Assembly: GCF_024498195.1 (NCBI RefSeq)
Contig: NZ_CP101824.1
Span: 806,001-870,000 of the forward strand
Direction: 5' to 3'
DNA length: 64,000 nucleotides
Origin: Halovivax cerinus
Lineage (GTDB): Archaea; Halobacteriota; Halobacteria; Halobacteriales; Natrialbaceae
Positions 1-64,000 of this stretch are shown here, piece by piece. A program made the translations under genes and the position numbers. The notes under the pieces are model-generated. The model was given only the letters and a program-made list of their open reading frames with translations, had not been told where the DNA came from and did not search any database. Position 1 is the stretch's first letter; every line of letters begins with the position of its first letter.

Positions 1-1
1 G

Positions 2-1267
2 TGGTACGTCGTCGGGTACAAGCAGTGGCTGCTCGGCCAGCGCCACGGCTACGTGACGATCGGCGAGTTACTCGGCGACCGGTTCGGCTCGACGAGAGTC
101 CGGGGACTCGTCGCCGGCGTCTCGCTGTTCTGGCTGTTTCCCTACGTCATGCTCCAGCAGATCGGCGCCGGCGGCGCGCTGGCGGCGCTGACGGACGGCG
201 CGATGACGTTCTGGATGGGTGCGACGCTTATCACGGCGTTCATGATCGGCTACGTCGTCCTCGCGGGAATGCGCGGCATCGCCTGGACAGACACGCTCCA
301 GGGCGCGTTCATGCTCGTGATGGTCTGGGCCGCGCTGGCGTGGGTGCTCGCGAGCGTCGACGGCGGCCTCGCGACGATCAACGCCGGCCTGGATTCGAAC
401 GCACCCGCCTTCCTCGCGCTCGGCAGCGACTGGTACACGCCCCAGCGGATGCTCACCTTCGCGATCTCGATCGCCTTCGGCGTCGCCATGTTCCCGCAGG
501 TCAACCAGCGCTTCTTCGCCGCGGCTTCCGAACGCGTCCTGAAACGCTCGTTCGCGCTCTGGCCGCTGCTCGTCCTCCTGCTCTTCGTCCCCGCGTTCCT
601 GCTCGGCGCGTGGGCGAAGGGACTCGGCCTCGAAGCGGACGTCGCCGCCGGGGAGTCGATCCTGCCGGTCGTCCTCGACGCATACGCTCCGGGTTGGTTC
701 GCCGCGCTCGTGATCGCCGGCGCCATCGCGGCGATGATGTCCTCCTCGGACTCGATGCTGCTCTCCGGCTCGTCGTACTTCACGCGCGACCTCTACCGAC
801 CCCTCGTCGACGAGACGCTCTCCCAGCGTCGCGAGGACGCGCTCGGTCGCCTCGGCGTCGTCGGCTTCGCCGTCGGCGCGCTGGCCGCGAGCGTCTGGGT
901 CGAGGAGGTCGGCGCCTTCGGCGCCGGTAGCGTCGGCTCGCTGCTCGTCGAGATCGGCGACCTCGCCTTCGGCGGCTTCGCCCAGCTCGCCCCGGCCGTG
1001 ATCCTGGCGCTGTACTGGCGCGGGACGACGCGGACCGGGATGATCGCGGGACTGGCCGTACCACAACTGGCCTATCTCGCGTTCAACTTCCTGCCCGCGA
1101 CCGACGTCGGCGGCGTCACCGTCTTCGCCCCGACCTACTTCGGCTGGGGCATCTCGCTGTACTGCATGCTCCTCGGGGTGCTCGTCACGTGGGGCGCCTC
1201 CGTCGCGACCGCCCACGCCCCGGCGGAGAACGTCGGGCGCACCGTCGACGAACTGGCCGCCGAGTAA
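2..1267 (+). CDS. Sodium:solute symporter (SSS family), 5'-truncated by the window edge
   Basis: The frame is open from base 2 to the TAA at 1265-1267, so the gene begins upstream of the window. The first visible residues, WYVVGYKQWLLGQRHGY, match the region after the first helices of PutP/PanF-type symporters. About ten hydrophobic segments follow, including the conserved SSSDSMLLSGSSYFTRDLY block around 725-805. Family members use the sodium gradient to import solutes such as amino acids, pantothenate or organic acids. The substrate cannot be read from the sequence. Probably only the first 50-80 residues are missing. The stop lies 11 bases before the tnpB stop on the other strand, so a mobile element sits immediately 3' of this gene. 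Confidence 0.9.
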   Translation, partial: WYVVGYKQWLLGQRHGYVTIGELLGDRFGSTRVRGLVAGVSLFWLFPYVMLQQIGAGGALAALTDGAMTFWMGATLITAFMIGYVVLAGMRGIAWTDTLQGAFMLVMVWAALAWVLASVDGGLATINAGLDSNAPAFLALGSDWYTPQRMLTFAISIAFGVAMFPQVNQRFFAAASERVLKRSFALWPLLVLLLFVPAFLLGAWAKGLGLEADVAAGESILPVVLDAYAPGWFAALVIAGAIAAMMSSSDSMLLSGSSYFTRDLYRPLVDETLSQRREDALGRLGVVGFAVGALAASVWVEEVGAFGAGSVGSLLVEIGDLAFGGFAQLAPAVILALYWRGTTRTGMIAGLAVPQLAYLAFNFLPATDVGGVTVFAPTYFGWGISLYCMLLGVLVTWGASVATAHAPAENVGRTVDELAAE

Positions 1268-1270
1268 ACT

Positions 1271-1325
1271 ACCCCACCCTACTCGCTCACGGCTTCGCCG
1301 TTCGCTTCGTTGAGGGTGGCGCTTT
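1271..1325 (-). ncRNA. Putative omega-RNA / right-end hairpins of the tnpB element
   Basis: CCACCCT at 1274-1280 pairs with AGGGTGG at 1313-1319. Inside this, ACGGC (1289-1293) and GCCGT (1297-1301) form a second stem with a TTC loop. The structure overlaps the 3' end of tnpB. In IS200/IS605 elements the right end in this position carries the scaffold of the guide (omega) RNA. Stems are seen directly; the RNA role is inferred from the family. The guide segment would read outward, toward the symporter gene. Confidence 0.5.
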
Positions 1326-2565
1326 CGCGTGGACTCCCGTTCTGGCCGCCGTCGGCGGCAGGCTCGTATTCGCCGTTCACGTTCAACGTCCCGCGATTCA
1401 AGCGCACGTTTACGGGTGCGCCTCCACCCGACGACTTTTGCGCCGAGCGGAGATGCTTCAGACCGATATTCTTCGCCGCGTTATAGTCCGCGTGCGGTGA
1501 GTACCCGCACTTCAGACACTCGAACACGTCCTGTCCGTCCGAGGTCGGGCGGTTGTTCTCGTGAGTGAATCCACACTTGGAACACCGCTGGCTCGTGTAC
1601 GCAGGACTCACCTGTTTAGCCGAGATACCAACCATCTCGGCCTTATACTCGACGTACTCGAACAGGCGTCGGAACGCCCATGCGTGGAACTTCTTGGCAC
1701 GAGGCATCCGCTCACGAATCCCCGTCAGGTTCTCAAACGCGATTACGTCACAGTCGTGTTCGACGGCTTCTGCGACGAGTTCCTTCGAGACAGTGTGTAA
1801 GAAGTGGTTGTAGCGACCTGTCTCGGTACGCCCGACCGACTGGATGGTTTCGTGAGCGGCCCGCGTTCCACGCTGTTGAAGCGAGCCACGTCGTTTCTCG
1901 AACTCGCGGTGCCAATGGTTCAACTCCGACCCGTTCCAGAACGTCCCTGTGGAGGTGACGGCGACGTTTTCGATGCCGAGGTCAACGCCGAGGACTGTTC
2001 TGTGCTCGTCGTTGCCTTCGTCGGCAGTCTCGGACTCCACGTCCGCCGTTGTTCGGACGTGAAGGTAGAAATCGCCGTCGCGGTAATGGAGTTCCCCGCC
2101 CGTCACTTCGTAGTCGTCGCTGAATAGGTACTCCGAGTGGGGAGTCTCGCGACTCTCGTCGGGAAGAACGTACTCGGCGATGATGCGTCCTTCGACGGTT
2201 GAGAGCGTTGCGTGGTCGTCGTTGAAGGTCGCACATCGCTTGTCGTAGAAGAGGGTCGGGGCGGTGAAGTGCGGTTTCCCCGCGTAGTCACCGTGCTTCC
2301 ACCGAGCGACGACGCTCTGTACGGCGTCGGCGGCCTTGTTGCGGGCGTTCTGGACGAGGTTCGCTTGAAGCCTCGTTTCGTCCCGAACGTCGTCGTAAGT
2401 TTCGCGTTGAAGTTCGGCTTTGCTCGTAGTCTTGTACTCGCCTTGCCATGCGTGGTCTACGACGTAGTTGGCGGCCCACAGGAACTCGGAAATGGTTTCG
2501 TGGCGGCGGTCGGCGTCGCTGTCGGCCACGTCGAGTTTGACGGGGACGGTGCGACGTACCTCCAT
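1279..2565 (-). CDS. tnpB: TnpB, RNA-guided nuclease of an IS1341-type (IS200/IS605) element
   Basis: The 428-residue protein has the full TnpB layout: an N-terminal helical/OrfB region, a split RuvC fold, and an embedded zinc ribbon. The RuvC acidic residues are D195 (GVDLG), E278 (FENL) and D360 (DYNAAKNI). The zinc ligands are C328, C331, C350 and C353. All appear intact, so the protein may be an active RNA-guided DNA endonuclease. No tnpA transposase accompanies it, which fits the solitary IS1341 type common in haloarchaea; mobility would then need TnpA in trans. The C-terminal tail (about residues 375-428) is polar and probably disordered. The stop codon lies within the right-end hairpin region. 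Confidence 0.95.
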
Positions 2566-2589
2566 CCAGGTTTCAGAGGTATCACCATG

Positions 2590-2600
2590 CCTTTATATTA
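2590..2600 (-). promoter_or_regulatory. TATA-like box for tnpB
   Basis: The AT-rich block ctttatatta lies about 25-35 bases upstream of the tnpB start codon (2565). That distance fits a leaderless archaeal transcript. Surrounding DNA is much more GC-rich. Confidence 0.45.
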
Positions 2601-2823
2601 ATAACGATTTGGTAGCGGAGTCGACCAGCCATCGAGCGTAGTTGGTGTAGTACCGTGTCGGTTTCCTCTCAGACCTACTCGCTCGCTCCCTGAGGTCGGA
2701 GGTTCCACCTCGAATTACGCTGAGGTCGGTGACGCTCCGGCGACGAGAGCACGGAAGTCGACCGCGATTCAGACGCCAATTCCGCCGACTCGGTCGACTC
2801 GCCGATCTGTCGGTCCCGATCCG

Positions 2824-3300
2824 TCACGCACCGCTTCGTTCGATCGTTTCGAGGACCTTGAGTGTGAGTTCGTTCGCCGTGAGTTCGTTCGACTCGTAGC
2901 GGTCGTACCACTCTCCCCTCGCGTACCAGGTGATGGTCTCGTCGCCCTCCAGCGACGCGTCGGCGTTCAGCCTCGTCGCGGCCCACCCTGCTCCGAGCTG
3001 TTTGAAGTAGAAGCCGCTGATGCGTCCGATCTGATCCGCGAGCCGCTGATAGTGGCGCTTCGGAGTCGTATACTCGAGGCGCACGGTCGGGCGGGTCGAC
3101 GCGAGCGTGTCGACCGTCAGGTCCAGTTGAGAGAGATCCCGCTCGAACGCAGTCAGGTACGACCGCCCATCACTCGCGTTCTTCGGGCCGGTCGAGCGTG
3201 CTGACGACGGTGCATCAGCTGCGTCACCGCCGGTGCAACCGGCGAGGCCCGCCGCGACGGCGGGGACGACGCCGGCGACCAGCAACCGTCTTCTGTTCAT
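2824..3300 (-). CDS. Exported lipoprotein of unknown function
   Basis: The 158-residue protein starts MNRRRLLVAG, with twin arginines and a lipobox ending LAGC about 20 residues in. It is therefore probably Tat-exported and lipid-anchored. A longer reading frame extends upstream, but this ATG places the signal sequence at the N-terminus and is preferred. A Ser/Asp/Ala-rich linker follows, then a mixed alpha/beta region rich in Tyr and Trp (FYFKQLGAGW, ITWYARGEWYDRY). No family was recognised. It follows the dockerin/cohesin operon on the same strand, with its start 44 bases after that operon's last stop codon, so co-transcription is possible. Confidence 0.75.
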   Translation of the reverse strand: MNRRRLLVAGVVPAVAAGLAGCTGGDAADAPSSARSTGPKNASDGRSYLTAFERDLSQLDLTVDTLASTRPTVRLEYTTPKRHYQRLADQIGRISGFYFKQLGAGWAATRLNADASLEGDETITWYARGEWYDRYESNELTANELTLKVLETIERSGA

Positions 3301-3343
3301 GGGTTCACAGTCTGGGATCGGTCGACGTCGGTGGCGACCAGGT

Positions 3344-4141
3344 TCAGGTACGCCCGCCGTGGGCAACCAGCGCGGTCAACGCGATGGCCAGCAGCGCGAC
3401 GGTCACGCCGAAGCCGGGGATCCCGTCGCCGGAGCTATCGGACCCGTCTGACCCGTCGGATCCATCCGATTCGTCACCGGAACCGCCCGCGCCGTCGGAG
3501 CTCCCGTCGCCGCTGGCGTCGTCGGAACCGCCGTCACTCGAGCCATCGCTCCCGCCTGCCTCGTCACCGCCGCTATCGTCACCGCCCCCGGGCGGCGCGG
3601 GCGGCAATCCGCCGCCACCGCCGCTCTGGACGGCGATCGAATCGCCGGTCCCGGAGACGGGAATGTCGTTGCCGTCCGCGTCGGTGAACGTCGAGATCTC
3701 GACGTCGATCGACGCCGACTCCGTCGCGTTCACTCCCGTCGTCTCGACGTCGAACAGCGGTCCGTCGCCGTCCGGGCCGGTCTCCTGTCCCGTGTAGCCC
3801 GTGACTCTGAGTTCGCCCTCACTCGGCGTCGAAGATTGCACGTCGAAGGCGCTGTCCGCATCACGGGTCGCCGCGAGCGTTATCTTCGACGGATCGTACG
3901 TGAGGGTGATCGTGAACGAACCGACGCCTTCGGCATCCGTCACGTCTTCGAAGTCGACGTCACCGACGACCGTCTCGTTCGTCCCCACGGAATCGGGCGT
4001 GTCGACGACGACCGACGCTCCGGTCTGGGACGCCACGGTCCCGATGCCACCGGCCGAGAGGGCCGCGGCGCCGACCGCGATCACGACGACCAGTACCAGC
4101 GCGCGCCTCGTCCGCTGTAGTGTTCCTGCCATGTCACTCAC
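3344..4141 (-). CDS. Cohesin-like surface protein with PGF-CTERM anchor
   Basis: Residues 1-38 form a signal peptide. Residues about 40-165 form a beta-rich module starting ASVVVDTPDSVG and containing VGSFTITLTYDPSKI, the pattern of cohesin domains (the dockerin-binding beta-sandwich of cellulosomes). Residues 175-235 are an extreme Gly/Ser/Asp linker typical of haloarchaeal cell-wall spacers. The C-terminus, IPGFG followed by a hydrophobic helix and a basic tip, is a PGF-CTERM signal for archaeosortase A, so the protein should be lipid-anchored at the surface. The GTG start overlaps the upstream stop as GTGA (4138-4141), implying translational coupling. An ATG three codons further in is the alternative start. 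The cohesin call is by pattern only. Confidence 0.8.
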   Translation of the reverse strand: MSDMAGTLQRTRRALVLVVVIAVGAAALSAGGIGTVASQTGASVVVDTPDSVGTNETVVGDVDFEDVTDAEGVGSFTITLTYDPSKITLAATRDADSAFDVQSSTPSEGELRVTGYTGQETGPDGDGPLFDVETTGVNATESASIDVEISTFTDADGNDIPVSGTGDSIAVQSGGGGGLPPAPPGGGDDSGGDEAGGSDGSSDGGSDDASGDGSSDGAGGSGDESDGSDGSDGSDSSGDGIPGFGVTVALLAIALTALVAHGGRT

Positions 4142-5400
4142 GTTCCGCTGTAGTCCGCGTTTCGGTTGTCGTTCGCGTACTGTGCGATGTACATCGCGTC
4201 GACCGCCGTCACCTCGCCGTCACCGTCCACGTCGTAGTACGTCGTGCCCGCACCCTGGCGGGCAACCTCGGACGCGACCGTGTCGGCGTCGTCCGAATCG
4301 ACGGTGCCGTCCGCGGTCACGTCACCGAGGCGATAGCCGTCGAACGTGACGGTAACCATCGTGTCGTCAGCCGCGTCAATTCTGGCGTTGGTCACGGTAC
4401 CGGTGTCAGTCAGCTCGATCGTTCCCGAGTCGACCAGGCCCGTCCGGTCGCTCACCGGGCCGACGGCGGACTCCGTCGGGACGGCGACGACCGCCGTTCC
4501 GCCGGCGGTCTGCAGGAGAAAGCTCACGTCTACCTGCCGAACCCGCTCGGCCGTCGGCGATTGGGCCTCCACCTGGCTGGTCGATCCCGCGAGCACCCCT
4601 GCGGTTCGATCGGTCGCGACCACGGTCGGATCCTGGAGTGCGTCGGGGACGGTGTAACTAACCGACGTGGTGTCTCCAACTCCGATCGTCCGCTCGAACG
4701 TCGGGAGCGTGACCGGGGATCCGTCGGGTGCCTCCGCAGACACTTCGTACGTCCCCTCGACGCGGTCGACGGCAGCCGCACCCGACCCGACGGATTCGCC
4801 GTCTACCAGCACGTCCGCGTCCGAGATCTCGTTCCCATCCGGATCCGCCACGGTCGCGGTCAGCGTTCCGTACCCGTTCGCTGTCACGTCCTGTTGGGTC
4901 CGCGCCGTGACACTCGGGTCGTTCTCGTTGTAGAGCAGCCGCGTCTCGGCCTCGACCGTCGCGGTGCCGGGTTGGTCGATCGAGACGTTCACGTAGTAGG
5001 TGTAGGCCTCGCCCTGCGGGACGTTCTCCCCGAAGAGGAACACCGCGTCTCCGTCGCCGATCGAGCTGGACTGGATCTCGGCGTCGTTGACCGGTTCGGT
5101 CGTTCCGTCGGGGTACTCGACGTACGCGCGCTCCAGCGCGTCCTGGGATACCGAATAGGCGTCCGGCAGTGCGAGCTCGACGATGGGGCTGAACAGGTCG
5201 CTCTCCCCGTTCGTGTTGTCCATCGTCACGCCGATCGTCTGTCCGTCGTCCGCGACCAGTCCGTCACCCGTCTCGATACTGATCTCGTATCCCTGTTCGG
5301 TCGATCCATCCTGCGCGACCGCCACGCTCGCCGTGAGAAGACAGAGCGCGAGCGTCGCGGCGACGACCAGCGCAGGGAGCTGCGTTCGCACGGTCGACAT
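4138..5400 (-). CDS. Secreted dockerin-domain protein
   Basis: The 420-residue protein has an N-terminal signal peptide (hydrophobic segment ending SVAVAQ, about residue 30). The central region is beta-rich, and around 190-280 it contains a carboxypeptidase-regulatory or Ig-like repeat (ATVADPDGNEISDADVLVDG). The last 65 residues form a type I dockerin: two calcium-loop repeats, DVTADGTVDSDDADTV and DVDGDGEVTAVDAMYI, each with Asp ligands at loop positions 1, 3, 5, 9 or 12. Dockerins bind cohesins, and the next gene encodes a cohesin-like protein. The ATG overlaps the stop of the giant protease gene by one base (TGATG, 5398-5402). Dockerin assignment is strong; binding partner is inferred. 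Confidence 0.9.
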   Translation of the reverse strand: MSTVRTQLPALVVAATLALCLLTASVAVAQDGSTEQGYEISIETGDGLVADDGQTIGVTMDNTNGESDLFSPIVELALPDAYSVSQDALERAYVEYPDGTTEPVNDAEIQSSSIGDGDAVFLFGENVPQGEAYTYYVNVSIDQPGTATVEAETRLLYNENDPSVTARTQQDVTANGYGTLTATVADPDGNEISDADVLVDGESVGSGAAAVDRVEGTYEVSAEAPDGSPVTLPTFERTIGVGDTTSVSYTVPDALQDPTVVATDRTAGVLAGSTSQVEAQSPTAERVRQVDVSFLLQTAGGTAVVAVPTESAVGPVSDRTGLVDSGTIELTDTGTVTNARIDAADDTMVTVTFDGYRLGDVTADGTVDSDDADTVASEVARQGAGTTYYDVDGDGEVTAVDAMYIAQYANDNRNADYSGT

Positions 5401-8400
5401 CAGGCGTCACCTCCGTTCCTGACGTACTCGGTCTCGTCGATCAGCTGTTCGTTCGAGACGCTGGCGACGACGAGCCCCGTTCCGTCGCTCTCGACCGTCA
5501 GTTCGAGCGTCTCGGAACTGTTCCGCAGTTCCTGGAGCGTCTGGTTGTCCGCACCCGAGAAGCTGATGGTCTCGAGCGTGACGTCGCCGCCGATCTCTCG
5601 GGACTCGTTTATCAGCTCGGTCTGTCCGTCGCTGATCGTGACGGTTACCGTTTGCGCGTTGGTCTCGCTCGTCGTCGTGGCCTGCAACGCCTCGATGGCG
5701 ATCGCCGTCGCGCGCGTGTACCCCCACGAGCCGTCCTCCTCGTAGACCGTCCGAAGGTAGCTGTTCGCGGTCTGCACCGTCGCGTTCGTGGCGTCGACAC
5801 CCGCGGCGTCGAGCGCCAGCACGGCGTGGGCGCTCGTCTCGCTCACCGTTCCCTGCCAGGCGAAGGAGTTCGAGTCGTGGTACGGTGACCACGAACCGTC
5901 GGCCTGCTGGGTGTCGGTGAGGTACCCGACCCCGTCCGCCGCTGCTGCGTCGACGGCGGACTGGTCGACGCCGGACAGGTCGTCGGGTGCGGTGGCGAGC
6001 CCGCGGATCGCCAGTGCGGTGGCCATCGCGGATTCACCGTCGTCACCGTCCCAGGAGCCGTTCGCGTTCTGCTCGTCGAGCAGGTAGGAGACCGCGTCCG
6101 CGCGAACGTCGTCGACCACGGTCGCGTTCGCGCCCGCCTGCTCGGCCTGTTCGAGGCCGATGAGCGCGAGTCCCGTCATCGACCGCCTGTCGTCGTAGTA
6201 GTGGTTCGCCTGGAAGCTCCCGTCGCCGTTCTGCGTGCCCTCGATCCACTCGGCGGCGGCCGTCCGGTCGATGTTCGCGAGATCGTCGCCGACGGCCGTC
6301 CTGTCACCCTGCACCGGGTCGTTCGCGACTTCGGACGTCCCGTAGAGCGCGTAGACGGTGTAGAACAGGTCACCGGACGGATCGTTGCCGTACATGCTCC
6401 AGGCGCCGTTGTCGTGTTGTGCGGCGGCACCGTCTTCCGGTGCGAGCCTGTCGACGCCCCCGGCGATCGAGTCGTTGATCTTCTGTCGATCGTAGTCGAC
6501 CGTCGTGTTCCGGTAGTACTGGTCGGTGTTGAGCGCGGTCAGCATCGGCGACGTGGTCTGCTCGACGCAGCCGTACGGGTATCTGACCAGGTAGTCGAGG
6601 CCCTTGAGGGTCCGACCGCTCGTCCCCGCCTGCAGGTCGATCTGCAGGTCGTGTTCGAAGGTCGTCTCGGTGCGAACCTCGAACGCGATCGAGCTCGTGT
6701 TTCCGTCTTCGATCGTCGTGGCGTTGTCGTCGCCGACCCTGACCTTGGGCACGGTGACGTTCGTCGACGCATCATCGGTCGCGCGCTTCTCGAAGGCCTC
6801 CGCGATCACGGTCAGCTGCTTCTGGGTGCCCTGACCGCCTTCGGCGGTGACCTCCCACGACACGTCCCTCGTACCGTCGACGTACACCTGCCTGGACCGC
6901 TCGTCGACGACCGAGAGGCCCTCGGGCGTAGAGAGCGTCGCGTTCACCGTCTCGCCGACGTTCGCGCCGACGGTCGAACTCACGTAGAACGTCGATCCGT
7001 TCTCGACGCTCGCGGGAACGGTGGTGTCCGAGACCGAGACCTGGTACGGCCGCACGCTCAGTTCCGCCGACGACTCGTTACCGGCGGGGAACAGCGTATC
7101 GCCGTTCACGGCGAGGTCGACGGTCGCGTTCTCGGCCGTCACCTGGAACGAAGTCGTGTTCGCAGCGCCGGGGGTGAGCGACGGCACCGTCAGCGTCCGT
7201 TCGCCGCCGTCTATCATCGGCGTCTGTAGCGACGCCGTCAGTTCGTCACTCGACGCGTCCCCGGCGTTTTCGAACACGACGTACATCGTCGTGTCGGCGC
7301 CCTTGATCTCGCGATCGGGGACGGCCAGTCGCGTCCTGATGTCGCTGTAGGTCACGCGCGTGGTCGTCGAGGCGTTGTTGTTCTCCGCACTGACCTCCTC
7401 GACGTCGGTGTCAGCCGCGGCGGCGGCCCGAATCGAGAGGTCACCGGTCAGCCGGTTCGACTGGGCGAACGCCGTCAGGTCGATCGTCTCGGTGCGTTCG
7501 TCGCCGGCCGCGAGCGAGTCGACGGAGACGGTCCGCGACTCCGTGAGGGTCCCGTTCGTGGCGGTCACGTCGACCTCGAACGGAGTATCGTACGTCGCGG
7601 CACCGTCGTTGGCGACCGTGACGTTCGCGGTTACCCCGTCCTGGAGGCGCTGTTCGTCGGCGACGTCGAGCGTCGTGACGAGGTCTGGCCCCTCGACGAC
7701 GGTCACGGTGATCGTTTCGCTCGCCGCGTTTCCGGCGTTGTCGGTCACGGTGACCGTGATGTTCTTCTCGCCGCTCTCGGCGAACGTGAAGGCTGCTTGC
7801 GGGCTGTCCTGCGTTGCTTCGCTCCCATCAGGTGCCGTGAACGTGTAGTTCGCGATCCCGCTGCCCGCGTCGGTGCTCGCGCTCGCGTCGACGGTGATCG
7901 TCTCGTCGACGACGGCCTGCGAAGGCGCGTCGACGCGGACGGTCGGCGGCGTGGTGTCCTGGCCCCCGTCGCCGTCCGATCGGAGTGCGATCGTCACCGA
8001 CTCGTTCTCCGTAACGTCGAGGCGTCGCGTGTAGTCGTCGTGTTCGTCGACGTACTCGCTGTCGCCCTCGGGCGGCGCAGCGCGGATGGTGACGTTGTCG
8101 GCGAGTTCGATGCCCGTATCACCTGTCGCGGTAGTGACTCGGCCGTCCGCGTTCGTTTCCGTCACGGCGACGTATCCCGTCGCCCCGTGGGGCTGTGTGC
8201 CGTGGCTTTCGGCTTCGAGGTGGGCTCCCGATACGGGATTACCCGACTCGTCGACGACCTGAAGTTCGACGTGGTGGCCGTCCGGGATCGTGTGCGTTCC
8301 GACGTCGACGTCGGACCGGAGCGTGTCGACAGACGCGATCCGGTAGAGGTCGACGACTCCGTCGGTCTCCCCAGGCGCTTGCGAGAACGCGACCTGGTAG

Positions 8401-11400
8401 GGGTTGCCCCGGGGGACGCTGACGGAGAAGTTCCCGTCGGCGTTCGTCTGGCTACTGTTCCCGGTCGCCTCCTGACCCGATCGATGCAGGGCAGAGACGT
8501 ACTCGCCGGCCGCTGGCGTCCCGTCGGCGAACTGCACGGTTCCGTTGATCGCAGCTTTGGAGACGACGCGCATCGAACTGAAGGCGGCCTCCGAGTCGGC
8601 GGTCGACTCGGTCGCGTAGCCGGCGCGCAACAGGACGTAACCGGTGTCGAACTCGTCCGCGAGGTCGGGCGAGATGGTGAACGAGGCGGTCCCGTTCTCG
8701 TCGGTCGTGGCGATCGACGCGTTTCCGGCAGCCGTATCCGTCCCGTCCGCTCCCGCCTCGATGTAATAGAGTGGGATCGTCGCGTCCGGAACCGGGTCGC
8801 CCGTGCGGTCGGTGAGGGTGACCGTCACGTTCGCCGTCGATCCGGCGGACACCTCGTCCGGCGACGATATGTGGGCGGTGAGCCCGCCGACAGAGAGCGC
8901 GTCGTACCCGCCCCAGCTGTCGGTTCCGAGACTGGTTCTGACCGAGTACTCTCGCTCTTCGCTCGCCGGCACGGACTCGTCGAACGCGCGCGAGACCCAC
9001 GTGTCGTCGGTGCCGTTGCCAACGTACCCGACGAACACGTCGCGCTGCGTGTCGTAGTCGCCGTCGGGCGCGCCGAGTTGGACGAGCGTCGACGTCGCGT
9101 TCGTCCGCTCCCAGGTCGACTCGTTACGGTACGTGACGTTCAGTCCGAGCGATCCGGTGTCTTCGTCGTAGGAGAGTTCCGGCCGCGTGATCACGCCCGG
9201 CTGGTCGTCCGATCCGTCCTGTACCTCGTCGACGTAGGCGTGGGCGGACGTCCTGTCACGTACCGCGTTCCCGGTCGGGGTCCTGAGGCCCTCGGCGATC
9301 GCCAGGATCTCCTGGCTGTGGAACTCGTCCGAGACGTTCCGGTAGTCCAGATCCGGTGCCGGAATCGACGTCTCAACCGTGCCGGAATCGTCGGTCGTCA
9401 CGGTCGTCGTCTCCCCGCCGGTCGTGTACAGCACGACCTCGGTGTTTGCCACCGGGTCACCGGTCTGACCGTCAGCCAGTTGGACCGTGAGGTCTATCGA
9501 CTCGTTCGGAAGGGTCCATCCGTTCTTCTGGTACTCTCGCCAGTCCGCGTAGACGTCCAGCTCGTACGTATCGCTCTCCTCGGGATCGGACGGCGTCCGT
9601 GTAAACTCGTCGATCCGCTGGTCGACGAACACCATCGCGTTGTTCTCGTAGACCGACGCAGTTTCGGTATCTATCGCCGGGTCGTTCGGCTCCACGGTGA
9701 CGAAGCCGACGCGTGCGTCCTCTGGCGGTGATACGTCGACGTCACCGATCCCGTTCGAGGTCGGCGAGACGTTCGTCTCGGTCGTGACGGGGACGACTCC
9801 CTGCGCCGAAACGTTCTCGATCGCGGCGTCGATCGCCTCGTACTGTTCTCTCGTCAGTGGATCCGCCGTTCCTCCATCCTCCCGCTCCTTGGCGAGTGCC
9901 TTCGCCACGGAGTCGGGGAGTTCGCCGTACAGCGCGGCGGTCTGGCGGTCGGTGAGCCACTGCACCCGCGCGGTCGAATTGACGTCGCTCGGGGTTACGT
10001 GCTGCTGATCGATCTCGCCGGACCCGGTCCGCCGTTCGACGGTCTGGAACGTCAGCGCGGTCGAGGTCCCCGGCGAGGTCACCTGACTCTCGGGGTACAG
10101 GGTACTTTCGTACGCCACGCGTCGGTGGACGCGGACGGACCCGGCCGATTGCGTCTCGTCCGTCGCGGTGAAGTTCGACGCAAAGGCGACGTCGAAACCA
10201 ATGAAGTCACTCCCTCTGGACGCGTCGACGAGATCCGCGTACTCGTCTGGCGATACCGTCGTCGTGAACACTCCGTTTTCGACGGTGAGGTTGTCGAACG
10301 TCGTCTCGTTCTGGTTCCCGGCGAGACGCAGGGACGCCTGACCGTCGTACGGCGATATCGATCCGTCCTCGATCGTGTACACCGGGACGTTTACCTCGAA
10401 CGAGTCGTTCATGCGTGCCTCGTAGTTACGCGCCACGACGGTTCGATCGGGCGGATCGGTACCGCCGTCGCCGATCGTCGGACCGTCGTCGACGTACGGC
10501 GGGTTGACGGTGTACGTCTGCGAGACGAGATTACCGTGACCGTCTTCGATCTCGATCTCGAACTCGCTGTAGGAACTCCGATCGGTGTTGAACGAGGTGT
10601 TGGCGATGCCCCGCGCGTCCGTCCGGACCGTCTCGTTCGCGACGAGTTGGCCGCTGTCCTGGTCCCACAGGCTAAACTGGAGCGGCTCATCGGTCGCCGG
10701 CCCGCCCGCCGTCGCGTTCCACGCCACGCCAACGCCGGGGACCGTCACGGGATAGGATGTGTCCACCTGGCCGTCGTTCGGCAGCCGATCCGACGCGGTC
10801 CGTTCGTCGTCGGCCGCGACGACGTGCCAGTCGAATTCCGACGTGTTGATCCCGTACGAATCGGTTCTGACGTCGAAATCGACGTATTCCGGGTGGTCGT
10901 CGAAGGCCCAGTCGTTGACGTGTGCGAAGGAACTCTCGGTTGGTTCGAACGTGACGCCCGATTCGTTGTAGACGTACGTCTCCGCGGATCCGTCGTATAG
11001 CTCCCCGTCGAACGTCCTGGTGACGTTCACGCGATACTCGGCACCGTCGTATCCGGGGTGACCGGTCGTGTCGTCCCCGTCGGCATCGAGGTACGCGGTG
11101 AACGTCGCGTTCGGGGCCGTTGCGTCCGCCATTCCGATCTCGAAGTTGGCGTAGGTCCCGTCCGCGATCACTGCCCCTGCTTCCAGGTCGGGCGCGACTC
11201 CGCCGGCGTCTCCGACGGTATCCGCCACGGGATCCTGGTCTACGTACGCATTGGATTGGTCCGTGTAGCCGATCCCCGCGTACAACTCCCGCACGCCGGA
11301 TTCGGGCTGATCACCCGGCAACTCCTCGGCCGTGACGCTATCGACGGCTGCGTACGCGTCGAGCGCGCCGGCACCGATCGCGCTCTCAGGTAGCGGCGCC

Positions 11401-13280
11401 GGTTGGGCGGTCGACTCCAGCGTCGATTCGATCGTCGAACGGTCCAGCGACGAATCGGCCCCGAGCATCAGCGCGATCGTTCCGCTGACGTGCGGCGCGG
11501 CCATCGACGTCCCGCTCTTGCGCGTGTACGGTTCCGCACCGGTGTGGACCTGCGTCGAGCCCGCCGATTCGACGTCGACGCCGGGTGCGATCAGGTCGAT
11601 GCCGGGCCGCGTGTCCGCGCCGAAGCCGACCGGACCGCGACTCGAGAACGGTGCGACGTCGAGCGAGTCGGGCATGCTGGCCCCGACGGTTATCGCGTTC
11701 TCCGCGACGCCCGGTGAGCCGATGGTCCGATTACCGAGTTGCCCCGCGTTTCCGGCCGCGATCACCGGGATTGGCCCCGTCGATTCGAGATTGTTTACGG
11801 CCGCGGCGACTTCGTCGGTCCCGTCCGGCACGTAGGCCGTCGTGGCGGTCACCGCCGCGGTGACGTTCCCGTCGTTGTCGTTGGCGAGTTCGACCGACCA
11901 GTTCCCCGGATCGAGCGTCCGGCTGGTCGACGGCGTGAACTTGTACAGGAGCTGTCCCTCCGGGACGGTCCCGGTTTCGAACGCGAAGCCGCCGTCGTAC
12001 CGTTCGAGCGTCTCGTTGCCGTCCGGATTCCGCAGCGTGACTGAGAGGTTCTCCGTCACGGCGGCCGGCGTCTCCTCGGGGTTACTCCCCTCGTAGGAAA
12101 CCCCAGAAACGTCGACGAACACGGACGCGGGCCGGTACGCGTCGGCGACGGTGGCGTTGACCGACGAGCTTTCGTTCGCCGTCGAGTGTACCGCGACGGT
12201 CGTATTGGTCGACTGGCCGGGTCCGACCGTCTCGTCCGTGTTCGTCTGGGTCGGTATCGGGTCGAATCCGAGACTGGCCGACGCGACGTCGGCGCTCTGG
12301 TTCGCACTCCACTCGAACGCGCTGATCACGTCCGAGACGTGACCGCCGCCGCTACTGTCGAGGACGCGCGCGTCCAACAGGTCCGCACCCGGGGCGACGC
12401 CGACCGCCTGCTTCGCGTCTCGCTGGCCAGCGATGGTCCCGGCGACGTGGGTCCCGTGTCCCTGTGGATCCCCGGTCGTGTTGTCGCCGACGAAGTCCAT
12501 CCGATCGACGACCTGTCCCTGGAGGGCGGGATGGCTGTCGTCGATACCCGTGTCGATGACGCTCACGGTGACGCCCTCACCGGAGATGCCCGACTGGTGG
12601 ACGCTATCCGCGCCGATCTCTTCGATACTGTCGACGCGTTCGCCTGACGTCTCTCGCTCGAAGTCGTCCGGCGTCGGCGTCAGGTTTCCGAACTGCTCGA
12701 GGCGCTCTCGGAACTCGTCGAGGCCGGAGTGGCCGGTCTCGTTCAGGGCCGACACCCGGCCGTCCAGAACGACCTCGTCGACGACCGCGCTGCGTGCCAC
12801 CTCCCGGATGACGTCTTCGGTGGCTTCCACGGCGATCGCGTTCCGCAGGTACAGCGACGTCACGTCGTCGACACGGCCGCGCTGTTGCTGGCGTTCCAGG
12901 TACTGCATCGTCGGGCCCTGCGTGTCGGCGGCCAGCGCCTTCATCCCGCGCTTCGCCTCGGCACTCGAGAGGCGATTCAGTTCGAGTTGGTCCTCCGGTT
13001 GCGTCCGCAGGACGAGGATAACTGGTACCGTCTCGCCGGCACCCCCGTCGTCGAGCCTGGCCTGCACCGCCGACGATAGCTTCGCGTCCGCCGTCCCGGT
13101 CGCGGGCGAGTTCACGGACCCGGCCTGTCCCAGACCGGCCTCGACCGCCTGCGTCGATCGGTCGGCGGCGGGAGCCCCAACTCCGCCGCCAGCCATCGCC
13201 GCGGATGCGACCGGTGACAACGCCATCGTCACCGCGAAGAACACCGCCAGCAACCGCGTAGAATAGCCCAGGTACGTCAT
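5400..13280 (-). CDS. Giant secreted subtilase fused to alpha-2-macroglobulin-like thioester module
   Basis: The product has 2,626 residues. Start 13280 is chosen because it places a signal peptide (MTYLGYSTRLLAVFFAV...) at the N-terminus. An I9-like propeptide is at about 80-200. The S8 catalytic domain is at about 235-640, with D243 (VIDTGID), H275 (GHGTH) and S592 (SGTSMAAPH), and carries a beta-rich insert between H and S. A DOMON/CBM9-like region follows, then a long series of Ig, MG-like and CARDB-like beta domains. The C-terminal 450 residues resemble alpha-2-macroglobulin: an A2M segment, then the thioester motif YPYGCVEQTTS (C2238, Q2241) opening an alpha/alpha toroid with repeated GxGSW/F turns. 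Bacterial A2Ms trap foreign proteases by a bait region and thioester; fusion to a protease is unusual. It heads a coupled operon with the dockerin and cohesin-like genes. Confidence 0.93.
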   Translation of the reverse strand: MTYLGYSTRLLAVFFAVTMALSPVASAAMAGGGVGAPAADRSTQAVEAGLGQAGSVNSPATGTADAKLSSAVQARLDDGGAGETVPVILVLRTQPEDQLELNRLSSAEAKRGMKALAADTQGPTMQYLERQQQRGRVDDVTSLYLRNAIAVEATEDVIREVARSAVVDEVVLDGRVSALNETGHSGLDEFRERLEQFGNLTPTPDDFERETSGERVDSIEEIGADSVHQSGISGEGVTVSVIDTGIDDSHPALQGQVVDRMDFVGDNTTGDPQGHGTHVAGTIAGQRDAKQAVGVAPGADLLDARVLDSSGGGHVSDVISAFEWSANQSADVASASLGFDPIPTQTNTDETVGPGQSTNTTVAVHSTANESSSVNATVADAYRPASVFVDVSGVSYEGSNPEETPAAVTENLSVTLRNPDGNETLERYDGGFAFETGTVPEGQLLYKFTPSTSRTLDPGNWSVELANDNDGNVTAAVTATTAYVPDGTDEVAAAVNNLESTGPIPVIAAGNAGQLGNRTIGSPGVAENAITVGASMPDSLDVAPFSSRGPVGFGADTRPGIDLIAPGVDVESAGSTQVHTGAEPYTRKSGTSMAAPHVSGTIALMLGADSSLDRSTIESTLESTAQPAPLPESAIGAGALDAYAAVDSVTAEELPGDQPESGVRELYAGIGYTDQSNAYVDQDPVADTVGDAGGVAPDLEAGAVIADGTYANFEIGMADATAPNATFTAYLDADGDDTTGHPGYDGAEYRVNVTRTFDGELYDGSAETYVYNESGVTFEPTESSFAHVNDWAFDDHPEYVDFDVRTDSYGINTSEFDWHVVAADDERTASDRLPNDGQVDTSYPVTVPGVGVAWNATAGGPATDEPLQFSLWDQDSGQLVANETVRTDARGIANTSFNTDRSSYSEFEIEIEDGHGNLVSQTYTVNPPYVDDGPTIGDGGTDPPDRTVVARNYEARMNDSFEVNVPVYTIEDGSISPYDGQASLRLAGNQNETTFDNLTVENGVFTTTVSPDEYADLVDASRGSDFIGFDVAFASNFTATDETQSAGSVRVHRRVAYESTLYPESQVTSPGTSTALTFQTVERRTGSGEIDQQHVTPSDVNSTARVQWLTDRQTAALYGELPDSVAKALAKEREDGGTADPLTREQYEAIDAAIENVSAQGVVPVTTETNVSPTSNGIGDVDVSPPEDARVGFVTVEPNDPAIDTETASVYENNAMVFVDQRIDEFTRTPSDPEESDTYELDVYADWREYQKNGWTLPNESIDLTVQLADGQTGDPVANTEVVLYTTGGETTTVTTDDSGTVETSIPAPDLDYRNVSDEFHSQEILAIAEGLRTPTGNAVRDRTSAHAYVDEVQDGSDDQPGVITRPELSYDEDTGSLGLNVTYRNESTWERTNATSTLVQLGAPDGDYDTQRDVFVGYVGNGTDDTWVSRAFDESVPASEEREYSVRTSLGTDSWGGYDALSVGGLTAHISSPDEVSAGSTANVTVTLTDRTGDPVPDATIPLYYIEAGADGTDTAAGNASIATTDENGTASFTISPDLADEFDTGYVLLRAGYATESTADSEAAFSSMRVVSKAAINGTVQFADGTPAAGEYVSALHRSGQEATGNSSQTNADGNFSVSVPRGNPYQVAFSQAPGETDGVVDLYRIASVDTLRSDVDVGTHTIPDGHHVELQVVDESGNPVSGAHLEAESHGTQPHGATGYVAVTETNADGRVTTATGDTGIELADNVTIRAAPPEGDSEYVDEHDDYTRRLDVTENESVTIALRSDGDGGQDTTPPTVRVDAPSQAVVDETITVDASASTDAGSGIANYTFTAPDGSEATQDSPQAAFTFAESGEKNITVTVTDNAGNAASETITVTVVEGPDLVTTLDVADEQRLQDGVTANVTVANDGAATYDTPFEVDVTATNGTLTESRTVSVDSLAAGDERTETIDLTAFAQSNRLTGDLSIRAAAAADTDVEEVSAENNNASTTTRVTYSDIRTRLAVPDREIKGADTTMYVVFENAGDASSDELTASLQTPMIDGGERTLTVPSLTPGAANTTSFQVTAENATVDLAVNGDTLFPAGNESSAELSVRPYQVSVSDTTVPASVENGSTFYVSSTVGANVGETVNATLSTPEGLSVVDERSRQVYVDGTRDVSWEVTAEGGQGTQKQLTVIAEAFEKRATDDASTNVTVPKVRVGDDNATTIEDGNTSSIAFEVRTETTFEHDLQIDLQAGTSGRTLKGLDYLVRYPYGCVEQTTSPMLTALNTDQYYRNTTVDYDRQKINDSIAGGVDRLAPEDGAAAQHDNGAWSMYGNDPSGDLFYTVYALYGTSEVANDPVQGDRTAVGDDLANIDRTAAAEWIEGTQNGDGSFQANHYYDDRRSMTGLALIGLEQAEQAGANATVVDDVRADAVSYLLDEQNANGSWDGDDGESAMATALAIRGLATAPDDLSGVDQSAVDAAAADGVGYLTDTQQADGSWSPYHDSNSFAWQGTVSETSAHAVLALDAAGVDATNATVQTANSYLRTVYEEDGSWGYTRATAIAIEALQATTTSETNAQTVTVTISDGQTELINESREIGGDVTLETISFSGADNQTLQELRNSSETLELTVESDGTGLVVASVSNEQLIDETEYVRNGGDA

Positions 13281-13693
13281 GTCCCGTACCACCTTCGGGC
13301 AGTCCACTGTGCCCACCTCGTTCGCGTCGTGTGATCGACGTATTGCCTGCTCATCGAACGGATGACAGAAACGGAGGCCCTTAATTCTTATCGCTCCGAA
13401 AGACAATCTTCTGAGCTAGAATGTTGGGGAAATTTTCTAGTGTTACGAATCATTTACGCCTACCCGATCGAACGATTCTATCTCAGAACCTCGTACAGCC
13501 GTTTAGGTTGTTTTGGTTGTCACAATTTCCTGTAGTTATAGATAATCAATGGTTGTGGAATGAATAGCGGACGGTCGAAACGTACCAGAAGGGAACACAG
13601 CAACAGGCATCCACTATCCGATCCGTTCCGTCGGCTCGCAGACAATCACCGCCGAAACGATCGCGTACCGAGATCACACTCAGCGATCGATCG
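13281..13693. other. Gene-free promoter region of the giant protease operon
   Basis: There is no convincing gene. The first 200 bases upstream of the protease start are AT-richer than the surroundings. They contain the inverted repeat CTAGAA (13416-13421) / TTCTAG (13435-13440), a candidate operator about 140 bases upstream of the start codon. The rest shows nothing I can name. Confidence 0.4.
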
Positions 13694-13852
13694 TTACCCT
13701 CGCAACGCCCGAACGTCCGCGAGCGACAGCCAGCATCCGCACGGACTCGCCGCGTGGGAGTGTGGACCCGACGACGTGATGCGGACCACGGGCGTCTCAC
13801 AGCGCGGGCACGGCGGGAACAGACACTCGTCCGGATCTGGGGCGTCGCTCAT
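13694..13852 (-). CDS. Small zinc-ribbon protein (52 aa)
   Basis: The product is 52 residues, starting MSDAPDPDE. It contains FPPCPRC and, about 20 residues later, SPCGCW, giving two CxxC/CxC-type metal knuckles. This suggests a treble-clef or ribbon fold of the kind abundant among haloarchaeal micro-proteins. Its start overlaps the stop of the upstream small gene as ATGA (13849-13852). The two proteins are clear paralogues (PPCPxC, PVxxI, GPHxH, DPCGC/SPCGC). Function is unknown. Confidence 0.6.
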   Translation of the reverse strand: MSDAPDPDECLFPPCPRCETPVVRITSSGPHSHAASPCGCWLSLADVRALRG

Positions 13853-14052
13853 CGGTTCGCCCCGCCGAGCATGGCCGCGAAGGTGTCCGTGTCGAACGAA
13901 CAGCCACACGGATCGGCCGTGTGCAGGTGCGGTCCGAGCGTCCGGATCGTGATCACCGGCTCCGTGCACTGTGGGCAGGGTGGATACTGCTCGCGCGGGA
14001 CGATCCCGATGCGATTCGGATCGATCGGCCTGTCGATCTCGACACGGAACGA
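13849..14052 (-). CDS. Paralogous small zinc-ribbon reading frame, start codon not found
   Basis: Translation of this frame gives ...DRPIDPNRIGIVPREQ, then YPPCPQC, GPHLHTADPCGC and an end at MLGGANR. It aligns residue by residue with the downstream 52-aa protein. The frame is open well upstream, but I see no ATG, GTG or TTG in phase before the next stop near 14199. Either an unusual start is used or the 5' end has decayed. The upper coordinate marks where similarity fades, not a start. The ATGA overlap with the next gene argues that the pair was once a translated unit. Confidence 0.45.
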   Translation of the reverse strand, partial: SFRVEIDRPIDPNRIGIVPREQYPPCPQCTEPVITIRTLGPHLHTADPCGCSFDTDTFAAMLGGANR

Positions 14053-14225
14053 ATCGTCGGCGGAGCCGGTCGTGGCCGCGTGGGTGTGCGAAAGCAGTGA
14101 AAGAGGGAGTGATAACGGGCGTGGATCACGGTGCCTCGGACTCGTCGGGAGGGCCGCACCGCTTTTCGTATCCAGGGGTATGCGGGCTGTGCACGGGGTT
14201 TATGGTCGTCTGGTTTGTAGCGTGT

Positions 14226-14268
14226 CGTGGCTTGCGTAAAACCCTAGGATCGGGTTTCGGAAGCCACG
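14226..14268. repeat. Strong nested hairpin
   Basis: Outer arms CGTGGCTT (14226-14233) and AAGCCACG (14261-14268) enclose inner arms AAACCC (14239-14244) and GGGTTT (14252-14257). The hairpin ends 6 bases before the GTG of the next reading frame. A further GTGGCTTCC near 14327 can pair with its right arm. It could be a terminator, a 5'-UTR structure or a remnant of a mobile-element end. Confidence 0.5.
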
Positions 14269-14274
14269 TCTCGG

Positions 14275-14610
14275 GTGTGCCAGCACCCGGACATTTCTGC
14301 CGACTCCGGAAGACCGGAGCCAGTGGCTTCCACGCGAGAAGACGGATACAGCATTGTACATCTACTGGAAATTAGCGATTTTTTGGAATGGGGTCGTGTG
14401 GTGGGAGTGGTTAGGGAACCCGACTCTCTATGGTGGATTGTTGGCACTGACTGTGAACCAAAGCCGATCGATTTTGGACCGGTAGATCTCCAGAGGGCCT
14501 GCTGGACGCTCTTCCGTCAGCCGGAGAACCATATGAACGAGGCGTTCACTGAAAGCTCTGAACGCAGCAACACGGGTGTAAAGACTCTTCAATTATTCCC
14601 CCAACAGTGA
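14275..14610 (+). CDS. Hypothetical protein
   Basis: The frame has 111 codons from a GTG and ends four bases before the next gene. The protein starts MCQHPDIS, is moderately acidic and has a Trp-rich centre (LWWIVGTDCEPKPIDFGP). Base composition here is noticeably lower in GC than in the flanks, as for recently acquired DNA. No domain was recognised. Support is the open frame, the acidic composition and the tight spacing to the following membrane-protein gene. Confidence 0.4.
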   Translation: MCQHPDISADSGRPEPVASTREDGYSIVHLLEISDFLEWGRVVGVVREPDSLWWIVGTDCEPKPIDFGPVDLQRACWTLFRQPENHMNEAFTESSERSNTGVKTLQLFPQQ

Positions 14611-14613
14611 CGT

Positions 14614-14874
14614 ATGATCGAGCGGCAAGACCGGAACGGACTGCGAGACGGAGCGCTCTTTCTACTCGGCGTCGTGGGTATCGTTCTCGTCGAAGTCGTC
14701 GCATCGTCAGGACCGGGCGGAAGTGAGCAGACGGCAATGCACGGCTTCCTGTTCGGGTGCTCGGTCGGAATCATGTGTTCCGGTATTTTCCGTGCTACCG
14801 GCAAACAGGCCATCTCCTCGACGGTCGCACTGGGGATCGGCTTCGCTTTCGGTGCTGTTGTCGACGTATTCTGA
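14614..14874 (+). CDS. Small membrane protein
   Basis: This 86-residue protein has three predicted hydrophobic segments: LFLLGVVGIVLVEVV, a central segment around MHGFLFGCSVGIMCSG, and a C-terminal one rich in Gly and Ala. A short charged N-terminus (MIERQDRNGLRD) precedes them. It begins four bases after the preceding frame, so the two may be co-expressed. No family was recognised. Confidence 0.6.
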   Translation: MIERQDRNGLRDGALFLLGVVGIVLVEVVASSGPGGSEQTAMHGFLFGCSVGIMCSGIFRATGKQAISSTVALGIGFAFGAVVDVF

Positions 14875-14957
14875 GTCGTATCGATGGACCAAGCGGGACG
14901 TCGTGTCACTCATCAAGGCGGGATGTGAGGGCCGGCCGAGGGGACCACGTCGCCCGC

Positions 14958-15638
14958 CTACGGGCCGGCGAAGGCGAAGTCGACGGCGTAGTAGACGTAG
15001 AGCTGGCCCAGGCCCGCGAGGATCAGGAGGGCGCCCGCGACCTGTTCGAGGCGGCCGCGGTGGGCCAGCACCCACTCGCGCCCCGCGGAGAGGCCCGTGC
15101 CGGCGGCGACGGTCACCGAGACCATGAGCGCGGCGACGGTCAGGACGTAGCTTCCGAGGACGACCAGCGCGTACGTCGTGGATCCCGAGAGCGCGAGCGC
15201 GGCGACCGCGAGCACCGCCGGGGCGACGCACCCCGCCGAGGCGGCCGCGTACCCGGCTCCGAAGATCCCGAAGCCGAGGATCCCCGTCCGGCGCTTCGGT
15301 AACTGGATCGACAGCGAGGGAGCCCGGTCGAAGACGACCAGCACCCCGAGGACGACGAGGGCGACACCGACGGCGGGTTCGACGACCGACAGGACGTCGA
15401 CGACTCGGTTCCCGACGACGTAGGTCGCCGCCAGGAACACCCCGAGGACGACGAGGACGCCCGCCCCGGCGACGAGGCCGCGCGAAAGCGACCCGGCGAG
15501 GGAGGACTCGCCCTCCGACCGCCCCACGTAGAAGCCGACGTACCCCGGCAGGAGGGCGTACGCGCAGGGCGAGAAGAACGTCAGCACGCCGGCGTAGACG
15601 GCGAACCCGACCGCGCCCGCCGTCGTGAGGCTAGCCAC
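14958..15638 (-). CDS. ccdA: CcdA-like membrane thiol:disulfide exchanger
   Basis: The 226-residue protein has six transmembrane segments. The two CcdA/DsbD-gamma signature cysteines are present: FFSPCAYALLPGY in helix 1, and SAGCVAPAV in a later helix. Such proteins carry electrons from cytoplasmic thioredoxin across the membrane to extracytoplasmic thioredoxin-like partners, for cytochrome c maturation or protein-thiol repair. It lies 3' of a TlpA-like and a SCO-like gene on the same strand, which are its likely partners. The length is typical for the short CcdA type. Confidence 0.92.
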   Translation of the reverse strand: MASLTTAGAVGFAVYAGVLTFFSPCAYALLPGYVGFYVGRSEGESSLAGSLSRGLVAGAGVLVVLGVFLAATYVVGNRVVDVLSVVEPAVGVALVVLGVLVVFDRAPSLSIQLPKRRTGILGFGIFGAGYAAASAGCVAPAVLAVAALALSGSTTYALVVLGSYVLTVAALMVSVTVAAGTGLSAGREWVLAHRGRLEQVAGALLILAGLGQLYVYYAVDFAFAGP

Positions 15639-15695
15639 GGCGGATCACCGCCGGTCGGAGGCGGGCGACTGACGAGCGACGTGGTTCGTCTGGGT

Positions 15696-16391
15696 TCATG
15701 ACTTCTCGTCCCGGACGGTTCCGCCGGCGGCGTCGATCTTCGCGAGTAACCGCTCGGTCGAGACGGCCCCCTGGTGCGTCCACTGGATGGTCCCCTCGGC
15801 GTCCGCGATCGCGGTCGACGGCGTTCCCGGCACGTTGAGCCGGATCGGGAGCCGCATCGTGGGATCGGAGGCGATGGTCCACTCGCCGCCGCCGTTCTCG
15901 TGCCACCAGGCCTCGATCTCGCCCGCCGAGACCTGCTCGCCGACGCGTTCCGACGTGATCGAGACGAACCGGACGTCGTCTCCGACCCGATCGTGGGCAG
16001 CCGTGACAGCGGGGAGGTTGTCCGCGCAGATCGGACACCAGGTCGCCCAGAACTCCATGACCGTGACGGTTCCCTCGATCGGGACGGTGAGCGAGCCGCC
16101 CTCGGTCCAGGGCAGGTCGACACGCTCGATCTCGACGGGCTCGCGGAGCTGCGGGTACGACGACGCACCGGCGTCGTCACCACCGGCCTCTCCGGACGAC
16201 GTCGACCCGGTTTCGGTGGATCCGTCGCCCCCGGACCCGGCGGACGACGTGGATCCGTCGCCGTCCGATCCGCCGTCGGTCGACCCCGCGTTTCCGGCCG
16301 GTGCCGACGGCAACCCGCCGACGGCGATGGCGCCGCCGGATCCCAGGACGGCGAGACTCGCCGCGCCGGCGATGAGCTCCCGTCGATTCAT
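15696..16391 (-). CDS. TlpA/ResA-like exported thioredoxin
   Basis: The 231-residue protein begins MNRRELIAGAASLAVLG, a Tat-like signal. A Gly/Ser/Asp-rich linker runs to about residue 80. The thioredoxin domain carries the active site WCPIC (C119, C122) and the cis-proline loop VPGTPST. TlpA-type proteins reduce disulfides outside the membrane, often during cytochrome or CuA-site maturation. The gene starts 3 bases after the SCO-like stop and is followed by ccdA, so the three form one operon. The electron route CcdA to TlpA to SCO is inferred from the families. Confidence 0.9.
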   Translation of the reverse strand: MNRRELIAGAASLAVLGSGGAIAVGGLPSAPAGNAGSTDGGSDGDGSTSSAGSGGDGSTETGSTSSGEAGGDDAGASSYPQLREPVEIERVDLPWTEGGSLTVPIEGTVTVMEFWATWCPICADNLPAVTAAHDRVGDDVRFVSITSERVGEQVSAGEIEAWWHENGGGEWTIASDPTMRLPIRLNVPGTPSTAIADAEGTIQWTHQGAVSTERLLAKIDAAGGTVRDEKS

Positions 16392-16394
16392 ACG

Positions 16395-17204
16395 TTATCC
16401 CTCGAGGACCGCGAGCATGTCTTCTTCGATCCTGGACGGTTCCGTCGTGGTCGCGTTCGGGTAGGCACGCTCGACGATTCCGTTCTCGTTCACCAGGAGG
16501 ATGAACGCGAAGTGCGGGAACACGTAGTCGTCGCCGGTGGGTTCGCCGTCCTCCCAGCCGTCGGATTCGTTCCCGCCGTGCCCGCCGTCGCCGAGATTCG
16601 GCGTCAGGGGCAGGCCGAATCCGCCGTCTTCTGCGACCAGCGTCTCCTCGACGGCCGACCACGACTCGGGCCGGAGGAAGTACCAGTCCGCGGCCGCGGG
16701 ATCGACGCCGAAGTCGTCGGCCTGCGCAGCGATCGCCCCTCTGTCGTCGCGACCAGGATCGAAGGTCACGGGGACGAACGCCGCGCCGTCTTCGAGTTCC
16801 TCGTCTCGGATCGTGAGATTGACCGTCACCAGCTGCTGTAAGAGGGCCGGACAGACGCCGTCCGGACAGTTGGTGTAGTAGAACGTGTAGAGCTGCGCTC
16901 GCTCGCCCTGGAAGTCCGTGTCCGACACTCGCACGTCGGCGAACGGGTCGGTGAAGGTGTACGACGGGACCCGATCACCGTACGTCGGGTGCGACGAGGC
17001 ACTCAGATCGAGGTCGGGCGGACCGAGCACCGCCCCCTCCGCCTGCTCCAGGCCGGATCCGGGGTCGTCGGAGCCGGAACCGCCGCTCCCGGACCCGCTT
17101 CCCGCAGTACCGCCGTCGGTTAGCGATCCGGCGTCGTCGAGACACCCCGCCAGTCCCGAGAGGCCGCCCAGTCCGGCCGCACCCAGATACGAGCGCCGCT
17201 TCAT
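16395..17204 (-). CDS. SCO1/SenC-like lipoprotein
   Basis: The 269-residue protein has a signal starting MKRRSYLGAAG and a lipobox LAGC (C21), followed by a Gly/Ser linker to about residue 55. The thioredoxin-like SCO domain contains YTFYYTNCPDGVCP (C113, C118), a widened version of the usual CxxxC copper/redox motif. A downstream FPHFAFILLVNENG supplies the conserved His. SCO proteins deliver copper to, or reduce the cysteines of, the CuA centre of terminal oxidases. It is the first gene of the operon with tlpA-like and ccdA-like genes. Confidence 0.88.
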   Translation of the reverse strand: MKRRSYLGAAGLGGLSGLAGCLDDAGSLTDGGTAGSGSGSGGSGSDDPGSGLEQAEGAVLGPPDLDLSASSHPTYGDRVPSYTFTDPFADVRVSDTDFQGERAQLYTFYYTNCPDGVCPALLQQLVTVNLTIRDEELEDGAAFVPVTFDPGRDDRGAIAAQADDFGVDPAAADWYFLRPESWSAVEETLVAEDGGFGLPLTPNLGDGGHGGNESDGWEDGEPTGDDYVFPHFAFILLVNENGIVERAYPNATTTEPSRIEEDMLAVLEG

Positions 17205-17370
17205 ACCCGACGCTGAGGAGACGAGCGATAAAGAAGGGACGGTTGTTCCACGAAACTGGGAAACGGGCCGGACGTGATCCGCACTGGCACGTTCGAATCT
17301 CGGCGACGAGCTCGCCTCGGAGACAGTGCCAAGGTCGCCTGGAGCGGTACGGACTCAGGTCTCGTCGGCC

Positions 17371-17420
17371 GTTGGGGACTCAGACATCGTGGACTGTTGG
17401 GGATTCAGACTTCGTGGAGC
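17371..17420. repeat. 25-bp imperfect tandem repeat at the phosphoesterase 3' end
   Basis: Bases 17371-17395 and 17396-17420 are 21/25 identical (both begin gttgggga). The second copy holds the last codons and stop of the phosphoesterase gene. A weaker third copy lies just upstream. It looks like local slippage or duplication. Confidence 0.5.
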
Positions 17421-17953
17421 GTCACGTCGACTGCCCCGTCGTCGACGTCGACGGTGAACATGGTCGCCCGCTCCGCCGGATCGGCGCCGGTGACGGAGCC
17501 GGGGTTGAGCACCCGGACACCCTCGTAAACGTCGTCTTCGACCTGGTGGGTGTGGCCACCGACGCCGACGATCCCCTCGCCGTCCCAGGCGCGGGTTCGC
17601 GCACGGGCGGTATCCGCGATCGCCCGCTTCCAGTCGTCGGCGCTCATGACGAAGCCGTCGTCGCCGTACACCGCCGCCTCCACCGGGTTCAGTGTCCCGT
17701 GCGTGACGACGAAGGTGACGCCGTCGATCGTCACGTCGGCGACCGACGGCAGGACCGCGTCGGCCGGGTCGGCGTTGCCGTAGACGGCCGTGAGGTCCGC
17801 GGCGAGGTCGCGCACCTCGGCGAGGAACGCGGGCGTCTCGAAGTCACCGGCGTGGATCGTGTGCTCTGCGCTGGCGATGCGCTCGCGGAACGGGTCCGGG
17901 AGTTCGGTCTCACGTTCGGGGACGTGCGAATCCGAGATGATCGCGAGTGTCAC
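17405..17953 (-). CDS. YfcE/MJ0936-type metallophosphoesterase
   Basis: The 182-residue protein has the full calcineurin-like set: SDSH near the N-terminus, HAGDF, YGNAD, VTHGT and GHTH near the C-terminus. These residues bind two metals and hydrolyse phosphodiesters. The length is typical for the compact archaeal YfcE/MJ0936 group. The physiological substrate is unknown. It appears to be a single-gene unit, with the divergently oriented HtrA-like gene beginning about 245 bases away. Confidence 0.9.
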   Translation of the reverse strand: MTLAIISDSHVPERETELPDPFRERIASAEHTIHAGDFETPAFLAEVRDLAADLTAVYGNADPADAVLPSVADVTIDGVTFVVTHGTLNPVEAAVYGDDGFVMSADDWKRAIADTARARTRAWDGEGIVGVGGHTHQVEDDVYEGVRVLNPGSVTGADPAERATMFTVDVDDGAVDVTLHEV

Positions 17954-17992
17954 GGTCGTGGATCGACCTGTCGGAGGAAATGCCTATCGGGA

Positions 17993-18066
17993 CGATCGCG
18001 GCCGTCGTACAGCACGGAGGACGACAGGCGGACACCTTCGATCGCGGCCGTCGTCCAGCATCGAGG
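17993..18066. repeat. Direct repeat in the HtrA-like gene upstream region
   Basis: Two 28-bp copies, 17993-18020 and 18039-18066, both starting cgatcgcggccgtcgt and ending gagg, are 25/28 identical and offset by 46 bases. They lie 130-210 bases upstream of the protease start. They could be tandem regulator sites or a slippage duplication. Confidence 0.5.
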
Positions 18067-18198
18067 GGGACCGCCGGGCGGCATCGCTGGCGGTGGATCC
18101 TGGAACGGAGAGCACCTGGGTCGAGCGGCGACTCGTCGACGGGCGAAGGACAGTGCAGGCCGCCCTTATTTCCGATTCGTCGGTGGCTACAGTGTGGT

Positions 18199-19410
18199 AT
18201 GGGCCGGATACGAACTATGGGCCGGATACGAACGCTGGCGCTCCTCTTCGTGACGGTGGCGATGGTCACCAGCGTCCCGATCGCAGGGGTAGCGGCGGGC
18301 GGCGAGGCGAGTACGAGTGGCACCGACAGCACGGCTGGGGAGGCGAGTACGAGTGACACCGACAGCACGGCTGGGGAGGCGGGAGCCTTCCAGACGGGAG
18401 CGACCGTCCCGCAGGCCCAGCCCCAGGCAAACCAGTCCCAGGGTGAACAGGCGCGAAACCGTACCGGCTGTAACTACGTCTCGCTCTACGAGGAGACGAT
18501 CCCCTCCGTCGTCCAAGTACAGGTGGGAAGCGGACTCGGATCCGGCTTCGTCTACGAGGCGACCGGGAACGCGACGTTCGTGGTGACCAACCAGCACGTC
18601 GTCGGGGAGAACGAGTCGGTCGGCGTCAGGGCGAGCGACGGCGAGTTGTACGAGGGGGCGGTCGTCGGCGCGACCGCGTTCGCCGACCTCGCCGTGGTGC
18701 GCGTAAACGCCACGACGGATTCGATGGCGGCGCTCCCGCTCGCAGACGAGACGCCGCAGCCGGGTCAGCGCGTGGCGGCGCTCGGAAGTCCGTACGGCCT
18801 CGAGAGTACCATCACCTCGGGCATCGTCAGCGGGGTGAACCGGTCGATGCCGACCGAGGCGGGCCGCCTGCCCAACACGATCCAGACGGACGCGCCGATC
18901 AACCCGGGGAACAGCGGCGGGCCGCTGGTCGACTGCGCGAGCGGCGACGTCCTCGGCGTCAACCGCGCGGGCGGCGGCGAGAACATCGGCTTCGCCGTCT
19001 CGGCCAGGCTCGTCGAGCGGATCGTTCCCGAGCTCGTCGAGACCGGCGAGTACGCCTACCCGTTCCTCGGCGTCAGGACGCTCCCGCTCTCTCAGCTCAT
19101 CGTCGACGCGAACGACCTGGACGTCACCGAAGGTGTCTACGTCGCTGGCGTCCTCGGTGAGACGGGCGCGAGCGAGGCGCTGCAGGGCGCTGACGAGTCG
19201 ACGCAACTCGACGGCGCGACGGTTCCCGTGGGCGGCGACGTCATCGTCGCGGTCGACGGCCAGACCGTGACGACTCGGGAGGACCTCCTCTCGTACCTGC
19301 TGACCGAGACGCAACCGGAGGACACGATCGAGTTGACCGTCCTCCGCGACGGCGAGCGCGAGACTGTCGAGGTGACGCTGGGTGAACGCCCGCCGGTGAA
19401 CGGGTCGTGA
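18199..19410 (+). CDS. HtrA/DegP-like serine protease with PDZ domain
   Basis: The 403-residue protein has a signal peptide and a low-complexity linker containing two copies of GEASTS-x-TDSTA. The trypsin-like catalytic domain has H133 (TNQHVVG), D163 (TAFADLAVV) and S239 (NPGNSGGP). A single PDZ domain spans about 295-400. HtrA proteases degrade or refold damaged extracytoplasmic proteins. The start region carries an exact 18-bp tandem duplication, so the protein begins MGRIRT MGRIRT. Translation could start at 18199 or at the second ATG, 18217. Confidence 0.92.
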   Translation: MGRIRTMGRIRTLALLFVTVAMVTSVPIAGVAAGGEASTSGTDSTAGEASTSDTDSTAGEAGAFQTGATVPQAQPQANQSQGEQARNRTGCNYVSLYEETIPSVVQVQVGSGLGSGFVYEATGNATFVVTNQHVVGENESVGVRASDGELYEGAVVGATAFADLAVVRVNATTDSMAALPLADETPQPGQRVAALGSPYGLESTITSGIVSGVNRSMPTEAGRLPNTIQTDAPINPGNSGGPLVDCASGDVLGVNRAGGGENIGFAVSARLVERIVPELVETGEYAYPFLGVRTLPLSQLIVDANDLDVTEGVYVAGVLGETGASEALQGADESTQLDGATVPVGGDVIVAVDGQTVTTREDLLSYLLTETQPEDTIELTVLRDGERETVEVTLGERPPVNGS

Positions 19411-19468
19411 GACGGGTCGGTGAACGAACTGTCGGTCGCGTGCCCGGCTTCCCGACCGAACGGAGCGG

Positions 19469-21025
19469 TCACACGTCGATGCGACGACGGTGCCAGCCCG
19501 TCGAGCCTCGCGGTGTGGCCTCTCGCTCCTGTGCCGTCTGGACCTCCCCGTCGCGGGTGATCGCCCGGACGACGACGTCGACGGGCGACCGGTCCGGTGC
19601 ATCGAATGCGTAGCGCCAGCGGCGCCACGCGTGTGGGCTGATCGGCTCTTCGAGGGTCGCTTCGTGCCACTGGCTACCGTTGGTGACGCTCACCTCGACG
19701 GTTTCGATCTCCTCGACGCCGCTCTGGAGGCCGCCGAAGGCGACGCCGCCCACCACCACGCTGTCGCCCCGGCGTTCCGCCCCGCGGATGTACGAGGCGG
19801 TGTTGACGACCGCTCGCTCGCTCCAGCCGCGCTCCTCCCAGTAGGCCTCGTGATCCGCCGCTCTGAGTTCGATGCGGGTGAGCCACTTGGTCATCTTCAT
19901 CCCGTATCGGCCGGGGACGAGCAGGCGTGCGGGGAACCCGTGGTCCACGGAGAGCGCTCGGTCGCCCATCCCGAAGGCGATCAGGACGTCCTCGCGTTCG
20001 ACCAGTTCGTACGGGATGGCCTCGCTGTAGCCGTCGACCGCGTGTGTGACCACGTCGACCGCTCCCTCCTGCGGTCCCGCGGTCTCGATCAGGTCCGAGA
20101 GTGGGACCCCCGTCCAGTGACTCGTGCCGACGAGGGGACCGCCGACGGGATTCGAGATACAGAGCAGGGTCGTCGTCTGTTCGACGCGGCGCTCGTGGGT
20201 GAGCAGATCGTCGTAAGAGAGCGAGTAGGGGTCGTCGACCGCCCCGTCGATGTCGAGCGTCCACGAGTCGGCGTCGATCGCGGGATCGGTGATGTTGATG
20301 TCGACGACGTAGTGCTCGTCGGGCGGCGTGACCGCGGCGGGCATCCCCTCGAAGTCGTAGGCGGACTCACCGGCGGGCGTTTCGACGGGGAACGGGAGCG
20401 GCTCACCCGCCCGCTCGGCCGCCGCGGGGGCGAACGATCGATCGAACACGGTTCGGAGGCCGACGGCCGAAACGAGTCCCGCTGCCGAGACGCCGCCGAC
20501 GCGCCGGAGGAACGCACGCCGAGTCGACGACCGAGGGTCCACGGGCAGGAGTCTGCCCACGACCAGCGGCGCGGCGACGACCAGGACGAGCGCCGCGAGA
20601 GAGCGGATCGCGATGGGCGCCCCGGCGACGACGAAGAGCGCGACGGTCGCGAGCGTCCACGCGGCGACGGCGAGCGGCGAGCGGTGTGCGACGAGGACGT
20701 CGACGGGCCAGCGGTCGGTGTGCGACTCGAGTCGGGACCAGCCGATCGCCGCGACCGTCGTGAGCGCGAGGATCGCCGCGACGACACCCGCGACGAGTGC
20801 CGGCTGCGCGCCGAAACCGAGGGTCTCGATGGCTGTCGTCGCCAACCAGCCCGGTGCGCGGTGAACGAGTTCCTGGGCGAGAGCGACGACGGCGAACTCC
20901 CCGGTCAGCGGCGCGACGACCGCCAGACCGACGAGCCACGCTACGCCGGAGACGAGACCGATCGTCGCGGATCGGAGCCGTTCGGAGCGGTCAGTCGGAC
21001 GAGCATCCGTGTCTGGGTGCGCCAT
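19469..21025 (-). CDS. Membrane-anchored sulfite-oxidase-like molybdopterin oxidoreductase
   Basis: The 518-residue protein starts with about four transmembrane helices (residues 20-150), then a short twin-arginine stretch (TRRAFLRRVGG). The molybdopterin domain follows, with the Mo-ligating cysteine C289 in LLCISNPVGG and family motifs GVPLSDLI and DHGFPARLLVPGRYG. A Mo-cofactor dimerisation domain spans about 410-515 (WHEATLEEPISPHAWRRWRY). Similar enzymes oxidise sulfite or reduce S- and N-oxides. The substrate here cannot be read from sequence. The N-terminal membrane domain distinguishes it from soluble YedY/SUOX. Confidence 0.9.
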   Translation of the reverse strand: MAHPDTDARPTDRSERLRSATIGLVSGVAWLVGLAVVAPLTGEFAVVALAQELVHRAPGWLATTAIETLGFGAQPALVAGVVAAILALTTVAAIGWSRLESHTDRWPVDVLVAHRSPLAVAAWTLATVALFVVAGAPIAIRSLAALVLVVAAPLVVGRLLPVDPRSSTRRAFLRRVGGVSAAGLVSAVGLRTVFDRSFAPAAAERAGEPLPFPVETPAGESAYDFEGMPAAVTPPDEHYVVDINITDPAIDADSWTLDIDGAVDDPYSLSYDDLLTHERRVEQTTTLLCISNPVGGPLVGTSHWTGVPLSDLIETAGPQEGAVDVVTHAVDGYSEAIPYELVEREDVLIAFGMGDRALSVDHGFPARLLVPGRYGMKMTKWLTRIELRAADHEAYWEERGWSERAVVNTASYIRGAERRGDSVVVGGVAFGGLQSGVEEIETVEVSVTNGSQWHEATLEEPISPHAWRRWRYAFDAPDRSPVDVVVRAITRDGEVQTAQEREATPRGSTGWHRRRIDV

Positions 21026-21048
21026 GAACGAGGGGATTGGTAGATACT

Positions 21049-21072
21049 TACTAGCACGACACTGTACTAGTA
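21049..21072. promoter_or_regulatory. Candidate operator upstream of the molybdoenzyme gene
   Basis: TACTAG at 21049-21054 recurs at 21065-21070, and CTAGTA at 21067-21072 makes an inverted pair with the first copy. It sits 24-47 bases upstream of the molybdoenzyme ATG, overlapping the expected promoter. Confidence 0.35.
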
Positions 21073-21309
21073 CGTTTGCATTACGTGGCGCGGACGGGTG
21101 GGCTCGTCGTTCGTCGGATCTGCGCGGTCAGACGCGGCGTTCATCGTACTACCGGGATCAGACCGGATGGGAACGCTCGAACCGGGACACTGCGGGGACA
21201 GGAAGCACGGCGGAGCCGTCGCTCCCGGGCGAACCGCTTCGCGACCACGATGGACGTAGCGGATCGAGCCACAGAGGTATTTTTATCCCCACACGTCGTA
21301 GGCCGAAGC

Positions 21310-21828
21310 ATGTCGGCAGTCGTCACCACGATCCACGCCGCGTGTCGCAGATTCGGGCCCGGTCGGCTCCCGGGCGCCGACAAGCCGTCCCTCGGCGGCG
21401 GGTACGCGGCCGCGAGCGCGGCCGTCGTCGCCGCCTCGCTGTACGCCGCGGCGGCGTCGAGCACCGGCGTCGGACTGCTCGGTGCGAACGAGGCGGCGGT
21501 CGAGTTCGCCGCGTTCGCGCTCCCGTTCGTCGTCCCCGCGGCGTTTCTCGTGGGAGTCGCCGGCTGGCGACTCACCTCGCCGACGTCGCCGGCCGCCGGC
21601 CTCCTCGCCGGACTCGTCGGGACGGTCGCGACCTACATCGTGGCGGCCGCCATCTTCGGCGCGGTGGCCGTCGCCCTGTGGGCGCGCTCGTGGGACGGAC
21701 TCCTGGAGGGCGCCACCTTCGCCTCGCTCCTCGCGTACGTCGGATTCCTCGAAACGTGGTGGGCGACGCTCCCCGTCGGCGGCCTCAGCGGCGTCGTGTA
21801 CGCCAGCGTCGTCCGGCGGGGGCGGTGA
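21310..21828 (+). CDS. Multi-pass membrane protein of unknown function
   Basis: The product is 172 residues from the ATG at 21310. This ATG lies about 30 bases after the AT-rich block gtatttttatcc (about 21278), which fits a promoter. After a basic N-terminus (ACRRFGPGRLPG) there are four to five hydrophobic helices rich in Ala, Gly and Val, ending in RRGR. The frame is open further upstream, but that part lacks coding character. No family was recognised. Confidence 0.65.
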   Translation: MSAVVTTIHAACRRFGPGRLPGADKPSLGGGYAAASAAVVAASLYAAAASSTGVGLLGANEAAVEFAAFALPFVVPAAFLVGVAGWRLTSPTSPAAGLLAGLVGTVATYIVAAAIFGAVAVALWARSWDGLLEGATFASLLAYVGFLETWWATLPVGGLSGVVYASVVRRGR

Positions 21829-22072
21829 CGGTTCGGACGACGGTGTGGACGGACGTGACGTCGCGAGCGGATCCGGGTCGAGGCCCGCGACGATGCGCCC
21901 GCAGCGAACGACCGGTGACGCCCGTGTGACCTGCTCGTATCAGTGGTACCGAGCACACATATTTGGACGAGGCCGTCGTACGTTCATCGATGGGTCCGAC
22001 ACGCCACGCGGACGGACGATCGTGCATCGCACTCGATCCTCGACCGACGGCGGCCGTCGAGGTGACCGACCG

Positions 22073-22834
22073 ATGAGAGGACTCGACGGGACGGTCGCAC
22101 TGATCTCCGGCGCGTCCTCCGGCATCGGCCGCGCGACGGCGACGCGTTTCGCCGAGGAAGGGGCGAGCGTCGTCGTCGCGGATATCGACGCGGAGGGCGG
22201 CGAGGAGACGATCTCGAGGATCGCGAACGACGGTGGCGAGGCCACCTTCGTCGAGACGGACGTCACCGACCAGGACGACGTCGCGTCGGCGGTGGAGACC
22301 GCCGTGGACGCCTACGGCGGCCTCGACGTCGCGTTCAACAACGCCGGCATCGAGGGTGAGCAGGTCGGATTCGGCGACCAGAGCAACGACAACTGGGAGC
22401 GCGTGGTCGGCATCAACCTCTCGGGCGTCTTCTACGCCATGCGCGAGGAGATCCCGGCGATGCTCGAGAGTGGCGGTGGCGGGTCCATCGTCAACACGGC
22501 CTCGATCGCCGGCATCCTCGGCTTCCCGAATCTGAGCCCCTACGTCGCGAGCAAGCACGGCGTCGTCGGCCTGACGCGGTCTGCGGCCGTCGAGTTCGCC
22601 GCGGACGGGATCCGCGTCAACGCGGTCCTCCCGGGCGTCATCGACACGCCGATGGTCCAGCGCTCGGGCGAGGCCGACCCCGAGTCGACGGAGCAGACGG
22701 TCGCGGCGATCCCCGCCGACCGACTCGGCGAACCCGAGGAGATCGCTTCGACGGTCGCCTGGCTCGGCTCCGACGACGCCGCCTACGTCACCGGCCAGCC
22801 AATCACCGTCGACGGCGGCTACTCGGTGCAGTAG
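22073..22834 (+). CDS. SDR-family NAD(P)-dependent oxidoreductase
   Basis: The 253-residue classical short-chain dehydrogenase has the nucleotide motif SGASSGIG at residues 11-18, the stabilising NNAG, the catalytic Ser in TASIAG and YVASK (Tyr and Lys). The C-terminus DGGYSVQ is typical of glucose 1-dehydrogenase/FabG-like members. An acidic residue after beta-2 (VADIDAEGG) favours NAD over NADP. The upstream open frame is discarded because the Rossmann fold begins directly at this ATG. The substrate is unknown. Confidence 0.93.
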   Translation: MRGLDGTVALISGASSGIGRATATRFAEEGASVVVADIDAEGGEETISRIANDGGEATFVETDVTDQDDVASAVETAVDAYGGLDVAFNNAGIEGEQVGFGDQSNDNWERVVGINLSGVFYAMREEIPAMLESGGGGSIVNTASIAGILGFPNLSPYVASKHGVVGLTRSAAVEFAADGIRVNAVLPGVIDTPMVQRSGEADPESTEQTVAAIPADRLGEPEEIASTVAWLGSDDAAYVTGQPITVDGGYSVQ

Positions 22835-23145
22835 CGAGGAGGAGGTTCGCCGGGTCGTCCGTTCAGAGCGGGCAACGGCGGGACGTCCGTGCAGAGCGGG
22901 CAACGGCGGGCACCGGGCGGGCCACAGCGGTCACAGGGGTGTCCGTGCGGACCGCCGTCGGTGGACGGACCGGTGTGGACCGCCTCCCGTTCGATAGTAC
23001 GCGTCGAGCGTCCCCGCTGCGCGGTACGCACCAATCGGCACCGACAGTTAGGTATCCCTCGGTGCACGGGATCGGACGGTGTCCGGTATCACGGTTTCTG
23101 GGAGTCGGGGAGGGGATTCCGGAGAGCTGGCCTACAGAACGTCGA
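22835..23145. other. Gene-poor stretch with a short near-tandem repeat
   Basis: A unit containing cagagcgggcaacggcggg occurs twice (about 22864-22914). On the minus strand the same region reads CDRCG...RRCPLC, zinc-finger-like, but without a clear start or flanking coding signal. Nothing else is seen. Confidence 0.3.
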
Positions 23146-23595
23146 TCACGGTGCGGAAGCTGCCCTGTCGCCAGTCTCTGGATCGAACGGGAGGTTGATA
23201 ACGAGTTCGTCGAACCAGACGACCGGGCGCTTACGCTGGCCCGCTTCCTCGAAGAAGATGATGCCTAGCTGTGCGAGCTGACTGAGTTCCTCGTGGACGT
23301 TCTTCACGTCCCGGTCGACGACCCGTGCGGTTTCGTTGATACTGGCTGGCTCTTCCTGGCGAATGGTTTCGATGAGATCGAGGACGCGTGCCGTCAGCGT
23401 CTTCATCAAGTCGTCGTAGCTGGTGAACGAGAGCGTCGGCGTGGACTCCACCGCCTCGGACCGTTCGAGGGCCGCAATCTCGTCAGTGACGTCGTTGTAG
23501 AACTCACTAGACGACTTCACGGTCACGACGAGCGTTGATTCGGCCCGAAGCTGTTCGCGCTCCATCGGGTGCAGCGGCGGTGTGGTATCGTTCAT
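23146..23595 (-). CDS. HVO_A0114-type HTH regulator, antitoxin of the TumE pair
   Basis: The protein is 149 residues from the ATG at 23595; a GTG three codons upstream is also possible. A winged helix lies at about 75-125 (INETARVVDRDVKNVHEELSQLAQLGIIFFEE), followed by a beta strand RPVVWFDELVINLPF typical of the haloarchaeal HVO_A0114 group. It starts about 25 bases after the TumE-like stop. In such modules the DNA-binding protein neutralises the toxin and represses the promoter. The two palindromes at 23965-24013 are its likely operators. Confidence 0.88.
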   Translation of the reverse strand: MNDTTPPLHPMEREQLRAESTLVVTVKSSSEFYNDVTDEIAALERSEAVESTPTLSFTSYDDLMKTLTARVLDLIETIRQEEPASINETARVVDRDVKNVHEELSQLAQLGIIFFEEAGQRKRPVVWFDELVINLPFDPETGDRAASAP

Positions 23596-23619
23596 GGGTA
23601 TCACCGTGGTGTGATGGTC

Positions 23620-23958
23620 TCACGCGACCTCGAACTCGGATTTCGGGACCTCGTTCCAGAACCGTTCCCACAGTTCGACCATCCCGGGGAACGTGATGCT
23701 GTCCGGGTGTGGGTCCGGTGCAACGTGCAGTTCGTGCCCTTTGGTGTCCTCGTGAGAGTTGTCGTACCGACGAATCGTCCCATCGTCGAGCGTGCGGGGC
23801 GGGTCCGGCTCCGTCGCGCCGTAGTGAAGCTTGTAGGCCCACCCAGACGGGTACGCATCACGGTCTGTCCGCATGCAAAACACGCGGACGACGATCCCGT
23901 CGGGGTACGTCCGTCCCTCGCTCACGCCATCCAGGTCGTCGTCGGTCAGTGAGGCCAT
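23620..23958 (-). CDS. TumE-family (DUF6516-like) toxin
   Basis: The 112-residue protein contains VVRVFCMRTD, GWAYKLHYG and the hallmark RYDNSHEDTKGHELHV, followed by FPGMVELWERFWNEV. This pattern matches the TumE/DUF6516 toxin family found beside HTH antitoxins. The conserved Arg-Tyr-Asp-Asn-x-His stretch is presumably catalytic or RNA-binding; the mechanism is not settled. It is the first gene of a two-gene operon, and its ATG lies 7 bases from the first operator palindrome. Confidence 0.85.
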   Translation of the reverse strand: MASLTDDDLDGVSEGRTYPDGIVVRVFCMRTDRDAYPSGWAYKLHYGATEPDPPRTLDDGTIRRYDNSHEDTKGHELHVAPDPHPDSITFPGMVELWERFWNEVPKSEFEVA

Positions 23959-23964
23959 CCCCGG

Positions 23965-24013
23965 CTATTGGTATACGGGCCAATAGAATAAGGCTATTGG
24001 TATACAGACCAAT
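23965..24013. promoter_or_regulatory. Two palindromic operators of the TumE operon
   Basis: Site 1: CTATTGG (23965-23971) and CCAATAG (23980-23986). Site 2: CTATTGG (23994-24000) and CCAAT (24009-24013). Both share ATTGGTATAC. Their starts are 29 bases apart, nearly three helical turns, and they occupy the toxin promoter. This is the arrangement expected for cooperative autorepression by the HTH antitoxin. Confidence 0.7.
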
Positions 24014-24051
24014 GGAGACCGCGAACAGGAATCCACGCAAGTGTCCCAAAT

Positions 24052-24425
24052 GTGACCGAGTACGAGATCTACGGCGACGAGCGCGAGTTCGTCGAGGAGG
24101 CCTGCCGGTCGCACCTGCGGGAACGCACCGACGACACGGTGATTACCGCGCTTCGGCTGGACCAGCTACTGGCACCGGCAGAGCGAAACGGCGAGTCAGT
24201 GCCCGACATCGACGCCAAACTCGACGAACTCGGCGAGAACGTCGATCCGGCGAACCTCGAGCGAGCGGTCTACGCAGCGCGGGACGAGACAGCCGATCGG
24301 GTGTACGGATCCGACGCGCGAAGATCCTCGATACGAACCTGTGGGTCTTCGGGACGTTGCGAACCGACGAGCGGACCGCTCGGCTGCTCGCCACAATCGA
24401 TCGAGGCGAGACGACGTTGGCGACA
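24052..24425 (+). pseudogene. Remnant antitoxin-PIN toxin pair
   Basis: From a GTG at 24052 the frame encodes about 90 acidic, helical residues (EYEIYGDEREFVEEACRSHL... to VYGSDAR), like a haloarchaeal VapB-type antitoxin. It then loses coding character. In another frame, 24318-24425 encodes KILDTNLWVFGTL and about 22 more residues, the N-terminus of a PIN-domain toxin. Where an ATGA overlap would be expected the sequence reads gcgcgaag, so both the PIN start and the antitoxin stop seem lost. The PIN similarity ends abruptly near 24425, where an oppositely oriented gene remnant begins. Confidence 0.6.
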
Positions 24426-24717
24426 TTCCGAACCGATCGAAGCACGCCGGCCAGGCGCCGACGTCGGACTCGCGGACGGCGACGGACGGCGGATAGTGCT
24501 CGGGGTCACGAGCGACCTGATAGCCGCCGCGGGTCCAGACGTAGACCGCGTCGATGGTGGTGAACGCGTACGCCAGCCCGGCGAACTCCGGGAGAACGTA
24601 GGCGTCCGGGATCGTCTCCCGATTCTCGTCGATCGTTCGCGCGACGGCCGAGATGGAATTACCCGGGTCGATCGCGAGCATCACCGTGCGTTCCCGCTCG
24701 CCACACACCTCGCACAT
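24426..24717 (-). pseudogene. Truncated regulator with zinc knuckle
   Basis: From the ATG at 24717 the frame reads MCEVCGERERTVMLAIDPGNSISAVAR.. and passes directly to a beta-rich part (PDAYVLPEFAGLAYAF, VYVWTRGGYQVARDPEHY, SDVGAWPACFDRFG). It becomes meaningless near 24425. The segment after NSISAVARTIDENRETI looks like the first half of a winged helix whose remainder is missing, suggesting an internal deletion. Similarity to a haloarchaeal HTH regulator group is from memory. Its 3' end abuts the PIN remnant of the opposite strand. Confidence 0.5.
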
Positions 24718-24725
24718 CCTATAGA

Positions 24726-24741
24726 TGCACAATACTGTGCA
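24726..24741. promoter_or_regulatory. Perfect palindrome upstream of the truncated regulator
   Basis: TGCACA-ATAC-TGTGCA is a perfect 6-bp inverted repeat beginning 9 bases upstream of the regulator ATG at 24717. It is a likely former autoregulatory operator. Confidence 0.5.
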
Positions 24742-25041
24742 ACCACCAAAATTGGTACTCTTCTTCGGCGGCGCGCTGGGTCTGGTGACGTATCTGAACG
24801 CCCGCCACGAGAGGGTATCGCTCAGATACGCGGCTCCGGTAAGAACTTATTCTTCAGACATAATATCGCGTGAAACAGCCGCCCAGTAGGTGGGCGAGTT
24901 GACTACCAACGTTTCTGTCATCATCGGTAGGAGTTCATCGTGGCGTGCTGAATACAGGGCGCGTATCGATCGTGGTCGATCGACTCTGACCACGAAGGGT
25001 AACGAGAACAACGCCTGGTCGAACGTAGTGCTGGCTTTGCC
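24742..25041. other. Gene-free stretch
   Basis: Composition is lower in GC than the flanks and no convincing reading frame exists on either strand. It contains AT-rich patches (aacttattcttcagacataat near 24845). It marks the boundary between the toxin-antitoxin remnants and the metal-handling cluster. Confidence 0.35.
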
Positions 25042-25638
25042 CTATCGGACAATTAGACCCCCGTCGAGGTACATGTACGGGTGGCCATATCCACAGTAGG
25101 TCATGCAACTGAGCGTATAGTCGCCGCGCTGGGACGCAGTCACCGTGTCGACCGTCGGTCTCGTCGTATCAGTAGGAAGCGCGAGTGGATGCATCCGAAT
25201 CCCGCTCCCCATATGGTTCCCCCCGGAGGGGACGACGGTAACGCTGTGGTCAGGATAACGGTCGTTCGCCGCCTCCAGCGCCTCGTGTAGATCACCGTCG
25301 TTCGGGGCGGGGATCCGTTCTTCGTTGCGTTCCTCCAGTTCGTGGTGTTCCGGAACGGCACTCCGGACCGACGCGGGAAGCGACTCGAACGCCTGCTCAG
25401 CGCCGGTGTTGAAGGCGACGAGTTCGATCGACGTGCCGCGATCGACGGCTATCTGCTCTCGTTCTGCGCCACCCTCATCTACTAGAATGAAGCCCCAGTG
25501 GTAGGCCCCGATGTAAACCGTCCGATCAACGGATCCGTCACCGCCAGGAAGTCGATCGGACAGACAGCCGGCGATCCCTGCGATCCCCGCCGTCGAACCG
25601 AGGGTGCTCAGGAATCCACGACGAGTCGCGGGCGCCAT
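25042..25638 (-). CDS. Tat lipoprotein with CuA-like cupredoxin domain
   Basis: The 198-residue protein starts MAPATRRGFLSTLG, a twin-arginine signal, with lipobox IAGC (C25). The domain ends in CMTYCGYGHPYM, i.e. C178-x3-C182-x3-H186-x2-M189, the ligand pattern of the dinuclear CuA centre of cytochrome oxidase subunit II and N2O reductase. There is no N-terminal transmembrane hairpin as in true subunit II, so it is more likely a stand-alone copper protein or copper carrier. It lies 5 bases after a SHOCT gene, in a run of metal-related genes on the same strand. Confidence 0.82.
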   Translation of the reverse strand: MAPATRRGFLSTLGSTAGIAGIAGCLSDRLPGGDGSVDRTVYIGAYHWGFILVDEGGAEREQIAVDRGTSIELVAFNTGAEQAFESLPASVRSAVPEHHELEERNEERIPAPNDGDLHEALEAANDRYPDHSVTVVPSGGNHMGSGIRMHPLALPTDTTRPTVDTVTASQRGDYTLSCMTYCGYGHPYMYLDGGLIVR

Positions 25639-25643
25639 AGAGC

Positions 25644-25994
25644 CTAGTCCTCCCTCTGGAGTCGATCGCGGCGCGATTCGTACTCCTCTTCGGAGAGGTC
25701 GCCTCTCGCGTAGGCCATCCGCAACTCTTCCATTTCGGGACGGTGCGATGACTGGGTTCCGGCCACCTGCCGGATGATGAGGTAGCCCCCACCGAGGAGA
25801 AGGAGGAGGAAGGCGAGCGGAACGAGCATTCCGACGAGCGGCCACCACCCGCCAGTCCCTCCGTAGGGCCCCATTCCACCATATCCCATCATGCCGCCGA
25901 ATCCCATCCCCATCGTGAGCAACGGGAGGGCGATAAGTACCCCGAGGATCAGGAGCACGATGGTCGTGGTGTCGAGTTGGCTCGACGATGACAT
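25644..25994 (-). CDS. Membrane protein with C-terminal SHOCT domain
   Basis: In this 116-residue protein two hydrophobic segments flank a Gly/Met-rich loop (GMGFGGMMGYGGMGPYGG). The C-terminus is the short SHOCT helical hairpin (MAYARGDLSEEEYESRRDRL). SHOCT domains are oligomerisation or protein-contact modules of unknown role. The Met/Gly loop could bind copper (inference). It starts five bases after the DUF302 gene stop, so it is part of the same operon. Confidence 0.85.
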   Translation of the reverse strand: MSSSSQLDTTTIVLLILGVLIALPLLTMGMGFGGMMGYGGMGPYGGTGGWWPLVGMLVPLAFLLLLLGGGYLIIRQVAGTQSSHRPEMEELRMAYARGDLSEEEYESRRDRLQRED

Positions 25995-25999
25995 GAGAT

Positions 26000-26425
26000 T
26001 CAGTCCCCCGACGTGGATTCCGCGGTTTCGTGTTCCTGCGACAGGGCTTCGAGCACGCGTTCGAACCGGTCTGCAACCTCGGTCCCGATCGATGCGAGTG
26101 CGTCGTTGTCGGTGAGTCCGACGAGGCGTCGCGGATCGACCGCGCTGACGACGACGTCACCGTCATCCGCTTCGTAGACGATGACGTTACACGGAAGCAG
26201 TGCACCCAGTTCGACGTCCTCTGTCAGCCCCTCGTGGGCCAGTGGTGGATTGCAGGCGCCGAGGATCCGGTACTGCTGGAACTCCTCCCCGAGTTTCTCG
26301 TCGAGCGTCGCCTGCATGTCGATGTCACAGAGGACGCCGAATCCGTCGTCGTCGAGCGCTGCGATGGTCGTCTCGACGACGTCGTCGAAATCGCCGGTCA
26401 CGGATTTCTGTATGGTGTAGGTCAT
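26000..26425 (-). CDS. DUF302 family protein
   Basis: The 141-residue protein starts MTYTIQKSVTGDFDDVVE and contains DIDMQATLDEKLG, YRILGACNPPLAHEGL and GALLPCNVIVYE, the pattern of DUF302. The family forms dimeric alpha/beta folds and is often linked to redox or metal genes, but no reaction is established. The two cysteines (GACNPP and LPCN) are conserved-looking. It sits between two SHOCT genes on the same strand. Confidence 0.9.
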   Translation of the reverse strand: MTYTIQKSVTGDFDDVVETTIAALDDDGFGVLCDIDMQATLDEKLGEEFQQYRILGACNPPLAHEGLTEDVELGALLPCNVIVYEADDGDVVVSAVDPRRLVGLTDNDALASIGTEVADRFERVLEALSQEHETAESTSGD

Positions 26426-26461
26426 AGTTATCGTACCCCGGATAGCGAAGTTAATTGTTGG

Positions 26462-26495
26462 CCTGCCCTGGCGGGCAGGTGCGGTTTTCCCGCAC
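26462..26495. terminator. Two adjacent hairpins between SHOCT and DUF302 genes
   Basis: CCTGCCC (26462-26468) pairs with GGGCAGG (26473-26479) around a 4-base loop. GTGCGG directly after it pairs with CCGCAC near 26490-26495 across a T-rich loop. They lie between the stop of the upstream SHOCT gene (26508) and the DUF302 start, and may end transcription or act in the leader. Confidence 0.4.
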
Positions 26496-26507
26496 TAGTC
26501 TGTCCGG

Positions 26508-26852
26508 TCATCCTGCACGTTCGAGTCGCTCTCGCCGTCGCTCGTACTCTTCCTCGGAGAGGTCGCCGCGGGCGTAGCGATCGCGGAGAACCGACAGCGA
26601 CCGCTCGTCAGTCCTGCCGGATCCCAGGCTGAGGAGTGACGAGCCGACGTAGAGCACGGCGGCGACGAGGAGGCCCATCCAGAGGAGCCCCATCGTTCCG
26701 CCGAAGAGGCCCCACCCGCCACCCATCATGCCGCCGTCGTAGCTCCCGCCGCCGTGGGCGGCGACCGTCCCCGTCGCCGTTCCTGCCAGTGAAACGGCGA
26801 GGATCGATGCTCGACGAACCGTGCGTCCGACCGTGGTGGTGAGTTGCGTCAT
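26508..26852 (-). CDS. Second SHOCT-domain membrane protein
   Basis: The 114-residue protein has a signal-like N-terminus ending TVAAHG, a Gly/Met stretch (GGMMGGGWG), one strong transmembrane helix and a C-terminal SHOCT hairpin (RYARGDLSEEEYERRRERL). It is a diverged paralogue of the SHOCT protein at 25644-25994. Presence of two SHOCT copies around DUF302 suggests the cluster assembles a membrane complex (inference). Confidence 0.85.
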   Translation of the reverse strand: MTQLTTTVGRTVRRASILAVSLAGTATGTVAAHGGGSYDGGMMGGGWGLFGGTMGLLWMGLLVAAVLYVGSSLLSLGSGRTDERSLSVLRDRYARGDLSEEEYERRRERLERAG

Positions 26853-26912
26853 TGGTTTCGTGTGTTCAGTGAGTGGTGATTCGAACCTGACGAGTCGAAC
26901 CGTCAGGGGCCG

Positions 26913-27197
26913 TTAGCAGCCGGGCCCCTGGCCGTTCATCCCGCCGGCGGTGTGGTTCCGGGCAGCCGTCTCGTGGGGCATGTCGTCGCCGGCCACGCCC
27001 ATGTGCGATTGCATTTCTGCGATGGTACCGGAGCCCACGTGGCCATCCATCCAGGCGGCCCAGGTACCGCCGTCGTGGGTGTCCGTCTCGTCCGCCACCG
27101 GTTCGTCGCCGTGTGCGCCGACCACCGAGACGGCGATCGCGAGTCCGACGATTGCGAGCACCGCGAGCAGCCAGCGTCCGAGGGTGGTGTCGGTCAT
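26913..27197 (-). CDS. Small exported His/Met-rich protein
   Basis: The 94-residue protein has an N-terminal hydrophobic segment (LLAVLAIVGLAIAVSVVGAHG) acting as signal or anchor. The remaining 60 residues are rich in His, Met and acidic residues (HDGGTWAAWMDGHVG, EMQSHMGV, NHTAGGMNG) and end in GPGC. This composition fits extracytoplasmic metal, perhaps copper, binding. It is the first gene after a palindromic promoter element and probably heads the minus-strand cluster. Confidence 0.7.
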   Translation of the reverse strand: MTDTTLGRWLLAVLAIVGLAIAVSVVGAHGDEPVADETDTHDGGTWAAWMDGHVGSGTIAEMQSHMGVAGDDMPHETAARNHTAGGMNGQGPGC

Positions 27198-27224
27198 TGG
27201 TTGGCACCTCAGGTAGTCCTACAG

Positions 27225-27243
27225 GGGGATACCGGTTATCCCC
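27225..27243. promoter_or_regulatory. 19-bp palindromic operator of the metal cluster
   Basis: GGGGATA (27225-27231) and TATCCCC (27237-27243) form a perfect 7-bp inverted repeat with a 5-base spacer. It lies 28 bases upstream of the ATG at 27197, where a regulator would block the promoter. Confidence 0.55.
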
Positions 27244-27364
27244 GTGGGTGTGAACACACGCAGGAGATCGTTCGAGAACGTGTATAGGGCGATCTAACCG
27301 TTTCGTTCAGCGAAGACCGTTCATCCATGCCAAATTCGCGGGGTACGGCCCCGGAGGCCGGTCG

Positions 27365-27961
27365 CTACTGACCTGGCCGGCGCTGCTGCAAGTCGTCGCT
27401 CGGGTAGATTCGGTAGGTGCGCCCCTGGCGTTCCCGGTACAGCAGGCCGCGCTCCTCGAGCGCGCTCAGGGTCTGGCTCACCTTGCTCTTCGAGAAATCG
27501 GAGCGGTCGCGCAGCTCGATCTGTGTGACGCCGGGTGACTCCAGTACGGGTTCGAGGACGCGCCGCTCGTCGTCCGGCAACAGATCGAGGACGCGCTCCC
27601 GGGGGTTCGCCTCGGGGGTGGGTGACGCCGCCGGCTGATCGGTAGTGGCCGTCGGTTCGGCTGGACCCATCCGTTCGGACTCGAGAGTCGCACGCTCCCC
27701 GTTCGGCGCCGACAGTTCCTCCCGGATCAGGAGGTAGACGCCGCCGATCGCAGCCGCGACGAGGATCGTCAGGAACGCGACCCACAGCGGGTTCGGGCCG
27801 TGCATCGACCCCATCGACGTCTCCATCATCGAGCCCATCGACTGATCGAGGGCGCGGCGCTGGCGATACGCTTGCCAGGTGAGGGCGGCGCCCCCGAGGA
27901 GCACCACCCCGAGAATGACGGCGACGGCGGCGTCCGCTCGGTCCCGGTTCATTGTACTCAT
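27365..27961 (-). CDS. Membrane-anchored winged-helix regulator
   Basis: The protein has about 198 residues; ATGs at 27961 and 27952 are both possible. Two transmembrane helices (ILGVVLLGGAALTW and VAFLTILVAAAIGGVYLL) are separated by a Met-rich extracytoplasmic loop (SMGSMMETSMGSMHG). The C-terminal half is a MarR-like winged helix (TQIELRDRSDFSKSKVSQTLSALEERGLLYRERQGRTYRIY). The layout suggests a one-component sensor in which the Met-rich loop could sense copper and the cytoplasmic domain bind DNA. It sits between the permease and the exported metal-binding proteins. Regulation of the palindrome at 27225 is a guess. Confidence 0.82.
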   Translation of the reverse strand: MSTMNRDRADAAVAVILGVVLLGGAALTWQAYRQRRALDQSMGSMMETSMGSMHGPNPLWVAFLTILVAAAIGGVYLLIREELSAPNGERATLESERMGPAEPTATTDQPAASPTPEANPRERVLDLLPDDERRVLEPVLESPGVTQIELRDRSDFSKSKVSQTLSALEERGLLYRERQGRTYRIYPSDDLQQRRPGQ

Positions 27962-28068
27962 CCAAGCTGCGTGTGCTGGTCGCTCATACCTTTCGTTCGT
28001 GGTCGACCGCAGAATCGCTTGTGGTTCGGTTCGCCGATGCTCGGGGCCGATCCCCCGCAGCGTCGTCG

Positions 28069-29460
28069 TCAATGTTCGTGGTCGTGATCGTGGTGTTCGA
28101 CGTCCGGCCCCTGCCCTGCAAATTCCGTGGGATCGGTCTCGAACGTGCGCTTGCAGGTGTTCGAACAGAAGTAGTACGTCTCGCCCTCGTACGTGTGACG
28201 CGGCCCGTCGTCGGTCCGCATTCCACACACCGGATCCCGGTACTGCCCGGGAGCCCCCAGACCGCGTCGGTACACGTAGAAGAGAAAGCCCGAGAGTGCG
28301 AACGCGATCACGTTGAGGTAGAAGGTGTAGTTCAGTTCGAAGTAGGTCTGCTCGCTCGCGGTCGTGCCGCCGGCGAGATCGGGGACGATTCCCAGGACGT
28401 CGAACAGTTGTTCCATAAGAAAGCCCGTGAACGCCATCGTCACGAAGAACACGCCGAGGATGTAGGCCATCACTTTCCAGCCGTAGTACTTGCGGTAGAC
28501 GTTGAGCACGGGAACCGTGATGAGGTCGGCGTAGACGAACGCGATGACGCCGGCGAAGCTCACGCCGCCACCCCAGAGCGCGACGGCGAAGGGGACGTTC
28601 CCCATGCTCCCGACGAAACTGACGACGGCGATGGCCACGCCCATAACCGCGTTCTCGGCGCTGACCAGCACCCCCTCGCCCTGGAGGAAGAGCGTGTTCC
28701 AGACCCACTGCGGGACGAACACGATGACGAACCCCGAGATCAGAAAGCCCGCGATCACGTCCGTGTAGAGCATCGACCACTCCTTGCGATACTGGTTGCC
28801 GACTTTGTACCAGCCGCCCCACGACAGCAGTTCGTCTCGCCAGCCACCGCCGCTGGCCGCTTGCTGCTGATAGGTTTCCAAACACCCCTCCGAGCAAAAC
28901 CGCAGCGTCTCGCCGCCGTCCGTCACGATCGAATACTCGTCCGTGCCTTCCATCCCGCAGGTCGGATCCGTTGAAACGTCGTGATCGTGATCGCGCTGAT
29001 TCAGCTCGGCGCGAACCTCCTCGAAAAGGCTCTCCGGAAGCGTCAGGTGCACAATCCCCGCCATTACCGCGATGAGAATGAGACCGCCGAGTAACTCGGC
29101 GACGAGGAACTCCCAGCCGAGCAGGATGAGGATCATCAACCCGAGTTCGACGATGAGGTTCGTCGAGGCGAACATGAACGCGAGAAAGTTGACGACGTGG
29201 GCCCCTTTCGTGAAGAGGCCCTTCCCGATGGCGACGGCTCCGAAGCTACAGCCGCTGCTGGCGGCACCGAACAGCGTTGCCTTCGTGACGCCCGCGATGT
29301 CGCCCTCACCGAGCACGCCGGCCATCCGCTCCTTCGAGACGTAGACCTGGACGAGACTCGTGATCACCAGCCCCATGATGATCGCCCAGGCGGCGGTCCA
29401 GAGAAAGCCGACGCCGATCCGGAGCGACTCCAGGACACCGTCTACGGGGACTGTTTGCAT
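28069..29460 (-). CDS. ArsP/DUF318-like permease with two TRASH/YHS metal domains
   Basis: The protein is 463 residues from the ATG at 29460; the frame extends 22 codons upstream to another possible start. Two four-helix halves carry permease motifs (FGAASSGCSFGAVAIGKGLF and SFVGSMGNVPFAVALWGGG) typical of the UPF0718/ArsP group, which exports organoarsenicals or other metal species. Between the halves is DPTCGMEG...RFCSEGC, and near the C-terminus DPVCGMRTDDG...YYFCSNTCKRTF. Both are TRASH/YHS heavy-metal modules. The tail is His/Asp-rich (HHDHDHEH). Two such domains in one permease suggest metal delivery to or sensing by the transporter. Confidence 0.88.
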   Translation of the reverse strand: MQTVPVDGVLESLRIGVGFLWTAAWAIIMGLVITSLVQVYVSKERMAGVLGEGDIAGVTKATLFGAASSGCSFGAVAIGKGLFTKGAHVVNFLAFMFASTNLIVELGLMILILLGWEFLVAELLGGLILIAVMAGIVHLTLPESLFEEVRAELNQRDHDHDVSTDPTCGMEGTDEYSIVTDGGETLRFCSEGCLETYQQQAASGGGWRDELLSWGGWYKVGNQYRKEWSMLYTDVIAGFLISGFVIVFVPQWVWNTLFLQGEGVLVSAENAVMGVAIAVVSFVGSMGNVPFAVALWGGGVSFAGVIAFVYADLITVPVLNVYRKYYGWKVMAYILGVFFVTMAFTGFLMEQLFDVLGIVPDLAGGTTASEQTYFELNYTFYLNVIAFALSGFLFYVYRRGLGAPGQYRDPVCGMRTDDGPRHTYEGETYYFCSNTCKRTFETDPTEFAGQGPDVEHHDHDHEH

Positions 29461-29762
29461 ATATAGACTATCGTAGCCATCGGCTTTGTTTGTTGTTCTT
29501 AGCAACGTAAAGTTGTAGTCCCTCATAACTATGGATACGAAGGTGGAGTTAGCTCTCGGCTGTAACCTACGGTTCGAGGATGGGCCTCTGGAGCTCGATC
29601 ACTGACGGTCACTGGGCTTCTTCGAACAGCGACTCGAAGCCGAGGCCTCCACGTCGACGTCGTACTCGCAACTCGCGTGCCGACTTCCCGGGTGTGAACT
29701 CGATTCGTATCGATGGCCTGATGGAATTCTCAGCCGGTGATAGATTTCGAGGGTTGTGCTGA

Positions 29763-29917
29763 GAGTTGACCACGAGCATTCGCGCGAACGAGCGGTCCGA
29801 CGGACCCGGTAGTGAGCGCGATTCACCGGTCGATCGGAGCGAGACCGGCTTTTTGGCACGAACGGGTTTTCGCCGAGCGGTGCGCGAAGCGCACCCGAGG
29901 CGAAAAGAGGTTCGTCT
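29763..29917. repeat. 155-bp dispersed repeat, copy 1
   Basis: The unit begins gagttga and ends ggttcgtct. It matches 48355-48509 with about six mismatches and no length difference. It is built of hairpins: GGTCC-gac-GGACC; CCGGTC...GACCGG; and TTTTCGCC...GGCGAAAA enclosing GTGCGC-gaa-GCGCAC. No common gene flanks the copies. It may be a MITE-like element or a structured RNA. Confidence 0.8.
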
Positions 29918-30606
29918 GTATCGACCGAAACCGATGCGAGATCCATCGATTGCTGCTGCTATCGACAGAGCCAGAGACGCGACGGTGGCTGGCACGGGAG
30001 ACCTGGGGAGGAATACTAGGGACCGGTGCTCGTGTGGCGCGTCGCCGCAGATGCGTTCCGGACGAGACCGCGGTGATGGATCTCGGACGCCAGGTGGACG
30101 GACCGTCCGGCACATCCCGCCGGTGTCCGTGACGAAGACCACGTCGTGTCTCGGCCGGCAGTCCACGACGGGACCGGCGCGCGTTTGAGACGCAGGTCGG
30201 TGGCGTTCGAACACGCGGCCGACGTTCGAGACGGTCAGTGAGGGGCCGGTCGCATGCCAATGGGAGTGTGTGAGCGTATGTCGAGCGAGACGACGCGCGG
30301 TCAGGGGAGAGGGTCGTGCAGAAGGATCCGGTGGAAGCGACGAGCGGGAGACTCCGGCCGGGAGAATCTGGAAGGCCAGGAATGAGGCAGGGTACAGTAC
30401 ACCCCATGGGAGAATTGCATCCGGGGTATCTAACACGGAAGTGGGAACCCGTGGCGATTTTCGAATCCAAATGTGGTATCGACCACAGTTCTCCAAAAAT
30501 GTCGAGGGGGAGTGTCCCCAATCACCCAAAATACCCCCAATATCCAGTAGATATATTACACATCACTCCGTAGACCAACCCGGAAGCTCGCGTCTCCATC
30601 ACAGCC

Positions 30607-30688
30607 GCATGGGGCATGCGCGCCGGAGAAATGCCCCGGGTGCTAGAGACACCCGAGACGCGGCTTCCAAATCGGAGCCCCGATTTGG
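30607..30688. repeat. Cluster of perfect hairpins
   Basis: GCATG/CATGC (30607-30619), ATGCCCC (30631-30637) pairing back to GGGGCAT (30611-30617), CGGGTG/CACCCG (30637-30655) and CCAAATCGG/CCGATTTGG (30667-30688, 4-base loop) are packed within 82 bases. A structured RNA or element end is possible. Confidence 0.45.
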
Positions 30689-30839
30689 TCACCATGTTCC
30701 ACAACACACCGTCGAGACAAAAAGGTCTCGCCCGCTCTCGGTTTCGGGAGTCGAATCGCTACCCGCCGTTCACTTTCGTTTTCGGGGATTGGGGGCCGAG
30801 CTCTACCGGGTGGTCAGTGCGATTCCGGGGTGAGCTCGG

Positions 30840-31103
30840 ATGAAGTCCATCGAAGCGACGAGCGGCGCCCGCGAGACGACTCAGCTCCGGGAGTGTTACC
30901 GGTGTGATCGTGACGTGGGGCCGGCGGAGCTCTTCAGAATCGACGTGGCACCGCCAGCGATGCTGGAAGCGCGATACGCGGACTCGGTTCGGTACTGCTG
31001 TGAACACTGCGCGGCGGCGATGAACCTCTCGGAGTTCTCGGAGTGGGTGAAAACCGGTGCTCGTCAAGAACAGCCGCGATCACATCGGGAACGGCCGCGG
31101 TAA
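30840..31103 (+). CDS. Small CxxC zinc-finger protein
   Basis: This 87-residue protein has ECYRCDRDV at about residues 18-26 and RYCCEHCAAAMNL about 33 residues later. The two CxxC pairs would make one zinc-binding treble clef. Such small proteins are common in haloarchaea and of unknown role. It ends 18 bases before the stop of the convergent HNH nuclease gene. Confidence 0.7.
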   Translation: MKSIEATSGARETTQLRECYRCDRDVGPAELFRIDVAPPAMLEARYADSVRYCCEHCAAAMNLSEFSEWVKTGARQEQPRSHRERPR

Positions 31104-31121
31104 CGCCGAGGTCAGGCCACA

Positions 31122-32417
31122 TCAGGAATCGCGGTTCGCGACTCGCCGTTTCAATTTGCGGTTGAACGCGTCGCCGTCCCGGCCCTCGTGGACCCGGCGG
31201 TGGCAATTCGGACAGAGAGCGATGACGTTGTCCGGATCGTCCGGGCCGCCGTCGCTCCGTCGTGTGAGGTGGTGGACCTCCAGGTACGGATCGCCGCCCG
31301 CCGTCAAGAACGGCGCGTCCTCGTCGCAGCCCTGGCAGACGCCGTCGGCCCATCGGAGCGCGTACTCGCGGACGACGGCTGACCCTTGATAGGACCGGCT
31401 TTCACTCGTTGATCCGGACGAACTGCCGGTCGTGTGGGTCGGCGAACTCTCCGTTGCCTTCTCGTAGAGGTCGTCGAGCGAGAGCGATTGCGGCGTCCCA
31501 TCCTCGAGTTCGACTTTGGTTCCGCCGGCCGGTGCCAGAGTGAATCGAATCGCGTCGCGATCGGTTCCGTGTTCGTCCGGAAGCGTGTCGATCACGTGCT
31601 TCTCGTACTCGTACTCGCCGAGATACGTGACGATCCACGGCATGTCCGTCGACTCGAAGAGGTGCAGAGAGTCGCCGTTCTCCCGGTGATGGCGGATCGC
31701 GGCGTTGCCGCCGTCCATCGTCATATCGCCCTCGACGCCCTCGCCGGTGTAGACGAATCGATCGTCGGGGAGGAACGTGTCCTCGTAGCCGTAGGCCGAG
31801 CCCGATTCGCCGGTGAAGAGCAAGACGAGATCCAGGTCGCTCGGCGTCGCGATGCCCTTGTACCGCTCGCCTTTCAACACGTCGTGGATGAACCAGCGGT
31901 TGTACGATTCGCCGACGTCGAACGTCCCGTCCTCGATCGGGAACGAATACGTTCCGTCGAATTTGGTCACGAGGCCGAGCGACCGCAACCAGCCGAGATG
32001 TCCCCCGACCACGCCCTCCGGGAGTTCGAAGTCGGGAAACGACTCCCGGAGCGCCGTCTGGATGGCCTCGACCGTTCGATTGCCGGCCTGAATCGCCCGG
32101 CAGAGGTCCCGAAATCCGTCGACGTTCGTCGCGAGACCTTCGTACAGCACGAGCGGTTCGTCCCGTTTCCAGACCGCCTCGCCCTTGGTGGTGGGTTCGT
32201 ACCGACCGTCAGTCTCCTCGATCAGATCGATCGTTTCCAGGAACGCGATATTCCGCCGAATCAATTGCTGCGAGCCGGCGGGCGTATTCTGTAGAATCCA
32301 CTCGGAGAGGTCCGCGTGAGATGGGTGATACTCTGAGACGTACTGCAGGGTCGACTGAAGGTACGAGATCCGGTGGTCGATCCCACCGAAGAATCGCTCG
32401 ACCGTCATTCTCGGCAT
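31122..32417 (-). CDS. HNH endonuclease with SRA/McrA-like modified-DNA reader domain
   Basis: In this 431-residue protein residues 1-150 are helical with winged-helix character (LSEWILQNTPAGSQQLIRRNIAFLETIDLIEE). Residues about 185-310 contain LLFTGESGSAYGYEDTF, FVYTGEGVEGDMTMDGGNAAIRHH, DSLHLFES and VTYLGEYEYE. This is the pattern of the SRA-like domain of McrA-type (type IV) restriction enzymes, which recognise modified DNA. After a Ser/Thr linker, residues 350-425 are an HNH nuclease: CQGCDE, LEVHHLTRRSDGGPDDPDNVIALCPNCHRRVHEG. The architecture suggests a restriction enzyme against modified phage DNA. The reader assignment is from memory of the family. Confidence 0.85.
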   Translation of the reverse strand: MPRMTVERFFGGIDHRISYLQSTLQYVSEYHPSHADLSEWILQNTPAGSQQLIRRNIAFLETIDLIEETDGRYEPTTKGEAVWKRDEPLVLYEGLATNVDGFRDLCRAIQAGNRTVEAIQTALRESFPDFELPEGVVGGHLGWLRSLGLVTKFDGTYSFPIEDGTFDVGESYNRWFIHDVLKGERYKGIATPSDLDLVLLFTGESGSAYGYEDTFLPDDRFVYTGEGVEGDMTMDGGNAAIRHHRENGDSLHLFESTDMPWIVTYLGEYEYEKHVIDTLPDEHGTDRDAIRFTLAPAGGTKVELEDGTPQSLSLDDLYEKATESSPTHTTGSSSGSTSESRSYQGSAVVREYALRWADGVCQGCDEDAPFLTAGGDPYLEVHHLTRRSDGGPDDPDNVIALCPNCHRRVHEGRDGDAFNRKLKRRVANRDS

Positions 32418-32631
32418 ATGGTATTCACTGCCACCGAGTGAGTCTTAAATAATTTGGTAAAACCGAGGTCCTATAATGTTTTCCTAGATATATGGCCCAC
32501 TTTATCTAATGTATGAAGGTGGCCGACCCAGTCTGGACAGGAGGGGACGAGAGCCGGGTAGCAGACTCCGTGATCGCCGTCGTGCGATCGTGTCGGCCAG
32601 TCCGACGTCACGAAATCCAGCGTCTCACCAC

Positions 32632-33492
32632 TCATCCATCCAGTTCCAGCTCCACCACCCGCTCGCGCCGACGACACAATTCCTCGACCCCACCGATCCG
32701 TTCCCTGGGGTCCGGAAACGAGCACTCCGCAACCGAAAAGCGAACCCGCCCGTCGGCCCGCCGACACCGCAGGTACACCGGCACCAGCTCGATCTCCGGA
32801 GGAACCGACTCGGCGATCGCCAGCAGCGGGTACACCAGTTTGTGTTTCGCGAGCGACGACCGCCCGTCAGTCTTCGCCTCGATGACGAACAGCGCCAGGT
32901 CGCCGTCTCGGCGTTCGGCGAACAGCGTGTCGATCTCGACCTGCCCCCGTCGGTGCGTCACGGTCTCGGCCAGATCGCCCCGCGGCCGCACCTCGAACGA
33001 AAACGTCGACTGGCCGGTCGCCGGTGGGGCGAGCGCCCCGGTTCGATCGAGATCCAGGGCTTCCGAGAGGGCGCCGGACGCCAACCCTACATTCACGAGC
33101 GACGTCTCGGAGAAACTCGGCAACAGTTCGAAGCTCAACAGCCGATCGCGCTCGACCGACTCACCGTTCGGTCCCGCGGTCCCCGCCATCGACGTCGCCT
33201 CGACGTCACCGAAGAGCGCCTCGTCCTCCAGAAAGTACGCCTCGACCCCGTCGCGGGCCTCGACCAGCACGAAGCCCGTCCCGCGGCCGTCGGGCGCCGA
33301 CCCCATCCGGAGGACCATCACGTCCGCGGCTCGCAACTCCGAATTCAGATCCTGAAGCGAATCCACGGAGATATGTCGCGGCGTCCGGCCCGCCTCGATC
33401 CCGTGGCGGTCGACGTACCCGCGAAACGACGTCGGACCGAAGACGGGCTCGTCGGACTCGCGAAGTTTCGTCAGTGCGGGCTCGAACACCAT
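32632..33492 (-). CDS. PD-(D/E)XK-like protein (DUF6997-like)
   Basis: The product is a 286-residue soluble protein. The C-terminal half contains GQVEIDTLFAERRDGDLALFVIEAKTDGRSSLAKHKLVYPLLAI, with an Asp followed by Glu-Ala-Lys as in PD-(D/E)XK nuclease folds. The N-terminal half (FGPTSFRGYVDRHGIEAGRTP) looks like a target-recognition region. It is upstream of the HNH nuclease gene on the same strand, separated by 214 AT-rich bases. The 5' part of this gene is duplicated as a truncated copy beyond the Fic gene (34987-35145). A restriction-type or defence role is inferred from the fold and neighbours. Confidence 0.75.
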   Translation of the reverse strand: MVFEPALTKLRESDEPVFGPTSFRGYVDRHGIEAGRTPRHISVDSLQDLNSELRAADVMVLRMGSAPDGRGTGFVLVEARDGVEAYFLEDEALFGDVEATSMAGTAGPNGESVERDRLLSFELLPSFSETSLVNVGLASGALSEALDLDRTGALAPPATGQSTFSFEVRPRGDLAETVTHRRGQVEIDTLFAERRDGDLALFVIEAKTDGRSSLAKHKLVYPLLAIAESVPPEIELVPVYLRCRRADGRVRFSVAECSFPDPRERIGGVEELCRRRERVVELELDG

Positions 33493-33583
33493 TCGATAGT
33501 CCGGTTTTCGAGAGTGGACGTGAAGCCACTGGCCGGATCAGAGACACTGACAGACGGATTCACCATAACTGTTTCCGCTACGA

Positions 33584-33671
33584 GTTATCTTAGCGTGCAG
33601 GGTACGCAGTTTTAGATAGCTAATCCGCAAATTCGTTATCTATAAACCCACAGAGGCGCGACTAAGATAAC
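33584..33671. promoter_or_regulatory. Candidate operators of the Fic gene
   Basis: GTTATCTTAG (33584-33593) and its exact reverse complement CTAAGATAAC (33662-33671) bracket the promoter, ending one base before the Fic ATG. A third related half-site GTTATCTATA lies at 33635-33644 and overlaps the TATA-like box. Autorepression by the C-terminal winged helix of Fic would explain this. Confidence 0.55.
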
Positions 33672-33672
33672 G

Positions 33673-34833
33673 ATGCGACCGGAAGACTTTGCTGACGAGC
33701 CACCGGGCGACGTCGAGATGATCGACGGTATCTTCGCATTTAGCCCGGATCCACTGCCACCAGAACTCGAACCCACGCACGACCTCGGGACCGAGATTGG
33801 CGACGCGATGTACGCCCTGGGGCAACTCTCCGATCTGGATACGTGGCTCGATTCTCCAGAGGTCATCCTGAGCCCGCTGGTTCATCGCGAGGCCGTCGAC
33901 TCCTCGAACATCGAAACGACGACGCGGTTGACGCTCTCCGACCTGTACCGTCGCGAAGCCGGCGAAGAGCCCGGCCGAACGGAGACGGAGCGCGCCGACA
34001 TCACGGAGGCTCAAAACTACGTCGAAGCGATCACCGCCGGGATCCGAGCACTTCGTACTGGCGCCGACCTGGATCGAGAGCTGCTTTGCAGACTCCACGA
34101 AATCCTGCTGCAAGGCGCCCGCGGCGAAGCGAAGAATCCCGGGGAGTTGCGCGACGATCTCGTAGGCATCGACGAGCCGGGGACCCCACTCAGTGACGCG
34201 CGATTCGTTCCGGCGCCACCGGCGAGCGTTCCCTACGCGCTCCGTGGCCTCCTCCAGTACGTTCGATCCGGTCCGACGTACGCTCCGCTTGTCGATCTGG
34301 CGCTGATCCACTACCAGTTCGAGACGATCCACCCGTTTCAGGACGGAAACGGTCGACTCGGTCGCCTCCTGGTGATGCTGGTGCTCTACGAGTGGGACCT
34401 ACTGCCCGGCCCGTACCTCTACCCATCGTCGTATTTCAACGTGAATCGAGATGCCTATCTCGACAGGCTCCTCGCAGTGAGTCGTGACGGTGCGTGGACG
34501 GAGTGGGTGGTCTTCTTCCTTCGGGCGATTTCCGAACAGGGACATGAAGCGTACACGGTCGCTCGGAAGCTGCTCGCACTCCGAGACCGATACTGGGATC
34601 AGTACCAGGGCCAAGGGACGGTCATCCGGGAAGTCCTCGATTTCGTCATCGAACACCCGTATCTCACCGAGCCCCAAGCGGTCGCGGCCCTCGATCGTTC
34701 ACAGCCAGCGATCAACCAGGCAATCCATCGTCTGTGGGACGATGGAGTGCTGCGAGAGACGACTGGACAGCAGCGACACCGGCGATACGAAGCGCCTGCA
34801 GTCCTCGAAATCGTCGAACCGTACAATCCCTGA
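33673..34833 (+). CDS. Fic-family AMP/NMP transferase with inhibitory helix and wHTH
   Basis: The 386-residue protein has the Fic core motif HPFQDGNGRLGRLL with catalytic H220. Near residues 77-81, SSNIE forms the (S/T)xxxE inhibitory motif, here N-terminal as in class II Fic proteins, so the enzyme is autoinhibited. The C-terminus (about 310-386) is a winged helix (LTEPQAVAALDRSQPAINQAIHRLWDDGVLRE). Fic enzymes transfer AMP or other nucleotides to Ser, Thr or Tyr of target proteins. Class II Fic proteins with HTH tails are frequent in prokaryotes and may be regulators or toxins. The gene is flanked by intact and truncated copies of the PD-(D/E)XK gene. Confidence 0.92.
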   Translation: MRPEDFADEPPGDVEMIDGIFAFSPDPLPPELEPTHDLGTEIGDAMYALGQLSDLDTWLDSPEVILSPLVHREAVDSSNIETTTRLTLSDLYRREAGEEPGRTETERADITEAQNYVEAITAGIRALRTGADLDRELLCRLHEILLQGARGEAKNPGELRDDLVGIDEPGTPLSDARFVPAPPASVPYALRGLLQYVRSGPTYAPLVDLALIHYQFETIHPFQDGNGRLGRLLVMLVLYEWDLLPGPYLYPSSYFNVNRDAYLDRLLAVSRDGAWTEWVVFFLRAISEQGHEAYTVARKLLALRDRYWDQYQGQGTVIREVLDFVIEHPYLTEPQAVAALDRSQPAINQAIHRLWDDGVLRETTGQQRHRRYEAPAVLEIVEPYNP

Positions 34834-34986
34834 TTCGGGCATCAGATGTTGGTCGGTCGGGAACCCCGAGTATCGCAACTCGGTCCATTTGTTCCACGAG
34901 TCCCGATTCGCTCCTACGCTGCTCGATAGCACCCAGGGCCGCCCCGGCGCTGAGACCATCCGAAGAACCATCACATTCGCCCGACA

Positions 34987-35145
34987 CTACACCGAATCCG
35001 TACTCCAAATCGCGTCCACGGAGATGTACCACGGCGTCCGGCCCGCCTCGATCCCGTGCCGGTCGACGTACCCGCGAAACGACGTCGGACCGAAGACGGG
35101 CTCGTCGGACTCGCGTAAGTTGCTCAACGCGGGCTCGAACACCAT
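34987..35145 (-). pseudogene. Truncated duplicate of the PD-(D/E)XK gene 5' end
   Basis: From the ATG at 35145 the translation MVFEPALSNLRESDEPVFGP... copies the first 40 residues of the 32632-33492 gene with few changes. It then diverges and stops at 34987. DNA similarity extends on both sides: upstream through the shared sequence ending gtggacgtgaagccactgg (near 35182 and 33537), and downstream to about 34950 (accatc..). Frameshifts have destroyed the rest. Confidence 0.85.
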
Positions 35146-35290
35146 TCGATAGTCCGATTTTCGAGAGTGGACGTGAAGCCACTGGGCGAGGTGGCCGTCT
35201 CGACGCAGCCGACGCGAACGTCACGTCGGTGGGTTGGTTCGCGTGCTACTGTCCGAGAAAGTACTACCGAGCGCCTCATACGTTGGGGCG

Positions 35291-35524
35291 ATGACGGACG
35301 AGGCTGCCCGGATATACGAGCGTTCGCGGCGGAGCGAACGCAGTGCCGAGGAGGCGTGGGCCAGTCTCGAAGCACTCGCTTCGGACGTCGACTGGGACAC
35401 GGCGTGGCTCGACGACCCCGGTGAATCGGCTGCCGAACGAACCGAACGGCGGCGCTACCCAGTATACACACCTGGCACGACACGGTGGACGGTTCAGCGG
35501 ACCGAGAGCGGTAGCGGTGACTGA
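35291..35524 (+). CDS. Small acidic protein preceding the Doc-like gene
   Basis: The 77-residue protein starts MTDEAARIYERSRRSERSAEEAWASLEALASDVDWDTAWLDD and is mostly helical and charged. It ends 79 bases before the Doc-like gene on the same strand, so it could be its antitoxin. That is inference from position and size; no antitoxin family was recognised. Confidence 0.5.
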   Translation: MTDEAARIYERSRRSERSAEEAWASLEALASDVDWDTAWLDDPGESAAERTERRRYPVYTPGTTRWTVQRTESGSGD

Positions 35525-35603
35525 CTGCCACGGTTTCGTCGGCAATTTTCGATCCAGAACGTATCAACAACAGCCATATTTACAGACGGATTTTGGATTA
35601 GCT

Positions 35604-36467
35604 ATGGCCCTCCCCGATGGACCGCACTCCTATCGAGATTTCATCGATCCAGCTCGGCCAATGTACCGGTCAGATCACGACATCATCGACCAGCTTTCGG
35701 ATGAAGGACACCATAGCCCCCGTAAACTTGCGAACCAGCGGTACCGTGAGAACGTCCTCCGCCTTCAGCTGCGCGACCTACGGTGCGCAGGAATCGTGAA
35801 AAATACGTCTCACGAAACGTATACCCTGACAGAACTGGGTGCCGACAGTCAGCGTGACAGAGTATCGCTTCCGTCTAGCGACGGTCTCTACGACATCGAT
35901 GCAATCGCAACCGTCTCTCACCCGGCCCCGGACTGGCAGATAGACGACTGTACCAACCTGGATGGAGAAACGATCAAACAACTCAATTTAGACCTCGTGA
36001 AGAACTCAGCTGAGGAATACGGGTGGGTGAGGGAATCTCCGGAGGCAACCAAACGAAAGGTAGGCAACGTGGCTGAAACGGATTTGCACCGATTGATTCG
36101 CGAGTTTCCGACCAACGAGCCGCTGCCACAGCAATGCGCTCACTGGCTCAGAGCGATTGCTGGCCTTCACTTCTTCCCGGATGCCAACCACCGAACGGGA
36201 ATGAGTTCACTAGCAGTGCTGTACGAGACGGCAACTGGAGACCGACTCCCCGTTGGACAACAGATAGAGCGCGTCGTTCTAGAGTCCAAGCTCGCCCGCC
36301 ACCTTCTGAGTGACACCCGTTTCGACACGCTGTGGAAACGCGATCCCCTCTACGACATCTGGCACCGGTACTTCCAGTTCGTACTGTGTGACGACGGGTC
36401 CAGACGACACAGTCCCCCGGAACAGCACCTACGGGAGATCCTCAACTATGCCCGAGAGAGACGGTAG
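35604..36467 (+). CDS. Fic/Doc-like protein
   Basis: The 287-residue protein has a helical N-terminus with winged-helix character (HDIIDQLSDEGHHSPRKLANQRYRENVLRLQLRDLRCAGIV). The Fic-fold motif is LHFFPDANHRTG, i.e. H189-x-F-x-D-A-N195-x-R197. This resembles the Doc version (HxFxDANKR) more than the Fic version (HPFxxGNGR), which suggests Doc-like phosphorylation rather than AMPylation, though this is uncertain. The start is the first ATG giving a complete HTH. Base composition is lower in GC than in the core genes, a sign of transfer. Confidence 0.8.
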   Translation: MALPDGPHSYRDFIDPARPMYRSDHDIIDQLSDEGHHSPRKLANQRYRENVLRLQLRDLRCAGIVKNTSHETYTLTELGADSQRDRVSLPSSDGLYDIDAIATVSHPAPDWQIDDCTNLDGETIKQLNLDLVKNSAEEYGWVRESPEATKRKVGNVAETDLHRLIREFPTNEPLPQQCAHWLRAIAGLHFFPDANHRTGMSSLAVLYETATGDRLPVGQQIERVVLESKLARHLLSDTRFDTLWKRDPLYDIWHRYFQFVLCDDGSRRHSPPEQHLREILNYARERR

Positions 36468-36470
36468 ACG

Positions 36471-36581
36471 CTACTCTGACGTCGCGGGATGGTCCGAGTA
36501 TTCCGCGCGTCCCATAGCACGATAGAATTCGGTATTCGACTCGCGGTGTTCGCGCGCGATGGCCAATCCTTCTTCCTTCAT
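36471..36581 (-). CDS. Possible 36-residue protein
   Basis: The frame MKEEGLAIAREHRESNTEFY.. to HPATSE is preceded by GGAG seven bases before the ATG. An AT-rich box (tttata on the minus strand) lies about 25-30 bases upstream. The peptide is charged and helical. It converges on the Doc-like gene with a 3-base gap. It is too short for the usual cutoff, and support is the promoter and ribosome-binding context only. Confidence 0.4.
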   Translation of the reverse strand: MKEEGLAIAREHRESNTEFYRAMGRAEYSDHPATSE

Positions 36582-36907
36582 CACCGTCTCCTAGATTCCC
36601 TCGCTATAAATTTGTACTGGTGACTCCCGCCTAGATCCCGTTCTAGCCTCGAACGGTGAAGCCGCGCACTCGAAAGTGTGGCGTAACTCGAACAATGTGA
36701 CCACAACTAGTGACCCCTCTCACGATACCCCCCTGGTCCGGGAGTGTCGATGATCGGAACAGTGCTCATGGTGACGCCCCCGTGTATGCGGGCCGTTTCC
36801 ACAAGTTGTCACAATCGTAGAGGATTCGACTGCTACCGGCGATTAGTGTGTGTTCAATTCCGGCTCATCCCACAGGTATCGCTGTGAGATTTTTTGGACG
36901 TCGGTCG
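36582..36907. other. Gene-free, AT-richer stretch
   Basis: No reading frame is convincing. It includes the AT-rich promoter of the 36-residue frame and partial inverted repeats (acaatgtgaccacaacta near 36690; ccacaagttgtcacaat near 36805) that may be remnants of an insertion element. Confidence 0.35.
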
Positions 36908-37179
36908 TCACTGGAGTTCTGTGGGTTTCAGTGAGGCCTCACGAAGGCCCTCGAAGGCGTCAGCGTTCGCACGCTCCACGCGTCGCATCTCGTCGGGATT
37001 TGCATACCAGTACGAGAGGGCCTCGTAGACCGCCGCGAGCGACAGGTCGAGCTGATCGGCGACGTACGCCGGCGAGTATCCGCCTTCGATCACGCGTCCG
37101 GCACGTGGCGGACGCCAACACGAGTGCCGTCGATTCGAGGGTCACAGCCCAGAACCGCGTCATCTCTCGTGATCGTCAT
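36908..37179 (-). pseudogene. Frameshifted DUF433 (VapB45-like) antitoxin
   Basis: From the ATG at 37179 the sequence reads MTITRDDAVLGCDPRIDGTRVGVRHV, the N-terminus of a DUF433 protein, and then hits a stop. In a shifted frame it continues RVIEGGYSPAYVADQLDLSLAAVYEALSYWYANPDEM to 36908. One base is missing at about 37095. DUF433 proteins are antitoxins of PIN-like toxins. A downstream toxin gene is not visible here. Confidence 0.75.
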
Positions 37180-37297
37180 ACGAGGAGAGTGAACCTCCGC
37201 TCGTATAGACGTGCGGTCGCCGATGACCCGCACGGACGACTAGTCCGCTAGGAGAGGGTCTCGCGTTCGAACGAAGCGTTCGAACGCCCGGTACGTC

Positions 37298-37687
37298 TCA
37301 GTGGATGGCCCGCCCATCGCAACGACCACGTTCGCGTCGGGGAGCGCTACTGTGGCGCGGAATTCGTCTCTCCGGCGTGTCACGCTTCGGCCTCGAGTAC
37401 GGATCGTACGAGGCGGCGTCCTCGAGGACGTCTCGGAATGCGCCGAACACGGTCAGCCCCTCAACCGAATGGACGCCGAGTTTGTTCGCGGCGGTACGCT
37501 CCGTCAGGTCGCTCGCCTCGATCCGCGTCGCGTAGTGGAGCGCGGCTGCAAATTTGGCGACGCCCTGCCTGTCGAGGAAGACGCGAATGTCCTCGTTCTC
37601 TCGTTGGCGACCGATCGCGTCGACGACCGCGGTGCCGTCCTCGACGGCGTATCGCTTCACCAGCGCGGAGGTGTCGAAGAACAGCAT
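37298..37687 (-). pseudogene. Degenerate PIN-domain toxin
   Basis: The ATG at 37687 gives MLFFDTSALVKRYAVEDGTAVVDAI, a typical PIN N-terminus with its first catalytic Asp. The expected middle of a PIN domain, with the conserved Glu and second Asp, is not recognisable. Residues 40-100 (FAAALHYATRIEASD... LTVFGAFRDVLEDAASYDPY) resemble the end of a PIN protein, and the last 30 residues look like frameshifted sequence. An internal deletion plus frameshift is the simplest reading. It follows a small antitoxin-like gene. Confidence 0.55.
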
Positions 37688-37694
37688 CGAGCGC

Positions 37695-37892
37695 CTAGAC
37701 CCGTTCCGATCGGCCATCGTCGACGATCGACTCGAGGGAGTCGCCGCCGCTCGTTTCCTGTCTGACAGCCTTCAGATCGGCATCGCGGTCGTGATCGTCG
37801 ATCACGGTTCGCATCCGCTCTCGAAGCGCCTCCGTGCGCGAGGTCCGGATCGCTCGCCGACCCAGATCTGCGACATCGTCTGCATCGCTCAT
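37695..37892 (-). CDS. VapB-like antitoxin
   Basis: The 65-residue acidic protein is MSDADDVADLGRRAIRTSRTEALRERMRTVIDDHDRDADLKAVRQE.. ending SERV. Size, charge and position 7 bases before a PIN gene fit a VapB-type antitoxin. The longer frame upstream is not used, because coding character begins at this ATG. Confidence 0.6.
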   Translation of the reverse strand: MSDADDVADLGRRAIRTSRTEALRERMRTVIDDHDRDADLKAVRQETSGGDSLESIVDDGRSERV

Positions 37893-38238
37893 ACACCAGT
37901 GTTGGTCACCATACGTACGAACCTGTGGGTAACCGGTTGACACCTGAATCCGCTCTCGTCGGGTATCGAAGGGCCGTGTGTCGTGTGACGAACGCCTGTC
38001 TGCCGGACCGCCCAGGAGAACGAACGAGCACCGCTCCCGGGGAGGAAGGCGTTCGAACGACCGTAGAACGAGGTAGCGTTGAACAGACGCGAGTAGTGTT
38101 TCGAGGTCGATAGTTCCGTGCGCCTCGACGGCTCGCTGACTGTCCGACCGGGCGCCGAGAACGAAGCGGACAGCGACTCGGTCACGAGTGTCGGACGCGT
38201 CTGGGTTTCCCCGAACCCGTATCCCCGACAGGCAGAGT
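37893..38238. other. Probable relic stretch
   Basis: No intact gene. On the minus strand a fragment reading TIDLETLLASVQRYLVLRSFERLPPRERCSFVLLGG has protein-like composition. It lacks a start, so it may be a decayed gene. Nothing else is seen. Confidence 0.3.
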
Positions 38239-38595
38239 TCAGGCGCCCGTGAATTCGGCGAGCGAGTGATTCGCGCTGTCGCGGTTCCACTTACCGATCT
38301 GGACGAGTTCGAACCTGTCGGGACGAGCGTCGAGCGCAGCGGCGATCTGCGTCCGGACGCCGGTGGAGAGACTGTCGACGCGGATCGCAGTGAGCGTGTG
38401 CTGGGTGAGGAAGTAACTGGTTGCGAGGTTCGTCGGGGCGACGACGATGGCGTTCGATCCATCGACATCGTCGAGCGCGAGTTGGGCATCTCGGTCCTGG
38501 AGTACCGTCGCATCCAGTTCCTCGACGGGGAAGAGACAGCCAGCAGCACCGTACTCGATACTCGCCCCCGCCGACTCAAAATGCCCTTTGAACAT
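38239..38595 (-). CDS. Hypothetical protein
   Basis: The product is 118 residues from the ATG at 38595. It has a plausible alpha/beta composition (LDDVDGSNAIVVAPTNLATSYFLTQHTLTAI; IAAALDARPDRFELVQIGKWNRDS). An AT-rich block (gagaatatatgc, about 38607) precedes the start at promoter distance. No family was recognised. It stands alone between toxin-antitoxin remnants and a divergent CBS protein. Confidence 0.55.
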   Translation of the reverse strand: MFKGHFESAGASIEYGAAGCLFPVEELDATVLQDRDAQLALDDVDGSNAIVVAPTNLATSYFLTQHTLTAIRVDSLSTGVRTQIAAALDARPDRFELVQIGKWNRDSANHSLAEFTGA

Positions 38596-38713
38596 AATCG
38601 AGTGAGAATATATGCTCCTTGGTCATTAACTTTGCGGTGGATAGGTGCCTCGATCCGCGCCTTTTCCCTGCACGGCCCGCAGTTTGACGAGTCTCGCCTC
38701 CCCACCAGCCGAT

Positions 38714-39589
38714 ATGCCCCGTACCCTCTACGACTGCACCGCGGCGGAACTCGCAACCCACTCTGTCAAACACCTTGATCACGACATGCACCCAAGCGAC
38801 GTCGCCACGTGGCTCGAGGAGAACGGGTACGACGCCGCCCCCGTCTACGCTGACGATGGCCCAATCGGGTTCGTTCACAAAGACGACATCACGACCGACG
38901 ACGAGAGTGATACTCTCGACGGCTCCCTCACCCCGTTGACCATCGACTACATGATCAGCGGCGACACCTCGTTCGCGGACGTCCTTTCCGCACTCATCGA
39001 GAAACCCATCTACTTCCTCGGCGGCCACAACCACGTCACCGGCATCCTCACCCGCGCCGATCTCAACACCGCCCCAGCGCGCATCTACCTGTTCGACCGC
39101 ATCACCTACCTCGAAGAACACCTCCGCGAACGCATCCGCGAACGCATCCTCGATACGAAACCAGACTGGAAAACCACGCCCGTCACCGCAGACGAACTCG
39201 ACGACATCGAAGACCGATACGAAGACGCACAAGCAGCCAACGTCGCCTTAGACGAACTCCACTACGCACAGTTCTCCACGCTCGAAACCATCGCCACCAA
39301 CGTCGAAGCCTGCTGGCAAGCCTGCGGCTTCACCACGAAAGGCGGTGCAGCCTCCCGACTCCACGAGGTCACCGATCTCCGCAACGACGTGGCTCACGCC
39401 ACCCTCCTCGTCGAGAACACGGACAGCAACGAGTTCCTCAGCAGTGGCCGCACGACGGAGGATCTCCACAACACCCTCGAAACCGTCCACGACGTCCTCT
39501 CGAACCTCCAGGATGCGGGGTACGATCCAGGAGCATCGAAAGCCGGGGACGCAGACGATCGAACAGACGCCGAGTCATCCGTACCGTGA
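38714..39589 (+). CDS. CBS-domain protein with HEPN-like C-terminal module
   Basis: In this 291-residue protein residues 1-120 form a CBS pair (HPSDVATWLEENGYDAAPVYADDGPIGFVHKDDI; YFLGGHNHVTGILTRADL), which usually binds adenosine nucleotides. Residues about 125-270 are all helical and contain R223-N-D-V-A-H228 preceded by LHEVTDL. This Rx4H motif is the signature of HEPN ribonucleases. The combination suggests an RNase gated by a nucleotide ligand, as in several defence systems. The HEPN call rests on this motif and helical context only. It lies at the edge of the accessory island. Confidence 0.75.
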   Translation: MPRTLYDCTAAELATHSVKHLDHDMHPSDVATWLEENGYDAAPVYADDGPIGFVHKDDITTDDESDTLDGSLTPLTIDYMISGDTSFADVLSALIEKPIYFLGGHNHVTGILTRADLNTAPARIYLFDRITYLEEHLRERIRERILDTKPDWKTTPVTADELDDIEDRYEDAQAANVALDELHYAQFSTLETIATNVEACWQACGFTTKGGAASRLHEVTDLRNDVAHATLLVENTDSNEFLSSGRTTEDLHNTLETVHDVLSNLQDAGYDPGASKAGDADDRTDAESSVP

Positions 39590-39625
39590 CTACCCACCGT
39601 GCATTTTGTTGCACACCGGACGTTC

Positions 39626-39874
39626 TCAACACGTGGCCCACAGGACCGTTCTCGTCTCGAGATCGCCGGTGACGTCCGTAGGGGGAGCTATCTGATTCCC
39701 CGAGGGGCGGGAGTGGCGATCCGAACACCATCCACCGATTCCGGCGAGGACTGCGAGGATACCGAGTAGACGGAACACCCACGCCACGGCGCCCTCGAGG
39801 CCGAGGTCCGCCAGTAGGTCGACGAGTTCGGGTGCGTCGTCCTCGTCCAGCGCGCGGGCGTAAAGAGCGGCCAA
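39626..39874 (-). CDS. Possible small membrane protein
   Basis: From a TTG at 39874 the frame reads an acidic helix (ALDEDDAPELVDLLADLGLEG), one transmembrane-like segment (WVFRLLGILAVLAGIGGW) and a polar tail. The 388-base gap between the CBS and MFS genes would otherwise be empty. The start codon and tail are unconvincing, so it may be a chance frame. Confidence 0.3.
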   Translation of the reverse strand: MAALYARALDEDDAPELVDLLADLGLEGAVAWVFRLLGILAVLAGIGGWCSDRHSRPSGNQIAPPTDVTGDLETRTVLWATC

Positions 39875-39977
39875 GCAGTGCCAGGGTCGTCCCGCCGATC
39901 GCGGAGAAGCGGAAAGGCGGGCCGAAGCAACGGCACTTACAAGCGAGCGTCGCCGAGTCACCGGTACGACTTCTCGT

Positions 39978-41330
39978 ATGGACGTCCGAGGAACGCTGAC
40001 GACGGAAGCGCGTGCGCTGTGGGCCGACGGGCGCGGCCCGTCGCTGGCGGTGATCGCGAGCACGTGGGGCCTGTTCGTCGGCGCCCGGATGATCCTCCCG
40101 GTGATCCTGTCGGACCTCCAGTCGGCCTACAATCTGAGCCTCTCGGTCGCCAGCCTCCTCGTCACGGTTCTCTGGCTGTTCGCCGCCATCGGCCAGCTGC
40201 CGGGCGGACTCCTCGCGGACCGGTTCAGCGAACGGGCCGTCATGGCGACGGGCGCGGCGCTCGTCGCCGTCGCGCTGGCGTTCGTCGTCACCGCCAGAAC
40301 GCCGATCGTCCTCTTCGTCGCGGTCGCGGCCTGGGGACTCGGCCACTCGATGTACCCCATCGCCCGGATCACGCTCCTTTCGAAGCTCTACCCGGACCGA
40401 CTGGGGAGCGCGCTGGGGGTGACGATGGCGACCGGCGACGTGGGGCAGACGCTCTTTCCACCCATCGCGGCCGCCCTCGCGGCCGCCGTCGCCTGGCAGG
40501 CCGGCCTGGGTTTCGTCGCACCCCTGTTACTCGTGGCGAGCGTCGCCCTCTTCGTCGCCGTCCCGGGCGCTGACGAAGCGGGCCACGATGGCGAGACGCG
40601 CGACGGCGATTCGACCGAAACGGACGGAACGAAGACCGGGGACGGGACGACTGCGGCGAGCGGCGACTGGACCGGTCCTGATAGCGCGGGAACGGGACCC
40701 GCCGGCGGCTCGGCTTCGGACGAGGGCACCGTCCGGGAGGTGCTGGCCGTGTTCGGGGCGCTTCGCGACCCCTCGCTCGGCTTTATGACCGTCATCCTCT
40801 TTCTGTACATCTTCATCTGGCAGTCGGTGACGGCACTGTACCCGACCTACCTGGAGACGGTGAAGGGGCTCTCTCCCGCGACGGCGAGCCTGCTGTTCGG
40901 CTTCTTCTTCGCGGTGGGCGTCGTCGTCAAACCCGTCGCTGGCGCGGCCTACGATCGGATCGGTATGCGCGGTTCGCTGGTGGCCGTCCTGACACCGCCG
41001 GCGATCGGGCTGGCGGTCCTGCCGTTCGTCGAGTCGCTCTGGTTGCTCGTCCCGACGACCGCGATGATCAGCACGATGCTCGGTTCCGGGGCCGTCACGC
41101 AGTCGTTCCTCGCGGACGCGTTCACGGAGTCACGCAAGGGGACCGGCCTCGGCGTGATCCGGACGACGACGGCGACCGTCGGCGCCGCCGGCCCGGTCGT
41201 CTTCGGCGTCCTCGGTGAGAACAACTTGTTCGACGAGGGGTACCTCCTCCTGGCTGCGACCATGGCCGCCGTCGTCGTCCTCACGCTGTGGATGCCGGAG
41301 ACACCGGCGAGCAGCGGGGAAGGGGACTGA
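39978..41330 (+). CDS. MFS transporter
   Basis: The 450-residue protein has twelve hydrophobic segments. The first cytoplasmic loop carries GGLLADRFSERAVM, matching the MFS signature G-x-L-a-D-R-x-G-x-R. Between helices 6 and 7 is a long acidic, Gly/Thr-rich loop (about residues 195-250), as often in haloarchaea. The second half repeats the signature (KPVAGAAYDRIGMRG). It most resembles organic-anion or drug-type MFS carriers; the substrate is unknown. It stands alone on the plus strand. Confidence 0.92.
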   Translation: MDVRGTLTTEARALWADGRGPSLAVIASTWGLFVGARMILPVILSDLQSAYNLSLSVASLLVTVLWLFAAIGQLPGGLLADRFSERAVMATGAALVAVALAFVVTARTPIVLFVAVAAWGLGHSMYPIARITLLSKLYPDRLGSALGVTMATGDVGQTLFPPIAAALAAAVAWQAGLGFVAPLLLVASVALFVAVPGADEAGHDGETRDGDSTETDGTKTGDGTTAASGDWTGPDSAGTGPAGGSASDEGTVREVLAVFGALRDPSLGFMTVILFLYIFIWQSVTALYPTYLETVKGLSPATASLLFGFFFAVGVVVKPVAGAAYDRIGMRGSLVAVLTPPAIGLAVLPFVESLWLLVPTTAMISTMLGSGAVTQSFLADAFTESRKGTGLGVIRTTTATVGAAGPVVFGVLGENNLFDEGYLLLAATMAAVVVLTLWMPETPASSGEGD

Positions 41331-41401
41331 GACCGACAGCGACAGTCGCGTCACGCAGACAGCGATGTCCGCGTCACGATACGGTGACGGGTTGCATCAC
41401 G

Positions 41402-41845
41402 CTACGGCGACCGCCGCATGCAGACAGCCGCCGCGGGACAGAGGTCGGCGAACTCCGGCGTCTCCCGGATCACCTCGGGAACCGAATCGCGGTCGACGGT
41501 TTCGTAGCCGCGATCCGCGAAGAACCCCTCGGCGGTCGTCGTGAGTAGATAGAGCGTCTCGACGCCGTCGGCCCGCGCGCGATCTTCCAGCGCGTCACAG
41601 ATCGCCGCGCCGTACCCACTCCCGCGTCGAGATTCCTCGACGACGAGCGACCGGAGGAGTGCGTCGGCACCGTACGGTTCCAGCCCGCCGACGCCGACCC
41701 GTTCGTCGCCGTCGAACGCGAGGACGAAGCGCTCGGGAGTCGAACGCACGTCGGCCGTCGGGAGGTCGGTCTCGGAGAGGAGCGTCTCGACCCGCGAGAT
41801 CGAAGACGCGTCCGCGCGCCGGAGCGTGACGTCGACGCCGCTCAT
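41402..41845 (-). CDS. arsN2: GNAT acetyltransferase, ArsN2-like
   Basis: The product is 147 residues from the ATG at 41845. The acetyl-CoA loop reads LVVEESRRGSGYGAAIC. The C-terminal part, LYLLTTTAEGFFADRGYETVDRDSVPEVIRETPEFADLCPAAAVCMRR, matches the ArsN2 group closely. ArsN-type enzymes are linked to arsenic resistance, where ArsN1 acetylates organoarsenicals; for ArsN2 the substrate is less clear. No arsenic genes flank it here. Confidence 0.85.
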   Translation of the reverse strand: MSGVDVTLRRADASSISRVETLLSETDLPTADVRSTPERFVLAFDGDERVGVGGLEPYGADALLRSLVVEESRRGSGYGAAICDALEDRARADGVETLYLLTTTAEGFFADRGYETVDRDSVPEVIRETPEFADLCPAAAVCMRRSP

Positions 41846-41907
41846 TGGGAGCGACGTTGCGCCGAAGCGAGGAAAACGTTTCCCGCCGGCCACGCCAGCC
41901 GCGTCGC

Positions 41908-43173
41908 TCACTCGCTCGTCCGGGTCACCCGCAGCGGCTGCACCTCGCGGTAGGTCAGCGTCCGCCAGAGCCACTCCAGCGGCCCGAATCGGAAGTACCG
42001 GAGCCAGAGCACCGACAGCGGCACCTGAATCGCCCAGATACAGAGGACGACCCCCAGAAGTTCGACTCGCGACAGCCGGCCGAACAGGCCGAGGCCGTGA
42101 CCGTAGAAGATCGACGTCGCGAGAACCGTCTGGAGGATGTAGTTGCTGAAGGCCGTCCGTCCGACGGCGGCGAGCGATCGCGTCACGGTGCCCGCCGGTC
42201 GCCAGCGGCTCCACAGCATCACGAGACCGATGTACGCCCCCGCGAGGGCGAAGCTGCCCCAGTAGTTGAACTGGCGCCAGAGGATGCCGGCGCGGTAGGT
42301 CCAGTCGGCCGATTCGATGAACGCGATACCGGCGAGGATCACGGCGAGACCGGCGATCCCGCCGCCGACGATCAGCCGGCGATACGTCCGGACGGAACGG
42401 TCGTTCGTCAGGAAGCCCCACTTGAACAGTGCCATGCCGAGCAGCATCGAACCGCTCACGCGGTAGACGGAGTAGCCCAGAAAGCCGATCGTCTGGCGGC
42501 GGATCGCCGTCGGGAGGCGATGGTCCATCTGTTCGAGCCAGCCACCCCGGTAGGCGTCTATCTCGGCCTGGAGTGCCGATTCGACCGGTCGCCACGCTGT
42601 GGACGTCGCGCCCGGGTCCATCGTCAGCCCGGCCAGCACCTCCGTGATCGAGGGGATCGCGAGCACGACGAGGCCGACCGTCGCCAGCGTCTTCGCCGGC
42701 AGATCCCGCAGCAGGACGACGAAGAAGCCACAGACGGCGTAGGCGACGAGGATGTCGCCGTACCACAGCAGGTAGGCGTGTGCCAGGCCGAAGACGAGGA
42801 GCCAACCCGTTCGCCAGTAGTGGAGTTCGAGCGTCGGCCGCCCGCCACGCTCGTCCGGGCGGGTGAACAACACGACGCTCGCGCCGAAGAGGAAAGTAAA
42901 GAGCGCGAGGAACTTCTGGCGGAAGAAGACGTCCGAGACGAACCAGGCCCACCAGTTCGCCCCCGAGAAGTCGCCGTAGGCGGTCGGATTCCCCAGCACC
43001 GCCTCCGGCATCGCGAACACCCAGATGTTGACCATCAGGATGCCGAGCAGGGCGAACCCGCGCAGCGCGTCGAGGCCGACGATCCGCTCCGAGGGCGGCG
43101 TGGGGCCGCTCGCGTCGCCTCCGGCGCTCGTCGCCCCCTCAGTGCTCTCGGCGGTCGACGTATCCGTACTCAT
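41908..43173 (-). CDS. DUF418/YeiB-family membrane protein
   Basis: The 421-residue protein starts with a Ser/Thr/Gly-rich acidic tail, then RIVGLDALRGFALLGILMVNIWVFAMP, the diagnostic start of the heparan-alpha-glucosaminide acyltransferase-like/DUF418 fold. About ten helices follow. The C-terminal DUF418 part includes GRTAFSNYILQTVLATSIFYGHGLGLFG and ends with GPLEWLWRTLTY. Members are thought to be membrane acyltransferases or transporters; the substrate is unknown. It lies 62 bases upstream of arsN2 on the same strand. Confidence 0.92.
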   Translation of the reverse strand: MSTDTSTAESTEGATSAGGDASGPTPPSERIVGLDALRGFALLGILMVNIWVFAMPEAVLGNPTAYGDFSGANWWAWFVSDVFFRQKFLALFTFLFGASVVLFTRPDERGGRPTLELHYWRTGWLLVFGLAHAYLLWYGDILVAYAVCGFFVVLLRDLPAKTLATVGLVVLAIPSITEVLAGLTMDPGATSTAWRPVESALQAEIDAYRGGWLEQMDHRLPTAIRRQTIGFLGYSVYRVSGSMLLGMALFKWGFLTNDRSVRTYRRLIVGGGIAGLAVILAGIAFIESADWTYRAGILWRQFNYWGSFALAGAYIGLVMLWSRWRPAGTVTRSLAAVGRTAFSNYILQTVLATSIFYGHGLGLFGRLSRVELLGVVLCIWAIQVPLSVLWLRYFRFGPLEWLWRTLTYREVQPLRVTRTSE

Positions 43174-43403
43174 CGTACCCCCGCTTTCGGGCTGTCGCCG
43201 CCCGGTGGGCGGCTACCGCCACCGATTCTGGCGGCGGCGGTGGGCACTCGTTCACGACGGTCCGTCCATCCGCGAGAGGCCATTATCTAGCGAGTGCGTC
43301 GCGGGGCCGGTACAAAAAGGAGGCGAAGCTATCCGTGGGCAGGAATAGTCGAGGCACGCATCCCTCCCGAACGTTTATTGGCCCGATCGCGGACACTGAC
43401 GCT

Positions 43404-44378
43404 ATGGATATCGGGTATTTCGCCGCCCACGAGCAGTACGATCCAACAACGCTGCTCAGTCACGTCGACCGTGCGGCGTCGGCGGGCTTCGATACGGTCT
43501 GGACGAGCGATCACGTCCACCCGTGGTGGCACACGGACGCGCACTGTGGCGCCGCCTGGCCGTGGATGGGGGCAGCGCTCGAACGCACGGACTCGATCCG
43601 GATCGGGACGGGCGTCACGCCGCCAATCGCTCGGCTTCACCCGGCGCTGATCGCACAGACCTTCGCGACGATGGGGGCGATGTACCCCGGACGCGTCCAC
43701 CTGGCGATCGGGACGGGCGAGGCGATGAACGAGGTGCCCCTGGGCTACGACTGGCCGGCCTATCCCGAGCGCCGCGAGCGCCTGATCGACGCCTGCGAGA
43801 TCGTCTCGCGGCTCTGGGACGGCGGCTTCACCACCTACGACGGTCACTACTGGGACGTCGATACGATGAACCTCTACACGCTCCCCGAGGAACGCGTCCC
43901 GCTGTACGTCGCCGGCAACGGCCCGAAGACGACCCGCGTGGCCGGCCGGTACGCCGACGGCTTCCTGACGCTTCGCGACGCCGACGTCTACCAGCGGGAA
44001 CTCGAACCCGCGCTCGAAGCGGGCGCCGCGGAAGCCGACCGCGATCCGGACGAGATCACCCGCGTCCGCCAGCTGCTCGTCTCCTATCACCCCGACTACG
44101 ACCGCGCGCTGAAGAGCACCGGCTTCTGGCGCGGCCCGCCCGCGATCGGCTTCGACGAAGACGTCTACGACCCGCGCGAGATCGAGGCGGCCGGCCGCGA
44201 AATCGCCCTCTCGGAGATGACCGACGAGTTCTTCGTCACCGACGAGCCCGCCGACATCCGGGAGAAACTCGCCACCCTCGCCGACGCGGGCTTCGACGAG
44301 GTCGAACTCCTCTCGTCGAGTCCCGACCAGGAGACCTTCGTCGAGGCGATGGAGGCCGAGGTTCTCGGGCAGGTTTGA
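43404..44378 (+). CDS. F420-dependent LLM-class oxidoreductase (FGD-like)
   Basis: The product is 324 residues from the ATG at 43404, which begins the barrel (MDIGYFAAHEQYDP). Motifs TVWTSDHVHPWWH, GTGVTPPIARLHPALIAQTFATMGAMYPGRVHLAIGTGEAMNE and LYVAGNGPKTTRVAGRYADGF match the luciferase-like barrel of F420-dependent glucose-6-phosphate dehydrogenase relatives (TIGR03557 group). These enzymes transfer hydride between a sugar or alcohol and cofactor F420. The true substrate is unknown. It precedes a sugar-acid catabolic gene block. Confidence 0.9.
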   Translation: MDIGYFAAHEQYDPTTLLSHVDRAASAGFDTVWTSDHVHPWWHTDAHCGAAWPWMGAALERTDSIRIGTGVTPPIARLHPALIAQTFATMGAMYPGRVHLAIGTGEAMNEVPLGYDWPAYPERRERLIDACEIVSRLWDGGFTTYDGHYWDVDTMNLYTLPEERVPLYVAGNGPKTTRVAGRYADGFLTLRDADVYQRELEPALEAGAAEADRDPDEITRVRQLLVSYHPDYDRALKSTGFWRGPPAIGFDEDVYDPREIEAAGREIALSEMTDEFFVTDEPADIREKLATLADAGFDEVELLSSSPDQETFVEAMEAEVLGQV

Positions 44379-44533
44379 GCGGGACGAGACGGTTCAGCCG
44401 CGCGTACTCGGTTTCGCCAGCACGCCTTCGGCGCTTCTACGGACCCGACGACTGATCCACCGGACGAAACTGGCCGGCCGCGTTCGGTGAGAACCCGGCC
44501 AATCCTTTTGTCGGCTCCCTCAGCAGTGGCGGT

Positions 44534-45706
44534 ATGGCCCCGGAAATCTCCCGGATCGAGCTGATCGAGTTCGGGTACCCCCTCGCCAACGTCGGTACGG
44601 ACGACAACGGTTTCAACCTGATCTACGAACCGGGTTCGACGCTCGAAAGTGAAACGCTCGCGATCCGGATCGAGACCGATGCGGACGTCACCGGCGAGTA
44701 CGTCCTCGTCACCTCCACCGCGCCGGACCAGGTCGAGACGTGCGCCTCGTACCTCGTCGGGAAGAACCCGCTCGAACGCGAGCGCCACTGGAGCGAACTC
44801 AAACGCGGCCTGCGCAAGTACGATCGGATGGGGATCGGGCCGCTGGATATCGCCCTGTGGGATCTGGCGGGCAAGCGCTACGACGCGCCGATCCACGAGC
44901 TGCTCGGCACCTATCGCGAGCGCCTGCCCGCCTACGCGTCGACCTACCACGCCGACGATAATGGCGGCCTCGACTCACCCGCCGCGTACGCCGACTTCGC
45001 CGAAGCGTGCCTGGAGCTTGGCTACGGCGGCTTCAAGATCCACGGCTGGGGCGGCAGCGACGCACGACGGGATATCGACCGCGAGGTCGAGACCGTCCAC
45101 GCCGTCGGCGAGCGCGTGGGCGACGAGATGGACCTCATGCACGATCCGGCCTGCGAGTACGAGACCTACGCCGACGCGCTCCAGGTCGGCCGGGCCTGCG
45201 ACGAACAGCAGTACTACTGGTACGAAGATCCCTACCGCGACGGCGGCATCTCACAGCACGCCCACAACAAGTTACGCGAGGCGCTCGAAACGCCACTTCT
45301 CCTGACCGAACACGTCCGCGGGCTCGAACCGTTCGCCGACTTCCTCGCGAGCGGCGCGACGGACTTCGCCCGCGCGGATCCCGAGTACGACGGCGGGATC
45401 ACCGGCGCGATGAAGCGCGCCCGGATCGCCGAGGGCTTCGGCCTCGACGTCGAGGTCCACGCGCCCGGGCCCGCCCACCGCCACAGCATCGCCGCCATGC
45501 GCAACGCGAACTACTACGAGATCGCGCTGGTCCACCCCGACTGTCCCAACACGCAGCCACCGGTTTACGAGGGGCCCTACTCCGACCAGCTCGACGCCGT
45601 CGACGCCGACGGCACCGTCCCGGTCCCCGACGGCCCGGGCCTCGGCGTCGCCTACGACTGGGACTACATCGACGAGCAGGCGATCGACCAGACGGTCTTC
45701 GAGTGA
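44534..45706 (+). CDS. Enolase-superfamily sugar-acid dehydratase (probable xylonate-type)
   Basis: This 390-residue protein has an N-terminal capping domain and a TIM-barrel core. The KxH acid-base motif is in GGFKIHGWGG. Metal ligands lie in MDLMHDPACEYE, YWYEDPYRDGG and LLLTEHVRG, and the second catalytic His in HAPGPAHRHS. This is the mandelate-racemase/glucarate-dehydratase subgroup. Haloarchaeal xylonate dehydratase (XacD type) belongs here. The next genes encode a FAH-type protein and an aldehyde dehydrogenase, matching later steps of the oxidative pentose pathway. Arabinonate or another sugar acid is possible. Confidence 0.88.
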   Translation: MAPEISRIELIEFGYPLANVGTDDNGFNLIYEPGSTLESETLAIRIETDADVTGEYVLVTSTAPDQVETCASYLVGKNPLERERHWSELKRGLRKYDRMGIGPLDIALWDLAGKRYDAPIHELLGTYRERLPAYASTYHADDNGGLDSPAAYADFAEACLELGYGGFKIHGWGGSDARRDIDREVETVHAVGERVGDEMDLMHDPACEYETYADALQVGRACDEQQYYWYEDPYRDGGISQHAHNKLREALETPLLLTEHVRGLEPFADFLASGATDFARADPEYDGGITGAMKRARIAEGFGLDVEVHAPGPAHRHSIAAMRNANYYEIALVHPDCPNTQPPVYEGPYSDQLDAVDADGTVPVPDGPGLGVAYDWDYIDEQAIDQTVFE

Positions 45707-45722
45707 GAACGGGCCAGCTCAC

Positions 45723-46640
45723 TCACACCGTACACACGGGGTTCTCGAGCGTCCCGATCCCCTCGATCGAAATCGAGACGACGTCTCCCTCCTGCAAGGT
45801 GAACTCGTCGTCGGGAACTAGCGAGGTGCCGGTCAGCAGGACGGTCGTCTCCGGCAGGGTGTTGTGAGTTTGGAGGTGCGAGACGAGTTCCTCGCAGGTC
45901 CGGACGAGTTCGCTCGTCGAGGTCGACTCGTCGTAGACGGTCTCGCCACCGCGGCGAATCGTCATCGAGAGGTCGAGGTCGTGTGGGTCCTCGATCCGCT
46001 CGGTGGAGGCGACGCACGGGCCAATCGCACAGGAGCGGTCGTACACTTTGGCCTGGGGCAAGTAGAGCGGGTTCTCGCCCTCGATGTCCCGACTACTGAC
46101 ATCGTTGCCGATGGTGTAGCCGACGATCTCGCCGCGGTGAAGCACGACCGCGAGCTCCGGCTCCGGCACGTTCCAGTCGGAATCTCCTCGGATACCGATC
46201 GGCTCGCCGGGGCCGACGGTCCGGCGGGCGGTCGACTTGAAGAAGAGTTCGGGCCGCTCGGCGTCGTAGACGTCGAGGTACAGCTGGGGCATGTCGCTCT
46301 CTTCTTCCCGGGCCTGTTCGCTGATCGCGTAGGTGACGCCGGCGGCCCACACCTCCGCCGCCTCGACGGGAACCAGCGCGTTCCCGTCCGCCGCGGCGGC
46401 TTCGGTCGGCTCCGCGGCTGGCGCCCCGTCATCGATCAGCTCCCGGTCGACGATCGGCGCCTCGTCGCGGAGTCGGCGAGCGATGTCGTCGACCGGCGTC
46501 CCCGTCAGGTCACTCGCGCGGGCGAGGTCGGTGAACCCGTCCAGTGAGGGCTTCGCCGCCGTCAGGTCGTACGCCGTGTCGCCGTCGACGGCGAGCAGCT
46601 GAGGCCCGCTCGCCCCCCACGCGCTCCGGTAGTATCGCAT
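45723..46640 (-). CDS. FAH-family 2-keto-3-deoxypentonate dehydratase (probable)
   Basis: The protein is 305 residues from the ATG at 46640 (MRYYRSAWGASG); an in-frame start 11 codons upstream is less likely. The FAH core contains AAGVTYAIS, PELFFKSTARRTVGPG, PEPELAVVLHRG, GYTIGNDVSSRDIEGENPLYLPQAKVYD and a C-terminal LTGTSLVPDDEFTLQEGD. Haloferax 2-keto-3-deoxyxylonate dehydratase is of this family and forms alpha-ketoglutarate semialdehyde. It converges on the enolase-type gene and diverges from the dehydrogenase gene, sharing a 106-base promoter region. Confidence 0.88.
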   Translation of the reverse strand: MRYYRSAWGASGPQLLAVDGDTAYDLTAAKPSLDGFTDLARASDLTGTPVDDIARRLRDEAPIVDRELIDDGAPAAEPTEAAAADGNALVPVEAAEVWAAGVTYAISEQAREEESDMPQLYLDVYDAERPELFFKSTARRTVGPGEPIGIRGDSDWNVPEPELAVVLHRGEIVGYTIGNDVSSRDIEGENPLYLPQAKVYDRSCAIGPCVASTERIEDPHDLDLSMTIRRGGETVYDESTSTSELVRTCEELVSHLQTHNTLPETTVLLTGTSLVPDDEFTLQEGDVVSISIEGIGTLENPVCTV

Positions 46641-46674
46641 CTCGTAAAAGGCCGGTTTCAGCCGGGCGACCAAA

Positions 46675-46716
46675 GCCTTTCGGCGCCCTCACCGCTCGCG
46701 CAGACGACCGAAAGGC
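46675..46716. promoter_or_regulatory. Inverted repeat in the divergent FAH/ALDH promoter
   Basis: GCCTTTCGG (46675-46683) and CCGAAAGGC (46708-46716) are exact 9-bp inverted arms with a 24-base spacer. They are centred between the two divergent starts, so one regulator could control both genes. The spacing also allows a pair of half-sites rather than a hairpin. Confidence 0.6.
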
Positions 46717-46746
46717 GTGTAATCGTCGGCGGTGACGTGCCATACG

Positions 46747-48198
46747 ATGCCAACCACCGTCCAGAACTACGTCGACGGCGAGTGGGTCGACTCGGAAACC
46801 GGCGAGACGTTCGAGACCACGAATCCCGCGGCGCCGAACGAGGTCGTCGGGCGATTCCAGCGCTCGAGCGCGGCCGACGCGGATCGAGCGGTCGAGGCAG
46901 CGGCCGCCGCGACCGACGAGTGGGCGAACACGCCGGGGCCCAAGCGCGGCCGGATCCTCGAACGGACCGCGCGAGGGCTCCGCGAGCGGCGCGAGGAACT
47001 GACCGAGATGCTCGTTCGCGAGGAGGGCAAGGCCGAGCCGGAGGCCGGGGGGGAGGTCCAGCGGGCTATCGACATCTTCGGCTACTTCGCCGGGAAGGCC
47101 CGCGACGTAGGCGGCACCGTCAGCGGGTCGAGCGCGCCCGATCGCCGGCTCTACACGGTCGAGGAGCCGGTCGGCGTCGCGGCGCTGATCACGCCGTGGA
47201 ACTACCCGATCGCGATCCCGGCCTGGAAGATCGCGCCGGCGCTGGCCGCGGGCGCGACCGCCGTCTTCAAGCCCGCGACGCTCGCGCCGGCCGTCTCCGC
47301 CGCCATCGTCGAGGAACTGGACGAGGCTGGCCTCCCCGACGGTGCGCTCAACTACGTCACGGGCCCCGGGAGCGTCGTGGGCGACGCGTTCGCCACGCAC
47401 CCGGACGTCGACGCCGTCTCGTTCACCGGGAGCACGATGGTCGGCGAGAGCCTCCGCGAGGCGGCGGCGCCCGACGGCAAGCGGATCCAGCTCGAGATGG
47501 GCGGGAAGAACCCGGTCGTCGTGAGCGAGCACGCCGACCTCGAACGGGCCGTCGACGTCGTCGCGGGCGGCGCCTTCGGCGTCACCGGACAGGCCTGTAC
47601 GGCCACGTCGCGGGCGATCGTCCACGAATCCCTCTACGACGAGTTCGTCGACCGGCTGGTCGAGCGGGCCGAATCGATCGAGGTCGGTCCCGGGCTGGAG
47701 GGCTACCGCATGGGCCCACAGGTCAGCGAGTCCGAACGCGACGGGACCCTCGACTACGTCGACGCCGGCCAGCGCGAGGGCGCGACCCTCGAAACCGGCG
47801 GCGGGGTGCCAGAGGGCGATCGATTCGCGGACGGCCACTTCGTCGAGCCGACCGTCTTCTCGGACGTCGATCCCGAGATGCGGATCGCCCAGGAGGAGAT
47901 CTTCGGACCGGTAGTCGCCGCCATCCCGACGACGGGCTTCGACGACGCACTGGAGATCGCCAACGACGTCCGGTACGGTCTCTCTGCCGGGATCGTCACC
48001 GACGACCTCACGGAGGCCAATCGCTTCGTCGACGAGATCGAGGCCGGCGTCGTGAAGGTCAACGAGGGGACGACCGGCGTGGAACTCCACGTCCCCTTCG
48101 GCGGCATGAAAGCCTCTTCGAGCGAGACGTTCCGCGAACAGGGCGAGGCGGGACTGGACTTCTTCACCATCAGCAAGACCGCCTACGTGAACTACTAG
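46747..48198 (+). CDS. Aldehyde dehydrogenase, probable alpha-ketoglutarate semialdehyde dehydrogenase
   Basis: The 483-residue protein has the full ALDH set: PWNYPIAIPAWK, FTGSTMVGE, the catalytic Glu in LEMGGKNP, the catalytic Cys in GQACTATSR and EEIFGPVV near the C-terminus. With the FAH-type and enolase-type neighbours it fits the last step of oxidative pentose degradation, giving 2-oxoglutarate and NAD(P)H. The start MPTTVQNYVDGEW aligns with the usual ALDH N-terminus; an ATG-less frame upstream is ignored. Confidence 0.93.
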   Translation: MPTTVQNYVDGEWVDSETGETFETTNPAAPNEVVGRFQRSSAADADRAVEAAAAATDEWANTPGPKRGRILERTARGLRERREELTEMLVREEGKAEPEAGGEVQRAIDIFGYFAGKARDVGGTVSGSSAPDRRLYTVEEPVGVAALITPWNYPIAIPAWKIAPALAAGATAVFKPATLAPAVSAAIVEELDEAGLPDGALNYVTGPGSVVGDAFATHPDVDAVSFTGSTMVGESLREAAAPDGKRIQLEMGGKNPVVVSEHADLERAVDVVAGGAFGVTGQACTATSRAIVHESLYDEFVDRLVERAESIEVGPGLEGYRMGPQVSESERDGTLDYVDAGQREGATLETGGGVPEGDRFADGHFVEPTVFSDVDPEMRIAQEEIFGPVVAAIPTTGFDDALEIANDVRYGLSAGIVTDDLTEANRFVDEIEAGVVKVNEGTTGVELHVPFGGMKASSSETFREQGEAGLDFFTISKTAYVNY

Positions 48199-48354
48199 CT
48201 CCGCCGTTCGGGACGGCCGAATAGCAACTTCGTCCGGAAATCGGGCGGATCCGCCCGCAGTTATTGGTCAATCCCGTACTTTCGACATTGCTCACTACTA
48301 AGAAAGTTGTTCCATATGTTGTATTTTCCTCAGTGCATACAACATGGATGGCGC

Positions 48355-48509
48355 GAGTTGAACACGAGCATTCGCGCGAACGAGCGGTCCGACGGACCCG
48401 GTAGTGAGCGCGATTCACCGGTCGAGCGGAGCGAGACCGGCCTTTTGGCATGAACGGGTTTTCGCCGAGTGGTGCGCGAAGCGCACCCGAGGCGAAAAGA
48501 GGTTCGTCT
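48355..48509. repeat. 155-bp dispersed repeat, copy 2
   Basis: It is nearly identical to 29763-29917, with the same hairpins and same orientation. It lies in the 394-base gap (48199-48592) between the aldehyde dehydrogenase and a vapC gene. The rest of that gap is AT-richer and holds no gene. Confidence 0.8.
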
Positions 48510-48592
48510 CAATCTTGCACAGGATTTTCGTCACGACGTGGCACTATCCGACCGTAGATGGGCCACTCTCGAGTCGGGATTCGAGACAGCAC

Positions 48593-49000
48593 TCAGTACG
48601 ATTCGACGGGAACGCCCAGCGTCTCGAAATCGTCGACGTTCTGTGTCACGACGGTCGCATCAAGTTCTGCCGCTGCGCCGGCGACGAGTGCGTCGATCGA
48701 AAGTGAGTTGATTCGATCGCGCTGGGTCGTTTCGTCGGCGTAGAGCGGTGCTTCGAGCGCCGCCGTCTCCCACGCGACCGACTCCGTGATCGGGACGGTC
48801 TGGATCCACTCGAACTGTCGTCGAATCTCCGCGGCGTCGAACTGATCGACGAGGTGTCGGCCGACGGCGATCTCTTTGAGATTCAAGGTCGTCGTCCAGA
48901 ACGTCGTCTCTGCGGGCTGGGACTCGAGGTACGTCGCGACGTCGTCGTGACCACCCCAGTGATGGATCAGGAAGGTCGTATCCAGGAGCTTACGTGTCAT
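48593..49000 (-). CDS. vapC: PIN-domain toxin VapC
   Basis: The product is 135 residues from the ATG at 49000. The N-terminus KLLDTTFLIHHW supplies the first catalytic Asp. Glu in LNLKEIAVG, Asp in SIDALVAGAAAEL and the final acidic pair in VTQNVDDFETL complete the PIN active site. VapC toxins cleave tRNA or rRNA. The start overlaps the vapB stop by 11 bases, indicating coupled translation. All catalytic residues are present, so this pair looks functional. Confidence 0.92.
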   Translation of the reverse strand: MTRKLLDTTFLIHHWGGHDDVATYLESQPAETTFWTTTLNLKEIAVGRHLVDQFDAAEIRRQFEWIQTVPITESVAWETAALEAPLYADETTQRDRINSLSIDALVAGAAAELDATVVTQNVDDFETLGVPVESY

Positions 49001-49280
49001 CCGATCCCTCGGCCGAATCCGCCCCAACGTCTGCGAACGCCTCGATAGCGTCCCGTTGTCGCTCGGCGTATCCACCGCTCGAACGCTCTCGGACCGATTT
49101 CACTGCTGCTTCGAGGGCGGCTGCATCCTCGTCCTGAAGGCGGCCGAACGTTTCGCGCCAGTCGGTCCGTGATTCGTCCATCAATCGGTCGAGCAGGTCA
49201 GTGAAGCTCTCGTCTTCACGCTTTCGAGCCCGCAAGCGCTCGTAGACGTCCTCCTGCACCCCGATCGTCTTCGTCCCCAT
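48990..49280 (-). CDS. vapB: VapB-like antitoxin
   Basis: The product is 96 residues from the ATG at 49280 (MGTKTIGVQEDVYERLRARKREDESFTDLLDRLMDE). The first 40 residues have the ribbon-helix-helix look typical of haloarchaeal VapB proteins (DUF7557 group). The rest is acidic and helical and should wrap the toxin. It is upstream of and overlaps vapC. A GTG nine codons upstream is less likely because it would cover the palindromic promoter element. Confidence 0.88.
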   Translation of the reverse strand: MGTKTIGVQEDVYERLRARKREDESFTDLLDRLMDESRTDWRETFGRLQDEDAAALEAAVKSVRERSSGGYAERQRDAIEAFADVGADSAEGSDDT

Positions 49281-49295
49281 ATGTTGTGTTTGTGT

Positions 49296-49307
49296 TTGTG
49301 TACACAA
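49296..49307. promoter_or_regulatory. Palindromic operator of vapBC
   Basis: TTGTGTACACAA is a perfect 12-bp palindrome starting 16 bases upstream of the vapB ATG. It lies within a run of tgtttg repeats. It is the expected position for RHH autorepression. Confidence 0.55.
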
Positions 49308-49399
49308 GAATTTGTTGCCGAACCAGCCCGGGTTCCGAGTCGGAAACCGTCGCGTCGGCTCCGAAATCCGATCCGAAGGCTACCAGACTAATCGCCCGA

Positions 49400-52168
49400 T
49401 CACTCGTCCGCTGGCAGCCCGGGACTCGAACGCCCACTCCCTGGCGCGCGCTGGCCGGGCGGCGAGACGTAGAACGTCGGCGACTCCCAGGTGTCCCAGT
49501 GGGCGGGATTCTCGGGGTCGCCGAGGGTGCGGAGCGCCTCGAGGGTCAGGGTGTACCGGCCCTTCGGGACGGGGCGACGACCGTCGCTCTCGCCGGCTTG
49601 CGTCCGACCGTCCCAGGCGTACTCGTAGTAGGTCTCGGGGTCGGGACTCCGTGGTGCGTAGGTCTGTTCGAGGACGGTGAACGACTGGCCGGTGCGTTCG
49701 TGCTCGGCCGTGATCCGCAGTTCCTGCGGGTAGTGACCGAAGAAGGCCTCGACGACGGCGACGGTCGCGGCGTCGTCGACGGCCTCGCCTTCGTCGACCG
49801 ACCGCTGCAGGCGCGGTTCCATCGCGACGAAGTCGTCGGCCGCGGCGTAGTAGCCGAAGAGCGGGAGGTCCTGGTAGTTGCCCTCGTAGCCGCTGTAGGG
49901 GACCCGGAGCGTGTCGTGGGCCTCGTCGGTCGGGGTGAACGTGACGTAGCCGCCGTACTGGTGGTTCGGGAGCCCGTACGCCGGCGCCGAGATCGTCAGG
50001 TCGACCGAGGCCGACTCGCCGGCGGGTACCGTCACGGTCTCCGGCCCCGATACGCTGCTGTCTGGCAGGTAGAACCCGGGCGAGAAGGAGTTGCCGGCGG
50101 TGCCGACGGTCCCCGCGTGGCCGAGTTCGTAGGTGACGTCGGTCTCGCCGTCGTTGGTGAGCGTCACCGTCGCGTCGGCACCGGTGCCATCGCCCAGCGA
50201 GAGCTGGCCCGGGGTGGCGCGCTGATCCGCCGTGATCGTCTCGTCGATCTGAATCATGCCCGCACCCTGCCGGAAGGAGTGATCGAGGTAGCCGGCGTCG
50301 GGGGCGAGCGACCACGGCTGGGGTTCGGCCACGTTCTGCAGGCGATCGCGGACGTCGATGGGGTCGAGGTCGGGTTCGGCCTCGAGCGCCAACGCGACGC
50401 TGCCCGCCACGTGTGGCGCAGCCATCGACGTCCCCGAGAGCATGCCGTAGCCGCCGAATTCGAGCGGGTAGGTCGACGTGATCAGCCCGCCCGGCGCGGT
50501 GACGCTCGGCCCGAAGGCGAGTTCGACGTCCTGGCCGTACGAGGAGAACGACGAGAGCAGGCCGCCGTTGGGGTTCGGGACGGTGACCGTCTCGTCGGTG
50601 AAATCGAGGGTGACCGTCTCGCCCGATTCGAGCAGGTCGACCAGCGCCGCTCCGCCGGTGTCGCTGATTCCGGCGCCCCAGACGCCCTCGACGCCGGCGT
50701 CCTGAATCGTCCCGCTGAACAGCCCGGCGACGTTGTTGAAGATGACGACGCCCGTCGCACCCGCAGCGACGGCGTTCTCGTACTTCTGGGCGAACGCGCA
50801 GTGCCCGCGCTGGATCAGGGCGACGTGGCCCTCGGGGAAGTCGGCGAAGTCGGCCGGATCACAGCCGAAGTAGCCAGCTTCACCGCCGATCTCGCTCTGG
50901 GCCGGCAGCGCCAGTGGCGCCGACTCGCCCTCGGTCGGCGGGAGCTCGGACCCGGAGAGTTCGAGGTACGGGACCGGTTCGTCGAGCCCGGGAACCCCGA
51001 AGGCGGTGGCCGTCAGGTGGGTGTTCTCGGCGCTCGCGACGCTGATCACGTCGTGGGCGTTCGCCGGCGCGCTCAGGCTCCAGGCACCCAGATCCGCCTC
51101 GTTCCCGGCGGAGTTGACGACCACGACGCCCTGCGAGACGAGTTCGTTGCTCGCCGCCGTCGTCGGGTACGCCTGGCCCCACTGCAGGCTCGCGCCGAGC
51201 GACATGTTGATGACGTCCATCCCGTCAGCGTAGGCGTCCTCCATCGCGGCGACGATGATCTCGGCGGTGCTAGAGCCCGTGTCGAAGATCTTGTACGCGC
51301 CGAGGGTCGCGTCCGGCGCGACGCCCGTCACGCCGTCCTCGTCGGCCGCGTCGGCGCCCACGATGCCGCTGACGTGCGTGCCGTGACCCTGCGGGTCCAT
51401 CGGGTCGGGGTCCGGGTTCGGCTCGTCCGCCTCCGGATCGCCCGCGTCGTAGCCCGCGCCGACGTAGTCCCAGCCGTGACTGATCCGTGGGTGAACGTCG
51501 CCTGCGGGGCCGGTGAGCGTCCGGTCGGCCTCGCTCTCGGCGGTGTAGGCGGCCGACTGGTCACCGCTCCCGCCCAGGTCGGGGTGGTTGTAGTCGATAC
51601 CGGTGTCGATCACCGCGACCGAGCGACCGTCGCCCGTGAGGCCGAGTTCTGACTGGGCGGCGTCGGCGCCGGTCATCGACAGGGCGGTCTCTAACATTGG
51701 CGAGGTGTCCACGGGTTCCGGGCGGTCGACGATCGCGACCGGGTACACCGCGGCGACGCTGTCGAGCGCGCTCATCGCCACCGCGTCGCCGAACTCGGCG
51801 CTGACCGAGAGGCCGTTCCACAGGCGGGTGAAGTCGCGGCGCTCGGTGACGCCGAGGCCCTCGGCTCGCACGTCGGCGCGGAACCGGGCCCGTTCGTCCG
51901 CCTGGGCGGCCGATTCCCCGCCCCGTACTCGCGGGTCGGTCTCGAACGCGACGAACCAGCGGTCGCGTGCCCACCGATCGGACGCCCCCTCGCGGCCGTC
52001 CCACGGCGGTTCCCGATCCGGGTCGATCGGGTCGGGGGTCCGTGCGTCCCGTCCAGTTCCCGAGACGGTTCCGAACACCGCCCCGAGGCCCGCGACGCTC
52101 GCGAGTTTCATGGCAGATCTGCGGTCGAGGCGATACGCGCTGTCGTCTTCGTCTGTGTTCCGTGTCAT
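49400..52168 (-). CDS. Tat-exported subtilase with PA-domain insertion
   Basis: The product is 922 residues from the ATG at 52168. The Tat signal reads RRSAMKLASVAGLGAVFG. An I9-like propeptide spans about 55-160. The S8 domain has D188 (VIDTGIDYNHP), H262 (GHGTHVSG) and S581 (SGTSMAAPH). A protease-associated (PA) domain is inserted before the Ser (YFGCDPADF... CAFAQKYENAVAAGATGVVIFNN), as in lactocepin and C5a peptidase. Two fibronectin-like beta domains and a short beta-rich tail follow, with no surface anchor. It is likely a free halophilic protease. It starts 276 bases from a bat-type regulator gene on the same strand. Confidence 0.93.
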   Translation of the reverse strand: MTRNTDEDDSAYRLDRRSAMKLASVAGLGAVFGTVSGTGRDARTPDPIDPDREPPWDGREGASDRWARDRWFVAFETDPRVRGGESAAQADERARFRADVRAEGLGVTERRDFTRLWNGLSVSAEFGDAVAMSALDSVAAVYPVAIVDRPEPVDTSPMLETALSMTGADAAQSELGLTGDGRSVAVIDTGIDYNHPDLGGSGDQSAAYTAESEADRTLTGPAGDVHPRISHGWDYVGAGYDAGDPEADEPNPDPDPMDPQGHGTHVSGIVGADAADEDGVTGVAPDATLGAYKIFDTGSSTAEIIVAAMEDAYADGMDVINMSLGASLQWGQAYPTTAASNELVSQGVVVVNSAGNEADLGAWSLSAPANAHDVISVASAENTHLTATAFGVPGLDEPVPYLELSGSELPPTEGESAPLALPAQSEIGGEAGYFGCDPADFADFPEGHVALIQRGHCAFAQKYENAVAAGATGVVIFNNVAGLFSGTIQDAGVEGVWGAGISDTGGAALVDLLESGETVTLDFTDETVTVPNPNGGLLSSFSSYGQDVELAFGPSVTAPGGLITSTYPLEFGGYGMLSGTSMAAPHVAGSVALALEAEPDLDPIDVRDRLQNVAEPQPWSLAPDAGYLDHSFRQGAGMIQIDETITADQRATPGQLSLGDGTGADATVTLTNDGETDVTYELGHAGTVGTAGNSFSPGFYLPDSSVSGPETVTVPAGESASVDLTISAPAYGLPNHQYGGYVTFTPTDEAHDTLRVPYSGYEGNYQDLPLFGYYAAADDFVAMEPRLQRSVDEGEAVDDAATVAVVEAFFGHYPQELRITAEHERTGQSFTVLEQTYAPRSPDPETYYEYAWDGRTQAGESDGRRPVPKGRYTLTLEALRTLGDPENPAHWDTWESPTFYVSPPGQRAPGSGRSSPGLPADE

Positions 52169-52440
52169 GGCTCTCAACCTGGGGGATCACGGCGACCGGC
52201 ACCGTCGGCGGGACAGGGGTCAGTCGTGTCCGAGATCCGTAGTGCCAATCTGGCGTGATAGTCATTTATACCCATACACTATTATAAGAAGCTATGGTAA
52301 TTTTTCCATGAAATGATAGCTTTCGGGGTGGCTGGAGTGGCCGGATGCGCCGCACGACGACTGACCCGTCGAGCAGATACCGGTCGACGGACTGATCGAC
52401 GGCGTCCGAGCGTGTGGAGGACCCGGAAAACGGAACCGGG

Positions 52441-53097
52441 TCACTCGCCGAACAGGCCGTGTACGAGTCTCGATTCCGCCTTCCGGAGGTGCGCGGACGC
52501 GGTCGAGGTCGCACAGCCGAGCGCGTCCGCGACGTCGGCGCAGGTCGCCTCACGAGGGCTGTCGTAGTACCCGACTTCGATCGCACGCTGGACGGCCTCG
52601 CGTTGGCGGTCGGTGAGTCGCCGGACGACGTCCCCCGCCGCGTACCGATCGCCGCCGACCGCCTCGATTTCGACGCGAGCGCCGGCCGGCACCGCCTCGA
52701 CGGCTGCCTGGATGTCGGCGTCCCGGCCCACGGCCGTGAACGTGTAGCTGCCGTCGGCGTTCCACTCGGCCGGTGGAATGGTCATCACGCTGCCCCGGGC
52801 GAACGGTTCCCACAGCGCTCGCGCGTCGGCCGTCCCGACGCCGGCGACGAAGCAGTACGCTTCGGCATCGCCGATCGGGACGAACGTGCAGTCCGCGACC
52901 GCGGCGTCGGCTTCGAGGGCGTCCGCCAGTCGATCGAGGTCCCCGCGAACGCGCAGGAGGAAGGCAGCGTCGGGCGGCCCGACGTTCCAGTTGACGACCT
53001 CGACGTCGACGAACGGCTCCCGGTCGCCGGTGACGTCCTCGAACGCGGCGGGCAGGTCGAGGTCACCCGGGTGCACGGTGAGGCGGACGCGTTTCAT
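52441..53097 (-). CDS. Bat-type HTH_10 transcriptional regulator
   Basis: The product is 218 residues from the ATG at 53097. The C-terminus LTDRQREAVQRAIEVGYYDSPREATCADVADALGCATSTASAHLRKAESRLV is the bacterioopsin-activator-like HTH_10. The N-terminal 150 residues form the sensor region usual in this group, ligand unknown. It lies upstream of the large subtilase on the same strand and could regulate it (inference). Confidence 0.93.
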   Translation of the reverse strand: MKRVRLTVHPGDLDLPAAFEDVTGDREPFVDVEVVNWNVGPPDAAFLLRVRGDLDRLADALEADAAVADCTFVPIGDAEAYCFVAGVGTADARALWEPFARGSVMTIPPAEWNADGSYTFTAVGRDADIQAAVEAVPAGARVEIEAVGGDRYAAGDVVRRLTDRQREAVQRAIEVGYYDSPREATCADVADALGCATSTASAHLRKAESRLVHGLFGE

Positions 53098-53236
53098 GCG
53101 AGGCGATGCGCAGCGATGCGACAAGATCGTTGGGACCGGCCGTCGAAGCCACGGCGACCACCGCTCTTAAACTCCCCAGAAATGTGCGGGAGTGGCGATT
53201 ACTGGCTACGCCCCCGACAGCAACCGAGATGCACGG

Positions 53237-53545
53237 ATGGACCCACGCGAGACCGACGGCGGTCGAGACCGCGGACCGTCGGGTACAACCGACGAATCGG
53301 AAGCGACGCCACACCGACGAACCCACGGGTGGTCCGCCGTGACGATCGACCTCGTGCTCGTCCTCGGTGGAATCGCAGTCGCGCTCGTCGCGATTCCGCT
53401 CGTCGTCGGATCCACGCTCGCCCTCGGAACCGTTCCGCCGACCGACAGCGTCGCATTCTACGGCCTCGTGGGCGCCGTGATGACGCCGGGACCGCTGATG
53501 GGTGCGGTGGGATGCTGGCTCGCCGCCCGGAGCGATCCCGCGTGA
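53237..53545 (+). CDS. Small two-helix membrane protein
   Basis: The product is 102 residues from the ATG at 53237. A polar N-terminus (about 40 residues, Arg/Asp/Thr-rich) is followed by two hydrophobic helices (IDLVLVLGGIAVALVAIPLVVG; FYGLVGAVMTPGPLMGAVGCWLA). An earlier in-frame start adds 15 residues. No family was recognised. Confidence 0.6.
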   Translation: MDPRETDGGRDRGPSGTTDESEATPHRRTHGWSAVTIDLVLVLGGIAVALVAIPLVVGSTLALGTVPPTDSVAFYGLVGAVMTPGPLMGAVGCWLAARSDPA

Positions 53546-53616
53546 GCGGACGCTGGGGCCGCGGACCCGACCGGTCGACACCCAGGACCACCGGTCCCTT
53601 CATACGTCGCGCGGAC

Positions 53617-55014
53617 CTATTCCCGGGTATGCCCGAAGAAGTGCTCTTCGAATCCGAGGCCGGCCGGTCCCGGGAAGATGTCGCGGCGACCCTCCGATCC
53701 GTCGCCGACAAACTGGACGCCGGCGAGGCGATCACGCTGACAGCGGGAAGCGAGTCCGTCACCATGGACCCGCCCGCACAGCCCACGTTCGAGGTGAAAG
53801 CCGAACGCGAGGGGCCAGCAGACGGCCCTGGCGAACTCAGCGTCGAGTTCGAACTCGAGTGGCCCGAAGACGCAGACGGTGACGGCGGTACCGGCGACGG
53901 CGACCTGCAAATCGAGTGAGCGGGTGCCCCCGGAGCCGTACGACAGGTGGCGCCAGAATGTCGTCGGATCTACATCGTTCAATTCGGCGTTCGTCTCCAT
54001 CGCGCGAAGCTCCGCGATGCAGCGCTCGGCGACCAGCGGATAGACATCGGTCGGTCGAAACGCAACGTCGAGTTCCATCAGTTCCGGCCAGTGTTCGGCC
54101 CAGATGTCCTCGACGACGCGCGGGTAGAGGTCCTCGTTCAGGTGACACCCGAACGCACGTCCCTCCTCGACGAGGAGCGTTCGGACCTGTTTCCGAATGC
54201 GTGCCGGCGTACAGTACGTCGCGACCACGTATTCGGCGCCCGTCTCCGCGTCGGCGGGATCCTGTCCGAATCGCTTTCGGTTCAATTCCTCGAACTCGTC
54301 GCGGACAATCTTCGCGCGACAACACTGCTCGTCGCTGCGGACGACCACGCCCTCCATTCTCACGTCCGCCGCCAGCGACGACTGCGGAACGTCGTACTCG
54401 TCCGGGTCGAATCCGTCGGTGGGTCGGTCGACGATCGTCGCCGGAACGAACGAGACGGCTGTCGGTGCGTCCTCGATACGGATCGCATCGAAACGCTCCC
54501 ACGCCGTCTCGAGGTCGAGAAATCCGTCGAACGTCTCCTCGTACGGATTGCCGGGCGGCGTCATCGTCTCGACGGCGGAATACGGGACCACGTCGAACCC
54601 GATCAGCGCCGGAAACTTCCGATCGGAGAACCCGTAATCGAGCGAGGAGTAGACGAGATTCTCCGCGTAGACGATCAACGGACTGTCGAACACCTCGTGG
54701 TACGATCGCAGCGCCGACTCGTCGATACCGTCCCGGAGGCACCTGACCGCCCGCCTGAGGGCGCCGTCGATCTCGTCCATCGCCGTTCGATGACACCCGC
54801 GAATCGATCGACGGGTGCCGAAGACGAGACCGCCGTCTCCGGTCGCGGCGTCACGAACCGCCTCCGGATAGCTGTCCGCGTAGCGGTCGTCGTACAGGGT
54901 GAATCGAAACGAACTCCCGTCGTACTTCTCGAGCAGCGTCAGGTCGTCGGTCCCGTAGAACGACGCCGGCACGACCGGGTGATCGTAGCGAGGTAGTTTC
55001 GGGTACACCCTCAT
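53617..55014 (-). CDS. RNA-ligase-like nucleotidyltransferase, 3' end antisense to the amphi-Trp gene
   Basis: The N-terminal region carries the covalent nucleotidyltransferase motifs: LLEKYDGSS with nucleophile K30, VFGTRRS, LIVYAENLVY, RMEGVVVRSD and CRAKIVR. This marks an ATP-dependent RNA ligase or related enzyme that seals RNA ends. Residues 230-360 form a helical C-terminal domain. The frame stays open to 53617, so its last 100 codons run antisense through the whole amphi-Trp gene. That tail (after LSYGSGG, about residue 366) lacks credible composition. The natural stop may have been lost, or the long tail may be real. Confidence 0.8.
   Translation of the reverse strand: MRVYPKLPRYDHPVVPASFYGTDDLTLLEKYDGSSFRFTLYDDRYADSYPEAVRDAATGDGGLVFGTRRSIRGCHRTAMDEIDGALRRAVRCLRDGIDESALRSYHEVFDSPLIVYAENLVYSSLDYGFSDRKFPALIGFDVVPYSAVETMTPPGNPYEETFDGFLDLETAWERFDAIRIEDAPTAVSFVPATIVDRPTDGFDPDEYDVPQSSLAADVRMEGVVVRSDEQCCRAKIVRDEFEELNRKRFGQDPADAETGAEYVVATYCTPARIRKQVRTLLVEEGRAFGCHLNEDLYPRVVEDIWAEHWPELMELDVAFRPTDVYPLVAERCIAELRAMETNAELNDVDPTTFWRHLSYGSGGTRSLDLQVAVAGTAVTVCVFGPLEFELDAEFARAVCWPLAFGFHLERGLCGRVHGDGLASRCQRDRLAGVQFVGDGSEGRRDIFPGPAGLGFEEHFFGHTRE
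53629..53919 (+). CDS. Amphi-Trp domain protein
   Basis: The 96-residue protein MPEEVLFESEAGRSREDVAATLRSVADKLDAGEAITLTAGSESVTMDPPAQPTFEVKAERE.. followed by LSVEFELEWPED matches the amphi-Trp domain family almost end to end. The family is small, acidic and widespread in haloarchaea, with unknown function. The start lies at promoter distance from a gcggacctattcc block. It is antisense to the 3' end of the RNA-ligase-like frame; codon usage favours this strand as the coding one. Confidence 0.9.
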   Translation: MPEEVLFESEAGRSREDVAATLRSVADKLDAGEAITLTAGSESVTMDPPAQPTFEVKAEREGPADGPGELSVEFELEWPEDADGDGGTGDGDLQIE

Positions 55015-55245
55015 CGAACCACGGCGAACTCCGTGTTTCTCCCGACCGAGAGTAACTGTTGGTGGTCAGACTTGTCTGCAGCAGGCATCGAAGCGCACCC
55101 GGTCACGAGTGGCGGTGCGCCCGTGTGTTGACTATCGATCCAGATACCGTCGCGAGGCGATCGAAACGACGGACGAAAGACGGCACGAACTGGGAAGCGT
55201 GAGCCTCGTGGAACAGAACGAAAGACTGGAAGACCGAAACCACGA

Positions 55246-55695
55246 TCAATCGACCCGCTCGCGAAGTCGGCCCGGGAGTTCGTGCAATCGCGTCTCCACG
55301 ACGGCCAGCGGGTGTGCGTCGAGAAACGAGGCCGGTTCCCGTTCCGTCGTTCCGTCCGGGCGATCGTACTGGAAGTGACACGCTCCGAGTTCCTCGTGGG
55401 TGGAATCCTGGTGCCAGCCACAGGAGCGATCCCTGACGGGCTCGACCCACTGAATCCAGTAGTGGTTTCGATCGTGACGGAGGGAAACTTCGATCTCGAG
55501 ACGGGCGCCCGTCGTCGGATATCTAGGACCGACGTACGTGGTCACGGTGACGTCGGCCGTGACGCGTCGTGGGCGAGTTCGCGAGGGGACGTAGCGGACG
55601 TCGGTGAACGCGTCTTGCGTACCCAATCGATCGTGAATCCGTCGATACAGCCGTCGATGGGCGTCGGGACCTGTCCCGTACGTTGCGGGCGGCAT
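55246..55695 (-). CDS. Unknown protein paired with HTH gene
   Basis: This 149-residue protein is rich in His, Arg and Trp, with a beta-rich centre (RVTADVTVTTYVGPRYPTTGARLEIEVSLRHDRNHYWIQWVEP) and CGWHQDSTHEELGACHFQYD. It starts 2 bases after the stop of an HTH gene. The two-gene arrangement, regulator first, resembles toxin-antitoxin or effector-repressor modules, but no toxin family was recognised. Confidence 0.7.
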   Translation of the reverse strand: MPPATYGTGPDAHRRLYRRIHDRLGTQDAFTDVRYVPSRTRPRRVTADVTVTTYVGPRYPTTGARLEIEVSLRHDRNHYWIQWVEPVRDRSCGWHQDSTHEELGACHFQYDRPDGTTEREPASFLDAHPLAVVETRLHELPGRLRERVD

Positions 55696-55697
55696 CG

Positions 55698-56234
55698 TCA
55701 GTCGGCGTGTCCGTGGGCGTCGCCGACTGTCGCGGCGGCCTGCGTAGAGAGGTCGTCGTACAGGCGGAGTGCGTGTTGGATCCGCTCGCGGTACCCGTCG
55801 TTCTCCTCCCAGTCGCGGACGACCTGGCGTCGCTCACGCACCTCCTCGGGAGGGAGAGCCGACGCGATCGTTGCCTCCAGCTCGTCGCGTGAGTCGACGT
55901 CGTACGTCTCTTTCCACGCTGCGATCTCCTCGGCGATGGCTTCCAGTTCGTCGCGGAGTTCGGCTTTCGAGTGCTCGACGACGAGCGCCTGAACGTGATC
56001 GAGGTACGCGCGCATACCGTCGACGGCGTAGCGCGTCTCGCCGTCGACCGTGACGGTCGTGAGCTGGCCCGACTCGACCAGTCGGTCGAGTTCGGATTTC
56101 GTCGTCTCCCACGATCCGGCCTCGGCTTGCTCCTTTATCCAGTTCACCGAGCGTGGTTGGGAGATCGTCAGTGCGATACTGTCGATCCGATCGCGGGCGG
56201 TCATCGAGTCGGTCCAGTCGTCCATACGTGTCAT
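55698..56234 (-). CDS. HTH protein (DUF7342-like)
   Basis: In this 178-residue protein residues 12-70 form a winged helix (RIDSIALTISQPRSVNWIKEQAEAGSWETTKSELDRLVESGQLTTVTVDGETRYAV). The rest is a long helical region (HSKAELRDELEAIAEEIAAWKETYDVDSRDELEATIA) likely to dimerise or bind a partner. Starts at 56234 and 56225 are both possible. A ttataaat box about 25-30 bases upstream (minus strand) is a good TATA element. It heads a two-gene operon. Confidence 0.78.
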   Translation of the reverse strand: MTRMDDWTDSMTARDRIDSIALTISQPRSVNWIKEQAEAGSWETTKSELDRLVESGQLTTVTVDGETRYAVDGMRAYLDHVQALVVEHSKAELRDELEAIAEEIAAWKETYDVDSRDELEATIASALPPEEVRERRQVVRDWEENDGYRERIQHALRLYDDLSTQAAATVGDAHGHAD

Positions 56235-56725
56235 TCGTCTCTTCCTCTCTTATAAATTGGGACTGTACCCCCATAATCGAGACGGTTCCGGTCTCGTACG
56301 AGGGACCGACGTCGTCGCTCCGACCCCTACTCCCCGGAGAAACGGAGAGCCACTGCGTTCACGGATCGTTCCTCCCCGTTCTCGTTCCGGGACTCTCACT
56401 CACATCGCTCAGACCCCGCTCTCGCTCACGGCTGCGCCGTTCGCTATTTCGCGGTTCTCGCTCACTGCGTTCGCTCCGAACCGCGCTCACTCCGAACCGC
56501 GCTCACTCCGAACCGCGCACGCTCCGAACCGCGCTGCTTGCGGTTTCACCGCTCGCGATTCCGAGATTCTCGCTCACTCCGTTCACGGGTCGTTGCACTC
56601 CCCGTTCACACTCGAGGCCTCGCAGATGCTCGGCCTCGCTCTCGCTCCGAATCTCGCTGCTCGCGTGTCGCTTCGCTCCCGCTCGTAACCGAGATTCTCG
56701 CTCACTGCGTTCGCTCCGAATCTCG
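56235..56725. repeat. Repeat-rich gene-free stretch with a 16-bp tandem array
   Basis: Four tandem copies of a 16-bp unit, ccgaaccgcgctcact and variants, run from 56476 to 56539. Around them are many related pieces (ctcgctcactgcgttcgctccga occurs near 56456 and 56698). Reading frames here translate to Arg/Ser/Leu-rich repeats without domains. It lies between the large beta-rich protein gene's 3' end and the HTH promoter. Confidence 0.7.
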
Positions 56726-58588
56726 CTACGCCTCCTCGGCGTGAAACGCCACCAGCCGGTGGGTCTGCCAGCCGGAGTCGGCGGCCGAGTTGCCGTTGTG
56801 AAGCCGGCGCTGGGTGCGTAACTCGAGCATGTACGTACACGGTTCGTCAACCGCACTCGAGACGTCGAGCGAGCCGTTGTGGTGCGCGCCGTCCATCGCC
56901 ACGAGGTCGGCCCCGCTCTCCTCGCTGCGGGCGAACGAGAGTTCGGAGGTCCCGGCCGGGTCGTCGATCTCCGTCCAGGCGCTCGCGTCGGTCTCGTCCT
57001 CGTCGTTGGCGATCAGTCGGAGCTGGGCACTGCCCGGATGCGGGTGGTAGATGGTGTAGGCGGCCGTGACGCCGTCGGTCGTGATCGGGTCGCAGGAGTC
57101 GCCCGCGAGTTCCGCGATCTCGAGGGCGCCGAAGGTCCCACTGTTGTCGACGACGGCGCGGTTGAGCGTCTGACCGCTTGCGGGGACGGGCGTGATCGAG
57201 CCGTCGGACTCGACGACCCGCGCCTCGAACCGGAAGGCGAACTGTTCGACGGCGACTTTCTCGTCGGCCGGGAACGGGTCGCCAGGCTCGACCGACGCGT
57301 CGGCGGGGTTCGACTGGGTGGTGAGCGCAGTCGTATCGACGCGCATGAGCGAGTCGTCGTCGTAGAACTCGTAGGCGGCGGGGTCGACGTCGTCCGGCGC
57401 GGAGTTCGACAGCGCGCTGTCGACGCTCAGCCAGCCGTCCTCGTCGACGTCGGCCTGGCGCGCGTAGACGGGGAAGAAGTCGAAGGGGCCGTACCGGACG
57501 GCCACGCCGATCTTCGTCCGCCGGAAGACGTCGGCGTTGTCGAGATCACCGACCGCGTCGGCGAACGCGTCTTCGTCCATCGCGGGATCGTCGTTCCGCG
57601 CGGTCGACTCGGCGAAGCGGAAGCGGTACTGGACGTCGTCGTAGGCCGGGTCGGTCACCGACGGCGTGTTGCCGCGCATCGAGAGGGTCCCGAAGAGCGC
57701 CCACTTCTTCGCGCCGGCGTACCCCTCGACGTCGAAGTCGTTGAGCGAGTCCGCGTCGGGAACGTCGAACGCGCTCCCGACGCTGAACCAGGCCATCTGA
57801 GCCGCGTCCGGCGGGAGGTCGACGCAGAGATCGACGTGGGCGCACCGCCCGGCGTCCTCCCGTCCGGGCTCGCGACCTGCCGATGGACCCTCTTCGAGGA
57901 GCGGGTCGCCGCCGGCGGTCTCGACGGAGAAGTAGAGGTCGGGGCCGTGGCGCAGTTCGACCGGCAGGAACGGCGGCGGCACTTCTTCGAAGTCGGACTC
58001 GGTGTAGTAGATGGTGTAGCCGCCGTCGTCACCCGTGACGACCGATCCCAGTTCGTCGTGCTGGACGATGTCGGCGTCGTAGGCGCGAACCGTCGCGCCG
58101 TCGACCGGGACGTCCTGCTCGCCGGCGCAATCGAGGACGCGTCCACAGACCATCCAGCACTCCAGTTCCGCGAGAACGCCACACCACTGCTTCTCGGTGA
58201 GACAGTACTCCCACTGCGCGATGGGACCGTTCTCTCCTTTCTCCCACTCGGGATCCAGCGTCGTGATCGCGAGTTCGACGGGCGAGACGTCGTCGCGACC
58301 GGCCGGGTCGTCGACGAGGACGGCGACGATGAACGCCTCGCCGTCGTAGGATTCGTCGTCGATCCGTACCGCGAATTCGCCCGACTCGTCGATCTCGTCG
58401 TCGCCGATCACGGCGGCGCCTGCGGCGGCCGGGGAGACGAGGTCCGCCGTCACCTTGGGTCGGGCGGCGATTCGCTCGGGAGGTATCTCGTCCGTCGGTC
58501 GATACAAAACGATCGTCGATCCCGCCAGCGGGCGGGTGACGTCGGAACACGGGCGTGTACAGAGTTGTCCGGTGAACGTGTGCGTCAT
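56726..58588 (-). CDS. Large acidic beta-rich protein of unknown function
   Basis: The product is 620 residues from the ATG at 58588 (MTHTFTGQLCTRPCSDVTRPLAGSTIVLYRP). No signal peptide is seen. Two transthyretin/carboxypeptidase-regulatory-like repeats are present: residues 1-110, and about 135-210 beginning WMVCGRVLDCAGEQDVPVDGATVRAYDADI. Cys pairs (CTRPC, CLTEKQWCGV, ELECWMVC) are unusual for a cytoplasmic haloarchaeal protein. The C-terminal 250 residues are beta-rich and end in an Ig-like module. It could be a structural or particle-associated protein. No confident family. Confidence 0.75.
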   Translation of the reverse strand: MTHTFTGQLCTRPCSDVTRPLAGSTIVLYRPTDEIPPERIAARPKVTADLVSPAAAGAAVIGDDEIDESGEFAVRIDDESYDGEAFIVAVLVDDPAGRDDVSPVELAITTLDPEWEKGENGPIAQWEYCLTEKQWCGVLAELECWMVCGRVLDCAGEQDVPVDGATVRAYDADIVQHDELGSVVTGDDGGYTIYYTESDFEEVPPPFLPVELRHGPDLYFSVETAGGDPLLEEGPSAGREPGREDAGRCAHVDLCVDLPPDAAQMAWFSVGSAFDVPDADSLNDFDVEGYAGAKKWALFGTLSMRGNTPSVTDPAYDDVQYRFRFAESTARNDDPAMDEDAFADAVGDLDNADVFRRTKIGVAVRYGPFDFFPVYARQADVDEDGWLSVDSALSNSAPDDVDPAAYEFYDDDSLMRVDTTALTTQSNPADASVEPGDPFPADEKVAVEQFAFRFEARVVESDGSITPVPASGQTLNRAVVDNSGTFGALEIAELAGDSCDPITTDGVTAAYTIYHPHPGSAQLRLIANDEDETDASAWTEIDDPAGTSELSFARSEESGADLVAMDGAHHNGSLDVSSAVDEPCTYMLELRTQRRLHNGNSAADSGWQTHRLVAFHAEEA

Positions 58589-59092
58589 GGGTCTCCGCCA
58601 GCCATGCGATGTGGTGGCCGGCACCGTCCGATAGTCGTCGGCTATACTTACAACTATGTATTAATAGATGGAAAATTATGTGTTCGTATCCATTCATATA
58701 TCTTTCGAGAGAGGAGTATCCGTTGGCCAGCGATCGATGGCACGGTCCGAACGGGATCAGAAACCGGTCTCGACGATGTGCGCTGCAGCATCGAAACGCG
58801 TCCGAACACCGAGGAGCGACTGAAACGAGACTCGCGAAACGGCGATCGTAGAACAAGTTGTGCGGCAGGGTAGACAGTCGACGCCCAGGCCTGCCGTAGT
58901 GACCGTCGTGAATTCGACGAAGGGGGGCGGATGAGAGACCGAGGGGACGGAACGAGATGCGCTAAGGGACAGGACGAGGGAGAGCAGTGCGTGCAGGCGA
59001 GAGAGTCGGCCGGGAACCGCCGCGAGAATCGTCTGTACGCCGACATATGTCGGGCAAAAGACAGATTGTCGTCGACGGAGTGGTGCCGGTAG
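58589..59092. other. Gene-free divergent promoter region
   Basis: No credible frame. The part next to 58588 (58640-58720) is AT-rich, with tattaatagatgg and atatatc blocks suitable for promoters. The rest is normal-GC with nothing recognised. It separates two divergent genes. Confidence 0.4.
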
Positions 59093-60370
59093 ATGGGACG
59101 GAGGGCAACCCGGAGACACGTGCTTCTGGCCGGCGCCAGCGCCGGTCTCTCGGGGATCGTGGCCGGCTGTCTATCGGAGACGGACCGGTTCGACGAACGG
59201 GAACGTATCGACGATCGGTCATACCAGACGCGACCCGACGGGGTCGCCCAGTTTCGACGCTCGCTCGAGAACTGGGGGTACGAACCGAACGAGACGGTGC
59301 CGGACAGCGTCGAGCAGGAGTGGCGCCTGCCCGAGCACAACACGCACACGCACAACGCGGCGAAGGCGAGCGCGGTCCCGCTCGGCGAGGACGGAGTGGC
59401 GTTCCCCGGCGACACGGGGGACGTCTCCGCGATCTCGTCGGACGGCGAGATTCTGTGGCGAGGTGAGACCGGAGCGGGTGGGCCCGGGATCCACGGGACG
59501 CCGGTCGTGGCCGACGGTCGGGTGTACATCGGCGCGTACGACGGCGTCTGCTACGCGTTCGACGCGGAGACCGGCGAGGAACGGTGGTCGACGGACCTCG
59601 GCGACGCGATCGGGTCGAGTCCGAAGTACGACGGCGACCGCCTCTTCGTCGCCGTCGAGTACGACGATCCCGAGGGCAACCTGTTCGCGCTCGACCCCGA
59701 GACGGGCGACGTGGTGTGGGAGGAACCGGCCCACCGGCCGACGGGGCACCCACATTGCACGCCGGCCATCGACCCCGACGCCGGGCGGCTCGTGCTCGGC
59801 TCGAACGACGGGACGCTCTACGGCTGGGAGTATCCCTCGCTCGAGTTCGCGTGGTCGTTCGACACCAACCCGGAGAACGACTCGAACGGCGAGATCAAGG
59901 GCCCGATCGCGGCCTACGATGGGGGCGCGTTCTTCGGCTCCTGGGACGACCACATCTACCGCGTCGACCTCGAGGACGGGACCCTCGACTGGGCGTTCAG
60001 GACCGGCCGGTACGCCATGGCGGGACCCGGGATCGATCCGGTCCGTCACGCCGTGTTCGTCGGGTGCCACGACGGCCGGATGTACGCCCTCGACCCCGAT
60101 ACCGGCGACCCGTTCTGGCGGTTCAGCACGGACGCTCCGCTGACCGGATCCGTCGCCGTCTGCGCCGACCGCATCGTCTTCGGGTCGAAAGATCGGACCC
60201 TCTACGCCCTCGACTCCTGGACCGGGGACGAGGTCTGGCACGTCGACCACGACGGTTTCGTGACGAGCGCGCCGCTCGTCCACAACGGCGCGATCTACTA
60301 CGCCGAACGAGCACCGGATCCCGAAAACGGCGACGCAGACGGCGGCGCGTACAAACTCGTGTCGGCGTGA
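59093..60370 (+). CDS. Tat lipoprotein with PQQ-type beta-propeller
   Basis: The 425-residue protein starts RRATRRHVLLAGASAGLSGIVAGC, a Tat signal plus lipobox. At least six propeller blades follow, each with the pattern xVYIGAYDGxxYAFDAETGExxW or LYALDxxTGDxxW. This is the quinoprotein/BamB-like fold. Haloarchaeal members are lipid-anchored surface proteins, most with unknown ligands. PQQ-binding residues were not checked, so a structural rather than enzymatic role is possible. Confidence 0.9.
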   Translation: MGRRATRRHVLLAGASAGLSGIVAGCLSETDRFDERERIDDRSYQTRPDGVAQFRRSLENWGYEPNETVPDSVEQEWRLPEHNTHTHNAAKASAVPLGEDGVAFPGDTGDVSAISSDGEILWRGETGAGGPGIHGTPVVADGRVYIGAYDGVCYAFDAETGEERWSTDLGDAIGSSPKYDGDRLFVAVEYDDPEGNLFALDPETGDVVWEEPAHRPTGHPHCTPAIDPDAGRLVLGSNDGTLYGWEYPSLEFAWSFDTNPENDSNGEIKGPIAAYDGGAFFGSWDDHIYRVDLEDGTLDWAFRTGRYAMAGPGIDPVRHAVFVGCHDGRMYALDPDTGDPFWRFSTDAPLTGSVAVCADRIVFGSKDRTLYALDSWTGDEVWHVDHDGFVTSAPLVHNGAIYYAERAPDPENGDADGGAYKLVSA

Positions 60371-60428
60371 ACGGCCGGTCCGCGAGAAGATCCCTCCAGA
60401 CGGCACCTCGCCGCCGCCCTGCCCGCGG

Positions 60429-61097
60429 TCAGGCCCCGTCTCTGACCGTCACGGCGAGACCGCTCCCCACCGGAACGATGGCGGTGTGAAAGCCGTCGGC
60501 CTCGCGAACCGTTTCCAGGTAGGAGACGATCCCCCTGACGTTCTCGTCGTCCGGCAGGTCACCCGTCCCCTCGACGTAGTCCAGACTGTCGTGGTAGTCG
60601 TGGCCCCCGTAGAGTACGTTGTCCGCGATGACGACCCCGCCGGGCGCGATGTCGTCGCGGATCAGGTCGAACGCGTCGGCGTAGCGCGACTTCTGGTGAT
60701 CGATCAGGACGACGTCGAACGGCCCCGCGTAATCGTGGGCGATCGCCATCGCGTCGCCGTGTTCGAACGTCGCCCGATCGGCGAGTCCGGCGTGGGAGAG
60801 GAACTCCTCACCCTTCGCGAGTTCGGCTTCGTCGATCTCCGTGAGGACGATCCGGCCGTCGTCGGCCATCCCCTGGAGGAACCAGTACGCCGAGTAGCCA
60901 AAGCCCGACCCGAACTCGAAGACCTGCTCGGCCTGCGTGGCAGCGGCGTAGGACCGAAGCAGGGCGCCAGCGTCCGGACCGATGATCGGAAAGTCGTGCT
61001 CGTCGGCGAAGGCGGCCATCTCCGCGTGGAGGTCGTCGTGTTCGGGACCGACCGCGCGGACGTATCGCTCGGCCGTCTCGTCGATGTAGCTGGGCAT
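60429..61097 (-). CDS. SAM-dependent O-methyltransferase
   Basis: The product is 222 residues from the ATG at 61097 (MPSYIDETAERYVRAVGPEHDDL). The class I methyltransferase fold has VFEFGSGFGYSAYWFLQG (motif I), VLTEIDE (motif II), FDVVLIDHQKSRY and GGVVIADNVLYGG, the pattern of the caffeoyl-CoA/catechol O-methyltransferase group, including its metal-binding Asp and Asn. The acceptor is unknown. The longer frame upstream is rejected because the family starts here. Confidence 0.92.
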   Translation of the reverse strand: MPSYIDETAERYVRAVGPEHDDLHAEMAAFADEHDFPIIGPDAGALLRSYAAATQAEQVFEFGSGFGYSAYWFLQGMADDGRIVLTEIDEAELAKGEEFLSHAGLADRATFEHGDAMAIAHDYAGPFDVVLIDHQKSRYADAFDLIRDDIAPGGVVIADNVLYGGHDYHDSLDYVEGTGDLPDDENVRGIVSYLETVREADGFHTAIVPVGSGLAVTVRDGA

Positions 61098-61291
61098 GCG
61101 CGAGGGGACGGCGGAGAGCGGTATAAGCGGTGGGGCTTCGGAACGCGGAGGGGCGCCGAAACGCCAAAATCTCGTCGAAAGACGATCACCGTCCCGTCGA
61201 TGGCGACCTCGCACACGGCGGCCCCGCCAGCGCGGTGATCGCCGCCCCGTCCACGCAAAGGCGTTTCACGTCGGTCGTGGGAGTCGGGACC

Positions 61292-62641
61292 ATGACGTCG
61301 ACGCTCGAACTCGCCCGATTCGTCCAGGAGACCGACTACGACGACCTCTCGGGCGACGTCCGCGACGCGCTGAAGCGACGCGTGCTCGACTCGGTCGGGA
61401 TCGCGATCGCCGCCGAGGTCGCGGAGCCGACGAAGATCGTCCACCGGACGGTGACGGAGCTCGAAGACGGCGGGCCGTGTACCCTCTGGGGTCGCGACGG
61501 CGGGGCCTCGCCCGTCCAGGCGGCGATGCACAACACCGCCCTCGTCCGGTACCTCGACTACATGGACTCGTTTCTCGCACCCGGCGAAACGCCGCACCCG
61601 AGCGACACCATCGCAGCCGTCGTCGCCGCCGCGGAGTTCGCCGAGTGCACGGGCGAGCAGCTGCTCGCCGGCATCGCCATCGCGTACGAGATCCAGGCGG
61701 AGCTCGCGTGGAACGCGCCAGTCCGGGACGAGGGGTTCGACCACGTCACCCACACGGTGATCGCCGCCGCGGCCGGCGTCGCGAAGGTGCTCGGGCTCGA
61801 CGAACTGGAGACCCAGAACGCCATCGCCATCGCCGGGACGGCCCACAACGCGCTGCGGGTGACCCGCACCGGCGGGATCAACGAGTGGAAGGGGATCGCC
61901 TCGGCGAACGCGGCGCGCAACGCGGTGTATTCCGCGATGCTCGCCCGCAACGGGATGGACGGGCCGCGGAACCTCTTCGAGGGACAGAAGGGGTGGCAGG
62001 ACGTCATCTCGGGTCCCTTCGATGTCGACCTGACGCCCGGCGAGCGCGTCCACGACGTGATGACCAAGCGCTACGTCGCGGAGACCTACGCCCAGTCCGC
62101 GGTCGAGGGCGTCGTCGAACTCGCCGAGCGCGAGGGCCTCGATCCGGCCAACGTCTCCGGTATCACGCTCGAGACGTTCCGCGGCGCGAAGCTCATCATC
62201 GGCGGCGGCGAGGGCAACCGGTACGAGGTCGAGAATCGAGCCCAGGCGGATCACTCCTTGCCGTACATGCTGGCGGCGGCGCTGCTCGATCGGGACCTCT
62301 CGCTCGCCCAGTACGAGCGCGAGCGCATCCTCGCGGCCGACGTCCAGGACCTCCTCCGGGTCGTGGACGTGACGGCGGACCCCGACCTCACTGAGCGCTT
62401 CGAGGCGGGCGAGATGCCCGCAGTCGTCGACGTCACGATGGACGACGGCACTACCTACCGCGTAGAGAAGGACGCCTTCAGAGGACACCCGACCGATCCG
62501 ATCGGCTGGGACGGCCTGGAGGAGAAGGTCGACACAGTCGCCGGGGAGTCCCTGCCAGACGACGAGCGCGACGAGCTCGTCGAGACGATCCGCACGCTCG
62601 AGGAACACGACGTCACGGAGCTGACGGCGTTGCTGGCCTGA
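61292..62641 (+). CDS. MmgE/PrpD family protein
   Basis: The product is 449 residues from the ATG at 61292 (MTSTLELARFVQETDYDDL). The MmgE/PrpD fold is evident: RRVLDSVGIAIA, VRYLDYMDSFLAPGETPHPSDTI, AYEIQAELAW, GIASANAARNAVYSAMLARNGMDGP, and a C-terminal YEVENRAQADHSLPYMLAAALLDRDL. PrpD dehydrates 2-methylcitrate in propionate catabolism; other members (e.g. cis-aconitate decarboxylase, iminodisuccinate epimerase) differ. No other methylcitrate genes flank it, so the substrate is open. Confidence 0.92.
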   Translation: MTSTLELARFVQETDYDDLSGDVRDALKRRVLDSVGIAIAAEVAEPTKIVHRTVTELEDGGPCTLWGRDGGASPVQAAMHNTALVRYLDYMDSFLAPGETPHPSDTIAAVVAAAEFAECTGEQLLAGIAIAYEIQAELAWNAPVRDEGFDHVTHTVIAAAAGVAKVLGLDELETQNAIAIAGTAHNALRVTRTGGINEWKGIASANAARNAVYSAMLARNGMDGPRNLFEGQKGWQDVISGPFDVDLTPGERVHDVMTKRYVAETYAQSAVEGVVELAEREGLDPANVSGITLETFRGAKLIIGGGEGNRYEVENRAQADHSLPYMLAAALLDRDLSLAQYERERILAADVQDLLRVVDVTADPDLTERFEAGEMPAVVDVTMDDGTTYRVEKDAFRGHPTDPIGWDGLEEKVDTVAGESLPDDERDELVETIRTLEEHDVTELTALLA

Positions 62642-62913
62642 GTGTTCGGACACAACGGCAGTTTCGGGACTGTCGGAGCCGGTGCTCGGAGCGTATAGAG
62701 AGAGACGGGGTAGGTCAGTCAACTGTAACCGCACGTGGAAACCACGCGGGTCGAAAGGTAGTTGCCAGACCGTGCCGCCTACCGGGAACTCGGGGCCGTC
62801 GCTACAAAACCCCTCCGGTACGCGGGGCGGCGGACAATCGGGTCGCTATCGCCGCGCACGGGTTTGCACCCGCGTGACAGCTTCATGGGTCCGCTCGTGG
62901 TGCGACCGGGCGT

Positions 62914-63777
62914 ATGTCCGACTCGACTGCGAACGCAGACGATATCGACGACCGCGCGTTCGACTTCCTGCACGTCAACGAGCGCGAGGACAAGCCCAGA
63001 GAGACGGGGATCACGGAGATCCGCGGTCCGTACTACGACCCGATGGGACCCAGGGAGCTGCGGGACATCTTAGAGACGATGGGTGCGTACGTCGACATTT
63101 ACAAGTTCTCCGGCGGCTCGTTCGCGCTGATGCCGGAAGACGCCGTCCGCGAGCTGATCGACATCTGTCATGAGTACGACGTGAAGGTCTCGACAGGTGG
63201 CTACGTCGAGAACGTCCTCGTCCGAGACAACGACAAGGTCGAGCGGTACTTCGAGGAGGCGGAGCGCCTCGGGTTCGACATCGTCGAGCTGTCGAGCGGC
63301 TTCCTCGCTATCGGAACCGACGACATGGTTCGGATGACGGAGCTCGTCGCCGAAGAGTACGAGCTCGACCCGAAGCCGGAGATCAACGTCCAGTTCGGCG
63401 CCGGCGGCGCGACCGATCCCGAGATCCTCGAAGAGCAAGGCCAGCAGGATCCCGAGCAGGCCATCGAGGAGGGCCGTCGTCACCTGGATGCGGGCGCCGA
63501 CCTCCTGATGGTCGAAGCCGAGGGGATCACCGAGGAGGTCGTCGAGTGGCGAACCGACGTCGCCTACCGGATCGCGAACGCACTCGGGATCGAGAACCTC
63601 GTCTTCGAGGCGCCCGGCCCCGAGATGTTCGAGTGGTACGTCAAGAACTTCGGCCCCGAGATCAACCTGTTCGTCGACAACTCACAGATCGTCGAACTGG
63701 AGTGCATGCGCTCGGGTCTCTGGGGGAAGGCGACCACCTGGGGCCGGACCGTCACCTGGAAGGGCGATCGCGATTGA
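62914..63777 (+). CDS. ComA-family phosphosulfolactate synthase-like protein
   Basis: The 287-residue TIM-barrel protein contains ITEIRGPYYDPMGPRELRDILETMGAYVDIYKFSGGSFAL, ELIDICHEYDVKVSTGGYVENVL, GFDIVELSSGF and MVEAEGITEEVVEWR, the ComA pattern. ComA adds sulfite to phosphoenolpyruvate in coenzyme M synthesis. Haloarchaea lack methanogenesis, so the product may serve another sulfonate pathway. The gene is alone on the plus strand, with 272 gene-free bases upstream containing a small hairpin (CGGGT-ttgc-ACCCG near 62858). Confidence 0.88.
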   Translation: MSDSTANADDIDDRAFDFLHVNEREDKPRETGITEIRGPYYDPMGPRELRDILETMGAYVDIYKFSGGSFALMPEDAVRELIDICHEYDVKVSTGGYVENVLVRDNDKVERYFEEAERLGFDIVELSSGFLAIGTDDMVRMTELVAEEYELDPKPEINVQFGAGGATDPEILEEQGQQDPEQAIEEGRRHLDAGADLLMVEAEGITEEVVEWRTDVAYRIANALGIENLVFEAPGPEMFEWYVKNFGPEINLFVDNSQIVELECMRSGLWGKATTWGRTVTWKGDRD

Positions 63778-63884
63778 GGCGCGTCTCGGCGGGAGTTCGG
63801 TCACCGGCAGACTGCTGACCAGCGAACGTACATCTACGGGATGGATCGATGATTCGACTACGCCCCTGGAAATAGACGAAAATC

Positions 63885-63935
63885 GGGTTTGACATCCTCT
63901 CACGGCTGCTGCCGTAGGCAGTCTCCTCGTATCGC
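63885..63935 (-). mobile_element. Possible right end of a further IS200/IS605-type element
   Basis: ACGGC (63902-63906) and GCCGT (63911-63915) form a stem with a TGCT loop, next to tgacatcctct. On the minus strand this reads hairpin then agaggatgtca, similar to the right ends I recall for haloarchaeal IS1341 elements. The same ACGGC/GCCGT stem occurs in the tnpB right end at 1289-1301. Any tnpB would lie beyond the window. Confidence 0.35.
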
Positions 63936-64000
63936 TGTAACTTCGTGGCGGCGATTCCACAGGCTATTTACGTACTGGAGAGTATACCTATCCATGGAGA

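Follow-up and report, generated by a model that had tools for sequence, protein, structure and literature searches.

An operon of Halovivax cerinus probably encodes an A2M/TEP-like complex that captures proteins covalently at the cell surface. The operon unites two archaeal themes that have so far lacked an explanation, the cohesin-dockerin pairs outside cellulosomes and the macroglobulin-like thioester proteins, and is conserved in some haloarchaea and some methanogens. Its recurring core is a thioester protein, a dockerin protein, and a cohesin anchor, accompanied in haloarchaea by a lipoprotein. The assembly of these components is well supported by gene order, gene coupling, domain content, the cohesin fold, conservation, and gene fusions; that the dockerin binds the cohesin, that the thioester forms, and that the protease is active are inferences, as is the purpose of the complex.

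Architecture of the operon

The operon occupies the minus strand of the window, i.e., the whole stretch of 64,000 nt of H. cerinus DNA analysed here (NZ_CP101824.1, positions 806,001 to 870,000). All coordinates are those of the window, and the features are as follows.

5400 to 13280, minus strand: giant secreted protein, 2626 aa from the ATG at 13280 (ORF open to a TTG at 13406)
11313 to 12581, minus strand: Peptidase_S8 domain of the giant (Pfam, 152.9 bits, over the cut-off)
8670 to 8828, minus strand: MG4-like stretch of the giant (Pfam, 34.7 bits; cut-off, 24.7)
7698 to 7952, minus strand: PKD domain of the giant (PKD_4, 39.6 bits, over the cut-off)
5706 to 6605, minus strand: A2M/complement-type thioester domain (TED) of the giant (TED_complement, 45.5 bits, over the cut-off)
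4138 to 5400, minus strand: secreted dockerin protein, 420 aa, orthologous to the tail of fused thioester proteins in genome G376 and in methanogens
4882 to 5283, minus strand: beta-sandwich at the N-terminus of the dockerin protein, similar by fold only to the receptor-binding domain (MG8) of A2M/C3
4177 to 4329, minus strand: dockerin type I module with two EF-hand-like repeats (Dockerin_1, 33.8 bits; cut-off, 22.9)
3344 to 4141, minus strand: cohesin protein, 265 aa, with a signal peptide, a Gly/Ser/Asp-rich linker, and a C-terminal PGF-CTERM-like anchor
3626 to 4030, minus strand: cohesin module (Pfam Cohesin and predicted structure)
3359 to 3433, minus strand: PGF-CTERM-like sorting signal (IPGFGVTVALLAIALTALVAHGGR; TIGR04126, 22.6 bits against a cut-off of 24.5)
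2824 to 3300, minus strand: predicted lipoprotein gene, about 158 aa, with a LAGC lipobox-like motif, 43 nt past the stop codon of the cohesin gene

The first three genes are coupled in the manner originally predicted, with the ORFs in the expected positions: the stop codon of the giant gene overlaps the ATG of the dockerin-protein gene (TGATG at 5400), and the stop codon of the latter overlaps the GTG start of the cohesin gene (GTGA at 4141), which has an alternative ATG start 9 nt downstream, at 4132. A scan for sigma-70 promoters was set aside, as such sites are not applicable to archaea.

The giant consists of a signal peptide, a subtilase, an Ig/MG/PKD-like region, and the A2M thioester domain. 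Its description as a secreted subtilase-thioester protein, followed by a dockerin protein, is borne out by the Pfam matches to S8, TED_complement, and Dockerin_1, all over their cut-offs, and by the respective motifs. The S8 motifs VIDTG, GHGTH, and GTSMAAP are all found, with Asp, His, and Ser in the correct order; motif matching assigns the triad to D243, H275, and S592 (numbering from the ATG at 13280); an insert separates H from S. The thioester motif is YPYGCVEQTTS, with its cysteine at C2238 (codon 6569-6567). The CVEQ sequence is kept in every aligned haloarchaeal thioester protein, and the profile of the thioester domain matches the Salmonella and Escherichia coli A2M proteins at the thioester. 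The MG-domain architecture of these proteins is recognisable in part only: ahead of the TED there is MG4 in the window and MG2 in G328, the rest being mostly Ig-, PKD-, or CARDB-like. A hypervariable bait stretch was sought in the Haloferax orthologues and none was found, apart from a single 60-column dip to 71% in the gene cluster termed A.

The dockerin protein was modelled with a pLDDT of 88.7, with the dockerin module forming two helices. In the second calcium loop of this module, D1, D5, and D12 are kept in all eight aligned haloarchaeal members, and the first loop is partly degenerate in some of the eight. The best fold matches of the N-terminal beta-sandwich are the C3 C-terminal domain and the A2M receptor-binding domain (Z from 12.9 to 12.4), with the integrin, transglutaminase, and cohesin sandwiches scoring within about 1 Z of them (11 to 12.4), and the sequence profiles of this domain yielded no match to the A2M receptor-binding domain. 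The fold suggests that this may be an MG8-type domain, a likeness that is attractive because the fused proteins described below have this domain directly behind the thioester domain.

The third protein had been described as cohesin-like, subject to a check of its fold. A sequence search against the PDB gave no cohesin, as the glycine-rich linkers matched antibody linkers, and the structure of the protein was therefore predicted (pLDDT of 92.5, from a 32-sequence alignment). Nearly all of the best 50 PDB matches of the model obtained with VIA-align, as well as the best Foldseek matches, are cohesins, with the top match at a Z of 17.5 and 1.9 A over 132 residues. This clear cohesin fold settles the borderline Pfam call (22.6 bits against a cut-off of 24.1; 24.4 bits, just over, in the genome search). 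In profile-profile comparison, the anchors match the multi-cohesin modules of the same genome with a probability of 90.6. Most matches to this protein in a class-wide search were limited to the low-complexity linker and the C-terminus and were discarded. As for the sorting signal, two orthologues of the cohesin protein (L061 and L078) pass the Pfam PGF-CTERM model (PF18204). The dockerin of the window could instead bind other cohesins encoded in the same genome.

Distribution, fusions, and splits

A search for the thioester domain in 391 haloarchaeal genomes revealed 13 loci, distributed over 11 genomes from 5 genera. Full-length matches to the dockerin protein (E < 1e-140) came from exactly the same 13 loci in 11 of the 391 genomes, and those elsewhere in this set were partial and weak only. 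Synteny of the gene triplet across Halobacteria, which the original prediction offered as a check, is seen at the 13 loci: the thioester giant is followed by the dockerin protein and this by the cohesin protein, and in most of the loci the junctions measure -8 to +9 nt. Such recurrence of gene order and tight junctions argues that the arrangement in the window is not due to chance. Haloferax gibbonsii ATCC 33959 (G111) has two such clusters.

The N-terminal part of the giant differs from locus to locus. It includes a PQQ propeller and PKD domains in Haloferax cluster A and in G308, CARDB in cluster B, MG2 in G328, and twelve PKD domains in G376, and an S8 domain in the window only, among the haloarchaeal loci found. 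A separate S8-dockerin gene lies beside Haloferax cluster B and, among the proteins compared, is the best relative of the window S8 (42% over 614 aa); a divergent S8 gene lies next to the G376 locus. Reading of the gene neighbourhoods showed no S8 gene near Haloferax cluster A or G328, and the G308 locus is at a contig end.

A parallel arrangement was read at 12 loci outside the class Halobacteria, here called methanogen loci: L083, from Methanogenium marinum, and L210 to L220. In all 12, the dockerin-protein domain follows the thioester domain in the same ORF, which usually has a dockerin-like end; the methanogen dockerins are degenerate. In most of these loci, a cohesin-like protein of about 250 aa with a C-terminal transmembrane segment is encoded directly downstream. 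An S8 gene, with a domain to which that of the window can be aligned along its length, is located directly upstream in 9 of the 12; there is none at L220, none was recognised at L219, and its position at L217 is occupied by a non-S8 cohesin-dockerin protein. Among haloarchaea, G376 also combines the thioester and dockerin proteins, in a single 2322-aa ORF. Since a single ORF holds both in G376 and in the methanogens, the dockerin protein looks less like a cargo in its own right than like a C-terminal part that has come off an A2M-like protein. Likewise, the arrangement of S8 and thioester genes at other loci indicates that the window giant is a fusion of two genes that are neighbours elsewhere, with its tail split off. 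The absence of a visible S8 at several haloarchaeal and methanogen loci indicates that the protease is not obligatory. Of the gene set initially described, the thioester, dockerin, and cohesin parts do recur, but the S8 domain is fused only in the window and elsewhere is separate or not seen.

The initial delineation of the operon was right for three genes but overlooked a fourth conserved one, the lipoprotein gene at 3300-2824. The remaining haloarchaeal loci have an orthologue next to them, which may precede or follow the locus and lie on either strand. The wider lipoprotein family is present in 202 of 242 haloarchaeal genomes, and the lipoprotein, coming from so widespread a family, is better viewed as a companion of the locus than as its marker; the operon-linked lipoproteins form the top-scoring group in a search for which some of them had served to build the model.

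Proposed function and alternatives

In the capture complex that we favor, the giant would provide the thioester domain and, in the window, the fused subtilase, and the dockerin protein, bearing the dockerin, would be the C-terminal portion of that A2M-like body, now a chain of its own. The third protein would be a lipid- or membrane-anchored cohesin on which the dockerin docks, keeping the complex at the surface. Incoming proteins, whether toxins, foreign proteases, or secreted proteins of another kind, could then be bound covalently via the CVEQ thioester, and the subtilase might either switch on the thioester through limited cleavage or break down what has been caught; the "proteolytic trap" of the original prediction is a hypothesis. 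If the capture mechanism is true, archaea would have at their surface a thioester protein and a serine protease that work together in the manner of a simple complement or an A2M trap. A stronger, complement-like version, in which the subtilase acts as a convertase to activate a surface-docked thioester protein that covalently marks or traps foreign proteins, with the cohesin-dockerin joint holding it and both activities combined in one polypeptide in the window, is speculative and would be somewhat surprising. The operon offers a concrete predicted binding pair and predicted covalent chemistry, and H. gibbonsii, with its two copies, is a possible test organism.

The thioester might also serve adhesion, bonding covalently to cells or surfaces as in the Gram-positive thioester adhesins, with the cohesin-dockerin pair as a stalk and the subtilase as a maturation protease. 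The variable, adhesin-like N-terminal parts (PKD, CARDB, PQQ propeller) would fit such a role, as would the fact that several of the best fold matches of the dockerin protein are pilins and adhesins, but it is the A2M/complement family that the thioester domain matches, and no Gram-positive thioester-adhesin family is among the Pfam matches. We consider such an adhesion or structural role unlikely. We see still less reason to regard the locus as a satellite of a cellulosome-like protease system for nutritional proteolysis, in which the dockerin protein would plug into a multi-cohesin scaffold encoded elsewhere in the genome, the complex would digest environmental protein, and the thioester would only tether substrate or matrix. 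The same genome does carry a 22-kb cluster with five dockerin-bearing subtilases and an eight-cohesin surface protein; however, of 194 genomes sampled, this one alone yielded that scaffold at full length, whereas the thioester locus, complete with a cohesin anchor of its own, is conserved and in several instances shows no protease.

The dockerin-cohesin interaction is a predicted one here, and both domains are widespread in archaea with unclear roles (PMC9012536); the two could be unrelated surface modules that form no complex and share a transcript simply as envelope proteins. Given their strict co-occurrence and order in the 13 haloarchaeal loci, the parallel arrangement in methanogens, and the tight or overlapping gene junctions, we consider this highly improbable. 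A cellulosome proper was rejected, as discussed in the next section.

Relation to known systems

Archaeal A2M/TEP homologues with the CxEQ motif, including one from Haloferax gibbonsii ARA6, have been reported from both Halobacteria and Methanomicrobia, where genes for endoproteases and surface proteins lie nearby (Makarova et al. 2021, PMC8416519). They belong to the same class of TED/CxEQ proteins as the window giant; the text of that paper mentions no cohesin, dockerin, or subtilisin and no splitting of the protein. Relative to that text, the fusions, the dockerin subunit with its cohesin anchor, and the combination of S8 and thioester in a single protein are additions. The proximity of archaeal A2M to endoproteases was therefore already known, and the cohesin-dockerin link did not turn up in the papers searched. 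A literature search found no link of macroglobulin with cohesin or dockerin in archaea, which is weak evidence, as subscription papers were mostly outside its reach; nor did it turn up a published description of a conserved set that joins an A2M-like thioester protein to the surface by a cohesin-dockerin joint.

Bacterial A2M proteins (Salmonella 4u48 and E. coli YfhM/ECAM) share with the giant an aligned thioester, YPYGCxEQTTS, but differ from it in length and in the N-terminal domains. To our knowledge, these proteins of Salmonella and E. coli show neither a protease fusion nor cohesin-dockerin anchoring. In complement, a thioester protein (C3) is likewise paired with a dedicated serine protease, the convertase; in the window, the protease is a subtilase, whose activating role is a proposed one. 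The subtilase fold is unrelated to that of the trypsin-like complement convertases.

In cellulosomes and the mucinolysome (PMC12997984), a surface cohesin likewise holds a dockerin-bearing partner, but the window operon has a single cohesin and no glycoside hydrolase or CAZyme match among its proteins, which is why a cellulosome was rejected. Further parallels are the non-cellulosomal archaeal cohesin-dockerin pairs, including those of ANME, which are reported to bind and whose role is unclear (PMC9012536). The cohesins of this group, from Archaeoglobus fulgidus (2xdh) and ANME, share the fold of the window anchor, the model of which matches 2xdh with a Z of 16.0; here, the cargo is an A2M-like thioester protein, and the combination is conserved as a defined operon.

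Protease and dockerin proteins elsewhere in the genome

A domain search of the Halovivax cerinus genome (G000) delineated another protease/cohesin region, and a separate protein was found with a dockerin-like module at its end:

G000:C1:468000-492000 (stretches L024:8000-17527 and L025:889-13932), protease/cohesin cluster
L026:1525-4152 (G000:C1 about 3257524-3260151), PhoX-like protein

The cluster encodes five subtilases with C-terminal dockerins, some of which also carry cohesins, together with one cohesin-dockerin protein and one cohesin-CARDB protein. A further product of the cluster, 1258 aa long, contains eight cohesin repeats and ends in a PGF-CTERM-like segment; it is found at full length in only 1 of the 194 sampled genomes, that of H. 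cerinus itself. Judging from its domain composition, this cluster is a predicted protease-based, scaffoldin-like system. The dockerin-like module of the PhoX-like protein scored 20.5 bits, below the cut-off, and was above the cut-off in the genome search.

Other genes in the window

1279-2565, minus strand, TnpB-like gene (OrfB_IS605, Cas12f1-like TNB domain), directly downstream of the operon
49400-52177, minus strand, a further protease of family S8, which also carries PA and fn3 domains

Genes near thioester loci in other genomes

A DUF1616 membrane-protein gene is repeatedly found near thioester loci, in haloarchaea and methanogens alike:

L081, L061, L063, L064, L080, L083, L211-L213, L215, L216 and L218, DUF1616 gene near the thioester locus

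In most of the methanogen loci L083 (Methanogenium marinum) and L211-L220, the cohesin-like gene is followed by one for a 1000-1400 aa protein with a TM segment at its C-terminal end.
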